Assembly: GCA_007118895.1 (NCBI GenBank)
Contig: SKQS01000048.1
Location: 1-52,608 of the forward strand
Direction: 5' to 3'
DNA: 52,608 bases
Source of the DNA: Wenzhouxiangella sp.
GTDB lineage: Bacteria; Pseudomonadota; Gammaproteobacteria; Xanthomonadales; Wenzhouxiangellaceae
The notes under the pieces are model-generated. The model was not told the origin of the DNA. It saw nothing but the letters and a program-made list of their open reading frames with translations, and made no database searches. The position numbers and the translations under genes are program-made. Position 1 is the first letter of the stretch, and the number at the start of each line of letters is the position of its first letter. Below are positions 1 through 52,608 of the stretch, piece after piece.

Positions 1-102
1 AGCGTGACGCCATTCGAGAATATCCCGCTGAATCAGTTGCTTACCGATATCGGCCCGGGAGAAGATGGCCGGGAAGAAGATAACCAACTGAAATTAATAT
101 GA
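1..102 (+). CDS. Possible 3' end of a gene entering from the left
   Basis: Frame 1 is open from the window edge to a TGA at 100-102 and would encode 33 residues, ending in a hydrophilic stretch rich in Asp, Glu and Gly. No family can be recognised. Frame 3 is also open for about 80 bases, so the choice of frame is weak. The product is unknown, and no link with the ole genes downstream can be made. Confidence 0.3.
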   Translation, partial: SVTPFENIPLNQLLTDIGPGEDGREEDNQLKLI

Positions 103-424
103 ATTCTGTCGGACACTAGTGTGCCGCGTTAATAACCCGATTCAGAGTCTGCGGTCGCGAAACGGATGAAAGTAGCCGACCACAGAGGTACAGGGGGCAC
201 AGAGAAAAAGTGGTTTTCTGGTTTTTCCTTGTGAACTCTGGGCTTAGGTTGGGAATTTAAGATGTTTGATCCTCGAGCGGCCCGTCGCGGCTGATGCGCT
301 GGTGGAGAAAGCGGCAGGTGAGTCCGGCATGAAGATCACTCAGGTCGAATCGGGCTATAATAGTGTGTTGTGTCGCTGTATTTCCCACGTTTTCTAATCG
401 CCACCAACGGCTGGATTGTCGCGA
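103..424. other. Intergenic region upstream of oleA
   Basis: This stretch holds no convincing gene. It is less GC-rich than its surroundings. An imperfect inverted repeat pairs CACAGAGAAAAA (198-209) with TTTTTCCTTGTG (222-233), 10 of 12 positions, in a context of the CACAGAG type that is often dispersed in intergenic DNA. A TATAAT box lies near the right end. The 73-residue minus-strand frame over this region has no family resemblance. Confidence 0.5.
356..361 (+). promoter_or_regulatory. Candidate -10 box of the ole operon promoter
   Basis: TATAAT is a perfect -10 hexamer 63 bases before the oleA start. No good -35 hexamer is present 16-18 bases upstream, so if this is a promoter it may be weak or activator-dependent. 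Confidence 0.4.
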
Positions 425-1441
425 ATGCTTTTCGATAATGTTGTCATCAAGTCTGTGAGCGCGGTCGACGCGCCGCACCCCGTCACCAGCGCCGAGATCA
501 ACGAGCGCCTGGCGCCAACGCTGAAACGCCTAGGTGTACGCGGAAATCCGCTGATCGATCTGGCAGGAATCGAAGAGCGTCGCCTGTGGGACGATGGCTT
601 CATGCCGTCGGACGGCGCTACGCTCGCTGCCCGCGCTGCCCTGGCCAAGGCCGATATCGATCCGCAGCGAATCGGTATCCTGATCAACACCTCGGTTTCG
701 CGTGATTTCCTCGAGCCCTCCACGGCCTGCGTGATTCATTCGAATCTTGGCCTTCCCGCTTCGTGCGAGAGTTTCGATGTTGGCAACGCCTGCCTGGCGT
801 TCATCAACGGCATGAACATTGCCGGGCGCATGCTCGAGCGCGGCGAGATCGACTACGCGCTGATTGTCAACGGTGAGAACAGTCGCGAAATCAACGACAA
901 CACGATCAAGCGGCTGCTGGAGCCCAAGGTCACCCGCAAGCAGTTCAAGAGCGAATTTGCCAGTCTGACGCTGGGCTCGGGCGCGGCAGCCATGGTCTTG
1001 AGTCGCGGCGACCTGGAGCCCGATGGGCACCTTTACAAGGGTGGCGTGGCCCGAGCTGCCACCGAATTCAACTACCTGTGCCGCGGCTGGAACCACCAGA
1101 TGTGGACCGATACCAAGCAGCTGCTGATCCAGGGCATGAAGCTGGCGCAGCTGACCTATGCCGCGGCCCGCACGGTGCTGGACTGGGTTGTTCAGGATCT
1201 TGACCATGTCGTGATTCACCAGGTTTCCAAGGCGCACACCGAGTCTTTCATCCGTGCCTTCGGTGTCGACCCGGCGCGCGTTTATCGCATTTTCCCCAAG
1301 CTCGGCAATATTGGCCCGGCTTCCATCCCAACCGTGTTGGCTCGCATTGTCGAAGAAGACAGGGTCAAGCGCGGCGACAAGATTGCCTTGATGGGTATCG
1401 GCTCCGGGCTCAACTGCGCCATGGCCGAAGTCGTCTGGTAG
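425..1441 (+). CDS. oleA: OleA, thiolase-like 2-alkyl-3-keto acid synthase
   Basis: OleA joins two fatty acyl-CoAs head to head in a non-decarboxylative Claisen condensation, the first step of long-chain olefin synthesis. The 338-residue product has the thiolase-fold hallmarks: the nucleophilic Cys in GNACLAFINGMN (about residue 123), the OleA-type Glu in RDFLEPSTA (about 97), the His of VIHQVSKAH and the Asn of GNIGPASIP. The C-terminus GIGSGLNCAMAEVVW is characteristic of OleA and differs from FabH. The ATG at 425 gives an MLFDNV start like that of Xanthomonas OleA; a TTG at 416 would add three residues. It is followed 8 bases later by oleB. The identification is strong; chain-length preference cannot be read from the sequence. 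Confidence 0.93.
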   Translation: MLFDNVVIKSVSAVDAPHPVTSAEINERLAPTLKRLGVRGNPLIDLAGIEERRLWDDGFMPSDGATLAARAALAKADIDPQRIGILINTSVSRDFLEPSTACVIHSNLGLPASCESFDVGNACLAFINGMNIAGRMLERGEIDYALIVNGENSREINDNTIKRLLEPKVTRKQFKSEFASLTLGSGAAAMVLSRGDLEPDGHLYKGGVARAATEFNYLCRGWNHQMWTDTKQLLIQGMKLAQLTYAAARTVLDWVVQDLDHVVIHQVSKAHTESFIRAFGVDPARVYRIFPKLGNIGPASIPTVLARIVEEDRVKRGDKIALMGIGSGLNCAMAEVVW

Positions 1442-1449
1442 CCGAGGCG

Positions 1450-2391
1450 ATGCCGGAAAACGCGGGCGGGTCGGAGCGGGGCCCGAAGGGTGCCCCTGTC
1501 GTGTTCGAATCACCGCTTTACCCGTTCAGGTCGAACTTTCATCGGCTGCCTGACGGGCTTCGGCTGCACTATCTGGATGAGGGCGCTGCTCACGCTGCGC
1601 CGGTGGTCATGGTCCACGGCAACCCGACCTGGTCTTTCTATTACCGCGAAATGGTTCGCGGGCTGTCCGATCGCCACCGTTGCCTGGTCCCCGATCATGT
1701 CGGCATGGGTCTGTCCGATCGGCCCGACGACAAACGCTATGCCTTCACCCTGGCCAGACGAATCGAGGATTTCGGCCACTGGCTGGATGCAGTTGAGCCA
1801 TCGCGGCCGCTGGACCTGATTGTCCACGACTGGGGTGGGGCGATCGGGATCGGTTGGGCGGCGCGCAATCCTGACCGGGTACGGCGACTGGTCGTGCTCA
1901 ATACCTGGGCATTCAACATTCCCGAGGGCGAGGGCCTGCCCGCCTCGCTGAAGTTTGCCCGGACGCGCCTGGGCGGCTTTCTGATCAACCGGTTCAATGC
2001 CTTTTCCGGGCTGGCAGTGCGCATGGCCACGGCAAGCCGACTGGAGCGGGAAGTTGCCAGTGGGCTTGTTGCGCCCTACCGCGGCAGCCCGCTGGAGCGC
2101 CTGGCCACCTTGCGCTTTGTCCAGGACATTCCGCTGTCGGAGTCCGATCCTGCCTGGTCGGTGCTGAGCGAAACCGAGTCGCGCCTGTCCAGTCTGGCCG
2201 ACAAGCCGATCCTGATTGCCTGGGGCGGCCGCGATTTCGTTTTCGATGACCGGGTGCTGGCAATCTGGCGCGAGATCTGGCCGTCGGCACGAGTCGAGTA
2301 TCTGGCCGATGCCGGTCACTACGTGCTCGAAGACGCTGCTGACCGGATCGTGCCAATGGCGCGAGATTTCCTGGCCGGTGACGGGCAATGA
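1450..2391 (+). CDS. oleB: OleB, alpha/beta-hydrolase beta-lactone decarboxylase
   Basis: In characterised Ole pathways OleB removes CO2 from the beta-lactone made by OleC to give the cis-alkene. The 313-residue protein has the haloalkane-dehalogenase-like layout: the oxyanion motif HGNPTWSFYYR, an Asp nucleophile in HDWGGAIGIG (about residue 127, replacing the usual Ser) and a late catalytic His in ADAGHYVLED. It lies between oleA and oleC and overlaps the oleC start by four bases (ATGA). By sequence alone it could be called a haloalkane dehalogenase, but the neighbours decide for OleB. The first 20 residues are poorly conserved, and a GTG at 1501 is an alternative start. Confidence 0.9.
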   Translation: MPENAGGSERGPKGAPVVFESPLYPFRSNFHRLPDGLRLHYLDEGAAHAAPVVMVHGNPTWSFYYREMVRGLSDRHRCLVPDHVGMGLSDRPDDKRYAFTLARRIEDFGHWLDAVEPSRPLDLIVHDWGGAIGIGWAARNPDRVRRLVVLNTWAFNIPEGEGLPASLKFARTRLGGFLINRFNAFSGLAVRMATASRLEREVASGLVAPYRGSPLERLATLRFVQDIPLSESDPAWSVLSETESRLSSLADKPILIAWGGRDFVFDDRVLAIWREIWPSARVEYLADAGHYVLEDAADRIVPMARDFLAGDGQ

Positions 2392-4040
2392 GCCTTGCGG
2401 CCGATCCACCGGTCAACATAGCCGCTGCACTGACCCGCCAGGCCGAGGCCCGGCCCGACGGCATTGCCCTGATCATCCCGCGCCGCCGGGGCGATGGCTG
2501 GCAGGATGTGCGCTACAGCTACCTGGAGCTTGATCAGCTGAGCAGTCGTCTGGCGTCCGGACTGGTCAACTCCGGGATCGGGAAGGGCGCACGGGTCGCC
2601 TTCATGGTGCCCCCCTCGCTGGAATTCTTCGCCCTGTTCTTTGCCCTGTTCAAGGCCGGATGCGTCCCGGTCCTGATCGACCCGGGGATTGGTCTGCGGC
2701 CGCTGAGAAAGTGTCTGGGCGAGGCGCAGCCTCAGGCCTTCATCGGCATCACTCGGGCCCAGGTGGCACGTCTGGTGCTGGGGTGGGCACGCGAAAGCAT
2801 AAAGAAAGTTGTCACCGTCGGCCCGCGTCTGGGCTGGGGTGGCGTCCGTTATTCGAAGCTGGCTGAGGCAGAGCCGCTTGGCGACCCGGTCGAGGTGGCA
2901 CCGGATGATCCGGCTGCCATTTTGTTCACCAGCGGCTCGACAGGCATCCCCAAGGGCGTGGTCTACCGCCATCGTCACTTCGCCGCCCAGGTCGAACTGG
3001 TGCGCGACAGTTACAACATGCAGCCCGGTGAGGTCGACCTGCCGACTTTTCCACCGTTCGCGCTATTCGATCCGGCACTGGGCATGGCCACGGTGATACC
3101 GCCGATGGATTTCACCCGGCCGGCGCGGGTCGATCCCGGAATGCTGGTCAGCCTGATCGAGCGCTACCAGGTCACCAATCTGTTCGGCTCGCCGGCGCTG
3201 ATCAATACCCTGGGCCGCCATCTGGCGGCGAACCAGATTCGCCTGCCCACGCTCAGGCGTGCGCTGTCAGCCGGTGCCCCGGTCTCGCCGCAGGTGCTGG
3301 GGCGGCTGCTGCCGGCGCTTGCCGACGAGGCTGATGTTCACACGCCCTATGGGGCCACCGAGGTACTGCCGGTGGCTACCGTGTCCGGACGCCAGCTGCT
3401 TGCTGGCTTGAGCGACGGCCATCGCCGCGGCAAGGGTGTTTGCGTGGGTCGGCCGCTGGCCGCCAACCGGGTCGCCATCATTACCATCGATGATGGTCCG
3501 CTGGAGCGTCTGGAGGATGCAGAAACACTGGCGCCGGGTCAGATCGGGGAAATCTGCGTCAGCGGTCCGACCGTCACCGACTGCTATTACCAGCGCCCCG
3601 AGCAGACCGCGCTGGCCAAGTGTCACGACGCTGAAGGTCGCCTGTGGCACCGCATGGGAGATCTGGGCTGGATGGATGATGAGGGCAGGCTGTGGTTCTG
3701 TGGCCGCAAATCCGAGCGGGTTCGAACTGCCGAGGGCGAGCTTTATACCGAACCGGTCGAAGGTCGGATGAATCAGGTACCGGGCGTTTACCGCTCGGCC
3801 CTGGTCGGCGTCGGTGTGCCAGGCGCCCAGCGCCCGGTGCTGTGCATCGAGCTGGAGCCCGGGGCCGATCGTGACCGGGTAGCCCAGGCGACGCTGGAGT
3901 TTGCCCGCGGCGCATCGGAAACTCGATCCATCGAGACTGTGCTGGTTCATCGCGGCTTTCCGGTCGATATCCGCCATAACGCCAAGATTCGCCGTGCCGA
4001 GCTGGCCTGCTGGGCCGCCAGGCGTCTGGCCAGGGGATGA
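2388..4040 (+). CDS. oleC: OleC, AMP-forming beta-lactone synthetase
   Basis: OleC belongs to the ANL superfamily (acyl-CoA synthetases, luciferase) and cyclises the 2-alkyl-3-hydroxy acid to a beta-lactone at the cost of ATP. The 550-residue protein contains the AMP-binding P-loop ILFTSGSTGIPKGVV (about residues 180-194), the motif TPYGATEVLP and the hinge region MGDLGWMDDEGRLWFCGRKSER. Its ATG overlaps the oleB stop, which implies translational coupling. In many ole clusters oleD, the NADPH-dependent reductase acting between OleA and OleC, follows directly; here the next gene is glyA. Confidence 0.92.
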   Translation: MSLAADPPVNIAAALTRQAEARPDGIALIIPRRRGDGWQDVRYSYLELDQLSSRLASGLVNSGIGKGARVAFMVPPSLEFFALFFALFKAGCVPVLIDPGIGLRPLRKCLGEAQPQAFIGITRAQVARLVLGWARESIKKVVTVGPRLGWGGVRYSKLAEAEPLGDPVEVAPDDPAAILFTSGSTGIPKGVVYRHRHFAAQVELVRDSYNMQPGEVDLPTFPPFALFDPALGMATVIPPMDFTRPARVDPGMLVSLIERYQVTNLFGSPALINTLGRHLAANQIRLPTLRRALSAGAPVSPQVLGRLLPALADEADVHTPYGATEVLPVATVSGRQLLAGLSDGHRRGKGVCVGRPLAANRVAIITIDDGPLERLEDAETLAPGQIGEICVSGPTVTDCYYQRPEQTALAKCHDAEGRLWHRMGDLGWMDDEGRLWFCGRKSERVRTAEGELYTEPVEGRMNQVPGVYRSALVGVGVPGAQRPVLCIELEPGADRDRVAQATLEFARGASETRSIETVLVHRGFPVDIRHNAKIRRAELACWAARRLARG

Positions 4041-4098
4041 TCCGTGCACCACGCCTTGGTGATAGCATTTCCAGTTGAATTCATGCAGCGAGTCGACC

Positions 4099-5385
4099 AT
4101 GTTTGATGCCTCCTACCGTATTGCCGGATTCGATCCGGAACTGTCTGCTGCCATTGCCGGCGAGAATCGTCGCCAAGAAGAGCATATCGAGCTGATCGCC
4201 TCGGAAAACTACGCCAGCCCGCGGGTGCTGGAGGCACAGGGCTCGGTGCTGACCAACAAGTACGCCGAAGGCTACCCGGGCCGGCGCTATTACGGCGGTT
4301 GCGAGTATGTCGACCAGGCCGAGGCGCTGGCCATTGCACGGGCGAAAGAGCTGTTCGGCGCCGGCTACGCCAACGTGCAGCCGCACTCTGGTTCTCAGGC
4401 CAATCAAGCCGTCTACCTTGCGCTGCTCAAGCCCGGCGATACCATTCTCGGGATGAATCTTTCCGAGGGCGGCCACCTGACACACGGCGCCTCGGTGAAT
4501 TTTTCCGGCAAGGTCTTCCGCGCGTTTCACTATGGGCTGGATCACCAGACTGGTCTGATCGACTACGAGGCCATGGCCGAGCTGGCCGAGCGGCACAAGC
4601 CGCGGATGATCATTGGCGGCTTTTCGGCCTACTCGCGGATTGTCGACTGGGCCCGGATGCGCGAGATCGCCGACAGCGTTGGCGCGTGGTTCATGGTCGA
4701 CATGGCCCATGTGGCCGGCCTGATCGCAGCCGGCGTCTATCCCAACCCGGTACCGCATGCCCATGTTGTGACCTCGACCACCCACAAGACCCTGCGCGGT
4801 CCGCGTGGCGGCATCATCCTGGCCGGTGGCGAAGACGAGGATCTGAACAAGAAGTTCAATTCGCTGGTTTTTCCCGGCTGCCAGGGTGGTCCGCTGATGC
4901 ATGTCATCGCAGCCAAGGCGGTGGCCTTCAAGGAAGCCCTGGAACCGGATTTCAGGCGCTACCAGGAACAGGTCGTGGCCAACGCCCGGGCGATGGCCGA
5001 AGTCATCGGCGAGCGGGGATACAAGGTGGTCTCTGAAGGTACGGACAATCATCTGTTCCTGGTTGATCTGATCGACAAGGGCATCACCGGCAAGGATGCC
5101 GAGGAGAGTCTGGGCCGGGCCAATATCACCGTCAACAAGAACACCGTGCCGGGCGAGCCACGCTCGCCGTTCGTTACCTCGGGACTGCGGATCGGCACGC
5201 CGGCGGCTACCACCCGCGGATTTGGCGCCGACGATTGTCGCGAGCTGGCTGGCTGGATCTGTGATGTGCTCGATCGGGTCGGCGATCAACAGGTCGAGTC
5301 CGAGGTCCGCGACAAGGCGCTGGCACTGTGTCGGCGTTACCCGGTGTATCGTTCCGGCAACCGGTCCGGCAACCTGACCGACTGA
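4099..5385 (+). CDS. glyA: Serine hydroxymethyltransferase
   Basis: GlyA interconverts serine and glycine using tetrahydrofolate and pyridoxal phosphate, and is the main source of one-carbon units. The 428-residue product is full length. It shows the family N-terminus ([15 protein letters not shown]), the substrate loop [15 protein letters not shown] and the PLP lysine in [14 protein letters not shown] (Lys about 230). The ATG at 4099 matches the usual GlyA N-terminus; a TTG at 4075 would add eight residues. It begins a run of genes conserved in gammaproteobacteria (glyA-nrdR-rib-nusB) and is separated from oleC by 58 bases. Confidence 0.97.
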
Positions 5386-5408
5386 GACCTGGCGGAGTCC
5401 TGCCCGGA

Positions 5409-5915
5409 ATGTGGTGTCCATTCTGCAATCATCCGGAAACGCGGGTGATCGATTCGCGGCTGACCAGCGACGGCTTCCAGGTCAGGCGCCGCCGCGAGTG
5501 CGCCAGCTGCCAGGCGCGGTTCAATACCTTCGAAACAGCCGTGCTAAAAGCCCCGAACGTGATCAAGTCCGACGGCTCTCGGGAGGCTTTCGACGAGGAC
5601 AAGCTGCGCGCCGGCATGCTCAAGGCGCTGGAAAAGCGCCCGGTTGAAACCGCCGAGGTGGAGCGATCGATGCGCAACCTGGTGCGCCGGATCCGCACCC
5701 TCGAAGAAGCCGAGATTTCGGCCCAGCAGATAGGCGAATGGGTGGCCGGCGAGCTGTCCCGACTGGACCAGGTTGCCTACGTGCGCTTTGCTTCCGTTTA
5801 TCGCCGTTTCGAGGATGTCCAGGCCTTTCGCGAGGAAATCGAGCGCCTGGAGCGCGAAAACCCCGGCGCTGTCGATGCGCGCCAGATTTCACTGCTGCGC
5901 GACGAACGATCGTGA
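5409..5915 (+). CDS. nrdR: NrdR, repressor of ribonucleotide reductase genes
   Basis: NrdR is a nucleotide-sensing repressor with an N-terminal zinc ribbon and an ATP-cone. The 168-residue protein has the four zinc ligands Cys3, Cys6, Cys31 and Cys34 (MWCPFC and CASC), followed by the ATP-cone with VIKSDGSREAFDEDKL. The ATG at 5409 places the zinc ribbon at the N-terminus as in all family members; the 27 extra upstream residues of the longer frame are out-of-frame glyA sequence. Its stop overlaps the ribD start (GTGA). No nrd operon lies in the window, so its targets are elsewhere. Confidence 0.96.
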   Translation: MWCPFCNHPETRVIDSRLTSDGFQVRRRRECASCQARFNTFETAVLKAPNVIKSDGSREAFDEDKLRAGMLKALEKRPVETAEVERSMRNLVRRIRTLEEAEISAQQIGEWVAGELSRLDQVAYVRFASVYRRFEDVQAFREEIERLERENPGAVDARQISLLRDERS

Positions 5916-6994
5916 ACTTCAGCGCGACCGATCATGCCCACATGGCCACGGCCCTGAGGCTGGCCGAGCGCGGCCTGATGAGCACCGATCCCAACCCGCG
6001 CGTCGGCTGCGTGCTGGTGGCTGACGGGACGGTGGTTGGTCGCGGCTGGCATCGCCGTGCCGGCGAGCCTCATGCCGAAGCGCTGGCGCTTAGCCAGGCC
6101 GGGGCCCGGGCTCGTGGAGCGACCTGCTATGTCACCCTCGAACCATGCGCCCATCAGGGCCGCACCGGGCCCTGCGCGCGGGCGTTGATCGAGGCCGGGG
6201 TGAAGCGGGTCATCGCCGCCATGCTTGACCCGGACCCGCGCACCGCCGGCAAGGGTTTTCGAATGCTTGCCCAGGCTGGCATCGAGACCCGTTCCGGCCT
6301 GCTGGAGTCAAGTGCACGCGCGCTCAATGTCGGCTTCGTTTCACGTCACGAACGACAGCGGCCCTGGGTGCGGGTCAAACTGGCGGTCAGTCTTGACGGC
6401 CGAACGGCAGCCGCCGACGGCAGTTCGCAGTGGATTACCTCGCCGGCAGCCCGTGAGGATGTGCAGCAATGGCGCGGTCGCGCCGGTGCGGTATTGACTG
6501 GCATTGGTACCGTGATCGCCGATGATCCTGGCATGAATCTGCGCCAGGCCGGGGTGGAGCGCCAGCCCTTGAGGGTGGTGGTCGACAGTCGGGCGCGCAC
6601 CCCTCGCCAGGCGCGCCTGGTAGGACTACCGGGCCCGGTGCTGATCGCCACTACCGGCCAGCCGGCCTGGCAGGCCGACCAGGTCGACTGGTTGACCCTG
6701 CCTGCCGACGATCATGGCCGCGTCGATCTCGATGCCTTGCTGGGCGAGCTGGTCAGTCGCGAAGTCAACGAGCTGCATGTCGAGGCCGGTCCGACCCTGT
6801 CCGGAGCGCTGATGGAATCCGGGCTGGTCGATGAACTGCTGGTCTACCAGGCGCCCTGTCTGCTCGGCAACGGGCGGCCGCTGGCGCTTTTGCCAGGCGT
6901 GGAAAACATCGACGGTCGCCTCCACCTTGAGCCTATCGACGCGATCCGCGTCGGGCCCGACTGGCGCCTGCGCTATCGCGCTGCGCGCTCCTGA
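5912..6994 (+). CDS. ribD: RibD, bifunctional riboflavin deaminase/reductase
   Basis: RibD carries out the second and third steps of riboflavin synthesis: deamination of the pyrimidine, then NADPH reduction of the ribose. The 360-residue protein has the N-terminal deaminase zinc site (HAEALAL, then PCAHQGRTGPC) and a C-terminal reductase domain from about residue 145 (VKLAVSLDGRTAA, HVEAGPTLSGALM). The start is GTG at 5912, overlapping the nrdR stop; an ATG at 5942 would remove ten residues. It is the first of four rib genes in a row. Confidence 0.95.
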   Translation: MNFSATDHAHMATALRLAERGLMSTDPNPRVGCVLVADGTVVGRGWHRRAGEPHAEALALSQAGARARGATCYVTLEPCAHQGRTGPCARALIEAGVKRVIAAMLDPDPRTAGKGFRMLAQAGIETRSGLLESSARALNVGFVSRHERQRPWVRVKLAVSLDGRTAAADGSSQWITSPAAREDVQQWRGRAGAVLTGIGTVIADDPGMNLRQAGVERQPLRVVVDSRARTPRQARLVGLPGPVLIATTGQPAWQADQVDWLTLPADDHGRVDLDALLGELVSREVNELHVEAGPTLSGALMESGLVDELLVYQAPCLLGNGRPLALLPGVENIDGRLHLEPIDAIRVGPDWRLRYRAARS

Positions 6995-7035
6995 ACCAAA
7001 AGCAATCGTTACCAAGGGAATCTCGTCACACACTC

Positions 7036-7644
7036 ATGTTCACCGGCATCGTCAAGACCATCGGTATCGTGGCCAGGCTGGATCAGCATGCCGGCGGCGC
7101 CCGCCTGCGCATCCGCTGCCCGGAACTCAAGCCCGAACGCTGGCACACCGGCGACAGCATAGCCGTGGCCGGTGTGTGCCTGACCGCGCTGGATATCGAC
7201 CGCGAAGGCTTCTCGGCCGATCTGTCCAACGAAACCCTCGATTGCACCAGCCTGGGACGTCTTGAGGTCGACGGCGGCGTCAATCTCGAGCCGGCCCTGG
7301 CAGTGGGTGAGCGCCTCGGCGGACACTGGGTGACTGGCCATGTTGACGGCCTGGCCAGGCTGGTCAGCCGCGAGCCGGCCGGCGACAGCGAGCGCCTGCA
7401 ATTTGCCGTGCCAGACAAGCTGGCGCACCTGATTGCCGCCAAGGGTTCGGTTACGCTGGATGGGGTCAGCCTGACGGTCAATGCGGTCGAGGCAGACCGG
7501 TTCGAGGTCAACCTGATTCCGCATACCCTCAAGGTCACCACGCTGGGTGCGCTTGCGCCCGACGACCCCGTCAACCTCGAGGTTGATCTGCTGGCCCGCT
7601 ACCTGGAGCGCATCCTCGCCGCAAGGAGTGAACATGGCGCTTGA
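7036..7644 (+). CDS. ribE: Riboflavin synthase, alpha chain
   Basis: Riboflavin synthase dismutates two 6,7-dimethyl-8-ribityllumazine molecules into riboflavin, the last step of the pathway. The 202-residue protein starts with MFTGIVKTIG and contains the two similar lumazine-binding halves, each with a GDSIAVAGVCLTAL-like or KGSVTLDGVSLTVN-like strand. It follows ribD by 41 bases, and that short gap shows no FMN riboswitch. Its 3' end overlaps ribB by 11 bases. Confidence 0.96.
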   Translation: MFTGIVKTIGIVARLDQHAGGARLRIRCPELKPERWHTGDSIAVAGVCLTALDIDREGFSADLSNETLDCTSLGRLEVDGGVNLEPALAVGERLGGHWVTGHVDGLARLVSREPAGDSERLQFAVPDKLAHLIAAKGSVTLDGVSLTVNAVEADRFEVNLIPHTLKVTTLGALAPDDPVNLEVDLLARYLERILAARSEHGA

Positions 7645-8761
7645 TTCGATCGAAGACATCCTGGCTGATATCCGCGCCGGTCGCATGGTCGTGATGATGG
7701 ACGACGAGGACCGGGAAAACGAGGGCGACCTGATCATGGCCGGCAGCCTGGTGCGTCCGGAGGACATCAACTTCATGGCCCGTTACGGCCGAGGGCTGAT
7801 CTGCCTAGCCTTGACCAGGGAGCGCTGCCGCCAGCTCGATCTGCCGCTGATGGTGCGTGATACCGACCGCCGCATGACCACCAACTTCACCGTCTCGATC
7901 GAGGCCGCCGAAGGTGTCACCACCGGCATCTCGGCCTATGATCGCGCCCATACCATTCGTACCGCGGTACGGCCCGACGCCCGCAGCGAGGATCTGCGAC
8001 AGCCAGGGCATGTTTTTCCGCTGATGGCGCAACCAGGCGGTGTGCTGGCTCGTGCCGGTCATACCGAGGCTGCGGTCGATCTGGCCTTGCTGGCCGGGCT
8101 GGAACCGGCCGGCGTGCTGGTCGAGGTGCTCAACGAGGACGGCACCATGGCCCGGCGGCCGGCGCTGGAAGCATTCGCCTCAGAGCACGGGCTGAAAGTG
8201 GGTACCGTGGCCGATCTGATTCGGTATCGCTTGAGCCACGAGAAGAATGTCGAGTGCGTACATCAGCAGGAAGTCAGCACCGCCCACGGTCGCTTTCGCC
8301 TGCAGGTTTTCAGGGACTCCATCCTGCGCCGCTTGCACTGGGCACTGGTCCGTGGTGACATTGCAGGCCCGCAGCCGGTGCCGGTGCGGGTGCACGTGCC
8401 CGAGCTGCTGGGTGATGTGCTCGGCATTGTCGAGCCGCAGTTCGGCATGCCGCTGGATGCGGCGCTGGCCGATATCGCCCGACGCGGACGCGGAGTGGCC
8501 CTGGTGCTGGGCTACGACGAGGATGACGAGTCGCGCCTGGCAGGCCTGGTGCGCCAGGACGGTAGTGACTCACGGCCTGCCGATGCTGATCGGACGGCAC
8601 GCGAGTTGAGAAGCTACGGAATTGCCGCCCAGATCCTGGTCGCGCTGGGCGTGCGCAGCATGACCGTGTATGGTGATCCGATCCGCTTCCACGCGCTGGG
8701 TGGTTTCGGGCTGGAGGTGGCCGATCATGTCCTGCCGGGGCAGGATACAAGTCAGGAATGA
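7634..8761 (+). CDS. ribB: 3,4-dihydroxy-2-butanone-4-phosphate synthase with degenerate GTP cyclohydrolase II domain (RibBX type)
   Basis: The N-terminal 200 residues form an intact DHBP synthase, which turns ribulose 5-phosphate into the four-carbon unit of lumazine. The acidic loop [14 protein letters not shown] and the motifs PGHVFPL and GHTEAAVDL are present. The C-terminal 170 residues have the RibA fold pattern but lack its catalytic parts. Where RibA has its zinc cysteines (SEC and RCDCG) this protein reads VPEL and EPQFG, and the HRQEGR motif is replaced by GYDEDDE. It therefore cannot be a GTP cyclohydrolase II, and an active RibA must exist elsewhere. The start ATG at 7634 lies inside the ribE 3' end and has a GGAG sequence upstream. 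Confidence 0.92.
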
Positions 8762-8780
8762 CAAGGGAGTACAAGAACAA

Positions 8781-9284
8781 ATGACCGAAGTCAGCGCACT
8801 GGATCAGAGTCAGGCCAGCGGACGGGAGTTTTCCTTTGCCCTGGTGGTGTCGCGCTTCAATCGGGCGGTGACCGGGAAGCTGCTCGAGGGATGTCGCCGG
8901 GCACTGCTTGAGCGTGAAGTCGAGCCCGGGCGCATCGAGGTGGTCTGGGTTCCGGGTGCCTGGGAGCTGCCGCTGGTTGCCCGCCGCCTGGCCGAGACCG
9001 GTGATCATGACGCGGTGATTGCGCTGGGTGCAGTGATTCGCGGACAGACCGCGCACTTTGATTTCATCTGCACCGAGTGTGCGCGCGGTCTGCAGCAGTC
9101 GGCGCTGGATACCGGCACCCCGGTATTGTTTGGCGTGCTGACCTGCGAGAATGGCGAGCAGGCGCTGGACCGCGCCGACCCCGAGCGCCGCGACAAGGGA
9201 CGCGAGGTGGCCGAAGCGGCGATCGAAATGGCCGCGCTGATGGGCAAGCTGGCACCGCCCATCACCGAGCGCTATGCGCAATAA
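8781..9284 (+). CDS. ribH: Lumazine synthase (6,7-dimethyl-8-ribityllumazine synthase)
   Basis: RibH condenses the RibB and RibD products to lumazine and usually forms large icosahedral or decameric shells. The 167-residue protein has the expected signatures VVSRFN, WVPGAWELPL, IALGAVIRGQTAHFDF and GVLTCENGEQALDRA, with a conserved basic segment DKGREVAEAAIEMA. The ATG at 8781 gives the normal length; upstream residues in this frame come from ribB DNA. It overlaps nusB by 11 bases, so the two are likely coupled. Confidence 0.95.
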   Translation: MTEVSALDQSQASGREFSFALVVSRFNRAVTGKLLEGCRRALLEREVEPGRIEVVWVPGAWELPLVARRLAETGDHDAVIALGAVIRGQTAHFDFICTECARGLQQSALDTGTPVLFGVLTCENGEQALDRADPERRDKGREVAEAAIEMAALMGKLAPPITERYAQ

Positions 9285-9735
9285 ATCCCGGCCCGGGCCA
9301 CATGAGCCGCGTCGGCGCGCCCGTCGGCGCGCGCTGCAGGCGCTGTACCAGTGGCAGCTCAACGATGACTCGGCCGCGGCCATCATCAACCAGTTTCGTG
9401 AAGAGCAGAACTTCAACGGGGTTGATGAGGATTACTTCGAGCGGCTGGTGCGCGAGGTCGTCGACCGCCGTGATGAGCTGGACCAGGCCATCGCCCCGCA
9501 CCTGAAGCGCCAGTCAATCAGTCTCGACCAGATGGAGCGCGTCATCCTGCGCCTGGGTGCGCTGGAGCTGCTGCATCATCCCGAAATCCCCTATCGCGTC
9601 GTGCTCGACGAGGCAGTGGAGCTGGCCCATCGCTTCGGTGCCGAGCAGGGCCATACCTTCGTCAATGGCGTGCTCGACCGGCTGGCCCATGAATGTCGCC
9701 GCCTGGAGATAGCTATCAAGCCCAATGACGACTGA
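9274..9735 (+). CDS. nusB: Transcription antitermination factor NusB
   Basis: NusB binds boxA RNA with S10 (NusE) and supports antitermination of rRNA operons. The 153-residue protein begins with a basic stretch followed by RRRARRRALQALYQWQ, and contains DYFERLVREVVDRRDELD, VILRLGALELLHHPEIPYRVVLDEAVELAHRFG and the C-terminal FVNGVLDRLA, all typical of NusB. It overlaps ribH at its start and thiL at its end, each by 11 bases. The rib-nusB-thiL order is common in proteobacteria. Confidence 0.96.
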   Translation: MRNKSRPGPHEPRRRARRRALQALYQWQLNDDSAAAIINQFREEQNFNGVDEDYFERLVREVVDRRDELDQAIAPHLKRQSISLDQMERVILRLGALELLHHPEIPYRVVLDEAVELAHRFGAEQGHTFVNGVLDRLAHECRRLEIAIKPNDD

Positions 9736-10687
9736 GCAGGACCTGATCGCGCGTATCGCCGAGCGTGCCGGTTCGGGTGATGCGCTGATCGGCATCGGTG
9801 ATGATGCGGCCGTGATTGATCCTGATCCTGGCCGCCGTCCTGTGCTGACGACCGATACCCTGGTCGACGGCGTGCACTTCGACCATCGCTGGTCGCCATC
9901 CGATCTCGGTCACCTGGCGCTGGCGGTCAATCTCAGTGATCTTGCCGCGATGGGCGCGGCCAGTCGCTGGGCGCTGCTTTCCCTGACCCTGCCCGAGGGC
10001 GACGCGGACTGGCTGGACGCCTTTCTCGACGGTTTTCTGCCGCTGGCTCGGTCTACCGATACCAGCCTGATCGGCGGCAATATCGCCCGCGGCCCCTTGA
10101 GCATCACGGTGCAACTGATTGGTGAAGTCGATCCGCGGCAGGTGGCCCGAAGGCTGCCCGGGGCCGAAGGCGACCTGGTGGTGGTCAGCGGAACGGTCGG
10201 CGATGCCGCAGCGGCGCTGGCGCTGGGCGAGTCGGCTGGACCTGAGCTCAAGGCCCGCTTGCTTCGACCGACACCCCGGCTGGGCCTTGGCCAGGCGCTG
10301 GCGAAACCGGCACGATCCATGCTCGACCTGTCCGATGGCCTGGCTGGTGATCTTTCGCGCCTGCTTCGGTCCGATGGCCCGGGCGTAGAGATCGAGCTGA
10401 CCAGCCTGCCGGCCTCCGGCGCGCTGTGCGCCGCAGTCACCGACGCCGAGCGACGCTGGCAGTACCAGCTCGGCGGCGGCAGCGACTACGAACTTTGCGC
10501 GCTGGTGGCGGCCGAGCGGGCAGGGGAGCTCAATGGCCTGATTGAATCGGAGTCTTGCAGGCTGACCGTGATCGGCCGGATAACCGGCGCACCCGGTATC
10601 CGCTGGCGCCGTCCCGATGGCTCGCTGCTCGGATGTGAGCAGGCTCGCGGCTGGCAACACTTTTCGCAGGGAGACCAACATGGCTGA
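9725..10687 (+). CDS. thiL: Thiamine-monophosphate kinase
   Basis: ThiL phosphorylates thiamine monophosphate to the active cofactor thiamine diphosphate. The 320-residue protein shows the PurM-like motifs GIGDDAAVI (about residues 20-28), TTDTLVDGVHFD, AVNLSDLAAMGA, LIGGNIARGP and MLDLSDGLAGDL. Its length is normal. It overlaps nusB by 11 bases and pgpA by eight, continuing the tightly packed transcription unit. Confidence 0.95.
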   Translation: MTTEQDLIARIAERAGSGDALIGIGDDAAVIDPDPGRRPVLTTDTLVDGVHFDHRWSPSDLGHLALAVNLSDLAAMGAASRWALLSLTLPEGDADWLDAFLDGFLPLARSTDTSLIGGNIARGPLSITVQLIGEVDPRQVARRLPGAEGDLVVVSGTVGDAAAALALGESAGPELKARLLRPTPRLGLGQALAKPARSMLDLSDGLAGDLSRLLRSDGPGVEIELTSLPASGALCAAVTDAERRWQYQLGGGSDYELCALVAAERAGELNGLIESESCRLTVIGRITGAPGIRWRRPDGSLLGCEQARGWQHFSQGDQHG

Positions 10688-11186
10688 GCGTGCGCTGGTC
10701 ATTCGCACTGCCCTGGCCACGCCTACCGGCTTCCTGGCGTTCGGCTTCGGCAGCGGTCTGAGCCCGGTGGCGCCGGGCACTGCCGGCACCATTGCTGCCC
10801 TGCCGTTTGCCGCGGTGCTGGCGGTGCTGCCGCTGCCGGTCTCGCTGGTCATCGTGACTATTGCTTTCCTGCTCGGCATCTACCTGTGTGGTGAGATCTC
10901 GCGTCAGCTTGGAGTCCATGATCACTCCGGCATCGTCTGGGACGAATTCGTCGGCATCTGGCTGGTATTGGTCCTGATCCCGTTCAACTGGGCCTGGTGG
11001 CTGGCCGGTTTCGTGCTGTTCCGGCTGTTTGATGCTGTCAAGCCGTGGCCGATAGACTGGATCGATCGGCGCCTTGGCGGCGGTCTTGGCGTGATGGTCG
11101 ATGACCTGGTCGCCGCCCTGATGACCCTGGCCATTCTCGGCGCCTGGTGGCAATGGGGGCAAAACCTGTTGCCCGGGCTTGCTTGA
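10680..11186 (+). CDS. pgpA: Phosphatidylglycerophosphatase A
   Basis: PgpA removes the phosphate from phosphatidylglycerophosphate in the inner membrane to make phosphatidylglycerol. The 168-residue protein carries the family motifs GFGSGLSPVAPGTAGT near the N-terminus, then DHSGIVWDEFVGIW and RLFDAVKPWPIDWIDR, between hydrophobic segments. The ATG at 10680 overlaps the thiL stop; the 21 extra residues of the longer frame are thiL DNA. It is the last gene of the run before tRNA-Val. Confidence 0.95.
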   Translation: MAERALVIRTALATPTGFLAFGFGSGLSPVAPGTAGTIAALPFAAVLAVLPLPVSLVIVTIAFLLGIYLCGEISRQLGVHDHSGIVWDEFVGIWLVLVLIPFNWAWWLAGFVLFRLFDAVKPWPIDWIDRRLGGGLGVMVDDLVAALMTLAILGAWWQWGQNLLPGLA

Positions 11187-11214
11187 TCCGGTATCCTATC
11201 GCGCTCGGTTGAAA

Positions 11215-11291
11215 GGGCGATTAGCTCAGTTGGTTAGAGCGCTGTCTTGACATGGCAGAGGTCGCTGGTTCAAATCCAGCATCGCCCACCA
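11215..11291 (+). tRNA. tRNA-Val (anticodon GAC)
   Basis: The 77-base sequence folds as a complete cloverleaf. The acceptor stem is GGGCGAT/ATCGCCC, the D arm GCTC/GAGC, and the anticodon stem CTGTC/GGCAG with loop TTGACAT, so the anticodon is GAC at 11249-11251. The T arm is GCTGG/CCAGC with TTCAAAT, and CCA is encoded at 11289-11291. It lies 28 bases after pgpA. Confidence 0.97.
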
Positions 11292-11598
11292 CCTGAATAT
11301 ATCCCAGTGCTGCTGAGACACATTCAGGCGTGCTACTTGAGCTGTGGCGGAACGAATCAATTGGCCTCGGCAGCTCTGAAAAAGGTGTAAACCTTTAGCG
11401 AAAGGAGGTCGCCGCCAAGGCATCGAGCCATTGGCGAATCTGGCCTCGGGACAGGTCCGGTCGATTGACGAGTCAGCCTATGTCTCTCGCGTTTCCCGCT
11501 CGTTACCTTTTCCGTCTGCCGTTTTTCGTTTTGCGTTTCAGCCCTTGACCCCATATTTAACTCACTCTGATCACCAACAGAAGTTAAAATCCCGGGTT
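11292..11598. other. Intergenic region between tRNA-Val and thrS
   Basis: These 307 bases contain no gene I can support. A small perfect hairpin, AAAGGT-GTAA-ACCTTT, lies at 11381-11396, and TGGCCTCGG occurs twice (near 11362 and 11441). The 3' part is pyrimidine-rich. A TTGACC at 11545-11550 resembles a -35 box but no fitting -10 box follows. E. coli thrS is controlled through a structured leader that imitates tRNA-Thr; nothing here lets me claim the same. Confidence 0.4.
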
Positions 11599-13542
11599 AT
11601 GGTTCAGATTACCCTTCCAGACGGTAGCAGCAAGCAGTTCGATCAGTCGGTAACGGTTCACCAGGTGGCCGAGTCCATCGGCCCCGGGCTGGCCAAGGCA
11701 ACACTGGCCGGTGAGGTGGACGGCAAGCTGGTCGATGCCTCCTATCGGCTTGATCGGGATGCCAGGCTGCGCATCATCACCGGTCGCGACGAGGAGGGCC
11801 TGGAGCTGATTCGGCATTCCACGGCCCACCTGATGGCCCAGGCGGTCAAGCGACTGTTTCCGGATACCCAGGTCACCATCGGTCCGGTCATCGAGAACGG
11901 GTTCTACTACGATTTTGCCCGCGACGAGCCGTTCCACCCCGAGGACATCGAGCGCATCGAGAAGGAAATGGAGCGCATCGTGGCCGAAGATATCCCGGTT
12001 TCCAGGGAGGTGATGGAACGTGACGAGGCGATCCGATTCTTTCGCGACCAGGGCGAGGAGTACAAGGCCCGGATCATTGCCGATATTCCGGCCGACGAGC
12101 AGCTTTCGCTGTATCGACAGGGCGATTTCATCGACCTGTGCCGCGGCCCGCACATTCCCTCGACCGGCAAGCTGGGTGCCTTCAAGCTGACCAAGCTGGC
12201 CGGCGCCTACTGGCGCGGCGATTCGCGTAACGAGATGCTGCAGCGAATTTATGGCACCGCGTGGCCAGACAAGAAGCAGCTCAAGGGCTATTTGAAGCGC
12301 CTGGAAGAAGCAGAGAAGCGCGATCATCGTCGCCTGGGCAGGCAGCTGGAGCTGTTCCAGTTCCAGGAAGAGGCGCCCGGGGCGGTTTTCTGGCACCCGC
12401 GGGGCTGGACACTGTTTCTGACCCTGATCGATTATGTGCGCAAGCGTCAGCGCCAGGCCGGCTACGTCGAGGTCAATACACCCGACGTGATGGATCGCGG
12501 CCTGTGGGAGATTTCCGGGCACTGGCAGAACTACCGCGAGAACATGTTCACCACCCAGACCGAGGACGAGCGCGTGTTCGCGCTCAAGCCGATGAACTGT
12601 CCGGGTTCGGTGGCGATGTACAAGCAGGGGCTCAAGAGCTATCGCGACCTGCCGATTCGCATGGCCGAGTTCGGCAAGGTGCACCGCTACGAGCCTTCCG
12701 GCGCGCTCCATGGGCTGATGCGTGTACGACATTTCACCCAGGACGATGCCCACATCTACTGCACCGAAGAGCAGATGGAGGCCGAGTGTCGCAAGGTCAT
12801 CGAGCTCAATCTGTCCGTCTACCGAGATTTTGGTTTCGACGACGTCAAGCTAAAGTTCGCCGACCGACCGGAAAGCCGGATCGGCGACGACGCCACCTGG
12901 GACAAGCTGGAATCTGCGCTCAAGGGGGCGATCGACGGCATGGGTTTGAGTTATGACTACAATCCCGGCGAGGGCGCTTTCTACGGACCGAAGATCGAGT
13001 TCGTGCTGCGCGATGCGATCGGCCGCGACTGGCAGTGCGGCACGCTACAGGTTGATCTCAACCTGCCCGAGCGGTTCGACGCCACCTACCGCACCGCCGA
13101 AGGCGGCGAGAAGCGGCCGGTCATGCTGCACCGGGCCCTTCTTGGCTCACTGGAACGCTTTACCGGCATACTGTTGGAGCATCACTCCGGAAACCTGCCC
13201 CTGTGGCTGGCCCCCGTGCAGGCCGTGGTGATGAACATCACCGACGCCCAGGCCGATTATGTCGCCCGTGTTGCATCCGAACTGGAGCAGGCAGGGCTCA
13301 GGGTCGAGACCGACCTGCGCAACGAGAAGATCGGCTACAAGATCCGCGGTCGCACGCTGGAGAAGATTCCCTACCTGCTGATTGCCGGTGACCGCGAGGT
13401 CGAGGCCGGGCAGATCGCCGTGCGTCGGCGTGACGGCACCGACCTGGGCGCCATGGCGGTCGATGACCTGATCGAACGACTGCGCGCTGAAGTGGCCAAT
13501 CGTGGCACAATTGACGATAATGAACGTCAAGGTAATGAATGA
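11599..13542 (+). CDS. thrS: Threonyl-tRNA synthetase
   Basis: ThrRS charges tRNA-Thr and edits mischarged serine. The 647-residue protein has, in order, a TGS domain (residues 1-62), the editing domain with [16 protein letters not shown], the class II catalytic core with the zinc region [11 protein letters not shown], motif 2 ([22 protein letters not shown]), and motif 3 near [12 protein letters not shown], then an anticodon-binding domain. The ATG at 11599 matches the usual [10 protein letters not shown] start; the 56 residues upstream are intergenic. It is followed 55 bases later by infC, as in most gammaproteobacteria. Confidence 0.97.
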
Positions 13543-13585
13543 ATTGAGAGGCCCGTGAAGAGGCTGCTCGAATTTCACCACAACT

Positions 13586-13600
13586 GGAGAGGCACCAATC
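13586..13600 (+). promoter_or_regulatory. infC ribosome-binding site and rare ATC start codon
   Basis: A GGAG sequence (13586-13589) stands eight bases before ATC at 13598-13600. In the infC frame no ATG, GTG or TTG occurs between the TGA at 13556-13558 and an internal ATG at 13688. IF3 is known to repress its own synthesis by rejecting non-canonical starts such as AUU in E. coli. The ATC here is the expected device for that autoregulation. Confidence 0.85.
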
Positions 13601-14116
13601 GCAACCGATAAGCAGACGCGCCGGAACGAAGACATAACCGCGCGCAAGGTCCGGGTCGTCGGATCAGAGGGAGACCAGATCGGCGTCATGGACATTCGCG
13701 CCGCCCTGGAACGAGCAGAACAGGAAGGGATGGACCTGGTGGAAATCGCACCCCAGGCCGATCCGCCGGTATGCCGGATCATGGACTGGGGCAAGTACCG
13801 TTTCGAGCAGTCGAAGAAAGCCCAGGTCGCCCGCAAGAAGCAGAAGCAGATCCAGGTCAAGGAAGTCAAGTTTCGCCCCGGCACCGACGATCACGACTAC
13901 CAGGTCAAGTTGCGCAATCTCCGCCGCTTCATCGAAGAGGGCAACAAGGTCAAGGTCACCCTGCGTTTCCGCGGGCGCGAAATGGCTCACCAGGAACTGG
14001 GCCTGGACCTGCTCAACCGGGTCGAGGCCGATACCGCGGAAGACACCACCGTAGAGCAGCGCCCGCGCATGGAAGGTCGCCAGATGGTGATGATGCTGTC
14101 GCCGAAAAAGACCTGA
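13598..14116 (+). CDS. infC: Translation initiation factor IF-3
   Basis: IF3 keeps 30S subunits free and checks the start codon-initiator tRNA pairing. Read from ATC at 13598 the protein is 172 residues, close to the 180 of E. coli. The N-terminal domain includes the conserved [20 protein letters not shown] and [24 protein letters not shown], followed by a lysine-rich linker (RKKQKQ) and a C-terminal domain with [28 protein letters not shown] and [13 protein letters not shown]. Starting at the ATG at 13688 would lose 30 conserved residues. The last 285 bp are repeated at 17397-17681. The usual neighbour rpmI is displaced by about 3.7 kb. Confidence 0.95.
13832..14116 (+). repeat. Left copy of the infC 3'-end direct repeat
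   Basis: These 285 bases, from the linker codons to the infC stop, match 17397-17681 at 279 positions. The repeat ends exactly at the stop codon: sequence after 14116 and after 17681 is unrelated. This copy is in frame with the infC 5' part and is the functional one. At two of the three changed residues it keeps the Met found in E. coli IF3 (GREMAH, GRQM); at the third it has Asn where E. coli has Ser. Confidence 0.95.
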
Positions 14117-14370
14117 TTGGCCCTCAGGGCCGCGGCATCCGATTCACCAACGTTTTGATTTTCTGCGCCCCTGGCGCCTGCCGACCGGGCATGCAGGTCG
14201 CCGTCCCGGACGATCCGGAAGCTGAGATTCGGGTCAGATCGCACGCCCGCCAATGGCGCATTCGATGCTTGAATTGTCGCCTGAGTGCAAGCCTCCCCGG
14301 GCAGAGCTTGTTGAGATGAGCCGGAAGCGCTTCGATTGGAACCAAGCGATTTCCAGACAAGGGCGGAATC

Positions 14371-16455
14371 ATGTCTCGCATCATCGAATTCAATGCACGC
14401 ATTCGCTGTGCTCGCTGTCTGCTCAATCGGCTGCTGCTGCTTGTGTTGCTCGGCATGCCGGGCCTCAGCCTGGCCGGTCTGTGCCATGTCAATCACGCCG
14501 CCAGTGGCGCCAATGACGGCAGCAGCTGGGCAGATGCCTACGTCGACTTGCAGGATGCCCTGGGCAATCTCGACTGCGACAAAATCTGGGTCGCCGCAGG
14601 CACCTACCTGCCGACCGACGGCGGAGACACGTCGATTTCCTTCGTGGTCCGCGACAGTCTGGCCCTCTACGGCGGTTTCAATGGCTCGGAATCCGAACGC
14701 GATGACAGGGACTGGATCAACAATGAGACGATTCTCAGTGGCGATATTGACAATCAAAGGGGGGAGCGCACTAATTGTGTAGTTGAAGCCAGCGACACCG
14801 GTGACGGAACCGTAATTGACGGCTTGATTGTCGAACGTGGCGGGGAGGGCTGTTCCGGCCAGCGCGGTGCCGGCATCCATGCAGCCAATTCCAGTCTTGT
14901 GCTCAGAAATTCGATTGTGCGGAATAGCGGCCGCGTTCAGCTCGGACCCAACTCTGTCGCAATGGTCGAAACTGGTGGCGGGATATATGTGTCCAATGGA
15001 TCCCCCATGATTGACTCGGTGCTGTTCAAGAATAATGAAGCCCTTGTGTTAGGCGGTGGCATGCATTTATCGGATGCATCAGCAACTATTTCTGACAGTG
15101 CTTTTGTCGCCAATGGCGCTGGTGAGTTTGGGGGAGGTGGTCTGTCACTTGACGGTTCGGCAATCGTAGTTCTGATTAACGTCACATTGAGTAGTAACTC
15201 GGCAGGACCTAATGAAGGCGGAGGTGGAATTCTCCATTGGGGTGACGGGTTGCTTGAGCTGACCAATGTTACGTTCAGTGGAAACTGGGCTGGAAGCATT
15301 GGGGACTCTATTTCAGTCTACGGCTCAGGCTCCATCCAGCTCAACAACGTGTTGATGGACGATGGGGAGAGTTCGGCGTGTTTTCTCGGGGCTGGGGCAA
15401 GCCTGCATGCCGACTCTACACACAACCTGATCGAAGACCCCGATCATACCTGCGGCCTGGTCGATGGCCAGGACGGTAACCTGATTGGCGTCGATCCCAT
15501 GCTCGGTCCCCTGGCCGACAATGGTGGCTTTACCCCTACCCATGCACTGTTGCCGGACTCCCCGGCCATCGGCGCCGGCAGCAACGCGCATTGTCCGGAA
15601 ACCGATCAGCGCGGTATTCCGCGCCCGCAAGGTGTCAACTGCGATATCGGAGCGTACGAGAGCGTGCTGATATTCGAGGACGGTTTCGAAGTTATCTTGC
15701 AACCGGGCGACACCTTCACCGATTGCGATGAGTGCCCCACTATGGTTTTGATTCCCGCCGGCACCTTCACCCAGGGCAGCCCGGCCAGCGAGCCGCAGAG
15801 TTACGGTAACGAGCGCCCACAGCGCTCTGTCAACGTTCCCGCCTTTGCCATGGGCCAGACGGCGGTGACGTTTGCCGAGTGGGACGCCTGCGTGGCCGAC
15901 GGCGGCTGCACGCACAATCCCGGCGATCAAGGCTGGGGTCGCGGCAACCGCCCGGTGATCAACGTGAGTTGGAACGACGCCCAGCAATACGTCACCTGGC
16001 TGAGCAACAAGACCGGCCACACCTACCGCCTGCCCTCGGAGTCCGAATGGGAATACGCCACCCGCGCCGGCACCACGGGCCGTTTCAACACTGGCGATTG
16101 CATCACCACCGATCAGGCGAATTTCTGGGGCACAAGTCCTGCCACAGGCTGCCCAACGGGCATTGTTCGTAATCAGACTCTGCCGGTAGCCAGCTTCGCA
16201 CCCAACGCCTTTGGCTTGTACGACACCCATGGCAACACTTGGGAATGGGTGCAGGACTGCTGGAACGAGAACTATGTGGGTGCCCCCACTGATGGCAGCG
16301 CCTGGATGTCGGGTGACTGCAGCCGTGCCGTGCTTCGCGGCGGCTCCTGGTACTTCGTCGGCTCTAGGCTGCGCTCTGCCCTCCGCGTCAGGACCACCCG
16401 CGGCTATCGCTACAGCGGCCTCGGCTTCCGTGTCGCCAGGTCCGTAAATCTTTGA
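14371..16455 (+). CDS. Secreted beta-helix protein with C-terminal FGE/C-type-lectin-fold domain and DGR-like variable end
   Basis: The 694-residue product starts with a signal peptide (cleavage near SLAG-L, residue 36). Residues 40-430 form a right-handed parallel beta-helix of the polymorphic-outer-membrane type, with repeated short strands (GGGIYVSNGSPMI, GGGMHLSDASATI, GGGGLSLDGSAI) and a closing AIGAGSN...DQRGIPRP...DIGAYES module. After IFEDGFE a second domain (about 450-690) has the formylglycine-generating-enzyme fold: IPAGTFTQGSP, RLPSESEWEYATRAG, NAFGLYDTHGNTWEWVQD, RGGSW and GFRVAR. The paired cysteines that true FGE enzymes carry after RGGSW are absent, so a binding role is likelier than catalysis. 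The middle of the gene is visibly more AT-rich than its neighbours. It sits between infC and rpmI, a foreign location. Function unknown; surface adhesion or ligand recognition is inference. Confidence 0.8.
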   Translation: MSRIIEFNARIRCARCLLNRLLLLVLLGMPGLSLAGLCHVNHAASGANDGSSWADAYVDLQDALGNLDCDKIWVAAGTYLPTDGGDTSISFVVRDSLALYGGFNGSESERDDRDWINNETILSGDIDNQRGERTNCVVEASDTGDGTVIDGLIVERGGEGCSGQRGAGIHAANSSLVLRNSIVRNSGRVQLGPNSVAMVETGGGIYVSNGSPMIDSVLFKNNEALVLGGGMHLSDASATISDSAFVANGAGEFGGGGLSLDGSAIVVLINVTLSSNSAGPNEGGGGILHWGDGLLELTNVTFSGNWAGSIGDSISVYGSGSIQLNNVLMDDGESSACFLGAGASLHADSTHNLIEDPDHTCGLVDGQDGNLIGVDPMLGPLADNGGFTPTHALLPDSPAIGAGSNAHCPETDQRGIPRPQGVNCDIGAYESVLIFEDGFEVILQPGDTFTDCDECPTMVLIPAGTFTQGSPASEPQSYGNERPQRSVNVPAFAMGQTAVTFAEWDACVADGGCTHNPGDQGWGRGNRPVINVSWNDAQQYVTWLSNKTGHTYRLPSESEWEYATRAGTTGRFNTGDCITTDQANFWGTSPATGCPTGIVRNQTLPVASFAPNAFGLYDTHGNTWEWVQDCWNENYVGAPTDGSAWMSGDCSRAVLRGGSWYFVGSRLRSALRVRTTRGYRYSGLGFRVARSVNL
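16336..16440 (+). other. Putative DGR variable region (VR) in the C-terminal lectin-fold domain
   Basis: Within codons 656-690, invariant family residues (RGGSW, LRSA, single Arg codons, GFRVA) alternate with positions of unusual residues. Almost all of the latter end in C or T and can be derived from AAC, AAT, GAC or ATC by changing only adenines: TAC TTC GTC at 661-663, CTC at 671, GTC at 673, ACC ACC at 675-676, GGC TAT at 678-679, TAC AGC GGC CTC at 681-684. This is the footprint of adenine-directed mutagenic retrohoming at the 3' end of a C-type-lectin-fold gene. No template repeat is seen in the window, so the call rests on pattern only. Confidence 0.55.
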
Positions 16456-16477
16456 CCTCTGTGCTTTTACCCTTTGC

Positions 16478-16532
16478 GTCCGGTGTCAGCCGGACTGGGG
16501 GTATTGGGGCGAAGCCCCCATCGACTTTTTTG
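16478..16532 (+). terminator. Hairpins after the beta-helix gene: terminator and possible DGR cruciform
   Basis: A perfect 6-bp hairpin GTCCGG-TGTCAG-CCGGAC (16478-16495) is followed by GGGGC-GAA-GCCCC (16506-16518), whose arms can also pair with the GGGGG at 16497-16501. A T tract (16526-16531) follows at a distance. Factor-independent termination is likely. Stem-loops just downstream of the variable region are also a known requirement of DGR retrohoming targets. Confidence 0.55.
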
Positions 16533-16543
16533 CCGTGGACGAG

Positions 16544-16568
16544 AAATTCCAGGACAGGCACCATCTGG
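16544..16568 (+). repeat. 25-bp dispersed repeat, left copy
   Basis: The element reads AAATTCCAGGACAGGC, then A, then CCATCTGG, and recurs with one change at 17299-17323. GGCACC here can pair with GGTGCC at 16586-16591. Such elements resemble REP-type palindromes, but no REP-associated transposase is present. The two copies bracket the DUF433/DUF5615 genes. Confidence 0.7.
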
Positions 16569-16635
16569 AGTGCTCCTGGGCTCACGGTGCCAAAGTATGG
16601 GCAAACTGAGCTGCAAGCTGGTAGGCAGTGAAAAG

Positions 16636-17022
16636 CTATTCTTCCCTGGAACGACTGCTACCAACCGGCAGACGGCGTATCCGAACCTGGGTTGCCGTCA
16701 CAGTAATAGCCGCACCACTTTGCAGTGCCGCGGCTATTTTTGGCATTATGGCCTGCAGTAATCTCGCGAAGGCAATTGCATCAAGGCCCTCTTGGCGGAC
16801 ACGAATAACCGAAGGGCTATTGTTTGCTCCCAGAGCCAGTAGTGTGTGGAAATCGGCGTCAAGCGTGACGACAACAAATCCATGGGTTCGGGCGTATTCA
16901 AGAATCTCTGTGTCTGCAGCCCGGCTCATTCCCATTTCCGAGATATGCGTGACTTCGAGACCATGCTTGGTCAGTAAGCTTGCCGCCGTAGCCGGCACAC
17001 CCTGATCAAGTAAAAACCTCAA
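16636..17022 (-). CDS. DUF5615 PIN-like protein, probable toxin
   Basis: The 128-residue protein has the DUF5615 (PIN-like) pattern: the N-terminal acidic motif MRFLLDQGVP, then EMGMSRAADTEILEYARTHGFVVVTLDADFHTLL, with Asp residues expected at a metal site. Members of this family are usually paired with a DUF433 protein and are regarded as VapC-like toxin candidates. The start overlaps the stop of the upstream DUF433 gene by four bases, so the pair is translated together. It lies on the strand opposite to infC and rpmI. Toxicity is inference from the family and arrangement. Confidence 0.8.
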   Translation of the reverse strand: MRFLLDQGVPATAASLLTKHGLEVTHISEMGMSRAADTEILEYARTHGFVVVTLDADFHTLLALGANNSPSVIRVRQEGLDAIAFARLLQAIMPKIAAALQSGAAITVTATQVRIRRLPVGSSRSREE

Positions 17023-17249
17023 GCAACATCCCGCTGTATGACTTCGTCATCAAGGTTGCAGGCTGCCCAGGCTAATGCCTGTCGAATGTCCTCGGGTTCG
17101 AGTTCCGGATAGTTTTTGATCAGTTCGGCCTGGTCCGGATAGACAGACAGTGCCTCCAGCACCCTTCGCACCGTAAGGCGCATGCCACGGATGCAGGGTT
17201 GCCCGTTCATCTTGACGGGGTCGATGGTGATTCGATCAAATTTGTTCAT
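17019..17249 (-). CDS. DUF433 protein, probable antitoxin
   Basis: This 76-residue protein carries the DUF433 pattern: RITIDPVKMNGQPCIRGMRLTVRRVLEAL, then YPELEPEDIRQALAWAA, with a winged-helix-like layout. The ATG at 17249 is chosen because it gives the normal family length; a longer open frame reaching 17555 reads antisense through the infC fragment. It precedes the DUF5615 gene with a four-base overlap, the order expected of an antitoxin followed by its toxin. Confidence 0.8.
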   Translation of the reverse strand: MNKFDRITIDPVKMNGQPCIRGMRLTVRRVLEALSVYPDQAELIKNYPELEPEDIRQALAWAACNLDDEVIQRDVA

Positions 17250-17298
17250 GAAACAGACGATAAGCCAAGTTGACCCGCCCGTCCAGCGGCTGGCGGGA

Positions 17299-17323
17299 AA
17301 ATTCCAGGACAGGCGCCATCTGG
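17299..17323 (+). repeat. 25-bp dispersed repeat, right copy
   Basis: This copy matches 16544-16568 at 24 of 25 positions (G for A after AGGC). It lies 50 bases upstream of the DUF433 start and runs straight into a 12-bp tandem array. Confidence 0.7.
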
Positions 17324-17357
17324 CGGGAATCGCGGTGGGAATCGCGGTGGGAATCGC
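17322..17357 (+). repeat. Three tandem copies of a 12-bp unit
   Basis: GGCGGGAATCGC is followed by two exact copies of GGTGGGAATCGC and a decayed remnant up to about 17379. The array sits between the 25-bp repeat and the start of the infC fragment, that is at the right junction of the inserted DNA. Confidence 0.8.
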
Positions 17358-17390
17358 GGGACATACATGGGAATCGGGAACGACGAGATT

Positions 17391-17681
17391 GCCGCGCGCA
17401 AGAAGCAGAAGCAGATCCAGGTCAAGGAGGTCAAGTTTCGCCCCGGCACCGACGATCACGACTACCAGGTCAAGTTGCGCAGTCTCCGCCGCTTCATCGA
17501 AGAGGGCAACAAGGTCAAGGTCACCCTGCGTTTCCGCGGGCGGGAATTGGCTCACCAGGAACTGGGCCTGGACCTGCTCAACCGGGTCGAGGCCGATACC
17601 GCGGAAGACACCACCGTAGAGCAGCGCCCGCGCATGGAAGGTCGCCAGGTGGTGATGATGCTGTCGCCTAAAAAGACCTGA
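17391..17681 (+). pseudogene. Right copy of the infC 3' end (IF3 C-terminal-domain fragment)
   Basis: From 17397 to the TGA at 17681 the sequence matches infC codons from the lysine-rich linker to the stop, with six differences in 285 bases: three silent, three changing Asn to Ser, Met to Leu and Met to Val. The N-terminal domain is missing. An ATG at 17367 could start a 104-residue product ([13 protein letters not shown]...) that would be almost exactly an isolated IF3 C domain, but only a weak GGGA precedes it. The two lost methionines are conserved in E. coli IF3, which suggests relaxed selection. It was probably the original infC end in front of rpmI. Confidence 0.85.
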
Positions 17682-17698
17682 TTCGACTCAGTATAAAC

Positions 17699-17728
17699 TT
17701 GTCTTGACCGACGACTTACCGCTATAAT
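17699..17728 (+). promoter_or_regulatory. Promoter of the rpmI-rplT-pheST-ihfA unit
   Basis: A perfect TATAAT (17723-17728) is preceded at 18 bases by TTGTCT (17699-17704). The nearby TTGACC at 17704 is only 13 bases away and cannot be the -35. It lies just after the infC fragment and 115 bases before rpmI, so this block can be transcribed independently of thrS-infC. Confidence 0.65.
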
Positions 17729-17736
17729 AACCGGCT

Positions 17737-17809
17737 CGCCGCCAAAAGACGGCGTATAACCAGCCTGACTGCAGCCACCAAGTGCGCCGGCAAGCCGGGG
17801 CCGCTGCAG
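17737..17809 (+). promoter_or_regulatory. Structured rpmI leader, candidate L20 autoregulatory site
   Basis: The transcript would contain CGCCG/CGGCG (about 17737-17756) and a longer element in which CTGCAGC (17769-17775) pairs with GCTGCAG (17803-17809) around an inner CCGG-CAAG-CCGG hairpin (17787-17798). In E. coli, L20 represses rpmI-rplT by binding structured RNA upstream of rpmI. The structure is visible; the L20 role is inference. Confidence 0.4.
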
Positions 17810-17842
17810 CAAGGTGTCAAAATAGCCAAAGGAGCATCGACA

Positions 17843-18040
17843 ATGCCCAAGATGAAATCCAATCGGGGCGCGGCCAAGCGCTTCCGCAAAACCGCCAGTG
17901 GCCGGATCAAGCGCAAGCGCGCTTTCCACAGCCATATCCTCACCAAGAAGGACACCAAGCGCAAGCGGCGCCTGCGTTCGACAACGCTGGTTGCCAAGGC
18001 CGATGAAAAGGCCGTGCGCAAGATGTTGCCCAACCTGTAA
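17843..18040 (+). CDS. rpmI: 50S ribosomal protein L35
   Basis: The 65-residue basic protein has the L35 sequence [37 protein letters not shown] and the C-terminal [13 protein letters not shown] strong AAAGGAG lies 8-14 bases upstream. It is followed 30 bases later by rplT. Normally infC stands directly before it; here an infC fragment occupies that place and the intact infC ends 3.7 kb upstream. Confidence 0.98.
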
Positions 18041-18070
18041 GTCCTTCCAGCACAACGAGGAGTATCGAAA

Positions 18071-19451
<1,381 letters not shown>

Positions 19452-19477
19452 CCCACCAGTCCGGGGACCGATAGCAG

Positions 19478-21886
19478 ATGAAAGCGAGCTTGCAGTGGCT
19501 GCGGCAGTGGGTGAGGGTCGATGCCGGCGCCGAAGAAGTCGCCGAACGCTTTACCTCGGCAGGGCTGGAAGTTGATTCAATTCAGCGAGCCGCACCGGCC
19601 CTGGATGGCGTGGTGGTCGGCGAGATCATCGAATGCCAGCCGCACCCCGATGCCGACCGCCTCAGGGTATGCCAGGTAGCCGATGGTGGCGAGGCGCTGC
19701 GCACCGTGGTTTGTGGCGCGCCGAATGCCCGGGTTGGGCTGAAGGCACCACTGGCCCTGCCTGGCGCCGTGTTGCCGGGCGGACTGACCATCCGCAGCGC
19801 CAGGCTGCGCGGCGTGGAGTCGTCCGGCATGCTCTGTTCGGAGCCTGAGCTGGGCCTGGGCGAGGACGCCGAAGGGCTGATGAGCCTGCCGGCCGATGCG
19901 CCGACCGGGGCTGCGCTCAGCGACTACCTGGCGCTTGACGACCGGATCCTGGAATTCGACCTGACGCCCAACCGGGCCGATTGCTTCTCCATTCGCGGAT
20001 TGGCTCGCGAGCTTGCCGCGCTGACCGGCACCGAGCTCACTCCGCCTGCGATTGGTCGTGTCGGCGCCGAGAACGACCGCCGTGTGCCGATCGAGTTGCT
20101 GGATGCCGGGGACTGTCCGCGCTATGTCGGCCGGGTCGTGGAGGGCATTGACCCCAGGGCGACGACGCCGGCCTGGCTGGCCGAGGCGTTGCGCCGAGCC
20201 GGCCAGCGCAGCCTGTCGCCGGTGGTGGATGTCACCAATTACGTGCTGCTGGAGCTGGGCCAGCCCATGCATGCCTTTGACCTTGACCGGCTCGATGGCG
20301 GTATCCGGGTGCGCCGGGCAAGCGCCGGCGAGCGCATCGTACTGCTCGATGGCCGCGAGGTCGAGCCCGACGAGGACATGCTGCTGATCTGCGACCATGC
20401 CCGACCGGTCGCCCTGGCCGGCATCATGGGGGGGCAGGATTCAGCGGTAGACGAGTCAACCACCGACATCCTGCTGGAGTCGGCCTGGTTCAATCCTGCC
20501 GTCATTGCCGGCCGTGCTCGCCGGCTGGGGCTGGCGACCGAATCCTCGCATCGCTTCGAGCGCGGGGTGGACCCGGAACTGCAGGCGCTGGCGGTCGAGC
20601 GAGCTACCGCACTGATCATCGAAATCTGCGGTGGTCGGCCGGGCCCGGTGATCGATGTGATCAGCGAGGAACATCGGCCGGTAAATCAGCCGGTGAAGCT
20701 GCGCACGGCACGCGTCAACCAGGTGCTGGGCACTGAATTTTCCGCCGACCAGGTCGGCGAGCTGCTGGTTCGTCTGCACATGAGCGTGGCGCTGGAGGGC
20801 GACGATTTTGTTGTCACGGCACCCTCGGCCAGGCGCGACATCGCGATAGAAGCCGACCTGATCGAAGAAGTTGCCCGTGTTTACGGCTATGATCGCCTCC
20901 CTTCCCGGGCACCGGGTGGGCGGCTGAAGATCCGGATGCCGAGCGAAGGCGAGGTGCCGGAGCGCCTGATCAAGCGCCAGCTAAGCGTGCGTGGTTTCCA
21001 GGAAGTCATCGGCTGGAGCTTTATCGCGGAGCAGGATCTGGACCGATTCGGCCTGGCTTCCGGCGCGCAGCCGCTGGCCAACCCCTTGAGCCGCGATCTG
21101 GCGGTCCTGCGCACCAGCCTGCTGCCTGGTCTGGTCAGCGTCGCCGCCGCCAATCTGCGTCGTCAGCAACGGCGACTGCGGCTGTTCGAAACAGGCACCT
21201 GCTTCCATGCCGGTAATGATGCAGCGGCGTTCGGCGAGTCGAGCCGGCTGGCCCTGCTGCTTGGTGGTCCGGCCGCCCCGGAGCACTTCGATGATTCCGA
21301 TCGCCCGGTGGATTTCTTCGACCTGAAGGGTGAAATCGAGCATCTGGCCGGCCTGAACGGGCTTGGCCGGGAGCTGGAGTTCGTCTCCGGCAGTCGTCGC
21401 TGGCTGCATCCCGGCCAGGCGGCCGAACTCAAGATCGATGGTCAGTCCTGCGGCTGGCTGGGTCAGCTGCATCCGGGGCTGGCTGCCGGGCTGGATCTTG
21501 ACCGAGCGCTGTTTGTTGCCGAGCTGGATCTGGCTGGCCTGAGCCGCCGCAGCGTGCCCGCACACCACGGCCAGGGACGCTTCCCCTCGGTGCGGCGAGA
21601 CCTGGCGTTGATCGTGGATGACCGCCATGCCTGCGCCGAGCTGGTTGGCGTTATCAGGGAAAAGTCTGGCAGACTGCTTGAAAATTGCGTGGTTTTCGAT
21701 CAATATCGTGGTGAGGGAATAGAAAAGGGCTACAGAAGTCTGGCTATAGGCTTGATTTTGCGCGACCTTTCGCGCACCCTAAAAGACGAGGAAGTGGACA
21801 GGCTGATGGCCGATATCGTGGCCGACCTGAAGTCGAAATTCGACGCCAAACTGAGAGGACAAGGGGATGTCTCTGACCAAGGCTGA
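19478..21886 (+). CDS. pheT: Phenylalanyl-tRNA synthetase, beta subunit
   Basis: PheT binds and edits tRNA-Phe in complex with PheS. The 802-residue protein is full length. It starts with [12 protein letters not shown], has a tRNA-binding (EMAP-like) domain at about 40-150 ([20 protein letters not shown]), B3/B4 editing domains with [20 protein letters not shown] and [22 protein letters not shown], a B5 domain, and a C-terminal ferredoxin-like anticodon-binding domain ([14 protein letters not shown]). Its last 20 bases overlap the ihfA start. Confidence 0.97.
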
Positions 21887-22166
21887 CCTGGCTGACACGC
21901 TGCATGAGCAAGTCGGCCTCAACAAACGCGAGGCCAAGGAATTCGTTGATGCCTGGTTCGAGGTGATCCGCGAAGCATTGGAGAGCGGCGATAACGTCAA
22001 GCTGTCGGGGTTTGGCAACTTCCAGCTACGTGACAAGAATGAGCGTCCCGGGCGCAACCCCAAGACCGGCGAAGAAATTCCGATTTCCGCCCGGCGTGTG
22101 GTGACCTTCAAGCCCGGCCAAAAACTGCGTGCGCGGGTAGAAGCCTATGCTGGATCCGGGAAGTAA
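21867..22166 (+). CDS. ihfA: Integration host factor, alpha subunit
   Basis: IHF bends DNA strongly at specific sites and often assists sigma-54 promoters. The 99-residue protein has the HU/IHF fold with [31 protein letters not shown], the region [30 protein letters not shown] containing the intercalating Pro arm, and [14 protein letters not shown]. It overlaps both pheT and the following MerR-like gene by 20 bases, which is the usual order in gammaproteobacteria. Confidence 0.97.
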
Positions 22167-22503
22167 CCAGGAACTGCCGCCGATTCCGGCCAAACGTTAC
22201 TTCACCATTGGTGAAGTTAGCGAGTTGTGTGCGGTCAAGCCCCATGTCCTGCGCTACTGGGAGCAGGAATTTCCGCAGCTCAAACCGGTCAAGCGGCGCG
22301 GCAACCGACGCTATTACCAGCGCCACGATTTGCTGATGATCCGGCAGATCCGCAGCCTGTTGCATGAACAGGGTTTTACCATCCTCGGGGCTCGTCAGCA
22401 GCTGGAGGGTGATGACGCCCAGACCGATGTCACCCGCAGCCAGCAGATCGCCCGCCAGGTGCGCATGGAGCTGGAAGAGGTTCTGCAGATCCTCAGGCGC
22501 TAG
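22147..22503 (+). CDS. MerR-family transcriptional regulator
   Basis: The 118-residue protein has one MerR-type winged helix (residues 16-85): [30 protein letters not shown], then [34 protein letters not shown] short coiled coil follows and there is no obvious effector domain. A small MerR protein directly after ihfA is conserved in many gammaproteobacteria; its targets are not known to me. It overlaps ihfA by 20 bases. Confidence 0.88.
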
Positions 22504-22506
22504 CGG

Positions 22507-22512
22507 TATAAT
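22507..22512 (+). promoter_or_regulatory. Candidate -10 box of the tRNA-Pro promoter
   Basis: TATAAT lies 31 bases before the tRNA, just after the MerR-like gene stop. TTCTGC (22481-22486) is a poor -35 at a 20-base spacing, so only the -10 is convincing. Confidence 0.45.
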
Positions 22513-22543
22513 CACCTCTTTCCGCAACCCGGAACACCGCAGT

Positions 22544-22620
22544 CGGAGCGTAGCGCAGCCTGGTAGCGCACCACAATGGGGTTGTGGGGGTCGGGAGTTC
22601 GAATCTCCCCGCTCCGACCA
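22544..22620 (+). tRNA. tRNA-Pro (anticodon GGG)
   Basis: The 77-base gene forms a full cloverleaf. The acceptor stem is CGGAGCG/CGCTCCG, the D arm GCGC/GCGC, the anticodon stem CCACA/TGTGG with loop ATGGGGT giving anticodon GGG at 22578-22580, and the T arm GGGAG/CTCCC with TTCGAAT. CCA is encoded at 22618-22620. Confidence 0.97.
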
Positions 22621-22686
22621 TTTTTTCGCCACTCGCGATCAGCTCACAAATCCTTTATCCTCGAAAGTAGACACTTGAGCGGAGAA

Positions 22687-22711
22687 AAAGAGGACCCAAT
22701 TTGTCCTCTTT
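22687..22711. repeat. Perfect inverted repeat between tRNA-Pro and folE2
   Basis: AAAGAGGAC (22687-22695) and GTCCTCTTT (22703-22711) form a perfect 9-bp stem with a 7-base loop, flanked by A and T runs. It could terminate the tRNA transcript or be an operator for folE2. It does not resemble a Zur site. Confidence 0.55.
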
Positions 22712-22807
22712 GAGGTGGTCGGGCCAAGAGAATGCGGCGACGACCTTCAAGACCGCCATGATCAAGTGGAGAAGCAAGTGGAAATCAAGAACAAGGCCGT
22801 CAATCTG

Positions 22808-23752
22808 ATGCCGGACATTGCTGCCCAGGCTAGGGCCCAGGTAGCCGGCAAGCTGGATTGGGTTGGCATGAACGAGATCGAGATGCCGATCCTGCTCGAC
22901 GTCGGCGAAGGGCGCCAGGTAGAGCGCGTGGCGCGCGTCAGTGCTTTCGTCGATCTTGGCAAGGCGGACAAGCGCGGCATCCACATGTCGAGGCTTTATC
23001 TGCACCTGGATAGAGCGCTTGCCGAGCATAGCGTGACACCTGCATCGCTGCGCCACCTGCTGAGAGATTTTCTCGATTCGCACCATGATCTGAGCAGTAA
23101 CGCCATGCTGCGGATCGACTTCGACCACATGATTCGCCGGCCCTCGCTGAAAAGTGACAATAGCGGGTGGAAGCGTTATCCGATCAGCATCATCGCCAGT
23201 CAGCAGGGCAAGGCCTTTGCGCTGGAGCTTGCCTTCCAGGTCATCTATTCCAGTACCTGTCCCTGTTCTGCCGCACTGGCACGCCAGCTTATCCAGGAAC
23301 AGTTTCGCAAGGATTTTGCCGGACGCAAGCTGGTTGACCATGACAGCGTGGTCGACTGGCTTGGCACCGAAGAGGGTATTCTGGCCACGCCGCACAGCCA
23401 GCGCAGTGCTGCCGATATCCGCCTGCAGCTGGCCCCGACCTTCGAGGCCTTCCCGTTCACTCGTTTCATCGATGTCATCGAGGGGGCCCTGAAGACGCCG
23501 GTTCAGGCCGCTGTCAAGCGCGAGGACGAGCAAGCTTTCGCCTTGCTCAACGGTCGCAACCTGATGTTCTGCGAGGACGCAGCACGGCGCGTGCAATCGG
23601 CGCTTGAGCAGGAAGAGCGGGTGGAGGACTTCTGGGCGCGCTGCAGCCACTTCGAGAGCCTGCATCCGCACAATGCCGTAGCCATCGTCACCAAGGGCCT
23701 GGAAGGCGGTTACAGGCCAATTGATGGCCACCCGACAGGCTGGAAGGAATAA
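22808..23752 (+). CDS. folE2: GTP cyclohydrolase IB (FolE2)
   Basis: FolE2 converts GTP to dihydroneopterin triphosphate, the entry to folate and queuosine synthesis. It is unrelated in sequence to FolE and does not strictly need zinc. The 314-residue protein shows the FolE2 signatures WVGMNEIEMPILL, KRGIHMSRLYLHLD, the metal/catalytic Cys in SSTCPCSAAL and HSQRSAADIRLQL. The ATG at 22808 is chosen for family length; an in-frame GTG at 22715 would add 31 residues that do not look conserved. Because queF also lies in the window, queuosine synthesis from this GTP branch is plausible. Confidence 0.93.
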   Translation: MPDIAAQARAQVAGKLDWVGMNEIEMPILLDVGEGRQVERVARVSAFVDLGKADKRGIHMSRLYLHLDRALAEHSVTPASLRHLLRDFLDSHHDLSSNAMLRIDFDHMIRRPSLKSDNSGWKRYPISIIASQQGKAFALELAFQVIYSSTCPCSAALARQLIQEQFRKDFAGRKLVDHDSVVDWLGTEEGILATPHSQRSAADIRLQLAPTFEAFPFTRFIDVIEGALKTPVQAAVKREDEQAFALLNGRNLMFCEDAARRVQSALEQEERVEDFWARCSHFESLHPHNAVAIVTKGLEGGYRPIDGHPTGWKE

Positions 23753-23760
23753 GCGACGAC

Positions 23761-23783
23761 GCCCGGTCAGCCACTGACCGGGC
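23761..23783. terminator. Hairpin between convergent folE2 and the secreted-protein gene
   Basis: GCCCGGTCAG-CCA-CTGACCGGGC is a perfect 10-bp stem with a 3-base loop nine bases after folE2. It lacks a T tract, but its position between converging genes suggests a transcription barrier for both strands. Confidence 0.55.
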
Positions 23784-23801
23784 TACCACCAAACCGGGAG
23801 T

Positions 23802-24851
23802 CTATTGGTCAGGCATGCGCGGCCGGGGTGCAGATGCCCGGGCCAGTTCAGTCACAGGCGGTTGATCGGGCGCTGTGGCGACCGCGCGGAATCGATACCA
23901 CATGGTGCGGGTCATATGGTCCATCAGGTAATCGTCGCGCAGAAGCCCGACGATGCTGCTTTCAGGACCCAGCCCCACTTCGAGAACCGCTTCGACAAAG
24001 ACATCGCCGGGCCCAACTCCCTCGCGCGGCTCGAAACCCAGCCATACCACTCGGTCGTTGCCTTCAGCCGCACCCGCCGCGACCAGCAGCGTATCCAGTA
24101 CGGCCGCCGGTGAGGGCAGCTGCTGGCGGTGCGCCGGGTAGTCGGTCTCGATTTCGGATGACGGTGCTTGCAGCGATTCCCAGCCCGGCGGCTGTGACCT
24201 GCGATGATGCGGGGCAGTGCAGGCAATGCCCAGGCAGTCCATGGTTGCGGCAAACCCGTCCGGGATGGTGGCTTGTGCGGCGGCCTCGGTCATCGCCACC
24301 GTGCCCATCACCGAGCGCATCACGAAGCGCCACGAGACGTGGGGGTCGTCGGCAAACTGCCGATGCCGCACATGCTCCGGGCCGTGCTGACGTTCCAGTT
24401 GCTCGGCCAGCGCCGGCCCCAGGTTGTAGCGATCGACCTGGACCAGGCTGACGGTGAGGGGCTGGGCCTTCGGCGGTTGGGGGATCTGTACCTGTCCAAG
24501 GCGGATCCGGTAGCGGGCTGGGGAAATGAAGCTCTCAGCTGCCTCGAGCTTGAGCAGGGCGCGAGTCAGTGGCCCCAGTCTGGAACCAGGCAGGAACACC
24601 GAGGCCGGGTCGCCTTCCAGACCCTGTTGCAGGGCTTCGGTCAGTGGCTCCAGCGGTCTGGACTGATAGGGCTCGGCGCCGACATGTCGCTTGGAGACGT
24701 CACTCAAAGTCTCGTGGTCGGCGGCATGTGCAGCCAGATTGAAGATCAGGACCGATACCACTGCAGTACTGCCAGCGCAGAGATTGGCCAGGCCGCGCCG
24801 CTTTCGCGGCAAGCCAGGCGCGCGGGTCCGGAATGGAGCGAAATGGATCAC
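23802..24851 (-). CDS. Secreted protein of unknown function
   Basis: The 349-residue product begins with a basic region and a hydrophobic segment ending AAHA-AD (about residue 44), a signal peptide. The mature part has no recognised domain. It contains three cysteines only at its centre and C-terminal charged segments (GLLRDDYLMDHMTRTMWYRFRAV). The gene follows the lipoprotein gene with a four-base ATGA overlap and closes a minus-strand cluster headed by mltD, so a cell-envelope role is a reasonable guess from context only. Confidence 0.7.
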   Translation of the reverse strand: MIHFAPFRTRAPGLPRKRRGLANLCAGSTAVVSVLIFNLAAHAADHETLSDVSKRHVGAEPYQSRPLEPLTEALQQGLEGDPASVFLPGSRLGPLTRALLKLEAAESFISPARYRIRLGQVQIPQPPKAQPLTVSLVQVDRYNLGPALAEQLERQHGPEHVRHRQFADDPHVSWRFVMRSVMGTVAMTEAAAQATIPDGFAATMDCLGIACTAPHHRRSQPPGWESLQAPSSEIETDYPAHRQQLPSPAAVLDTLLVAAGAAEGNDRVVWLGFEPREGVGPGDVFVEAVLEVGLGPESSIVGLLRDDYLMDHMTRTMWYRFRAVATAPDQPPVTELARASAPRPRMPDQ

Positions 24852-25729
24852 GGCCTGGCCGTCAAACCAATCTGGATCTGGTGGTTGGCGAAGCCCAGGC
24901 TGGTGGCTTCCGGGTCGGCCCAGGCATAGCCGACCAGGCGGCCGCTTTCGGCATCGGTGACTTCCATCCTCAGGATGGGGTCACTGCCGGGTGCGCTGCG
25001 ATAGTGTCCCAGCCGAACCTCGAAGTCCAGCCCCATGCCTCCGGCATCGACCGGCTCTAGCGGTTCCAGGTCACTTTCCAGCTCAATGGCGGTGGCGACG
25101 CGCCAGTCATCGCCGTCGCGGACGCCCGCCCAGCCAGAGTATCGGCGAACGGGCCTGAATTCATGGACCTGGTCATCGGCCACCGGCTCGGCTTCCGGCC
25201 AGCTCATTACCCGATCGGCGATCACCAGCGTGGCGCCATCAAAGGCGATTTCCTTGAGCAGGGCGGTGCCACCAAAGTTGCAGTTGGCCGGATCGGTCTG
25301 TCCGCTCAGGCCCTCTCGCCTGGCGGCAAAGCGCATCGGGCAACGGGCGCGGACCTGGCCATCGGCGCCGACAGGCGCAAATTCGGCGGCGATTTCGCCC
25401 AGCGCCGAGCTTGGCTGGTCCACGAGGAAGGTCAGCAGAAAGTCCCGATCAGGCTGGCCGGTCTGGCGCTGGGTGATGCGCAAACGAGGCTGCAGTTGAT
25501 CTACCGACGGTTCCGGTCGCACGCTCAAGCTCAGCAGGTTGCGTTCGACGCCGGCCAGGCGGGTTTCGCTGTAGCGTCCGGGCAGCTGCTCGAGCAGGGC
25601 AAGCGCCTGGCGGTCAGCGCCCATTGTCTCGTCACCGGGCCGTACCGGGCCGGTAGTGGCCGGACCGCAGCCTGCCAGGATCAGCAGCAACAGTCCCAGC
25701 GCGCCGATGCGAGGCAGGGCCATCATCAT
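24848..25729 (-). CDS. Lipoprotein, possibly CpcT/CpeT-like
   Basis: From the ATG at 25729 the product is 293 residues with a lipoprotein signal (MMMALPRIGALGLLLLILAGC, lipobox LAGC). The mature N-terminal part, LLEQLPGRYSE, FLLTFLV, ARCPMRFAARREGLSGQTDPANC and LLKEIAFDGATLVIADRVMSW, resembles the spacing of CpcT/CpeT-type proteins; this match is weak. An earlier ATG at 25798 would put 23 residues before the signal and overlap the peptidase gene, which is less likely. It is coupled to the secreted unknown downstream by ATGA. Confidence 0.7.
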   Translation of the reverse strand: MMMALPRIGALGLLLLILAGCGPATTGPVRPGDETMGADRQALALLEQLPGRYSETRLAGVERNLLSLSVRPEPSVDQLQPRLRITQRQTGQPDRDFLLTFLVDQPSSALGEIAAEFAPVGADGQVRARCPMRFAARREGLSGQTDPANCNFGGTALLKEIAFDGATLVIADRVMSWPEAEPVADDQVHEFRPVRRYSGWAGVRDGDDWRVATAIELESDLEPLEPVDAGGMGLDFEVRLGHYRSAPGSDPILRMEVTDAESGRLVGYAWADPEATSLGFANHQIQIGLTARP

Positions 25730-25775
25730 CGTCCAGCGGTTGGGTGGCGAGTCGAAAGAGGCCCTGGTTGCCGAG

Positions 25776-26636
25776 TCATGGTTCTGAGTCGCCGTCATTT
25801 GCTTCCGGCTGCGGCGGCAACAACAAGGCCGGATCGACGCGTACATTACCCCAGCTGATCCGCCAGTCCAGGTGAGGGCCGGTAGCCCGGCCGGTAGCAC
25901 CAACCAGCCCGATAAGCTCCCCTTGCTCGATGCGCTGACCTTCCTCGACCAGAATTTCGCTCAAGTGCAGAAAGGCCGAGACCAGGCCGTGACCATGATC
26001 GAGAAAGATCGTGCCGCCGGAAAAGTACATGTCGTCATGGGTGAGGGTGATGACGCCCGGCGCCGGGGCCTTGACCGGGGTGCCGGTCGGCGCGGCGATG
26101 TCCAGCCCCCAGTGCGGCGCGCGAGGCTGGTTGTTGAGAATCCGCTGGGACCCGTACACGCCGGTAATCGGACCGGTCAGTGGCCAGGTGAAGCCTGCGG
26201 TCCAGTCGGTGCGCGGGTCGCGACGATCGCGTGCGCGTCTGGCCATGGCCGCCTCTTCCCGGATTCGTCGCAGCGTGTCCGGCGGAGGTGTGACCTGGTG
26301 GTCTGGCAGACCGTCGATGTGCTGAATGTCGAATTCTCGCTCTGCTATGGTCAGCCGCTGTTGCCAGGCATTGCCGTCGGGCAGTATGACCTCTAGCAGG
26401 CGCGAACCGGTGTCGTCGCGGTGAAAACCGAAAACGAAGCGGCCCTCTTCAGAAACCATCAGGCTCTGGTCATCCAGGCTGACCTGGCTGCCAACCGGCG
26501 CCTGGCCGAATAGCAGGCCGCCCTGGACTGCTTCGCCGTCGATTTGTACCGGCTGCTTGGCAGTCAGCGGGCCAGCGGCAGCGGCCGCAAGCAGAGCCAG
26601 TACCAGTAGCATGAAACGAGGCTCAGGCATCGCCAC
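25776..26636 (-). CDS. M23-family peptidase (LytM-type), periplasmic
   Basis: M23 enzymes cut peptidoglycan cross-bridges. The 286-residue protein has a signal peptide (cleavage near residue 26), a beta-rich N-terminal part, and a LytM domain at about 165-275: WPLTGPITGVYGSQR, PHWGLDIAAPTGTPVKAP (metal ligands His and Asp), GHGLVSAFLHLS and ATGRATGPHLDWR. In the classic motif the last element is HxH; here it is HLD, so an Asp replaces the His metal ligand. Some cut activity is still possible. It overlaps the 3' end of the upstream mltD-like gene by 14 bases. Confidence 0.88.
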   Translation of the reverse strand: MAMPEPRFMLLVLALLAAAAAGPLTAKQPVQIDGEAVQGGLLFGQAPVGSQVSLDDQSLMVSEEGRFVFGFHRDDTGSRLLEVILPDGNAWQQRLTIAEREFDIQHIDGLPDHQVTPPPDTLRRIREEAAMARRARDRRDPRTDWTAGFTWPLTGPITGVYGSQRILNNQPRAPHWGLDIAAPTGTPVKAPAPGVITLTHDDMYFSGGTIFLDHGHGLVSAFLHLSEILVEEGQRIEQGELIGLVGATGRATGPHLDWRISWGNVRVDPALLLPPQPEANDGDSEP

Positions 26637-28242
26637 CGGCCCTTAGCACGAGTCGTTGCCCCGGCCTGAGAATGCTGTTTTCATCAAGATTGTTCCATTC
26701 CATCAGGTCGGCCAGCCGCACCCGGTGCCGGCGGGCGATCAGCCACAGCGATTCGCCCTGACGCACCGTGTGATGGTCGGGGCGGCGAGCTGCCGGCTGG
26801 GCGGCAGCCGTGCCCTGTCTTTCCATGTTGACCATCAGACGCTGGCCGGGGCGGATCAGGGCGCGATTTCCAAGCCCGTTCCAGCGCTGCAGGTCGGCCA
26901 CGGTGACGTTGTAGCGACGCGCAATTACCCAAAGACTCTCTCCGGGGCGGACCTGGTGGATGAAGCGCTTGCTGGGCAGCAGCCGCTCGTGCAGACGGGC
27001 CAGTTCTCGGTAGCCTGCGTCCAGCTCAGGTCGGGTTGGCGCGGTGGCAGCGTCGGGTATGCGAAGACGCTGGCCGGCGGCAATGCGGTCTCCGTTGATG
27101 CCGTTGGCCGATCGCAGCGAGTCGATGCTGGTGTTGTGGCGTACCGCCAGGTGAGACAGGGTGTCACCGCGCCGCACCTCGACCTCGCGCCAGCTCAGCG
27201 TGGCGGCCGGCTCTAGCTCGCGCAACTTCAGCTCGAGTCCGTTGTCTGCGTGTTCCTTCGGCACGATCAGATGATGTGGACCCTCCGGCGGCGTCAGGTG
27301 CCGATTCAGGCCAGGGTTGAGGGCGACCAGCTCGGCCAGGTCCAGGCCAGTTTCGAAAGCAGCCTGAACGATATCGATCGGGCCGGTCAGCTCGACCTTG
27401 GCAAAGCCGGGCTGGTCTTCCCAGACCGGCAGCTCGAAACCGAAACGCTCGGGTTCGGCAAAAAGACAGCCCAGGCCGGTGATCTTGGGCACATAGGCCA
27501 GGGTTTCGCGCGGCAGAGGCAGTCGGTGCAGCTGGTAGCGAGCGGGGCTGGCGCCGGCGCGTTGCAGGGCACGACCCACCCGGCCTTGCCCGGCATTGTA
27601 GGCAGCCAGAGCCAGTGGCCACTCATTGTCGAAGCGCTGCCCGAGAAAGCCCAGGTAATCCAGCGCCGCGCTGGTGGAGGCATAAACGTCGCGTCGGCCG
27701 TCATACCAGTCATTGATGCTCAGGCCGTGATCGCGGGCGGTCGAGGCGATGAATTGCCAGGTGCCGGCGGCGCGCCCATGGGAGTATGCGAACGGATCAT
27801 AGGCGCTCTCGACAATCGGCACCAAGGCCAGTTCGCCGGGCAGATCGCGGGCCTCGATTTCGTTGGCGATATGATGCAACCAGGGACGGGCGCGGGCGAA
27901 AACCCGTTCCATGTAGTCATCCTGGGCGCTGAACCAGTTGGCCCAGCGTTCGGCCCGGCTGTCCTCGGCGCACTCGGCAAAGGCAAAGCGGCCGACAAGA
28001 CGCTGCCACAGGTCGACCGGCTCCTGTTCGACCGGCTCGATTTCGATGCTGACCGGCTGGCGTTCGCCCAGCCGTCTGATGGCCTGGTCGATGGCCTCGA
28101 ACGGATCGGGTTCGGCGGCAAGCTCTGTACCGGGCAATGATTCCGGCTCCTGCGGCGGCTGGCTGTCACGCTCGAAGGTGGCACAGCCTGCCATCAACAG
28201 CAAGGCCGGGGCAATGAGTGGGAGTAACGAGTGCTTTCGCAT
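26623..28242 (-). CDS. mltD: Membrane-bound lytic transglycosylase D-like, with LysM repeats
   Basis: MltD cleaves the glycan strands of peptidoglycan. The 539-residue protein starts with a lipoprotein signal (LLLMAGC). The transglycosylase domain (about 110-260) contains ALVPIVESAYDPFAYS with the catalytic Glu, AAGTWQFI and ALAAYNAGQGRV. Three LysM repeats follow at about 350-400, 425-470 and 490-537 (RRGDTLSHLAVRHN, RPGESLWVIARRYN, RQGESLWLIARRHR), which bind peptidoglycan. It heads a minus-strand cluster with the M23 peptidase and two secreted proteins and is divergent from rnr across 92 bases. Confidence 0.92.
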   Translation of the reverse strand: MRKHSLLPLIAPALLLMAGCATFERDSQPPQEPESLPGTELAAEPDPFEAIDQAIRRLGERQPVSIEIEPVEQEPVDLWQRLVGRFAFAECAEDSRAERWANWFSAQDDYMERVFARARPWLHHIANEIEARDLPGELALVPIVESAYDPFAYSHGRAAGTWQFIASTARDHGLSINDWYDGRRDVYASTSAALDYLGFLGQRFDNEWPLALAAYNAGQGRVGRALQRAGASPARYQLHRLPLPRETLAYVPKITGLGCLFAEPERFGFELPVWEDQPGFAKVELTGPIDIVQAAFETGLDLAELVALNPGLNRHLTPPEGPHHLIVPKEHADNGLELKLRELEPAATLSWREVEVRRGDTLSHLAVRHNTSIDSLRSANGINGDRIAAGQRLRIPDAATAPTRPELDAGYRELARLHERLLPSKRFIHQVRPGESLWVIARRYNVTVADLQRWNGLGNRALIRPGQRLMVNMERQGTAAAQPAARRPDHHTVRQGESLWLIARRHRVRLADLMEWNNLDENSILRPGQRLVLRAGGDA

Positions 28243-28302
28243 ACAGTCTGCTGGTGGGCATCCTGCCCGCCATTATCCGGTCATGGCGGCCAAGGTCAAG
28301 GG

Positions 28303-28308
28303 TACAAT
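28303..28308 (+). promoter_or_regulatory. Candidate -10 box for rnr
   Basis: TACAAT stands 27 bases before the rnr ATG in the divergent mltD-rnr gap. The -35 region (GTCATG around 28280) is a poor match. Confidence 0.35.
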
Positions 28309-28334
28309 GCCTCGAAGGTTTCAACGGACATCCC

Positions 28335-30449
28335 ATGACCATTACCCGCCAACAGGTTACCGACCTGCTGGAGCAGGCAGACCGGCCCTTGAGCCGGCGT
28401 CAGCTCTCCTCGATGCTCGGTCTGGACAAGGCCGAATCCGACCGCCTGCTCAAACCGGTGCTCGTCGACATGATTGCCGACGGTGCGCTGGTGCGCAATC
28501 GGCGCGCCTACTACGGACTGCCGCGCCAGATGGACCTGGTGGCAGGACGGATCAGCGCCCATGCCGACGGCTTCGGCTTTGTGATCCCCGATGCCGGTGG
28601 CGAGGACCTGTACCTGGGGCCGAAGGAGATGCGCCGGGTCTTTCACGGTGACCGCGTGCTCGCGGCTGTCACACGGGTTGATCGTCGTGGCCGCCGCGAG
28701 GGTGCCATCGTCGAGATCCTGGAGCGCGCGCACGAAAAGCTGGTCGGCCGACTGATCGTCGAGGACGGCATCGCCATGGTGGTGCCGGATGACCCGCGCT
28801 TGATTCAGGAAGTGCTGGTACCGACAGACCAGCTAGGGGGCGCCAGCCCCGGTCGAATCGTGGTAGTGCGGATTACCCGACCGCCGTCTGTCGAACGTCC
28901 GCCGCTGGGACATGTCATTGCCGTGCTCGGTCATGCCGACGAGCCGGGCATGGCCACCGAGATCGCCATCTACAACCACCAGCTGCCGGCCGAATTTGCC
29001 GATGGCGTGATCGGCGAGGCTGAAGGATTTGGCGACAGCGTGAGCGAGGACGACAAGCAGGGGCGGCGCGACTACCGTGACCTGCCGTTGATCACCATCG
29101 ATGGCGCTGACGCTAGAGACTTCGATGACGCGGTGTTTGCCCGCGCCTTAAGCGATGGCTTCCAGCTCATCGTCGCGATTGCCGATGTGGCCCATTACGT
29201 GCGGCCGGGCAGCGCGCTGGATGACGAGGCGAACTTGCGCGGGACCTCGGTATATTTCCCGGACCGGGTCATCCCGATGCTGCCGGAGACCCTGTCCAAC
29301 GGCCTGTGTTCGCTAAACCCGCGGGTCGACCGCCTGGCCCTGGTTTGCGAAATGCGTATCGATGCCAACGGCAAGGTCAAGTCCAGCCGTTTCCATAACG
29401 GAGTCATCCGTTCTCATGCCCGGCTGACCTATGACCAGGTCCGGCGCATGATGGAGCAGGGCGATCAGCGCCTGCGCGAGCGATACGCCGAGGTGATGGA
29501 CAACCTGGACGCGCTGTATGCGCTTTACCGCAAGCTGCGCAAGCGGCGCGAGCGGCGCGGCGCGCTGGATTTCGACTCCGAGGCGGTGTATTTCCAGTTC
29601 GACAGCGAAGGGCGGGTGGAAAACATCCGGCCTTACGTGCGTCACGATGCCCACAAGCTGATCGAGGAATGCATGATTGCCGCCAATGTCGAGGCGGCCA
29701 GGTTCGTCTCCGGCCAGGAGCTGCCGATGCTGTTTCGGGTTCACGAGCCGCCGCAGTCAGCCAAGCTCGAGGACCTGGAAGCCTTTCTCTCCGCCCAGGG
29801 CATCAAGGTGCGCTGGAAGTCCGAGCCCGAACCGGCCCAGTTTGCCGCAATCCAGGCCCAGGTAGCCGGCCGACCGACTGCGCCGCTGGTCAACGCCGTG
29901 CTGCTGCGCGCCTTGTCGCTGGCCGTCTACCAGCCCGAGAACCTTGGGCATTTCGGGCTGGCGCTGTCGGCCTATGCCCATTTCACCTCGCCGATCCGGC
30001 GCTATCCCGACCTGCTGCTGCACCGGGCGATCAAGCACGCCATCGGTCGCCAGGACCGCTCCTTCGACCATTCGGCCGCGCAGATGGCTGAGTTCGGCCG
30101 GCACTGCTCCTGGACCGAGCGGCGGGCCGAAGAGGCCTCGCGCGATGTCGACGCAAGGCTCAAGTGTCAGTTCATGCAGCGCCATCTCGGCGACCTGTTC
30201 AACGGCACGGTCAGCGGCGTCACCGGCTTCGGCCTGTTCGTCGAGCTCGACGGGCTGGGTGTCAGCGGTCTGGTCCATGTCACCGCCATGCCCAATGACT
30301 ACTATCAGTTCGATCCGGTCAGCCACAGTCTGACCGGCAAGCGCCGCGGCCAGACGGTGCGCCTGGCTGACCGGGTCCGGATCGAGGTCGCTGCGGTCAA
30401 CATCGACGAGCGCAAGATCGATTTCCGGCTGGTCGAGGTGCTTGATTAG
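28335..30449 (+). CDS. rnr: Ribonuclease R
   Basis: RNase R is a 3'-5' exoribonuclease that degrades structured RNA. The 704-residue protein has an N-terminal winged-helix region, cold-shock domains (GRISAHADGFGFVIPDAGGEDLYL), the RNB catalytic domain with IDGADARDFDDAVFA (the metal-binding Asp cluster) and a C-terminal S1 domain (FNGTVSGVTGFGLFVELDGLGVSGLVHV). It ends soon after S1 and lacks the long lysine-rich tail of the E. coli enzyme (813 residues). The ATG at 28335 matches the usual N-terminus. rlmB begins at its last base (TAGTG), the classic rnr-rlmB pair. Confidence 0.95.
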   Translation: MTITRQQVTDLLEQADRPLSRRQLSSMLGLDKAESDRLLKPVLVDMIADGALVRNRRAYYGLPRQMDLVAGRISAHADGFGFVIPDAGGEDLYLGPKEMRRVFHGDRVLAAVTRVDRRGRREGAIVEILERAHEKLVGRLIVEDGIAMVVPDDPRLIQEVLVPTDQLGGASPGRIVVVRITRPPSVERPPLGHVIAVLGHADEPGMATEIAIYNHQLPAEFADGVIGEAEGFGDSVSEDDKQGRRDYRDLPLITIDGADARDFDDAVFARALSDGFQLIVAIADVAHYVRPGSALDDEANLRGTSVYFPDRVIPMLPETLSNGLCSLNPRVDRLALVCEMRIDANGKVKSSRFHNGVIRSHARLTYDQVRRMMEQGDQRLRERYAEVMDNLDALYALYRKLRKRRERRGALDFDSEAVYFQFDSEGRVENIRPYVRHDAHKLIEECMIAANVEAARFVSGQELPMLFRVHEPPQSAKLEDLEAFLSAQGIKVRWKSEPEPAQFAAIQAQVAGRPTAPLVNAVLLRALSLAVYQPENLGHFGLALSAYAHFTSPIRRYPDLLLHRAIKHAIGRQDRSFDHSAAQMAEFGRHCSWTERRAEEASRDVDARLKCQFMQRHLGDLFNGTVSGVTGFGLFVELDGLGVSGLVHVTAMPNDYYQFDPVSHSLTGKRRGQTVRLADRVRIEVAAVNIDERKIDFRLVEVLD

Positions 30450-31210
30450 TGGGGCGTCGTGCCCGGGAAAAGGCGACACCGGCGCGCGAGCGCATTGGCG
30501 GCATCCACGCGGTGTCGGCCCTGCTGGCCCACGGCCCGGAACAGATCACCCAGCTGTGGCTGCGAGAGCGCGAGGGGCGACTGGCCTCGCTGGCCGAGCA
30601 GGCCGAGGCTGCCGGCTTGACCGTGCAGCTGGCCGCCGCGGGCACCCTGACGCGCCTGGCCGATGACGAGCATCACCAGGGCGTGGTCGCCGAGTTCCGG
30701 CCGCGCCAGCCGGTCACCGAAGCCGACCTGATGGCCCGCCTCGACCAGGCTGGCCGATCCGCCCTGGTGCTGGTGCTGGACGAGGTTCAGGATCCACGCA
30801 ATCTCGGTGCCTGTCTGCGTTCGGCCGCCGCGGCCGGCGCCAGCGCGGTGGTGGCGCCACGTTCGCGTTCGGCGCCGCTTACCGCCGCGGCCCGGCGCAG
30901 TGCCGCCGGTGCCGCCGAGCGATTGCCGCTGGCCATCGTGCCCAACCTGGCGCGCTGCCTGAACCGGCTGGGCGAGGCCGGGCTGTGGCGGGTCGGGCTG
31001 TCCGGGCAGGCCGAGACCAGCCTGTATGCGGCCGACCTGGCCGGTCCGCTGGCGCTGGTGCTGGGCAGTGAGGAAAAAGGGCTCAGGCGCCTGACCGCAG
31101 AGCATTGCGACCAGCTGGCCGCCATTCCTATGCCCGGCGGCATGGAAAGCCTGAATGTGTCGGTCGCTGCCGGCATTGGATTGTTCGAAGCGGTGAGGCA
31201 GCGCCAGTGA
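30449..31210 (+). CDS. rlmB: 23S rRNA (guanosine-2'-O-)-methyltransferase RlmB
   Basis: RlmB methylates G2251 of 23S rRNA. The 253-residue SpoU-family protein has an L30e-like substrate-binding domain (residues 15-80, GGIHAVSALLAHGP) and the knotted methyltransferase motifs LVLDEVQDPRNLGACLRSA, LALVLGSEEKGLRRL and IPMPGGMESLNVSVAAGI. The start codon is GTG at 30449, overlapping the rnr stop by one base. The next gene also starts on GTG at the rlmB stop. Confidence 0.95.
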   Translation: MGRRAREKATPARERIGGIHAVSALLAHGPEQITQLWLREREGRLASLAEQAEAAGLTVQLAAAGTLTRLADDEHHQGVVAEFRPRQPVTEADLMARLDQAGRSALVLVLDEVQDPRNLGACLRSAAAAGASAVVAPRSRSAPLTAAARRSAAGAAERLPLAIVPNLARCLNRLGEAGLWRVGLSGQAETSLYAADLAGPLALVLGSEEKGLRRLTAEHCDQLAAIPMPGGMESLNVSVAAGIGLFEAVRQRQ

Positions 31211-31770
31211 AGCCGGTGACCCGTTTCTGCATCGAGCTGCCCGACTGGGTAGTCGACTGGTGGCAGGCACAGCCAGACTGCCTGGGCGACAGCGACTCGC
31301 GCATGGCGGCTGCGATCTGGCTGGCCGACGAAAACGCCAGAAGAAAGACCGGCGGGCCGTTCGGCGCCCTGGTTGTGGAAGAGACCAGCGGACGACTGAT
31401 TGCTCCCGGCGTCAATCGCGTCGAGCCGGGGCATTGTTCCAGCGCCCACGGTGAGATCGTTGCCCTGAGCCTGGCCCAGCAACGCCTGGGCCGGCACAGC
31501 CTGAAGTCCGACCCGCCGCTGCAGCTGGTCACCTCCTGTGAGCCCTGCGCGATGTGCCTGGGCGCAATCCCGTGGTCGGGCGTGTCCTCAGTGCTGTGCG
31601 GTGCGACCAAGGCCGATGCCGAGGAAACCGGCTTCGACGAGGGCGAGCGCGTCCCGGACTGGGAAGGCGTACTGGCCCGCCGCGGGATCTCGGTCGAAAC
31701 CGGCCTCCTGCGCGAACGGGCCCGCCAGGTCTTGCTGGCCTACGCCCGCTCCGGCGGAAGTATCTATTGA
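31207..31770 (+). CDS. Nucleoside deaminase (cytidine-deaminase-like zinc enzyme)
   Basis: The 187-residue protein has the zinc deaminase motifs SAHGEIVAL (HxE) and TSCEPCAMCLGAI (PCxxC), and GGPFGALVVEETSGRLIAPGVNRV, the layout of guanine deaminase and related enzymes. The proton-shuttling Glu and all three zinc ligands are present. HGE replaces the more common HAE. The substrate cannot be fixed; guanine or another purine is likeliest. It starts at GTG overlapping the rlmB stop; the 34 residues upstream in the longer frame are rlmB DNA. A strong hairpin begins at its stop codon. Confidence 0.85.
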   Translation: MKPVTRFCIELPDWVVDWWQAQPDCLGDSDSRMAAAIWLADENARRKTGGPFGALVVEETSGRLIAPGVNRVEPGHCSSAHGEIVALSLAQQRLGRHSLKSDPPLQLVTSCEPCAMCLGAIPWSGVSSVLCGATKADAEETGFDEGERVPDWEGVLARRGISVETGLLRERARQVLLAYARSGGSIY

Positions 31771-31798
31771 CCCGGCAATCAAGGAGATTGCCGGGTCA
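31768..31798. terminator. Terminator hairpin between convergent genes
   Basis: TGACCCGGCAATC (31768-31780) and GATTGCCGGGTCA (31786-31798) form a perfect 13-bp stem with a 5-base loop, beginning in the deaminase stop codon. There is no T tract. It separates the deaminase from the opposing membrane-protein gene. Confidence 0.65.
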
Positions 31799-31851
31799 GT
31801 AACGCTGGTTAATCGTCCTCAACCGCTCAATCGCAGCATGGCCGCGATCGG

Positions 31852-32355
31852 CTATCCCCAGACAGCGGCCACCGAGGTCAGCAGCATGGCCGCCAGCCAG
31901 GCGCTAAGTACGCCGGCCTGGAAGCCGGAGCGATCAGACCGCACGTCCTCACTCCTGGCGCGTCGGCCGAATACCACCAGCAAGGGAACGATCGCGGCGC
32001 TACCGAGAAACAGCACCGACCAGAAGCCCAGCGACAGCGCTTGATCGGTCGCCAAGACGTCATTGGTGACAACCGTGGGATCGACCGGCAAGACCTGCTC
32101 GGCAGTCGTCAGAGCGGCCCGTCCCGGCGGCCAGTCAGCGGCGTCGAGCAGCTTTTGCGCCAGCCAGTTGGCCGCGTTGATCAGCAACAGACAGCCGAAG
32201 AATCCGCCGACAATGCCGCCGACCAGCGCGGTGCGCCGCCCGGCATTGGCCTCGCCAGGCCAGGCCCTTTCCAGCCAGCGCACGCCCAGCCAGCCGACAA
32301 GCATGGCCGCGATCAGCGCGGCAACCAGGATGATGTATACCAACGAAACAGCCAT
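31852..32355 (-). CDS. Small membrane protein of unknown function
   Basis: From the ATG at 32355 the product is 167 residues. A GGAGGG sequence stands close upstream, which decides against the ATG at 32397. Four hydrophobic segments are visible: residues 3-24, 43-66, 110-130 and 145-167. A polar loop of about 40 residues rich in Asp and Thr lies between the second and third. No family is recognised. It stands alone between the deaminase terminator and the LpxR-like gene. Confidence 0.65.
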   Translation of the reverse strand: MAVSLVYIILVAALIAAMLVGWLGVRWLERAWPGEANAGRRTALVGGIVGGFFGCLLLINAANWLAQKLLDAADWPPGRAALTTAEQVLPVDPTVVTNDVLATDQALSLGFWSVLFLGSAAIVPLLVVFGRRARSEDVRSDRSGFQAGVLSAWLAAMLLTSVAAVWG

Positions 32356-32477
32356 TGCATTACCCTCCACGACATTTGCCGAGCCAAGCATAACCAACGC
32401 GAAAGCTTAGCGCCATGGGAAAACAGCGCGATTTGCCGCAGGAACTTTGACACGATGGCGTCACGAGACGCAGCTGA

Positions 32478-33512
32478 TCACCACCAGATCGAGGCTGAAA
32501 ACGCGCCGTAGTCATGGCTGGAGATCTGGCCGACGAACTCGCGGGTGCGCCAGACGTGGGTGTAGGCCAGGCGCAGCGGCCCTTGCGTGTAAACCACTCC
32601 GGCATAGACCTCGGCCACCCGGCGGCGTTTGGATACGCCGTCACGTCCGCCGATGGTATTTCCCTCGATAAAGAGGTCGCGGACCACTCTCCGGCCTTCC
32701 CAGCCGGCATAGACATAGAAGCTGCGCTGGTCGCTGATCTCGAAATAGCCGGAGCCGGAAGCTGCCGGGGTGATTCGCGGCGGGCCGAAGTCGCGCGGCA
32801 GCTGGTAGCCGAGGCGGACAAAGCCCCCGGCATAGGGGTGGGTATGGGCATTGCCGAGATTGATCCCGCCGATGCCGGCCAGGTCGGCGCCCCAGGGCTG
32901 GTTGGCGCCAACCAGGGCCAGGGTGCGAAACCGGTCATAACCCAGCTGCAGGGTGGGCTCGTTCTTCAGCTGCTGCGACCAGCCGATCGGTCGCGGTGAG
33001 TCGATCAGGCGGTGTGCATTGGTCTGAATAGTCTTGCCCAGCGCTGCCGGGCCGACGATGCCGACGCCGACCCGGACCCGGTCGGCGCCGTGTCGGGTCA
33101 GCGTGCCGGTGGAGAACTTGGCGTGCAGCCAGGCGGCGTAGGGGCGATCATCGGGTGGAAACTGCGGATCGGTGATATCGGCCGGGGTATAGATGTTGTG
33201 GGCAATTGACAGCGCGTAGGGCATGGCCTTGGCGTCGTCGAAGCCGGGAAAGCGCTGAGCGATCGATTCCAGCCAGCCGGGAACCGTCCGCGCGGTATCG
33301 ATTCGCGACAGCCGCACGCCCGAGGTGTAGTAGCGATCCTCGCCGGCAAAGATGTCGTTTTCGTACTCGATCACCCACAGCCCGCGCGGCGCGGTTGAGT
33401 CGTCCGCGGCCAGCGTCATACTGCCCACCGCCAGGGCGAGCAGCATGCAGCAGAGTTTTGCGCTGACCACGAACGGCGAGCGGGAATGCTTGACAACCGA
33501 CACTGCTTCCAA
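32478..33512 (-). CDS. LpxR-family lipid A 3'-O-deacylase (outer membrane)
   Basis: LpxR is an outer-membrane beta-barrel that removes the 3'-acyloxyacyl group of lipid A. The 344-residue protein has a signal peptide (cleavage near LAA-DD, residue 35) and the family start IEYENDIFAGEDRYYTSGVRLS, in which the Asn, Asp and Tyr-Thr positions correspond to the calcium/active-site region. Further conserved parts are DDRPYAAWLHAKF, YAGWEGRRVVRDLFIEGNT and the C-terminal SSHDYGAFSASIWW with a terminal aromatic residue for barrel assembly. It lies 54 bases downstream of the monooxygenase gene. Confidence 0.87.
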   Translation of the reverse strand: MEAVSVVKHSRSPFVVSAKLCCMLLALAVGSMTLAADDSTAPRGLWVIEYENDIFAGEDRYYTSGVRLSRIDTARTVPGWLESIAQRFPGFDDAKAMPYALSIAHNIYTPADITDPQFPPDDRPYAAWLHAKFSTGTLTRHGADRVRVGVGIVGPAALGKTIQTNAHRLIDSPRPIGWSQQLKNEPTLQLGYDRFRTLALVGANQPWGADLAGIGGINLGNAHTHPYAGGFVRLGYQLPRDFGPPRITPAASGSGYFEISDQRSFYVYAGWEGRRVVRDLFIEGNTIGGRDGVSKRRRVAEVYAGVVYTQGPLRLAYTHVWRTREFVGQISSHDYGAFSASIWW

Positions 33513-33566
33513 ACCCGGGCATTTGAATCAGGCGGCAAGTATAGTCGAGTGTGCCCTGGCGGCTGC

Positions 33567-35072
33567 TTATTCCCCCTGGCGCGATGGAGGGCATTCATCC
33601 TCGACCAGCTGGTAGGACTGGAGATCGAAGCGTCGGGTCTGGCGCCGGAAGCCGTACAGAAATCCGGGCCAGATACTGCTGTTGCGGCCGGTTTCCGGGT
33701 GTAGGTACCAGCTGCGGCAGCCGCCTGAGTTCCACACCGATCCGGCCAGGCGCAGCTCGAGCCAGCGGTTGTAGTCGGCCTGGGCCTGGGCGCGCACCTC
33801 CACCGAAGACGCACCCTGCCGGTCCAGCACCTTCAGGGCATCGAGAACGTAGTCAATCTGCGACTCGATGATGTAGATCAGCGAGTTGTGGCCGATCGCG
33901 GTATTCGGGCCTACCAGCGTGAACAGGTTGGGGAAGCCGTGCACGGTGGTGCCCTTGTAGGCTTCCGGCCCACCGCGCCAGCTTGTGGCCAGATCGCGAC
34001 CGTCCCGTCCCTTGATCAGCCCTTTCGGTACCGGGGCGGTGGCGCGAAAGCCGGTCGCCAGCACCAGCGTGTCGATCGTGCGGCTGCGGCCCCGGGAATC
34101 GACAATCGCGTCGGATTCGATACGGTCGATCGGATCGGTGACCAGCTCGACATGGGGCCGATTGAAGGCCGGGTAGTAATCGCTGGAAAGCAGCACCCGC
34201 TTGCAGCCCATGGCGTAGTCGGGTGTCAGCCGCTGGCGTATTTCCGGATCGTGAACCTGGCGCTTTAGATGCTTGAGCGCCAGCCGCCGATGAAACCAGG
34301 CCAGCCTCTGGTTCCAGACCAGGGCCGGCACCCGAATTTCGGCTGCCGACCAAAGCAGGCCGCGAGCCAGCCGGCCCAGCCAGGGCAGGCGATGATACAG
34401 CCTGCGCCAGCCGGGTCCGATCGCCCGGTCGGGCCGCGGCAGAATCCAGTTCGGCGTGCGCTGGTAGACATCCAGCCGGGCAGCCGAGGTGGCCAGGCGG
34501 GGAACAAGCTGGACTGCCGTGGCGCCGGTGCCGATCACCGCGATCTGCCTGCCCTCGGCCTGGAAGTCGTCCGGCCAGGCCTGGGAGTGAAACACCTGCC
34601 CCTGAAAGTCCCTGATGCCCGGGATGTCGGGCAGCAGCGGCCGAGAAAGCCCGCCCAGTGCGGCAACCAGCACGCGGGCCTGCCAGCGGCGGCCATCGGT
34701 GGCCTCCAGTGTCCAGATCTTTCTGCTGTCGTCCCAGGCGGCCTGCCGGATCTCGCACTCGAGCTCCAGCTGCGGCCTGATCTCGAAGCGCTCGACGCAG
34801 TCGGCCAGGTAGCGCTGGATTTCTGCAGCCGGGGCAAAGCGGCGCGACCAGCCGGGATTGGGCGCGAAGGAATAGGAATACAGTCGCGAAGGCACGTCGC
34901 AGGCACAGCCGGGATAGCGATTGACCCACCAGGTTCCGCCGACCGCCGGCTCGCGCTCGAACACCCGAAAGCGATGCCTGCCGAGCTGCCTGAGCCTGAT
35001 CGCCAGCCCCAGCCCGGAAAAGCCGGCACCAATGATGGCAACATCGAGAACGGATTCGGAGGGCGGGTTCAT
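33567..35072 (-). CDS. Flavin-dependent monooxygenase of the Baeyer-Villiger type
   Basis: Such enzymes use FAD, NADPH and O2 to insert oxygen into ketones or oxidise heteroatoms. The 501-residue protein has an FAD Rossmann motif ([10 protein letters not shown], residues 14-23), [21 protein letters not shown], the Baeyer-Villiger fingerprint [12 protein letters not shown] (FxGxxxHxxxWP, about 158-169), and an NADPH Rossmann motif ([11 protein letters not shown]). The substrate is unknown. It is divergent from a DUF2256 gene and upstream of the LpxR-like gene on the same strand. Confidence 0.88.
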
Positions 35073-35155
35073 CGGTTTCGATTGTAGCCCTTGAACCTCA
35101 GCTGCAGTGCGAAGGCTTTCACCGCGCCTTGGCGCTCAACTGTTGCAATGGCGGG

Positions 35156-35305
35156 ATGAAAAAGTCGGATCTGCCGAGCAAGACCTGCCCCGTGTGCAGC
35201 CGGCCGTTCAGCTGGCGAAAGAAATGGCGTGACTGTTGGGAGGAAGTGCGCTACTGCTCGGAGCGTTGTCGCCGCAATCGAAGCAAGTCGGCCCCGACGG
35301 AATAA
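35156..35305 (+). CDS. DUF2256 small zinc-finger protein
   Basis: A 49-residue frame reads [20 protein letters not shown], then [20 protein letters not shown] and a short tail. The Cys pattern CxxC...C...CxxxC and the WRKKW core are the DUF2256 signature. It starts at ATG 35156 and ends at TAA 35303-35305. The function of the family is unknown; in many proteobacteria it occurs near photolyase or oxidoreductase genes. Here it is divergent from the monooxygenase. Confidence 0.85.
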
Positions 35306-35338
35306 CGTTAAGTAATTCGGGCGATGAATAGTCCGGGG

Positions 35339-36247
35339 TTAAAAACACTCCAGCTGACCCTGAATCAGTGGGGCGGCTACCCGGGTCATGCTTGCCGCGC
35401 AGATACGACAATCGCGCGCCTGCTGTCCGTCCAGACACTGCTGACAGGCCGGCTCCCGGCTCCAGGCGTCCATGGCGCCGCCGGCTGCTGCCGTTGCCCT
35501 GGTCCAGCAGGCCGGGGTGTCAGCGGTCGATTCGTCGGATCTGATCTCGATCTGTGCGTGCTCTGGCAAGCCCTGCTGGCGAAGACTCAGTTGAACAAGC
35601 CGCTGTCGTTCCCGATAGACCAGCTGGTCCGTGTCGAGCTCGGGCAACAACTCGGCATAAGCCTGCTCCAGTGCGCCGCGAAACGACAGGAAGTCGGAGT
35701 TCACTGCGATATCTTCGGCCGGCATCGCCGATTGCATGTCCTCGTGGATGCGTGCGACATCGATTCCCCGCTCGATAACAGCAGCAGCATGTGAGGGGTC
35801 CCTCGGCTCCAGCAAGCCGTGAAAGACGGCTTGATGATCCGGGTTCCAGCGCATGGACCATCGAGAGTGTGCCGTGTTGACGGTCAGCCAGCTTCGCTGC
35901 TGACCGGTCGCACCTGCCTGAATGTCCATGGTTTCGCCGGACGGCGAGGTATAGATGACGCGAAATAGCAGCCCGGAATCGTCGGGTGCGGCGACCGCTA
36001 TGATCATGTCGGGCTGCAGGCTGCCCGAGGCATTGACGATGGCCGGCTGGCCTTCAAGCGAGAACACTCGGTCACCGTGTTCGGTCACCAGTGGCTCAAG
36101 CTCAACTGCCGGATCGAGAGCCAGTGCGGCCGACCCGGTGCAGAAAGCCATAATCAGCAGCGTCGTGGCCAGCAGTCGATTCGGTTGACGCTTGAACCGG
36201 GTGGCCTCGACCGAAACGGTCAGCCGAAAAGCGGGGTGAGTCATCAT
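35339..36247 (-). CDS. Secreted protein of unknown function, Cys-rich C-terminus
   Basis: From the ATG at 36247, with a strong AGGAGG nine bases upstream, the protein is 302 residues. A signal segment (LLATTLLIMAFCTGSAALA) precedes a mature part without recognised domain. The last 50 residues carry five cysteines (PACQQCLDGQQARDCRIC and a final C), suggesting disulfides or a small metal site. It converges on the DUF2256 gene across 33 bases. Confidence 0.7.
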   Translation of the reverse strand: MMTHPAFRLTVSVEATRFKRQPNRLLATTLLIMAFCTGSAALALDPAVELEPLVTEHGDRVFSLEGQPAIVNASGSLQPDMIIAVAAPDDSGLLFRVIYTSPSGETMDIQAGATGQQRSWLTVNTAHSRWSMRWNPDHQAVFHGLLEPRDPSHAAAVIERGIDVARIHEDMQSAMPAEDIAVNSDFLSFRGALEQAYAELLPELDTDQLVYRERQRLVQLSLRQQGLPEHAQIEIRSDESTADTPACWTRATAAAGGAMDAWSREPACQQCLDGQQARDCRICAASMTRVAAPLIQGQLECF

Positions 36248-36370
36248 GATCGCAAACCTCCTGTCCTTGCTAATCCCCCCTGAAACTGTCAACGTCTACA
36301 ATCTAACCAATGCTGCGCGTGGTTGCCAATCCTGTCAGACGAGAAGCGAAGTGCAGGCCCGATGATGGCC

Positions 36371-36401
36371 AAAAAAAGGGCCGGCGAGTAGCCGGCCCTT
36401 T
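36371..36401 (-). terminator. Rho-independent terminator of the DUF4168 gene
   Basis: On the minus strand AAAGGGCCGGC-TACTC-GCCGGCCCTTT forms an 11-bp stem followed by a run of seven T. It lies about 50 bases after the DUF4168 stop and is the clearest intrinsic terminator in the window. Confidence 0.9.
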
Positions 36402-36448
36402 GCTTGACTGGCAAACCAGTCATTTGCAGTCCTACGCGATAAAAGTGA

Positions 36449-36814
36449 TTACCGCTCGAGCATCGCGCCGAGGCGCTGCTGCAGTTCCGGGTCGGACTGG
36501 ATGGCCATGGCAATCTCGTTGAAGGACTCGACGTTGAGGCCGGCGTCCTCGACTGCCTGGGTCATCTCTTCATTGGCTTCCATCTGCAGCTCGTAAGCCT
36601 TTTCCGGGTCGTCCACGTTCTGCAGACGGCCGGTGAAGTCCTGGTTGATCCGCGTGATCTCCACCTGGGCCGTGGCAAACTGCTGCAGCTGCTGATCAGA
36701 AACTTCAATGGTTTCATGCTGCGGCGGCTGCATCTGGTAGTCCTGGGCCATCGCCAGGCCGGAGGCCATCAGCGAAACGGCGGCGGCAGTAATCCAGAGC
36801 TTGAAAGTTTTCAT
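36449..36814 (-). CDS. DUF4168 secreted protein
   Basis: The 121-residue product has a signal peptide (cleavage LAMA-QD, residue 23) and a DUF4168 region: EVSDQQLQQFATAQVEITRINQDF, QMEANEEMTQAVEDAGLNVESFNEIAMAIQSDPELQQRL, an all-helical domain. Such small periplasmic proteins are common in proteobacteria and cyanobacteria and have no settled function. AAGGAG lies 6 bases upstream of the ATG. The promoter region has a near-perfect sigma-54 site overlapped by a sigma-70-like one, and a sigma-54 activator gene pair lies divergently upstream. Confidence 0.85.
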   Translation of the reverse strand: MKTFKLWITAAAVSLMASGLAMAQDYQMQPPQHETIEVSDQQLQQFATAQVEITRINQDFTGRLQNVDDPEKAYELQMEANEEMTQAVEDAGLNVESFNEIAMAIQSDPELQQRLGAMLER

Positions 36815-36843
36815 GTGCTTCTCCTTGAGCGTTGCGAATGAAT

Positions 36844-36871
36844 TTTATACTTTGCCCGATCTATAAAGCAA
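36844..36871 (-). promoter_or_regulatory. Sigma-70-like promoter of the DUF4168 gene
   Basis: On the minus strand TTGCTT (36871-36866) and TATAAA (36849-36844) are separated by 16 bases, 30 bases before the ATG. It overlaps the sigma-54 site, so one of the two may be accidental. Confidence 0.4.
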
Positions 36872-36882
36872 TCTTCGTGCCA
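36867..36882 (-). promoter_or_regulatory. Sigma-54 promoter of the DUF4168 gene
   Basis: The minus strand reads TGGCACG-AAGA-TTGCT, a full match to the -24/-12 consensus TGGCACG-N4-TTGCW with the required 10 bases between GG and GC. The transcript would start about 40 bases before the ATG. Upstream, GCTGG-AATATTG-CCAGC (36914-36930) is a possible activator site. Confidence 0.75.
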
Positions 36883-36983
36883 TTCTCGCAAGTATCTGAT
36901 TTTTCATTTTTTTGCTGGAATATTGCCAGCCAGCGGTGACCAGGTATGTGTCATAATGGCGCATGTGCCTTGTCGAGAGTGCC

Positions 36984-38420
36984 ATGCGCAGCCTCAGAAC
37001 CCAACTGATCTTGCAGATATTCCTGCCCCTGACACTGGTGTCCACGCTGGTGGTCTGGCAGACCTTTTCCACCGTGGAAAGCCTGATGGAGCATCGGCTC
37101 GAAAAGGAGATCGAGCTGGTTGCACGCGCCCTGCGGCTGCCGGTGGAGCAGGCGCTGCTGGAGCGCGACCTGAGGCGACTCGAGCAGTCACTGTCGGCGG
37201 CTTTCGAGATCGACCGGGTCTACGGTGCCTTTGTCTATGATGCCAATGGTCAGCGAGTTGCGGTTGCAGGCGAGGTAGTGCCGGGACGCCAGCAACAGCG
37301 TCAGGCCGTCGAAGTGGTGGCGCTGGGCGAGGAGCTTGGGGCTTATGCCGACATGGGTGGTGAAGAGGTGTTTTCCTATTTCGTGCCGCTGACCGGGCCC
37401 GGCGGTCGTATCGAGGGCCTGCTGCAGGTGGTGCGTCAGGAAAGCGAGATTGCGCTCAGGCTTCGCGATATCCGCAATCGCGCCTGGTGGATGTGGGGCG
37501 GGGTGATGCTGCTGGTGTTCTCGGTGCTGCTGCTTGGGCATCGCCTGGCGGTGGTACGGCATGTCGAGAAGCTGCTGGCCGACATGCACAAGGTGGAATC
37601 CGGAGAGCATGCCCATCGGGCACGGATTCGCGGGCCGCTGGAGCTGGCCCGGCTGGCCGAGGCGCTGAATCGAATGCTGGATGGCATCCAGCGCATGGAA
37701 TCCGAGCTGGCCGACAAGCGCCGCGAGCATCTGGAGATGACAGAGCGCATGCGCGAGCAGGAAAAACTGGCTGCCCTGGGTCGTTTTTCCTCCGGTGTCG
37801 CGCATGAACTGGGCGCGCCGCTGACTGTAATTGATGGCGATGCCAGGCGGCTTGAGCGCGACAACACGGGCGATCAGGAGGCCCGGCGGCGGCTCGGCCG
37901 CATGCGCCGGCAGGTCGACCGCACACGACAGCTGATTCGCCAGTTGATGGACTTCGTGCGAGACGATGACAGTCAGCCGGAACGGATTGATGTGCCGCTG
38001 CTGCTCAAGCGCGTGGCCACCGGGGTGGCGCCACAGGCTGACCAGCTCGGCATCAGGGTCAGCTTTGCCGAGCTGCCGGATGGCATCGCCTTGCGCGGCT
38101 TCCCGGTAAGACTGGAACATGCCCTGCTCAACCTGACCCGCAACGCGGTGCAGGCAGCAAGGCGGCAGGTTGCGGTCTCGGTTTTGCGAGAGGGTGACCG
38201 GGTGGTGCTGGCCGTGGAGGATGACGGTTCCGGTGTGCCGGAGGCGATCAGTGACCGCATCTTCGAGCCCTTCCAGACCTCGCGGGAGCAGGGGGAGGGC
38301 ACCGGCCTGGGCCTGGCCATCGTGCGCAGCGTGGCCGAGGAACATGGAGCTGCCATCGAGGTCGACCGCAGCGAGCGGCTGGGGGGAAGCCGCTTTCGCC
38401 TGATCCTGAAGGCGGACTGA
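36984..38420 (+). CDS. Membrane sensor histidine kinase
   Basis: From the ATG at 36984 the kinase is 478 residues. It has a transmembrane helix near the N-terminus (LILQIFLPLTLVSTLVVW), a periplasmic domain of about 130 residues, a second helix (WMWGGVMLLVFSVLLLGHRLA), a HAMP region, HisKA with the phospho-accepting His in GVAHELGAPLTVIDGDA, and an ATPase domain with NLTRNAVQAA, DDGSGVPEA and GTGLGLAIV. An ATG at 36963 would add seven residues but lies where the transcript may begin. The response-regulator gene follows after two bases. The signal is unknown. Confidence 0.9.
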   Translation: MRSLRTQLILQIFLPLTLVSTLVVWQTFSTVESLMEHRLEKEIELVARALRLPVEQALLERDLRRLEQSLSAAFEIDRVYGAFVYDANGQRVAVAGEVVPGRQQQRQAVEVVALGEELGAYADMGGEEVFSYFVPLTGPGGRIEGLLQVVRQESEIALRLRDIRNRAWWMWGGVMLLVFSVLLLGHRLAVVRHVEKLLADMHKVESGEHAHRARIRGPLELARLAEALNRMLDGIQRMESELADKRREHLEMTERMREQEKLAALGRFSSGVAHELGAPLTVIDGDARRLERDNTGDQEARRRLGRMRRQVDRTRQLIRQLMDFVRDDDSQPERIDVPLLLKRVATGVAPQADQLGIRVSFAELPDGIALRGFPVRLEHALLNLTRNAVQAARRQVAVSVLREGDRVVLAVEDDGSGVPEAISDRIFEPFQTSREQGEGTGLGLAIVRSVAEEHGAAIEVDRSERLGGSRFRLILKAD

Positions 38421-38422
38421 TC

Positions 38423-39826
38423 ATGCCAGACAACACCCGAGTCATGCTGGTAGAGGACGACAAGGCGCTCAACGAGCTGCTGGTCGAGGAGCTGGAGTCG
38501 GAAGGCTACGAGGTCAGCGCCTGTGCCAGCGCCGAACAGGCGATCGAGGCGATGGAGGAATTCGAGCCCGATGTGGTGGTGACCGACCTGCAGCTGCCCG
38601 GATCAGACGGGATGGCGCTGCTGGCCAGGCTGCGTGAGCGTCACGCTCCTCCGGAGGTGCTGATGATCACCGCCTTCGGCACCGTCGATCGGGCGGTGGC
38701 GGCGCTCAAGGCCGGCGCCGACAACTTCCTGACCAAGCCGCTGGACATGGATCACTTCACCCTGAGCGTGCGGCGGCTGGTTGCCAATCGTCGACTCAAG
38801 ACCGAGGTCGCCCGGTTTCGCGAACTGCTGGGCCAGCATGACTTTCACGGCCTGATTGGCGGCAGTCGCGCCATGCGGGTGCTGTTTGACCGCGTTCGCC
38901 AGATTGGGCCGGCCGATGGCCCGGTGCTGGTAACCGGCGAATCCGGGACAGGCAAGGACCTGGTTGCCCGAGCCATTCACGAGGAAAGCGCGCGTGCCAG
39001 GCGACCGTTTCTGGCCGTCAACTGTGCCGGGGTCCCGGCCGAGTTGCTGGAAAGCGAGTTCTTCGGTCATGCCGCGGGCGCTTTCTCCGGCGCCGATCGC
39101 GCCCGTCCCGGGCTGTTTCGTGAGGCCGATGGCGGCACCCTGTTCCTCGATGAAATCGGGGAGATGCCGCGGGCGCTGCAGGCCAAGCTGTTGAGAGCGC
39201 TACAGGACGGGCAGATCCGCCCTGTCGGCGCCGACCGCGAACACCAGGTTGATGTGCGCCTGGTGGCTGCGACCAACCGCGACCTGGGAGAACTGGTCGA
39301 GCAGGGTGATTTTCGCCAGGATCTGTACTACCGCCTCGAGGCGTTCCAGCTTGATATTCCGCCGCTGCGCGAGCGTCAGGACGACCTGGATCTGCTGGCG
39401 ATGAGCTTCCTGGAGGGCTTCGCCGCGTCCGGCCAGCGTCCGGCACGGCGTCTGTCCCCGGAAGCCCTGGACTGTCTCAAGCGCTATTCCTGGCCCGGCA
39501 ATGTGCGTGAGCTGAGGAACGCCATCGAGCGGGCCGTAACCTTCTGCAGTGAGGAAGCCATAGCGCCGGTTCATCTGCCCGAGCGGGTCCGCCGCGCGGC
39601 CAGCCAGGCGCAGCCCAGGTCCGATTTGGCCCGGGCTCAGGCACCGACAGCCGAGGCCGTGCCCGAAGAATTGCTGGAAGGCAATCTGCTGCCGTCCATG
39701 GACGAACTGCGCCGACGCTATGTGCGCTATGTGCTCGAACGGGTCGACGGCAACAAGCGTCGCGCCGCAGCCCTGCTGGGGGTGGGCCGGCGGACCCTGT
39801 ACCGGTGGCTGGAGGAATCTCCGTAG
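38423..39826 (+). CDS. Sigma-54-dependent response regulator (NtrC family)
   Basis: The 467-residue protein has a receiver domain (phospho-acceptor Asp in VVVTDLQLPGSDG, Lys in LTKPLDM), an AAA+ activator domain (Walker A GESGTGKDLVARAIHEE, GAFSGAD loop, Walker B GGTLFLDEIGEMP, arginine region YYRLEAFQLDIPPLRERQDD) and a C-terminal Fis-type helix-turn-helix (GNKRRAAALLGVGRRTLYRW). The sigma-54-contacting loop reads GAFSGA instead of GAFTGA, a conservative change. It forms an operon with the kinase. The sigma-54 promoter 1.5 kb upstream, on the opposite strand, is the obvious candidate target. Confidence 0.93.
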   Translation: MPDNTRVMLVEDDKALNELLVEELESEGYEVSACASAEQAIEAMEEFEPDVVVTDLQLPGSDGMALLARLRERHAPPEVLMITAFGTVDRAVAALKAGADNFLTKPLDMDHFTLSVRRLVANRRLKTEVARFRELLGQHDFHGLIGGSRAMRVLFDRVRQIGPADGPVLVTGESGTGKDLVARAIHEESARARRPFLAVNCAGVPAELLESEFFGHAAGAFSGADRARPGLFREADGGTLFLDEIGEMPRALQAKLLRALQDGQIRPVGADREHQVDVRLVAATNRDLGELVEQGDFRQDLYYRLEAFQLDIPPLRERQDDLDLLAMSFLEGFAASGQRPARRLSPEALDCLKRYSWPGNVRELRNAIERAVTFCSEEAIAPVHLPERVRRAASQAQPRSDLARAQAPTAEAVPEELLEGNLLPSMDELRRRYVRYVLERVDGNKRRAAALLGVGRRTLYRWLEESP

Positions 39827-39834
39827 GGACCGGT

Positions 39835-40818
39835 TTACCGTTTCGACCGGTCGGCTGCCAAAGGCCGCGCCACCAGCTGCCAGCTGATGCCCTTCAGCCC
39901 GACATCGGTGCGTAGCAGCCGGTGGTCGGCGCCGCTCAGGTGTTGATAGTGACCGGGTCGGACCCGGGCCGGCAGGAACACCGGTCCAAAGCGAACCCGC
40001 TTGAGCCGCGCGACCGTAGCGCCGACCGCCTCCCACAAGCGTCTGACCTCGCGATTGCGGCCTTCCATGATGGTCACTGTGTACCAGGTATGTCCGCTGG
40101 TCACCTCGCCCGGCACCAGGTCGGAAAATTGCGCGGTTCCGTCTTCCAGCTGCACGCCCTCGAGCAGGGCGCGAATCTGCTCCTCGTCGATGGCGCCCCG
40201 TATCCGGCACAGATACTCGCGGTCGACCCGGCCGGCCGGGTGCATCATGCGGTTGGCCAGCTCGCCGTCGGTGGTCAGCAGCAGCAGGCCGGCGGTATTG
40301 AGATCCAGCCGACCGATCGCGATCCAGCGACCGTGCGGTGGGCTGGGCAGGCGGTCGAATACGGTACGCCGGCCCTCGGGGTCGGAGCGGGTAGTCACCT
40401 CGCCCTCCGGCTTGTGGTAGATCAGCGTGGCGTGATCCAGCTGTCTGGCGCAGACCTCGAGAGACTGATCCCTGAACGTAATCTTGTCGCCTGCGGTGAC
40501 GGTGGCGCCAAGCCTGGCGACTTGACCATTGAGGCGCACCTGGCCCTGATCGATGGCCTTTTCCAGCGCGCGACGCGAGCCCAGGCCGCTGGTGGCCAGC
40601 ACCTTGTGCAGGCGGTCCGGCTCGAGATCGGAAGGCGGCTGGTGCGCCGGGCGGCTGCCTGTCTTGCGCCTAGTCGGCCCGCGGGGGGCGGTTTTCGTCC
40701 GCTTCGGTCCCGGCCTGCGTTTCTTCGTCGTGTTCGGCCGAGTCTGGCTCCGGTCGGGCGTCTTCGGCGTCTGCCGGCTGCGGCGCTTGGTCGTCCTGCT
40801 CGGCTTCCTGTCTGTCAT
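39835..40818 (-). CDS. rluB: 23S rRNA pseudouridine synthase RluB-like
   Basis: The enzyme isomerises a uridine of 23S rRNA (U2605 for RluB). The 327-residue protein has a highly basic low-complexity head (residues 1-62), an S4 domain (DRLHKVLATSGLGSRRALEKAI) and the catalytic domain with GRLDLNTAGLLLLTTDGELA, whose Asp is the nucleophile, and EGRNREVRRLWEAVG. No ATG, GTG or TTG occurs in frame between 40818 and the S4 domain, so the basic head is real. It is encoded in a 149-base overlap with the 3' end of scpB. Confidence 0.9.
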   Translation of the reverse strand: MTDRKPSRTTKRRSRQTPKTPDRSQTRPNTTKKRRPGPKRTKTAPRGPTRRKTGSRPAHQPPSDLEPDRLHKVLATSGLGSRRALEKAIDQGQVRLNGQVARLGATVTAGDKITFRDQSLEVCARQLDHATLIYHKPEGEVTTRSDPEGRRTVFDRLPSPPHGRWIAIGRLDLNTAGLLLLTTDGELANRMMHPAGRVDREYLCRIRGAIDEEQIRALLEGVQLEDGTAQFSDLVPGEVTSGHTWYTVTIMEGRNREVRRLWEAVGATVARLKRVRFGPVFLPARVRPGHYQHLSGADHRLLRTDVGLKGISWQLVARPLAADRSKR

Positions 40819-41416
40819 CGGATGGCTCCGGGGTGCTGGGCTTTTCGGCCGGGCCTGGCATGGTCAGCGCCAGTTCCGGCTCGAAGTTGTCGATATCCTT
40901 GATTTCGGCCAGGGTCGGCAGTTCATCCAGCGCCTTGAGATTGAAGTAGTCCAGAAAGGCCTTGGTGGTGCCCAGAAGCTCCGGTCTACCGGGCACATCA
41001 CGGTGACCGACGACCCGAATCCATTCGCGCTCCTGCAGGGTGCGCAGAATGTTCGCGCTGAGCGAGACTCCACGAATCTGCTCGATCTCGCCGCGGGTGA
41101 TCGGCTGGCGATAGGCGATGATGGCCAGGGTCTCCAGCAGCGCCCGGGAATACTTCGGCGGCTTGTCTACCCACATCTGGCCGATGATCGGCATCAGCTC
41201 GGCGCGAATTTGCAGCCGAAAACCGCTGGCGACCTCGGTCAGCTCGATGGCGCGGTCTGCAAGCTCGCCGTCGAGCGCGGCCAGGGCCTGTTTCAGCTTG
41301 CCATGGCCGGGCTGCTCATCGCTTGGAAACAGTGCGTTGAGCTGGTTGAGACTGAGCGGCTCGCCGGCGGCCAGCAGCGCGCCTTCGACAATACGCTTGA
41401 GTGACTGGATATCCAT
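40670..41416 (-). CDS. scpB: Segregation and condensation protein B
   Basis: ScpB is a winged-helix subunit of the SMC-ScpAB condensin. From ATG 41416 the protein is 248 residues. The two winged helices contain MDIQSLKRIVEGALLAAGEPLS, KYSRALLETLAIIAYRQPITRGEIEQIRGVS and GRPELLGTTKAFLDYFNL. After residue 190 an acidic, Glu/Asp/Pro-rich tail follows, encoded by DNA that also encodes the rluB head. The 54 residues of the longer upstream frame overlap scpA and are not conserved. scpA lies 23 bases upstream. Confidence 0.93.
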   Translation of the reverse strand: MDIQSLKRIVEGALLAAGEPLSLNQLNALFPSDEQPGHGKLKQALAALDGELADRAIELTEVASGFRLQIRAELMPIIGQMWVDKPPKYSRALLETLAIIAYRQPITRGEIEQIRGVSLSANILRTLQEREWIRVVGHRDVPGRPELLGTTKAFLDYFNLKALDELPTLAEIKDIDNFEPELALTMPGPAEKPSTPEPSDDRQEAEQDDQAPQPADAEDARPEPDSAEHDEETQAGTEADENRPPRAD

Positions 41417-41439
41417 GATCTTGGCTGGACGCGGATCGG

Positions 41440-42249
41440 TCAGGTCGAGGGGTGGCGGATGTAGATGCGGCCGTACAGGTCCTGCTGAACCAGATCGATC
41501 AGGTGCTCGCGCAGCAGTTCGAGTATGGCCAGGAAGGTCACCACCACGCCGCGTCGACCCTCGTTGAAATCGAAGCACTGCTCGAATTCGACAAAGCGAT
41601 TCGCTGAAACCATGCCGGCAATGCGGCTCATGCGCTCGCGCACCGACAGCGGTTCGGCCTGGATGTGATGATGGGCGAACAGTTCGGCCCGGGCCATGAC
41701 ATCGCGCAGTGCCAGCAGCAGTTCCTTGAGGTCGACTTCCGGCGGCAGTCGCACCGGCTGGTGATGATCGATACCGGCCGATGCCACCTGGAGGTCGCGT
41801 TCCATTCGCGGCAATTCGTCGAGGTCGTCGGCGGCCTGCTTGAAACGCTCGTACTCCTGCAGCCGGCGGATCAGCTCGGCGCGCGGATCCTCATCCTCCT
41901 CTCCTTCGGCCTGTGGGCGCGGCAGCAGCATGCGCGACTTGATTTCGGCCAGAATCGCTGCCATCACCAGGTATTCTGCGGCAAGGCTCAGGCGCAGGCC
42001 CTCCATCAGCTCGATGTAGCTGGTGTACTGACGGGTGACTTCCGCGATCGGGATGTCCAGGATATCCAGGTTCTGACGCCGGATCAGGTACAAAAGCAGG
42101 TCCAGCGGCCCCTCGAAGGTTTCGAGAAAGACCTCCAGGGCGTCGGGCGGGATGTAGAGATCATCCGGCAGCTGAAGTACCGGTTTGCCGTCAACCACGG
42201 CAAACGGCATCTCGCCCTGCTTTTCGCTGAGTAGGATCGGCTCGTTCAT
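41440..42249 (-). CDS. scpA: Segregation and condensation protein A (kleisin)
   Basis: ScpA bridges the SMC heads. The 269-residue protein contains the kleisin N-terminal region ALEVFLETFEGPLDLLLYLIRRQNLDILDIPIAEVTRQY, YLVMAAILAEIKSRMLLP and a C-terminal winged helix (VVVTFLAILELLREHLIDLVQ). It precedes scpB on the minus strand, and smc lies 2 kb away on the plus strand, so the whole condensin is in the window. Confidence 0.94.
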   Translation of the reverse strand: MNEPILLSEKQGEMPFAVVDGKPVLQLPDDLYIPPDALEVFLETFEGPLDLLLYLIRRQNLDILDIPIAEVTRQYTSYIELMEGLRLSLAAEYLVMAAILAEIKSRMLLPRPQAEGEEDEDPRAELIRRLQEYERFKQAADDLDELPRMERDLQVASAGIDHHQPVRLPPEVDLKELLLALRDVMARAELFAHHHIQAEPLSVRERMSRIAGMVSANRFVEFEQCFDFNEGRRGVVVTFLAILELLREHLIDLVQQDLYGRIYIRHPST

Positions 42250-42413
42250 TACCGCGGGAGTGTAACCGATTCACGGAACGACGCGCCCTTGTCATTGGGC
42301 CAGCCAATACGTTATTTTGAGCGGCTGGCCGGAATTGGCATCGACAGGCGGCAATGTCCCGGCTGGTGCCGAATAACGAGAATGGGCAAAACTTGAAGGA
42401 CTGGGCAAACGAC

Positions 42414-42713
42414 ATGCTGTACATGATCCTGGGACAGGAATCACCCGAGGGGCTGGCGCGCCGCGCCACCTCGCGCGAGGCACACCTGGCACGCTTGCGT
42501 GCGCTGGTTGATGAGGGCCGGCTGCTGACTGCCGGCCCCCTGCCGGCCATGGACGCCGAAGATCCGGGTCCGGCCGGCTTTAGCGGCTCACTGGTGGTGG
42601 CCGAGTTCGAGTCGCTGGAGGCCGCCACCGCCTGGGCCGAATCCGACCCCTATATCCAGTCTGGCGCCTGGACCGGCGCCGACGTGCGACCCTACAAGGC
42701 GGTGTTGCCGTGA
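42414..42713 (+). CDS. YciI-family protein
   Basis: YciI proteins are small ferredoxin-like-fold proteins, often dimeric, with a conserved His-Asp pair. The 99-residue product starts MLYMILGQESPEGLARR and has the motifs REAHLARLRALVDEGRLLTAGPL, GFSGSLVVAEFESLEAATAWAESDPY and AWTGADVRPYKAVLP. The ATG at 42414 gives the normal family length; upstream in-frame residues are not conserved. Its stop overlaps the start of the bolA-like gene. Confidence 0.88.
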   Translation: MLYMILGQESPEGLARRATSREAHLARLRALVDEGRLLTAGPLPAMDAEDPGPAGFSGSLVVAEFESLEAATAWAESDPYIQSGAWTGADVRPYKAVLP

Positions 42714-42979
42714 CCGCCGAGCGAATCGAGATGATTCGTCAGCGCATCGAAAATGCGCTGGCTCCGTCGATGCTGGAGATCATCGATGAATCGCATCTGC
42801 ATCGTGGTCATCCCGGCGCCCGGGACGGCCGCGGCCATTTCCGTGTCCAGATTGTCAGTGACCGCTTTGCGGGCCAGCCGCGGCTGGCCCGCCATCGCCA
42901 GGTTTACGACGCGCTGGGCGAACTGATGACAACCGATATCCACGCTTTGACCATCGAGGCCAAGACCGACAATGAATAG
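42710..42979 (+). CDS. BolA-family protein
   Basis: BolA proteins work with monothiol glutaredoxins in iron-sulfur handling. The 89-residue protein has the family core ALAPSMLEIIDESHLHRGHPGARDGRGHFRVQIVSDRF and the C-terminal signature RHRQVYDALGELM. It starts at GTG 42710, overlapping the YciI stop, and its last eight bases overlap the next gene. Confidence 0.9.
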   Translation: MTAERIEMIRQRIENALAPSMLEIIDESHLHRGHPGARDGRGHFRVQIVSDRFAGQPRLARHRQVYDALGELMTTDIHALTIEAKTDNE

Positions 42980-43808
42980 AATGTTGAACGGATTGCTGAT
43001 CGCTGCTGCGATCGTCCTGCTGCTGAGCGCCTGCTCCGGCCGCGACGACCACGCGCTGCTCAGCGAGGAAGACACCGTGCTGGTGCTGGTCGACGATCAG
43101 CCGATCACCCTGGGAATGCTCGAGTTCCTGATGGAAGCCAGGGGCGTCGCGGAAGACGATACCGAAGGCATGCGTGAGCTGTTCGAAGAAATGATCCGGA
43201 TACGCGCCGTCGCCAATGTTGCGCTCACAGGAGGCCTGGCTGACGAAAAAACGGTGCGCGCCGAGCGCATGATCCGCGACATGGATACGCTGTACCTGAA
43301 CTACGTCAACCGTTTCAATCGTGAAAACCCGATTACTGACGAAGAGGTCGAAGCTGCCTACGAGCGTCAGGTTCGCGAAGCCGGTCAGTCGCAGTATCGG
43401 ATCGAGGCCATCGCCTTTCCCGACCAGGCCGAGGCGTTGCGGCTGATCGTGGCCCTGGATGAAGGCGAACTGAGCTATCAGCAGGTCCGTGATGATGCCC
43501 GCCAGCGTGGTCTTCAGATCGAACAGCCTGGCTGGATAGAGCGTAGTCAGGTGCCGCCGGACTTTGCCACCGAGCTGGTCGAGACCGAGCCGGGCAACGT
43601 CGTCGGTCTGCCGCTGCAGACTCCGCAGGGCTGGCTGATCATCCATGTCGCAGACATCCGCGAACTGGAAGTTCCGGCACTTGACGAGGTGCGCGAAGGC
43701 GTGGCCCGGGCGTTGAGCCAGCAACGTCTTCAGCAGTTGATGGAGCAGTACTACCAGGCCGCCGAAATCACTCCCATGCTGCCACTGGAACAGGCTGCCG
43801 CAGAGTGA
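42972..43808 (+). CDS. Parvulin-like peptidyl-prolyl isomerase lipoprotein
   Basis: The 278-residue protein has a lipoprotein signal (LLLSAC, Cys at about residue 21), a SurA-like N-terminal helical region (EEDTVLVLVDDQPITLGMLEFLM) and a PpiC-type domain at about 135-235 (YRIEAIAFPDQAEAL, VVGLPLQTPQGWLIIHVADIRE). A C-terminal helix with DEVREGVARALSQQRLQQLMEQYY follows. It is a likely periplasmic chaperone anchored in a membrane. Isomerase activity is not certain. It overlaps bolA by eight bases. Confidence 0.82.
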   Translation: MNRMLNGLLIAAAIVLLLSACSGRDDHALLSEEDTVLVLVDDQPITLGMLEFLMEARGVAEDDTEGMRELFEEMIRIRAVANVALTGGLADEKTVRAERMIRDMDTLYLNYVNRFNRENPITDEEVEAAYERQVREAGQSQYRIEAIAFPDQAEALRLIVALDEGELSYQQVRDDARQRGLQIEQPGWIERSQVPPDFATELVETEPGNVVGLPLQTPQGWLIIHVADIRELEVPALDEVREGVARALSQQRLQQLMEQYYQAAEITPMLPLEQAAAE

Positions 43809-43822
43809 TGGTCAGCCCGGGT

Positions 43823-44212
43823 TCACGGCAGGTTGACCGCTTCCGGCGCCTGCCAGTCCGGAGCGCGGTGCTCGGCAATGACCCGGGTGTAGATGCCGCC
43901 GCGCACGTTGAAGTCGGCATCCAGGCGCATGAAGCGAGGCCGGGTTGCGGCGACCAGGTCATCGAGGATGCGATTGGTGACCGCCTCGTGGAAGGCACCT
44001 TCGTCGCGAAAGCTCCAGATGTAGCTCTTGAGCGCCTTGAGCTCCACGCACAGGCGATTCGGAACATAGCTCAAATGCAGCTCGGCAAAGTCCGGCTGGC
44101 CGGTCTTGGGACACAGGCAGGTGAACTCGGGAATGCGGATGCGAATGGTATAATCTCGCTCCGGTTGCGGGTTGGGAAAGACTTCCAGATCCTTGCTGGG
44201 TTGACTTGGCAT
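43823..44212 (-). CDS. queF: NADPH-dependent 7-cyano-7-deazaguanine reductase
   Basis: QueF reduces preQ0 to preQ1 in queuosine synthesis. The 129-residue protein is the short, unimodular form. It has the catalytic Cys in [21 protein letters not shown], the substrate motif [21 protein letters not shown] and [10 protein letters not shown]. It converges on the isomerase gene and is divergent from smc. Confidence 0.93.
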
Positions 44213-44297
44213 CTTGCGAAAACCTTGCGTGAGTTTGCTGTCGGCCGGCAGAACTTACCGGCCAATATTTAACCAGAAAAACAAGCACAATGCGTCA

Positions 44298-47200
44298 ATG
44301 CGACTGACTGCGATCAAGCTGTCCGGCTTCAAGTCCTTCGTCGACTCGACCGTGATCAAGTTCCCGTCCAACCTCATGGGTATTGTCGGACCCAACGGCT
44401 GCGGCAAATCCAACATCATCGATGCAGTGCGATGGGTAATGGGCGAAAGCTCGGCGCGCCAGCTGCGCGGCGAGTCGATGAGCGACGTGATCTTCTCCGG
44501 CTCCAGCGCGCGCAAGCCGGTCGGCACCGCCACGGTCGAGCTGGTTTTCGACAATGCCGACGGTCGGGCCGGCGGCGAATATGCCGCCTACTCGGAAATC
44601 TCGGTCAAGCGCCAGGTCAGCCGCGACGGCCAGTCGAGCTATTTTCTCAATGGTTCGCGTTGTCGTCGCAAGGACATTACCGACCTGTTTCTCGGTACCG
44701 GTCTCGGCCCGAGAAGCTACGCCATCATCGAACAGGGCATGATCTCCCAGATCGTCGAGGCGCGGCCGGAAGAGCTGCGCGGTTTCCTCGAGGAAGCGGC
44801 CGGGATCTCGCGCTACAAGGAAAGACGCCGCGAGACCGAGAACAGGATCCGCCATACCCGCGACAACCTCGAACGTCTGAGCGATCTGCGCGAGGAGGTC
44901 GGCAAGCAGCTGGCCAAGCTCAAGCGTCAGGCCAATGCCGCCGAGCGCTACCGCAAGCTCAAGGCACGCTACCGCGAGGATGAAGCTCGGCTGATGGCGC
45001 TGAAGTGGCGCGAACTGCGCGCCCGCGCCGAGGCCGAAGAGCGGGCCCTGCGCGAGGTCGAAAATCGTCTGCAGGCCGCCCTGGCACGCCAGCGCGAGGC
45101 CGAAAAGCATCTCGAGTCCCTGCGCCAGAGCCAGCACCAGGCCTCCGAGCGGGCGGCTGGTATCCAGGGCGAGTTGTACGAGGTGACCGGCGAAATCGCC
45201 AGGCTGGAACAGGCCATCGAGCACCAGCGCGAGATTCGGCAGCGCCAGCAAAAGGAGCATGCCGAAACCGAAGCCCAGCTCAACGAGCTCAAGCAGCACC
45301 TGGTGCTGGACAAGGCCCAGGTCGACGAGACAACGCGCAGCCTGGCCAGCCTGGAGCCGAAGCTGGCCGAGGCCCGAGAGGCCGAAACCGGTGCAGTTTC
45401 AGCCGTGGAGACGGCAGAGCAGGCGCTGGCCGACTGGCAGCAACGCTGGGAAGCTCACCAGTCGTCGGCCTCCGAGGCAGGTAGCCGCGCTGCGCTGCTC
45501 AAGCAGCGTATCGAGCACCTTGATGACCGGATGAGCCGCGCCAGCGAGCGCCTGGCCGCGCTGGATAAGACCAGTGGCCAGGGCGCGCTGGAGCAGCTTG
45601 AGACCGAGCAGGAAAGCAGCCAGTCAGAGCTGGCTGGCCTGGAGCGCGAAGTCGGCGAGGCACAGGAGCAGTCCGATACCGGTCGCGGCAGCATCGAGAA
45701 CCACCGCCGGCAGATCGAGTCGCTACGCGACGAACTGGAAGGCGTGCGCGCCGATCGCAACGAGTGCCTGGCGCGGGCCGAATCATTGCGCGTTCTGAAC
45801 CGGCCCGACAAGCGCAGCGAATCTGCCGGGCGCTGGCTGAAGCGGGCCGGCTGCGAAGACGCGGAAGTTCTGCTCAAGCGGCTTGAGCTCAGAGACAAGC
45901 GCTGGACCACCGCGGTGGAGACAGTGCTGTCCGGCTGGCTGGATGCTTTCGTCATCGACAAGCTGGGGCGGATTACTGCCGGCGGCAAGCTGCCGGCCGG
46001 GCTGTCGGCAGTCGGTGACCTGGCGGTCGAACCGCGCCCCGAGACACTTGCCGAGCTGGTTAATGGAGCCGGGGCCCTGACCGCCTGGCTCAATCAGGTG
46101 CAGCTTGCGCCGGATTTGGCCACGGCGCTGGAAAGCGTGGAGCGGCTCGAGCCCGGCCAGTCGATGATTACCCCGGACGGCGAATGGCTGGGTCCCGGCT
46201 GGCTGCGGGTGGCCGGCGCCGAGGCCGATGAGGCCGGCAAACTCGAGCGCGAGGGCGAAATCAGGGATTGCGATGGCCGGGCCGCTGAACTGGCAGCCCG
46301 CATTACGGAGCTGGAAGGCAGATTGGCTGATGGCCGCGAAGCGCTGGCCGTGGCTGAGCAGGAGCAACAACAGACCGCTGCCCGGCTCGACGAGCTGCGT
46401 CGCAAGCGTGCCCAGGTCCAGGGTCAGCTGTCGGCATTGGGCAATCGTCTGCAGGCGCTGAAGCGTCAGCAACAGTCGGCCAGCGAGGAAGCCGAAAGGC
46501 TGCGTCAGCGCCAGGCCCAGGACCGGGAAGCCGTCGGCCAGGCTCGCAGCGAGCTGGAGACGGTGATGTCGGTCATGGCCGAGAACGAGGCCGAACGCGA
46601 GCCGTTGCGTCAGGAACAACAGCGGCTGCAGGCATCCCGCGCCGAGGCCAGGGACCGGCAGCGCGAGGCGACCAGCCATCGCGAATCCGTCGCGCTGCAG
46701 CTTGAGTCCGGACGGGCTGGACTGGATTCTCTCAAGCAGTCGATTGCGCGCATGGACAATCAGATCGGCCAGCTCCAGGCCCGCTTTATCGAACTCAGCC
46801 AGGCGCTGGCCCAGGGCGATGGGCCGGTGCGCGAGCAGCAGCGCAATCGTGATCGACTGCTGGAAAAGCGGCTGGAGATCGACAAGCGTCTGCGCGAGGC
46901 CCGCAGCGAAGTCGAGCGACTCGAGGCCGAGTGGCGCGAGCGCGACGAGGCTCGCCAGTCAGCCGCTGCCGAGGCCGAGGAAGTTCGCCAGCAGCAGTCC
47001 GATCGCCAGATGGCCGTCAAGGAAAGCCAGCTGCGCGCCGAGACACTGGCTGGTCGTGTCGAGGAGCTGGGCGCCAGTCTCGAGGAGTTGCTGGCCGAGC
47101 TGCCTGAAGGCAGTCAGACCCAGGCCTTCCAGGAACAGCTTGAAAAGCTGGAGGAAAAGATCCGGCGCCTGGAACCGGTCAACCTGGCGGCTATCGAGGA

Positions 47201-47789
47201 ATACCAGACCGAATCCGAGCGCAAGGAATACCTGGATCGTCAGCATACCGATCTGGAGGAGGCATTGGCGACGCTGGAAAAGGCAATCAATCGCATCGAT
47301 CGCGATACCCGTACGCGCTATCGGGAAACCTTCGAGCGGGTCAACAAGAACATGGAAAACCTGTTTCCGCGCCTGTTCGGCGGCGGCCATGCCTACCTGG
47401 AAATGGTCGGCGAGGACTGGTTGACGGCCGGGGTGGCGATCATGGCCCGACCGCCCGGCAAGCGGATCAGTCGTATCCATCTGATGAGCGGTGGTGAGAA
47501 GGCGCTGACCGCGGTCTCACTGGTGTTCTCGATCTTCAACCTCAATCCGGCGCCGTTCTGTCTGCTGGACGAGGTTGATGCGCCGCTGGATGATGCCAAT
47601 GTCAGTCGCTTCTCGGACATGGTTCGCGAGATGTCGGAGCGGGTGCAGTTCGTCATCGTCACCCACAACAAGGTGACCATGGAGGTCTGCCACCAGATGC
47701 TCGGGGTGACCATGCGCGAGGCTGGCGTTTCCCGGCTGGTCACCGTGGACCTCGACAAGGCAGTGGAGCTGGCCTCGGCCAGCGCATGA
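44298..47789 (+). CDS. smc: Chromosome segregation protein SMC
   Basis: SMC is the ATPase arm of condensin. The 1163-residue protein has an N-terminal head with Walker A (GPNGCGKSNIIDAVRWVMGE), long coiled coils rich in Glu, Gln, Arg and Ala (about 170-500 and 660-1010), a hinge around 520-650, and a C-terminal head with the signature LMSGGEKALTAVSLVFSIF and Walker B PFCLLDEVDAPLDDANV. The ATG at 44298 gives the usual MRLTAIKLSGFKSF start; the 28 upstream residues from a TTG are not conserved. The order smc-zipA-ligA is common. Confidence 0.96.
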   Translation: MRLTAIKLSGFKSFVDSTVIKFPSNLMGIVGPNGCGKSNIIDAVRWVMGESSARQLRGESMSDVIFSGSSARKPVGTATVELVFDNADGRAGGEYAAYSEISVKRQVSRDGQSSYFLNGSRCRRKDITDLFLGTGLGPRSYAIIEQGMISQIVEARPEELRGFLEEAAGISRYKERRRETENRIRHTRDNLERLSDLREEVGKQLAKLKRQANAAERYRKLKARYREDEARLMALKWRELRARAEAEERALREVENRLQAALARQREAEKHLESLRQSQHQASERAAGIQGELYEVTGEIARLEQAIEHQREIRQRQQKEHAETEAQLNELKQHLVLDKAQVDETTRSLASLEPKLAEAREAETGAVSAVETAEQALADWQQRWEAHQSSASEAGSRAALLKQRIEHLDDRMSRASERLAALDKTSGQGALEQLETEQESSQSELAGLEREVGEAQEQSDTGRGSIENHRRQIESLRDELEGVRADRNECLARAESLRVLNRPDKRSESAGRWLKRAGCEDAEVLLKRLELRDKRWTTAVETVLSGWLDAFVIDKLGRITAGGKLPAGLSAVGDLAVEPRPETLAELVNGAGALTAWLNQVQLAPDLATALESVERLEPGQSMITPDGEWLGPGWLRVAGAEADEAGKLEREGEIRDCDGRAAELAARITELEGRLADGREALAVAEQEQQQTAARLDELRRKRAQVQGQLSALGNRLQALKRQQQSASEEAERLRQRQAQDREAVGQARSELETVMSVMAENEAEREPLRQEQQRLQASRAEARDRQREATSHRESVALQLESGRAGLDSLKQSIARMDNQIGQLQARFIELSQALAQGDGPVREQQRNRDRLLEKRLEIDKRLREARSEVERLEAEWRERDEARQSAAAEAEEVRQQQSDRQMAVKESQLRAETLAGRVEELGASLEELLAELPEGSQTQAFQEQLEKLEEKIRRLEPVNLAAIEEYQTESERKEYLDRQHTDLEEALATLEKAINRIDRDTRTRYRETFERVNKNMENLFPRLFGGGHAYLEMVGEDWLTAGVAIMARPPGKRISRIHLMSGGEKALTAVSLVFSIFNLNPAPFCLLDEVDAPLDDANVSRFSDMVREMSERVQFVIVTHNKVTMEVCHQMLGVTMREAGVSRLVTVDLDKAVELASASA

Positions 47790-47900
47790 GATAACTTTGC
47801 ACCGGGTCCAGCGATGCGGCCGGTCAGAAACCTGAGCATGTTACGAAACAGCCGGCTGAATGATAGACTTTCGTAGCCTTCGAGCCGAGATGAGCACGCC

Positions 47901-51915
<4,015 letters not shown>

Positions 51916-51968
51916 AGCGAGTAGAATTGAAGGTCGAATGTACGAGTGATACGGGAGCAGAAGTCGAT

Positions 51969-52409
51969 ATGAGCGACAACATCAAGGAAATACTGGTGCC
52001 GGTGGACGGTTCGGACAACGCCCTGCGCGCGGCCAGGTTTGCCGTCGAGCTGGCTGGCGCCATGGATGTGGGCGTTCGGCTGTTCCATGTATACCCGGCC
52101 GCCTCGGTAGAGATCATCGGCATGGCCGGCCTGTCGCGGGCCCAGATCGACCAGGCCGCGCAGTCGGCCGCCCAGCGCGCCTTCGACAAGGTCCGCTCGG
52201 AAATCGATGATGACGAGGTGCAATGGCTGGATCCGGAAACGTCGATCGGCGACCCGGCCGAGGAAATCATCCGCTACACGGAAGATGACCCGGCGGTGCT
52301 GGTGATTCTGGGCCGGCGCGGCCTTTCGCGCATGCAGAGCCTGATGCTGGGCAGCGTCAGCGACAAGGTCATTCGTCATTCCCGCAGCCCGATCACCGTG
52401 GTGACTTGA
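51969..52409 (+). CDS. Universal stress protein (UspA family)
   Basis: The 146-residue protein has the UspA fold: EILVPVDGSDNALRAARFAVELA at the N-terminus, GDPAEEIIRYTEDDPAVLVILGRRGLSRMQSLMLGSVSDKVIRHSRSPITVV at the C-terminus. The latter holds the ATP-binding pattern G-x2-G-x9-G-S. The ATG at 51969 is preceded by GGGAGC. It follows the ALG10-like gene by 53 bases; a separate promoter could not be fixed. Confidence 0.93.
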   Translation: MSDNIKEILVPVDGSDNALRAARFAVELAGAMDVGVRLFHVYPAASVEIIGMAGLSRAQIDQAAQSAAQRAFDKVRSEIDDDEVQWLDPETSIGDPAEEIIRYTEDDPAVLVILGRRGLSRMQSLMLGSVSDKVIRHSRSPITVVT

Positions 52410-52448
52410 CGGCCTAAGAAACGCGGCGCAAAGACCGGCAAGGGCCCG

Positions 52449-52607
52449 TCAAGCCGCCTGATTCAACAGGAATTGCATTGTCTGTATTACTAAGACATTC
52501 ATATTCAAAGCCTCATTCAGCTTGTCTGTGGGCGTTCGTGGCAAGGCACGCGCTGACGGCTCCACTACAGGGCTCCTTTGCTGCGCAAAACCGCCCTTTC
52601 GTTCCCG
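52449..52607 (-). CDS. Possible C-terminal end of a gene entering from the right
   Basis: On the minus strand one frame is open from the window edge for 52 codons to a TGA at 52451-52449. It reads RERKGGFAQQRSPVVEPSAR and ends NVLVIQTMQFLLNQAA. No family is recognised. It could also be intergenic or part of a repeat. The gap from the usp stop to this frame (52410-52448) shows nothing else. Confidence 0.25.
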   Translation of the reverse strand, partial: RERKGGFAQQRSPVVEPSARALPRTPTDKLNEALNMNVLVIQTMQFLLNQAA

Positions 52608-52608
52608 C

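Follow-up and report, generated by a model that had tools for sequence, protein, structure and literature searches.

Results

The target gene and its surroundings

The window analysed here, the whole stretch of 52,608 nucleotides from Wenzhouxiangella sp., is a contig of a 3.38 Mb assembly that comprises 288 contigs and is 95% complete. It carries an intact gene, hereafter the target gene, whose 3′ end contains a variable region (VR) of the kind found in diversity-generating retroelements (DGRs), followed by a short conserved element and two hairpins. The features are as follows:

14371..16455, + strand: target gene, 694 aa, an intact open reading frame with Pfam domains
14836..15222, + strand: right-handed beta-helix PF13229, residues 156-284 (Pfam E=1.7e-7)
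15733..16440, + strand: FGE-sulfatase/C-type-lectin-fold domain PF03781, residues 455-690 (Pfam E=2.9e-56; PDB relatives include TvpA, 2y3c)
16336..16443, + strand: VR, with the randomised codons within 16351-16422, supported by entropy at adenine (A) sites and by comparison with the template of locus L136
16423..16443, + strand: GC-rich conserved 3′ end of the VR, GGCTTCCGTGTCGCCAGGTCC, at the position of the IMH and putatively acting as such; unchanged across the family and also in the DGR VRs of other genomes
16457..16477, + strand: 21-nt post-VR element CTCTGTGCTTTTACCCTTTGC, with one mismatch to CTTTGYGCTTTTRCCCTTTGC
16478..16495, + strand: hairpin GTCCGGT-GTCA-GCCGGAC from DNA folding, located where DGRs have their post-VR hairpin/cruciform, with a loop departing from the published GRNA
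16506..16518, + strand: second hairpin GGGGC-GAA-GCCCC from folding, with a stem similar to that behind the VR of L136

The earlier note, made from the sequence alone, had placed an FGE/C-type-lectin fold at the C-terminus of the target protein, and the Pfam match bore this out; the codons from 16336 onward encode RGGSWYFVGSRLRSALRVRTTRGYRYSGLGFRVARSVNL, in agreement with the coordinates of the note, with the stop codon at 16453-16455. The variable stretch is thus carried by a C-terminal C-type-lectin/FGE-type domain, as in DGR variable proteins. The closest solved structures to this domain were PvdO and formylglycine-generating enzymes, with TvpA of Treponema denticola lower in the list (E=7e-16). 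Catalytic formylglycine-generating enzymes require an active-site cysteine pair in their C-terminal part; by reading, neither such a pair nor any single cysteine is present among the final 36 residues of the target protein. The N-terminus is hydrophobic and was read by eye as a putative signal peptide, and the beta-helix protein is probably secreted.

A 291-bp stretch from the 3′ end of infC (IF-3) is present twice, in copies 98% identical at 13828-14118 and 17393-17683, which flank a 3.3 kb insert holding the target gene. This arrangement suggests that an insertion into the thrS-infC-rplT region duplicated part of infC. Downstream of the target gene, at 16544-16568, there is a 25-bp sequence, AAATTCCAGGACAGGCACCATCTGG, that recurs as a direct repeat (24/25 positions identical) ahead of the second infC fragment, at 17299-17323, and is a possible trace of an insertion. 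The insert also carries a toxin-antitoxin-like gene pair, DUF5615 (PIN-like) and DUF433, at 16639-17240 on the − strand.

Variation at template-adenine sites

The genome of the window holds a paralogue of the FGE domain on contig C168 (73% at the amino acid level), and several dozen homologues with 55-81% identity were found in approximately 15 genomes of the same bacterial family, often several per genome and some in tandem. Twenty-three homologues from this family were aligned in codon register for entropy analysis of the VR. The frame RGGSW, RSA, R, and GFRVARS was invariant in all 23, with hypervariable codons in between, in agreement with the alternation of invariant family positions and unusual residues that had been described from the window alone. 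In the variable codons, bases 1 and 2 were near random and the third base was column-specific, being mostly C, with T at codon 24 (15/23) and G at codon 19 (17/23). The information in the third-base columns was 0.348, compared to 0.155 (sd 0.023) in simulations from amino acid and codon usage, 0/2000 of which reached the observed value. The earlier note had also remarked that nearly all of these codons end in C or T; 14 of the 17 in the window do so, which is not significant by itself against a background of approximately 65% (p=0.10), and the 23 homologues showed no enrichment of such endings once amino acid and codon usage were taken into account (z=1.5).

A degenerate template pattern with Asn codons (AAY) at the variable positions, scanned over approximately 85,000 species genomes, matched 14 loci, namely 13 cyanobacterial loci and one, L136, in the Pseudomonadota MAG C21_maxbin.011 (JAUYFG010000018.1). 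The reverse transcriptase (RT) of L136 has the motifs PIGNLTSQ and YVDD (Pfam RVT_1, 4e-20), and the locus includes a VR fragment, a template encoding RGGSWNNNGNRMRSANRNNNTRDNRNNNLGFRLSS, and an ORF at the usual position of Avd, a candidate for that gene. The encoded pattern, RGGSWNNN..RSANRNNN.RDNRNNNLGFR, has the frame of the window with Asn codons at the variable positions of the window, and the VR of L136 is followed by CTTTGCGCTTTTACCCTTTGCC and the hairpin GGGGGC-GGTA-GCCCCC. The RT and template of L136 adjoin its fragmentary VR, whereas the window contains neither RT nor template.

The L136 template, which comes from another organism and not from the VR family itself, was scored at 28 A sites and 44 non-A sites. 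Across the 23 family VRs, template-A sites held 1.81 bits versus 0.94 at the other sites (p=1e-9), with 0.53 and 0.70 bits at non-A first and second codon positions, respectively, and the bases at template-A sites were A 211, G 160, T 149, and C 124. The template of another DGR-bearing genome, G470, yielded the same result (1.76 bits at A sites versus 0.93 elsewhere), so that variation at template-adenine sites was found at the family level against two independent templates. Codons 11, 21, and 29 varied at bases that are not A in the L136 template, the A sites being borrowed from another organism's template. When the window VR itself was set against the L136 template, 20/28 A sites but just 7/44 non-A sites were different (p=3e-6), the differences thus being concentrated where the template has adenine. 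Pooled over comparisons with three family copies, 60/84 A sites and 23/132 other sites of the window VR were changed (p=1e-15). The reverse pattern, 0.53 at A sites and 0.89 elsewhere, was exhibited by the non-DGR control, a sequence-conserved FGE gene of the same organisms (15 sequences). Homogenisation by a template, by which third positions would be more conserved in the VR than upstream, held for some pairs involving the window and not overall (0.44 in the VR versus 0.41 upstream). Overwriting from one shared template is therefore not visible in these data.

The post-VR element and hairpins

Elsewhere in 369 genomes of the class, the 21-nt element occurred at five places (G470 x3, G194, and G322), every one directly behind an FGE VR, and a reversed control pattern had no occurrence in the same genomes. 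In L136, too, this 21-nt element comes immediately after the VR. Two of these three genomes, G470 and G322, have a DGR-type RT; in G194, a search with the L136 RT gave no match at 1e-20. The complete genome G470 carries two FGE targets (L144, L193), one of them 52% identical to the domain in the window, with the element directly behind each VR; it differs from the genome of the window in that RT and template are present and in that the protein partners are unlike the beta-helix. The FGE VR of G322 (L203, G322:C323) has the exact element and an in-frame stop right after RGGS, perhaps from adenine mutagenesis (TGA/TAG from W or an A-rich codon) or from decay. Within the family, approximately six of about 30 copies have kept the element, and many VRs now lie inside longer proteins.

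GC-rich hairpins behind the VR, with 7-10 bp stems and 4-nt GRNA loops, matter for homing (PMC3240598). Both the 21-nt element and a hairpin/cruciform (16478-16495) were found behind the window VR; by reading, the loops GACA in G023:C68 and GGTA in G012 fit GRNA, whereas GTCA in the window does not. As a single strand the flank of the window folds with only modest stability (z=-1.4). The hairpin argument is accordingly one of conservation and position, and folding energy does not carry it. The adenine-site pattern, the behaviour of the non-DGR control, and an element and hairpins common to complete DGR loci together support the earlier proposal that the VR is a DGR target.

Search for the reverse transcriptase and the template

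The RVT_1 profile had no match in the window's own assembly even at E=1, and the RT of L136 had none in it at 1e-20. No template was found in this genome by DNA similarity, and a pattern accepting the VR base or A at each position, with three mismatches allowed, matched only the VR itself. Other similarity matches in the genome were considered as templates and rejected, being the C168 paralogue and a stretch of contig C21 inside a non-variable FGE gene. A relaxed template pattern with one mismatch, run on 151 genomes, gave a single match, in G110, which lies within an FGE homologue; no template was thus found in the window's own genome or in 150 relatives. RT and template repeat had previously been reported as absent from the window, and the whole-genome search proposed at that time found neither in the assembly. 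A complete DGR has a DGR-type RT and a template matching the VR at all non-A sites, and the genome of the window exhibited neither of them.

Among 42 relatives of the same family, 12 have some RT. Where the motif could be read, it was mostly of the PQG kind; this classification covered neither the short fragment of an RT in G025 nor the degraded RT in G029. An RT in G018 located 14 kb from an FGE homologue was rejected as a DGR RT, its motif being VPQGLSVS, which is not DGR-type. The sole recognisable DGR-type RT among the 42 belongs to G017, a genome without the FGE gene family. It lies on a phage-like contig (L112, G017:C83) and has the motif PIGNLTSQ. Two single-contig genomes, G012 (no RT at all) and G022 (two RTs, one of which could be read and is of the PQG kind), carry family VRs without a matching RT, so that the absence of the machinery across the family is not simply an assembly gap, though an RT contig may be missing from the window's own genome given its 95% completeness. 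A phage or plasmid origin of the target was rejected, as the only matches were below 60% identity and none was in IMG/VR. In G012, several Ser/Thr kinase-like proteins, each with a terminal FGE domain and a VR of its own, are encoded in a row within approximately 25 kb (L102, L103) and resemble kinase/lectin sensor proteins of conflict systems.

Conservation of the scrambled residues in relatives

Pairs of family genes form two groups that do not differ much in overall divergence. The first comprises seven orthologue-like pairs, with an upstream identity, where measured, of 0.78-1.0; in these, 11/196 A sites and 52/168 third positions were changed, with a p-value of 1e-10 that is only a guide because one pair is intra-genome and one gene is used twice. 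The VR in these pairs was conserved about as much as the rest of the gene; in the pair G027:C39/G028:C264, for instance, 17/24 third positions and 2/28 A sites were changed. The second group, with A sites changed wholesale, includes all comparable relatives of the window copy (upstream identity 0.77-0.84), the window VR differing from G022, G023:C68, and G026:C27 at 18/28, 23/28, and 19/28 A sites and at 6/44, 11/44, and 6/44 non-A sites, respectively. Because A sites are conserved between the orthologue-like pairs, the randomised residues were constrained after randomisation. This freezing was seen in relatives of the window gene, that is, in orthologous VRs of other species, the window copy standing outside the tested pairs. 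Accordingly, the comparison between sister strains proposed in the earlier note was answered in part: it was made on relatives only, where the variable codons are conserved between sister-species orthologues. Two target copies from different species (L080, G026:C129; L081, G023:C326) are 100% identical across upstream, VR, and downstream DNA, reflecting either recent transfer or cross-binned contigs.

Discussion

Considering these results, we propose that the target gene is probably a genuine DGR-type target that has been orphaned by loss of the retroelement, and that the copies open to testing are frozen and under constraint. The scenario is as follows. In the past, an RT that made errors at adenines would have copied a template repeat rich in AAC/AAT codons into cDNA, which would have been written over approximately 16336-16443 and so have given the C-type-lectin domain a randomised surface for binding; the scrambling would thus be the work of mutagenic retrohoming. 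Since RT and template are now absent, the scrambled patch of this beta-helix protein, itself probably secreted, would be a fixed, ordinary site of putative ligand binding. The RT appears to have been lost, and not merely left unassembled; the window copy is presumably frozen like its relatives, and its patch may bind a ligand. An orphaned DGR target accounts at once for the pattern at A sites, for the landing element, for the lack of RT and template, and for the constraint that came later.

The earlier note had left two options, a target served in trans or an orphan. In the former, the window VR would still be rewritten by an RT and template missing from the 288-contig, 95%-complete assembly because they lie on an unbinned contig, plasmid, or phage. 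The window VR and post-VR element do look complete, every comparable relative of the window copy differs at A sites, and remote targets are reported to be served in trans in Thiohalocapsa (PMC10907252). However, neither RT nor template was found in the assembly and no relative has a template; within the family, a DGR-type RT could be recognised on a phage-like contig alone, and the genome concerned is devoid of the FGE gene family; orthologous family VRs are frozen; and phage and plasmid matches do not exceed 60% identity, with none in IMG/VR. We therefore regard continued service in trans as improbable, and the orphan option is favoured by the lack of any RVT_1 match, template, or matching same-family RT and by VR conservation between sister species. 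An imported fossil, with scrambling in some other host that bore a DGR and later horizontal transfer of the gene into a lineage that never had the retroelement, is about equally unlikely. Such an import would agree with the position of the gene in an insertion between two infC 3′ end copies, with the 52%-identical targets followed by the same post-VR element in DGR-bearing genomes of other families, and with the identical copy common to G026 and G023; yet 26 family VR genes form a group in the tree, albeit a weakly supported one (88/36), that is separate from the genes served by DGRs, and this fits diversification inside the family better than repeated import.

Strong diversifying selection on exposed lectin loops derived from a common Asn-rich ancestor would require no DGR. 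Exposed FGE-like loops can vary without DGRs, their third bases could be inherited, and third-position divergence of the VR equals that of the upstream gene. Nevertheless, the first and second bases at template-A sites are saturated, with all four bases used almost equally, next to non-A bases that are fixed; another FGE family in the same genomes does not vary at those sites; and orthologues are constrained there, not diversifying. Variable loops could result from positive selection alone, but the post-VR element common to real DGR loci could not, and we consider this explanation very improbable.

In cyanobacteria, the C-type-lectin target all3226 retains remnant TR-VR homology although no RT lies nearby, and the authors of that study suggested that the machinery may be removed once a good variant has been selected (PMC7517822). 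The remote and remnant variable proteins that they described, such as all3226, share with the window a C-type-lectin target without a nearby RT, but those cyanobacterial genomes generally still hold a DGR, whereas in the family of the window RT and template are missing family-wide and the later constraint has been measured. Thiohalocapsa PB-PSB1 has incomplete and remote DGR targets, several of which are diversified in trans by an RT of the same genome (PMC10907252); its location of targets away from an RT and its FGE-type C-type-lectin targets are features in common with the window, whereas no RT was found in the window's genome. TvpA is likewise a DGR variable protein with an FGE-type C-type-lectin fold, though the DGR of which it is part has been described (PMC7159879), while no RT was found in the window's genome. 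In the literature searched, which covered few subscription papers, we found no family-wide case of orphan or decayed DGR targets.

DGRs have been studied as live diversifiers, and the later fate of their products has been mostly conjecture. Because the randomised sites can be named from the sequence and the later constraint on them can be measured, the idea that variants are diversified, then fixed and inherited becomes testable; surveys anchored on the RT miss orphan targets. More tentatively, and with somewhat less than even confidence, we suggest that this bacterial family may keep and multiply scrambled lectin domains after loss of the retroelement, some VRs being inside longer multidomain proteins, so that receptors that were once random may have become a constrained, inherited repertoire.
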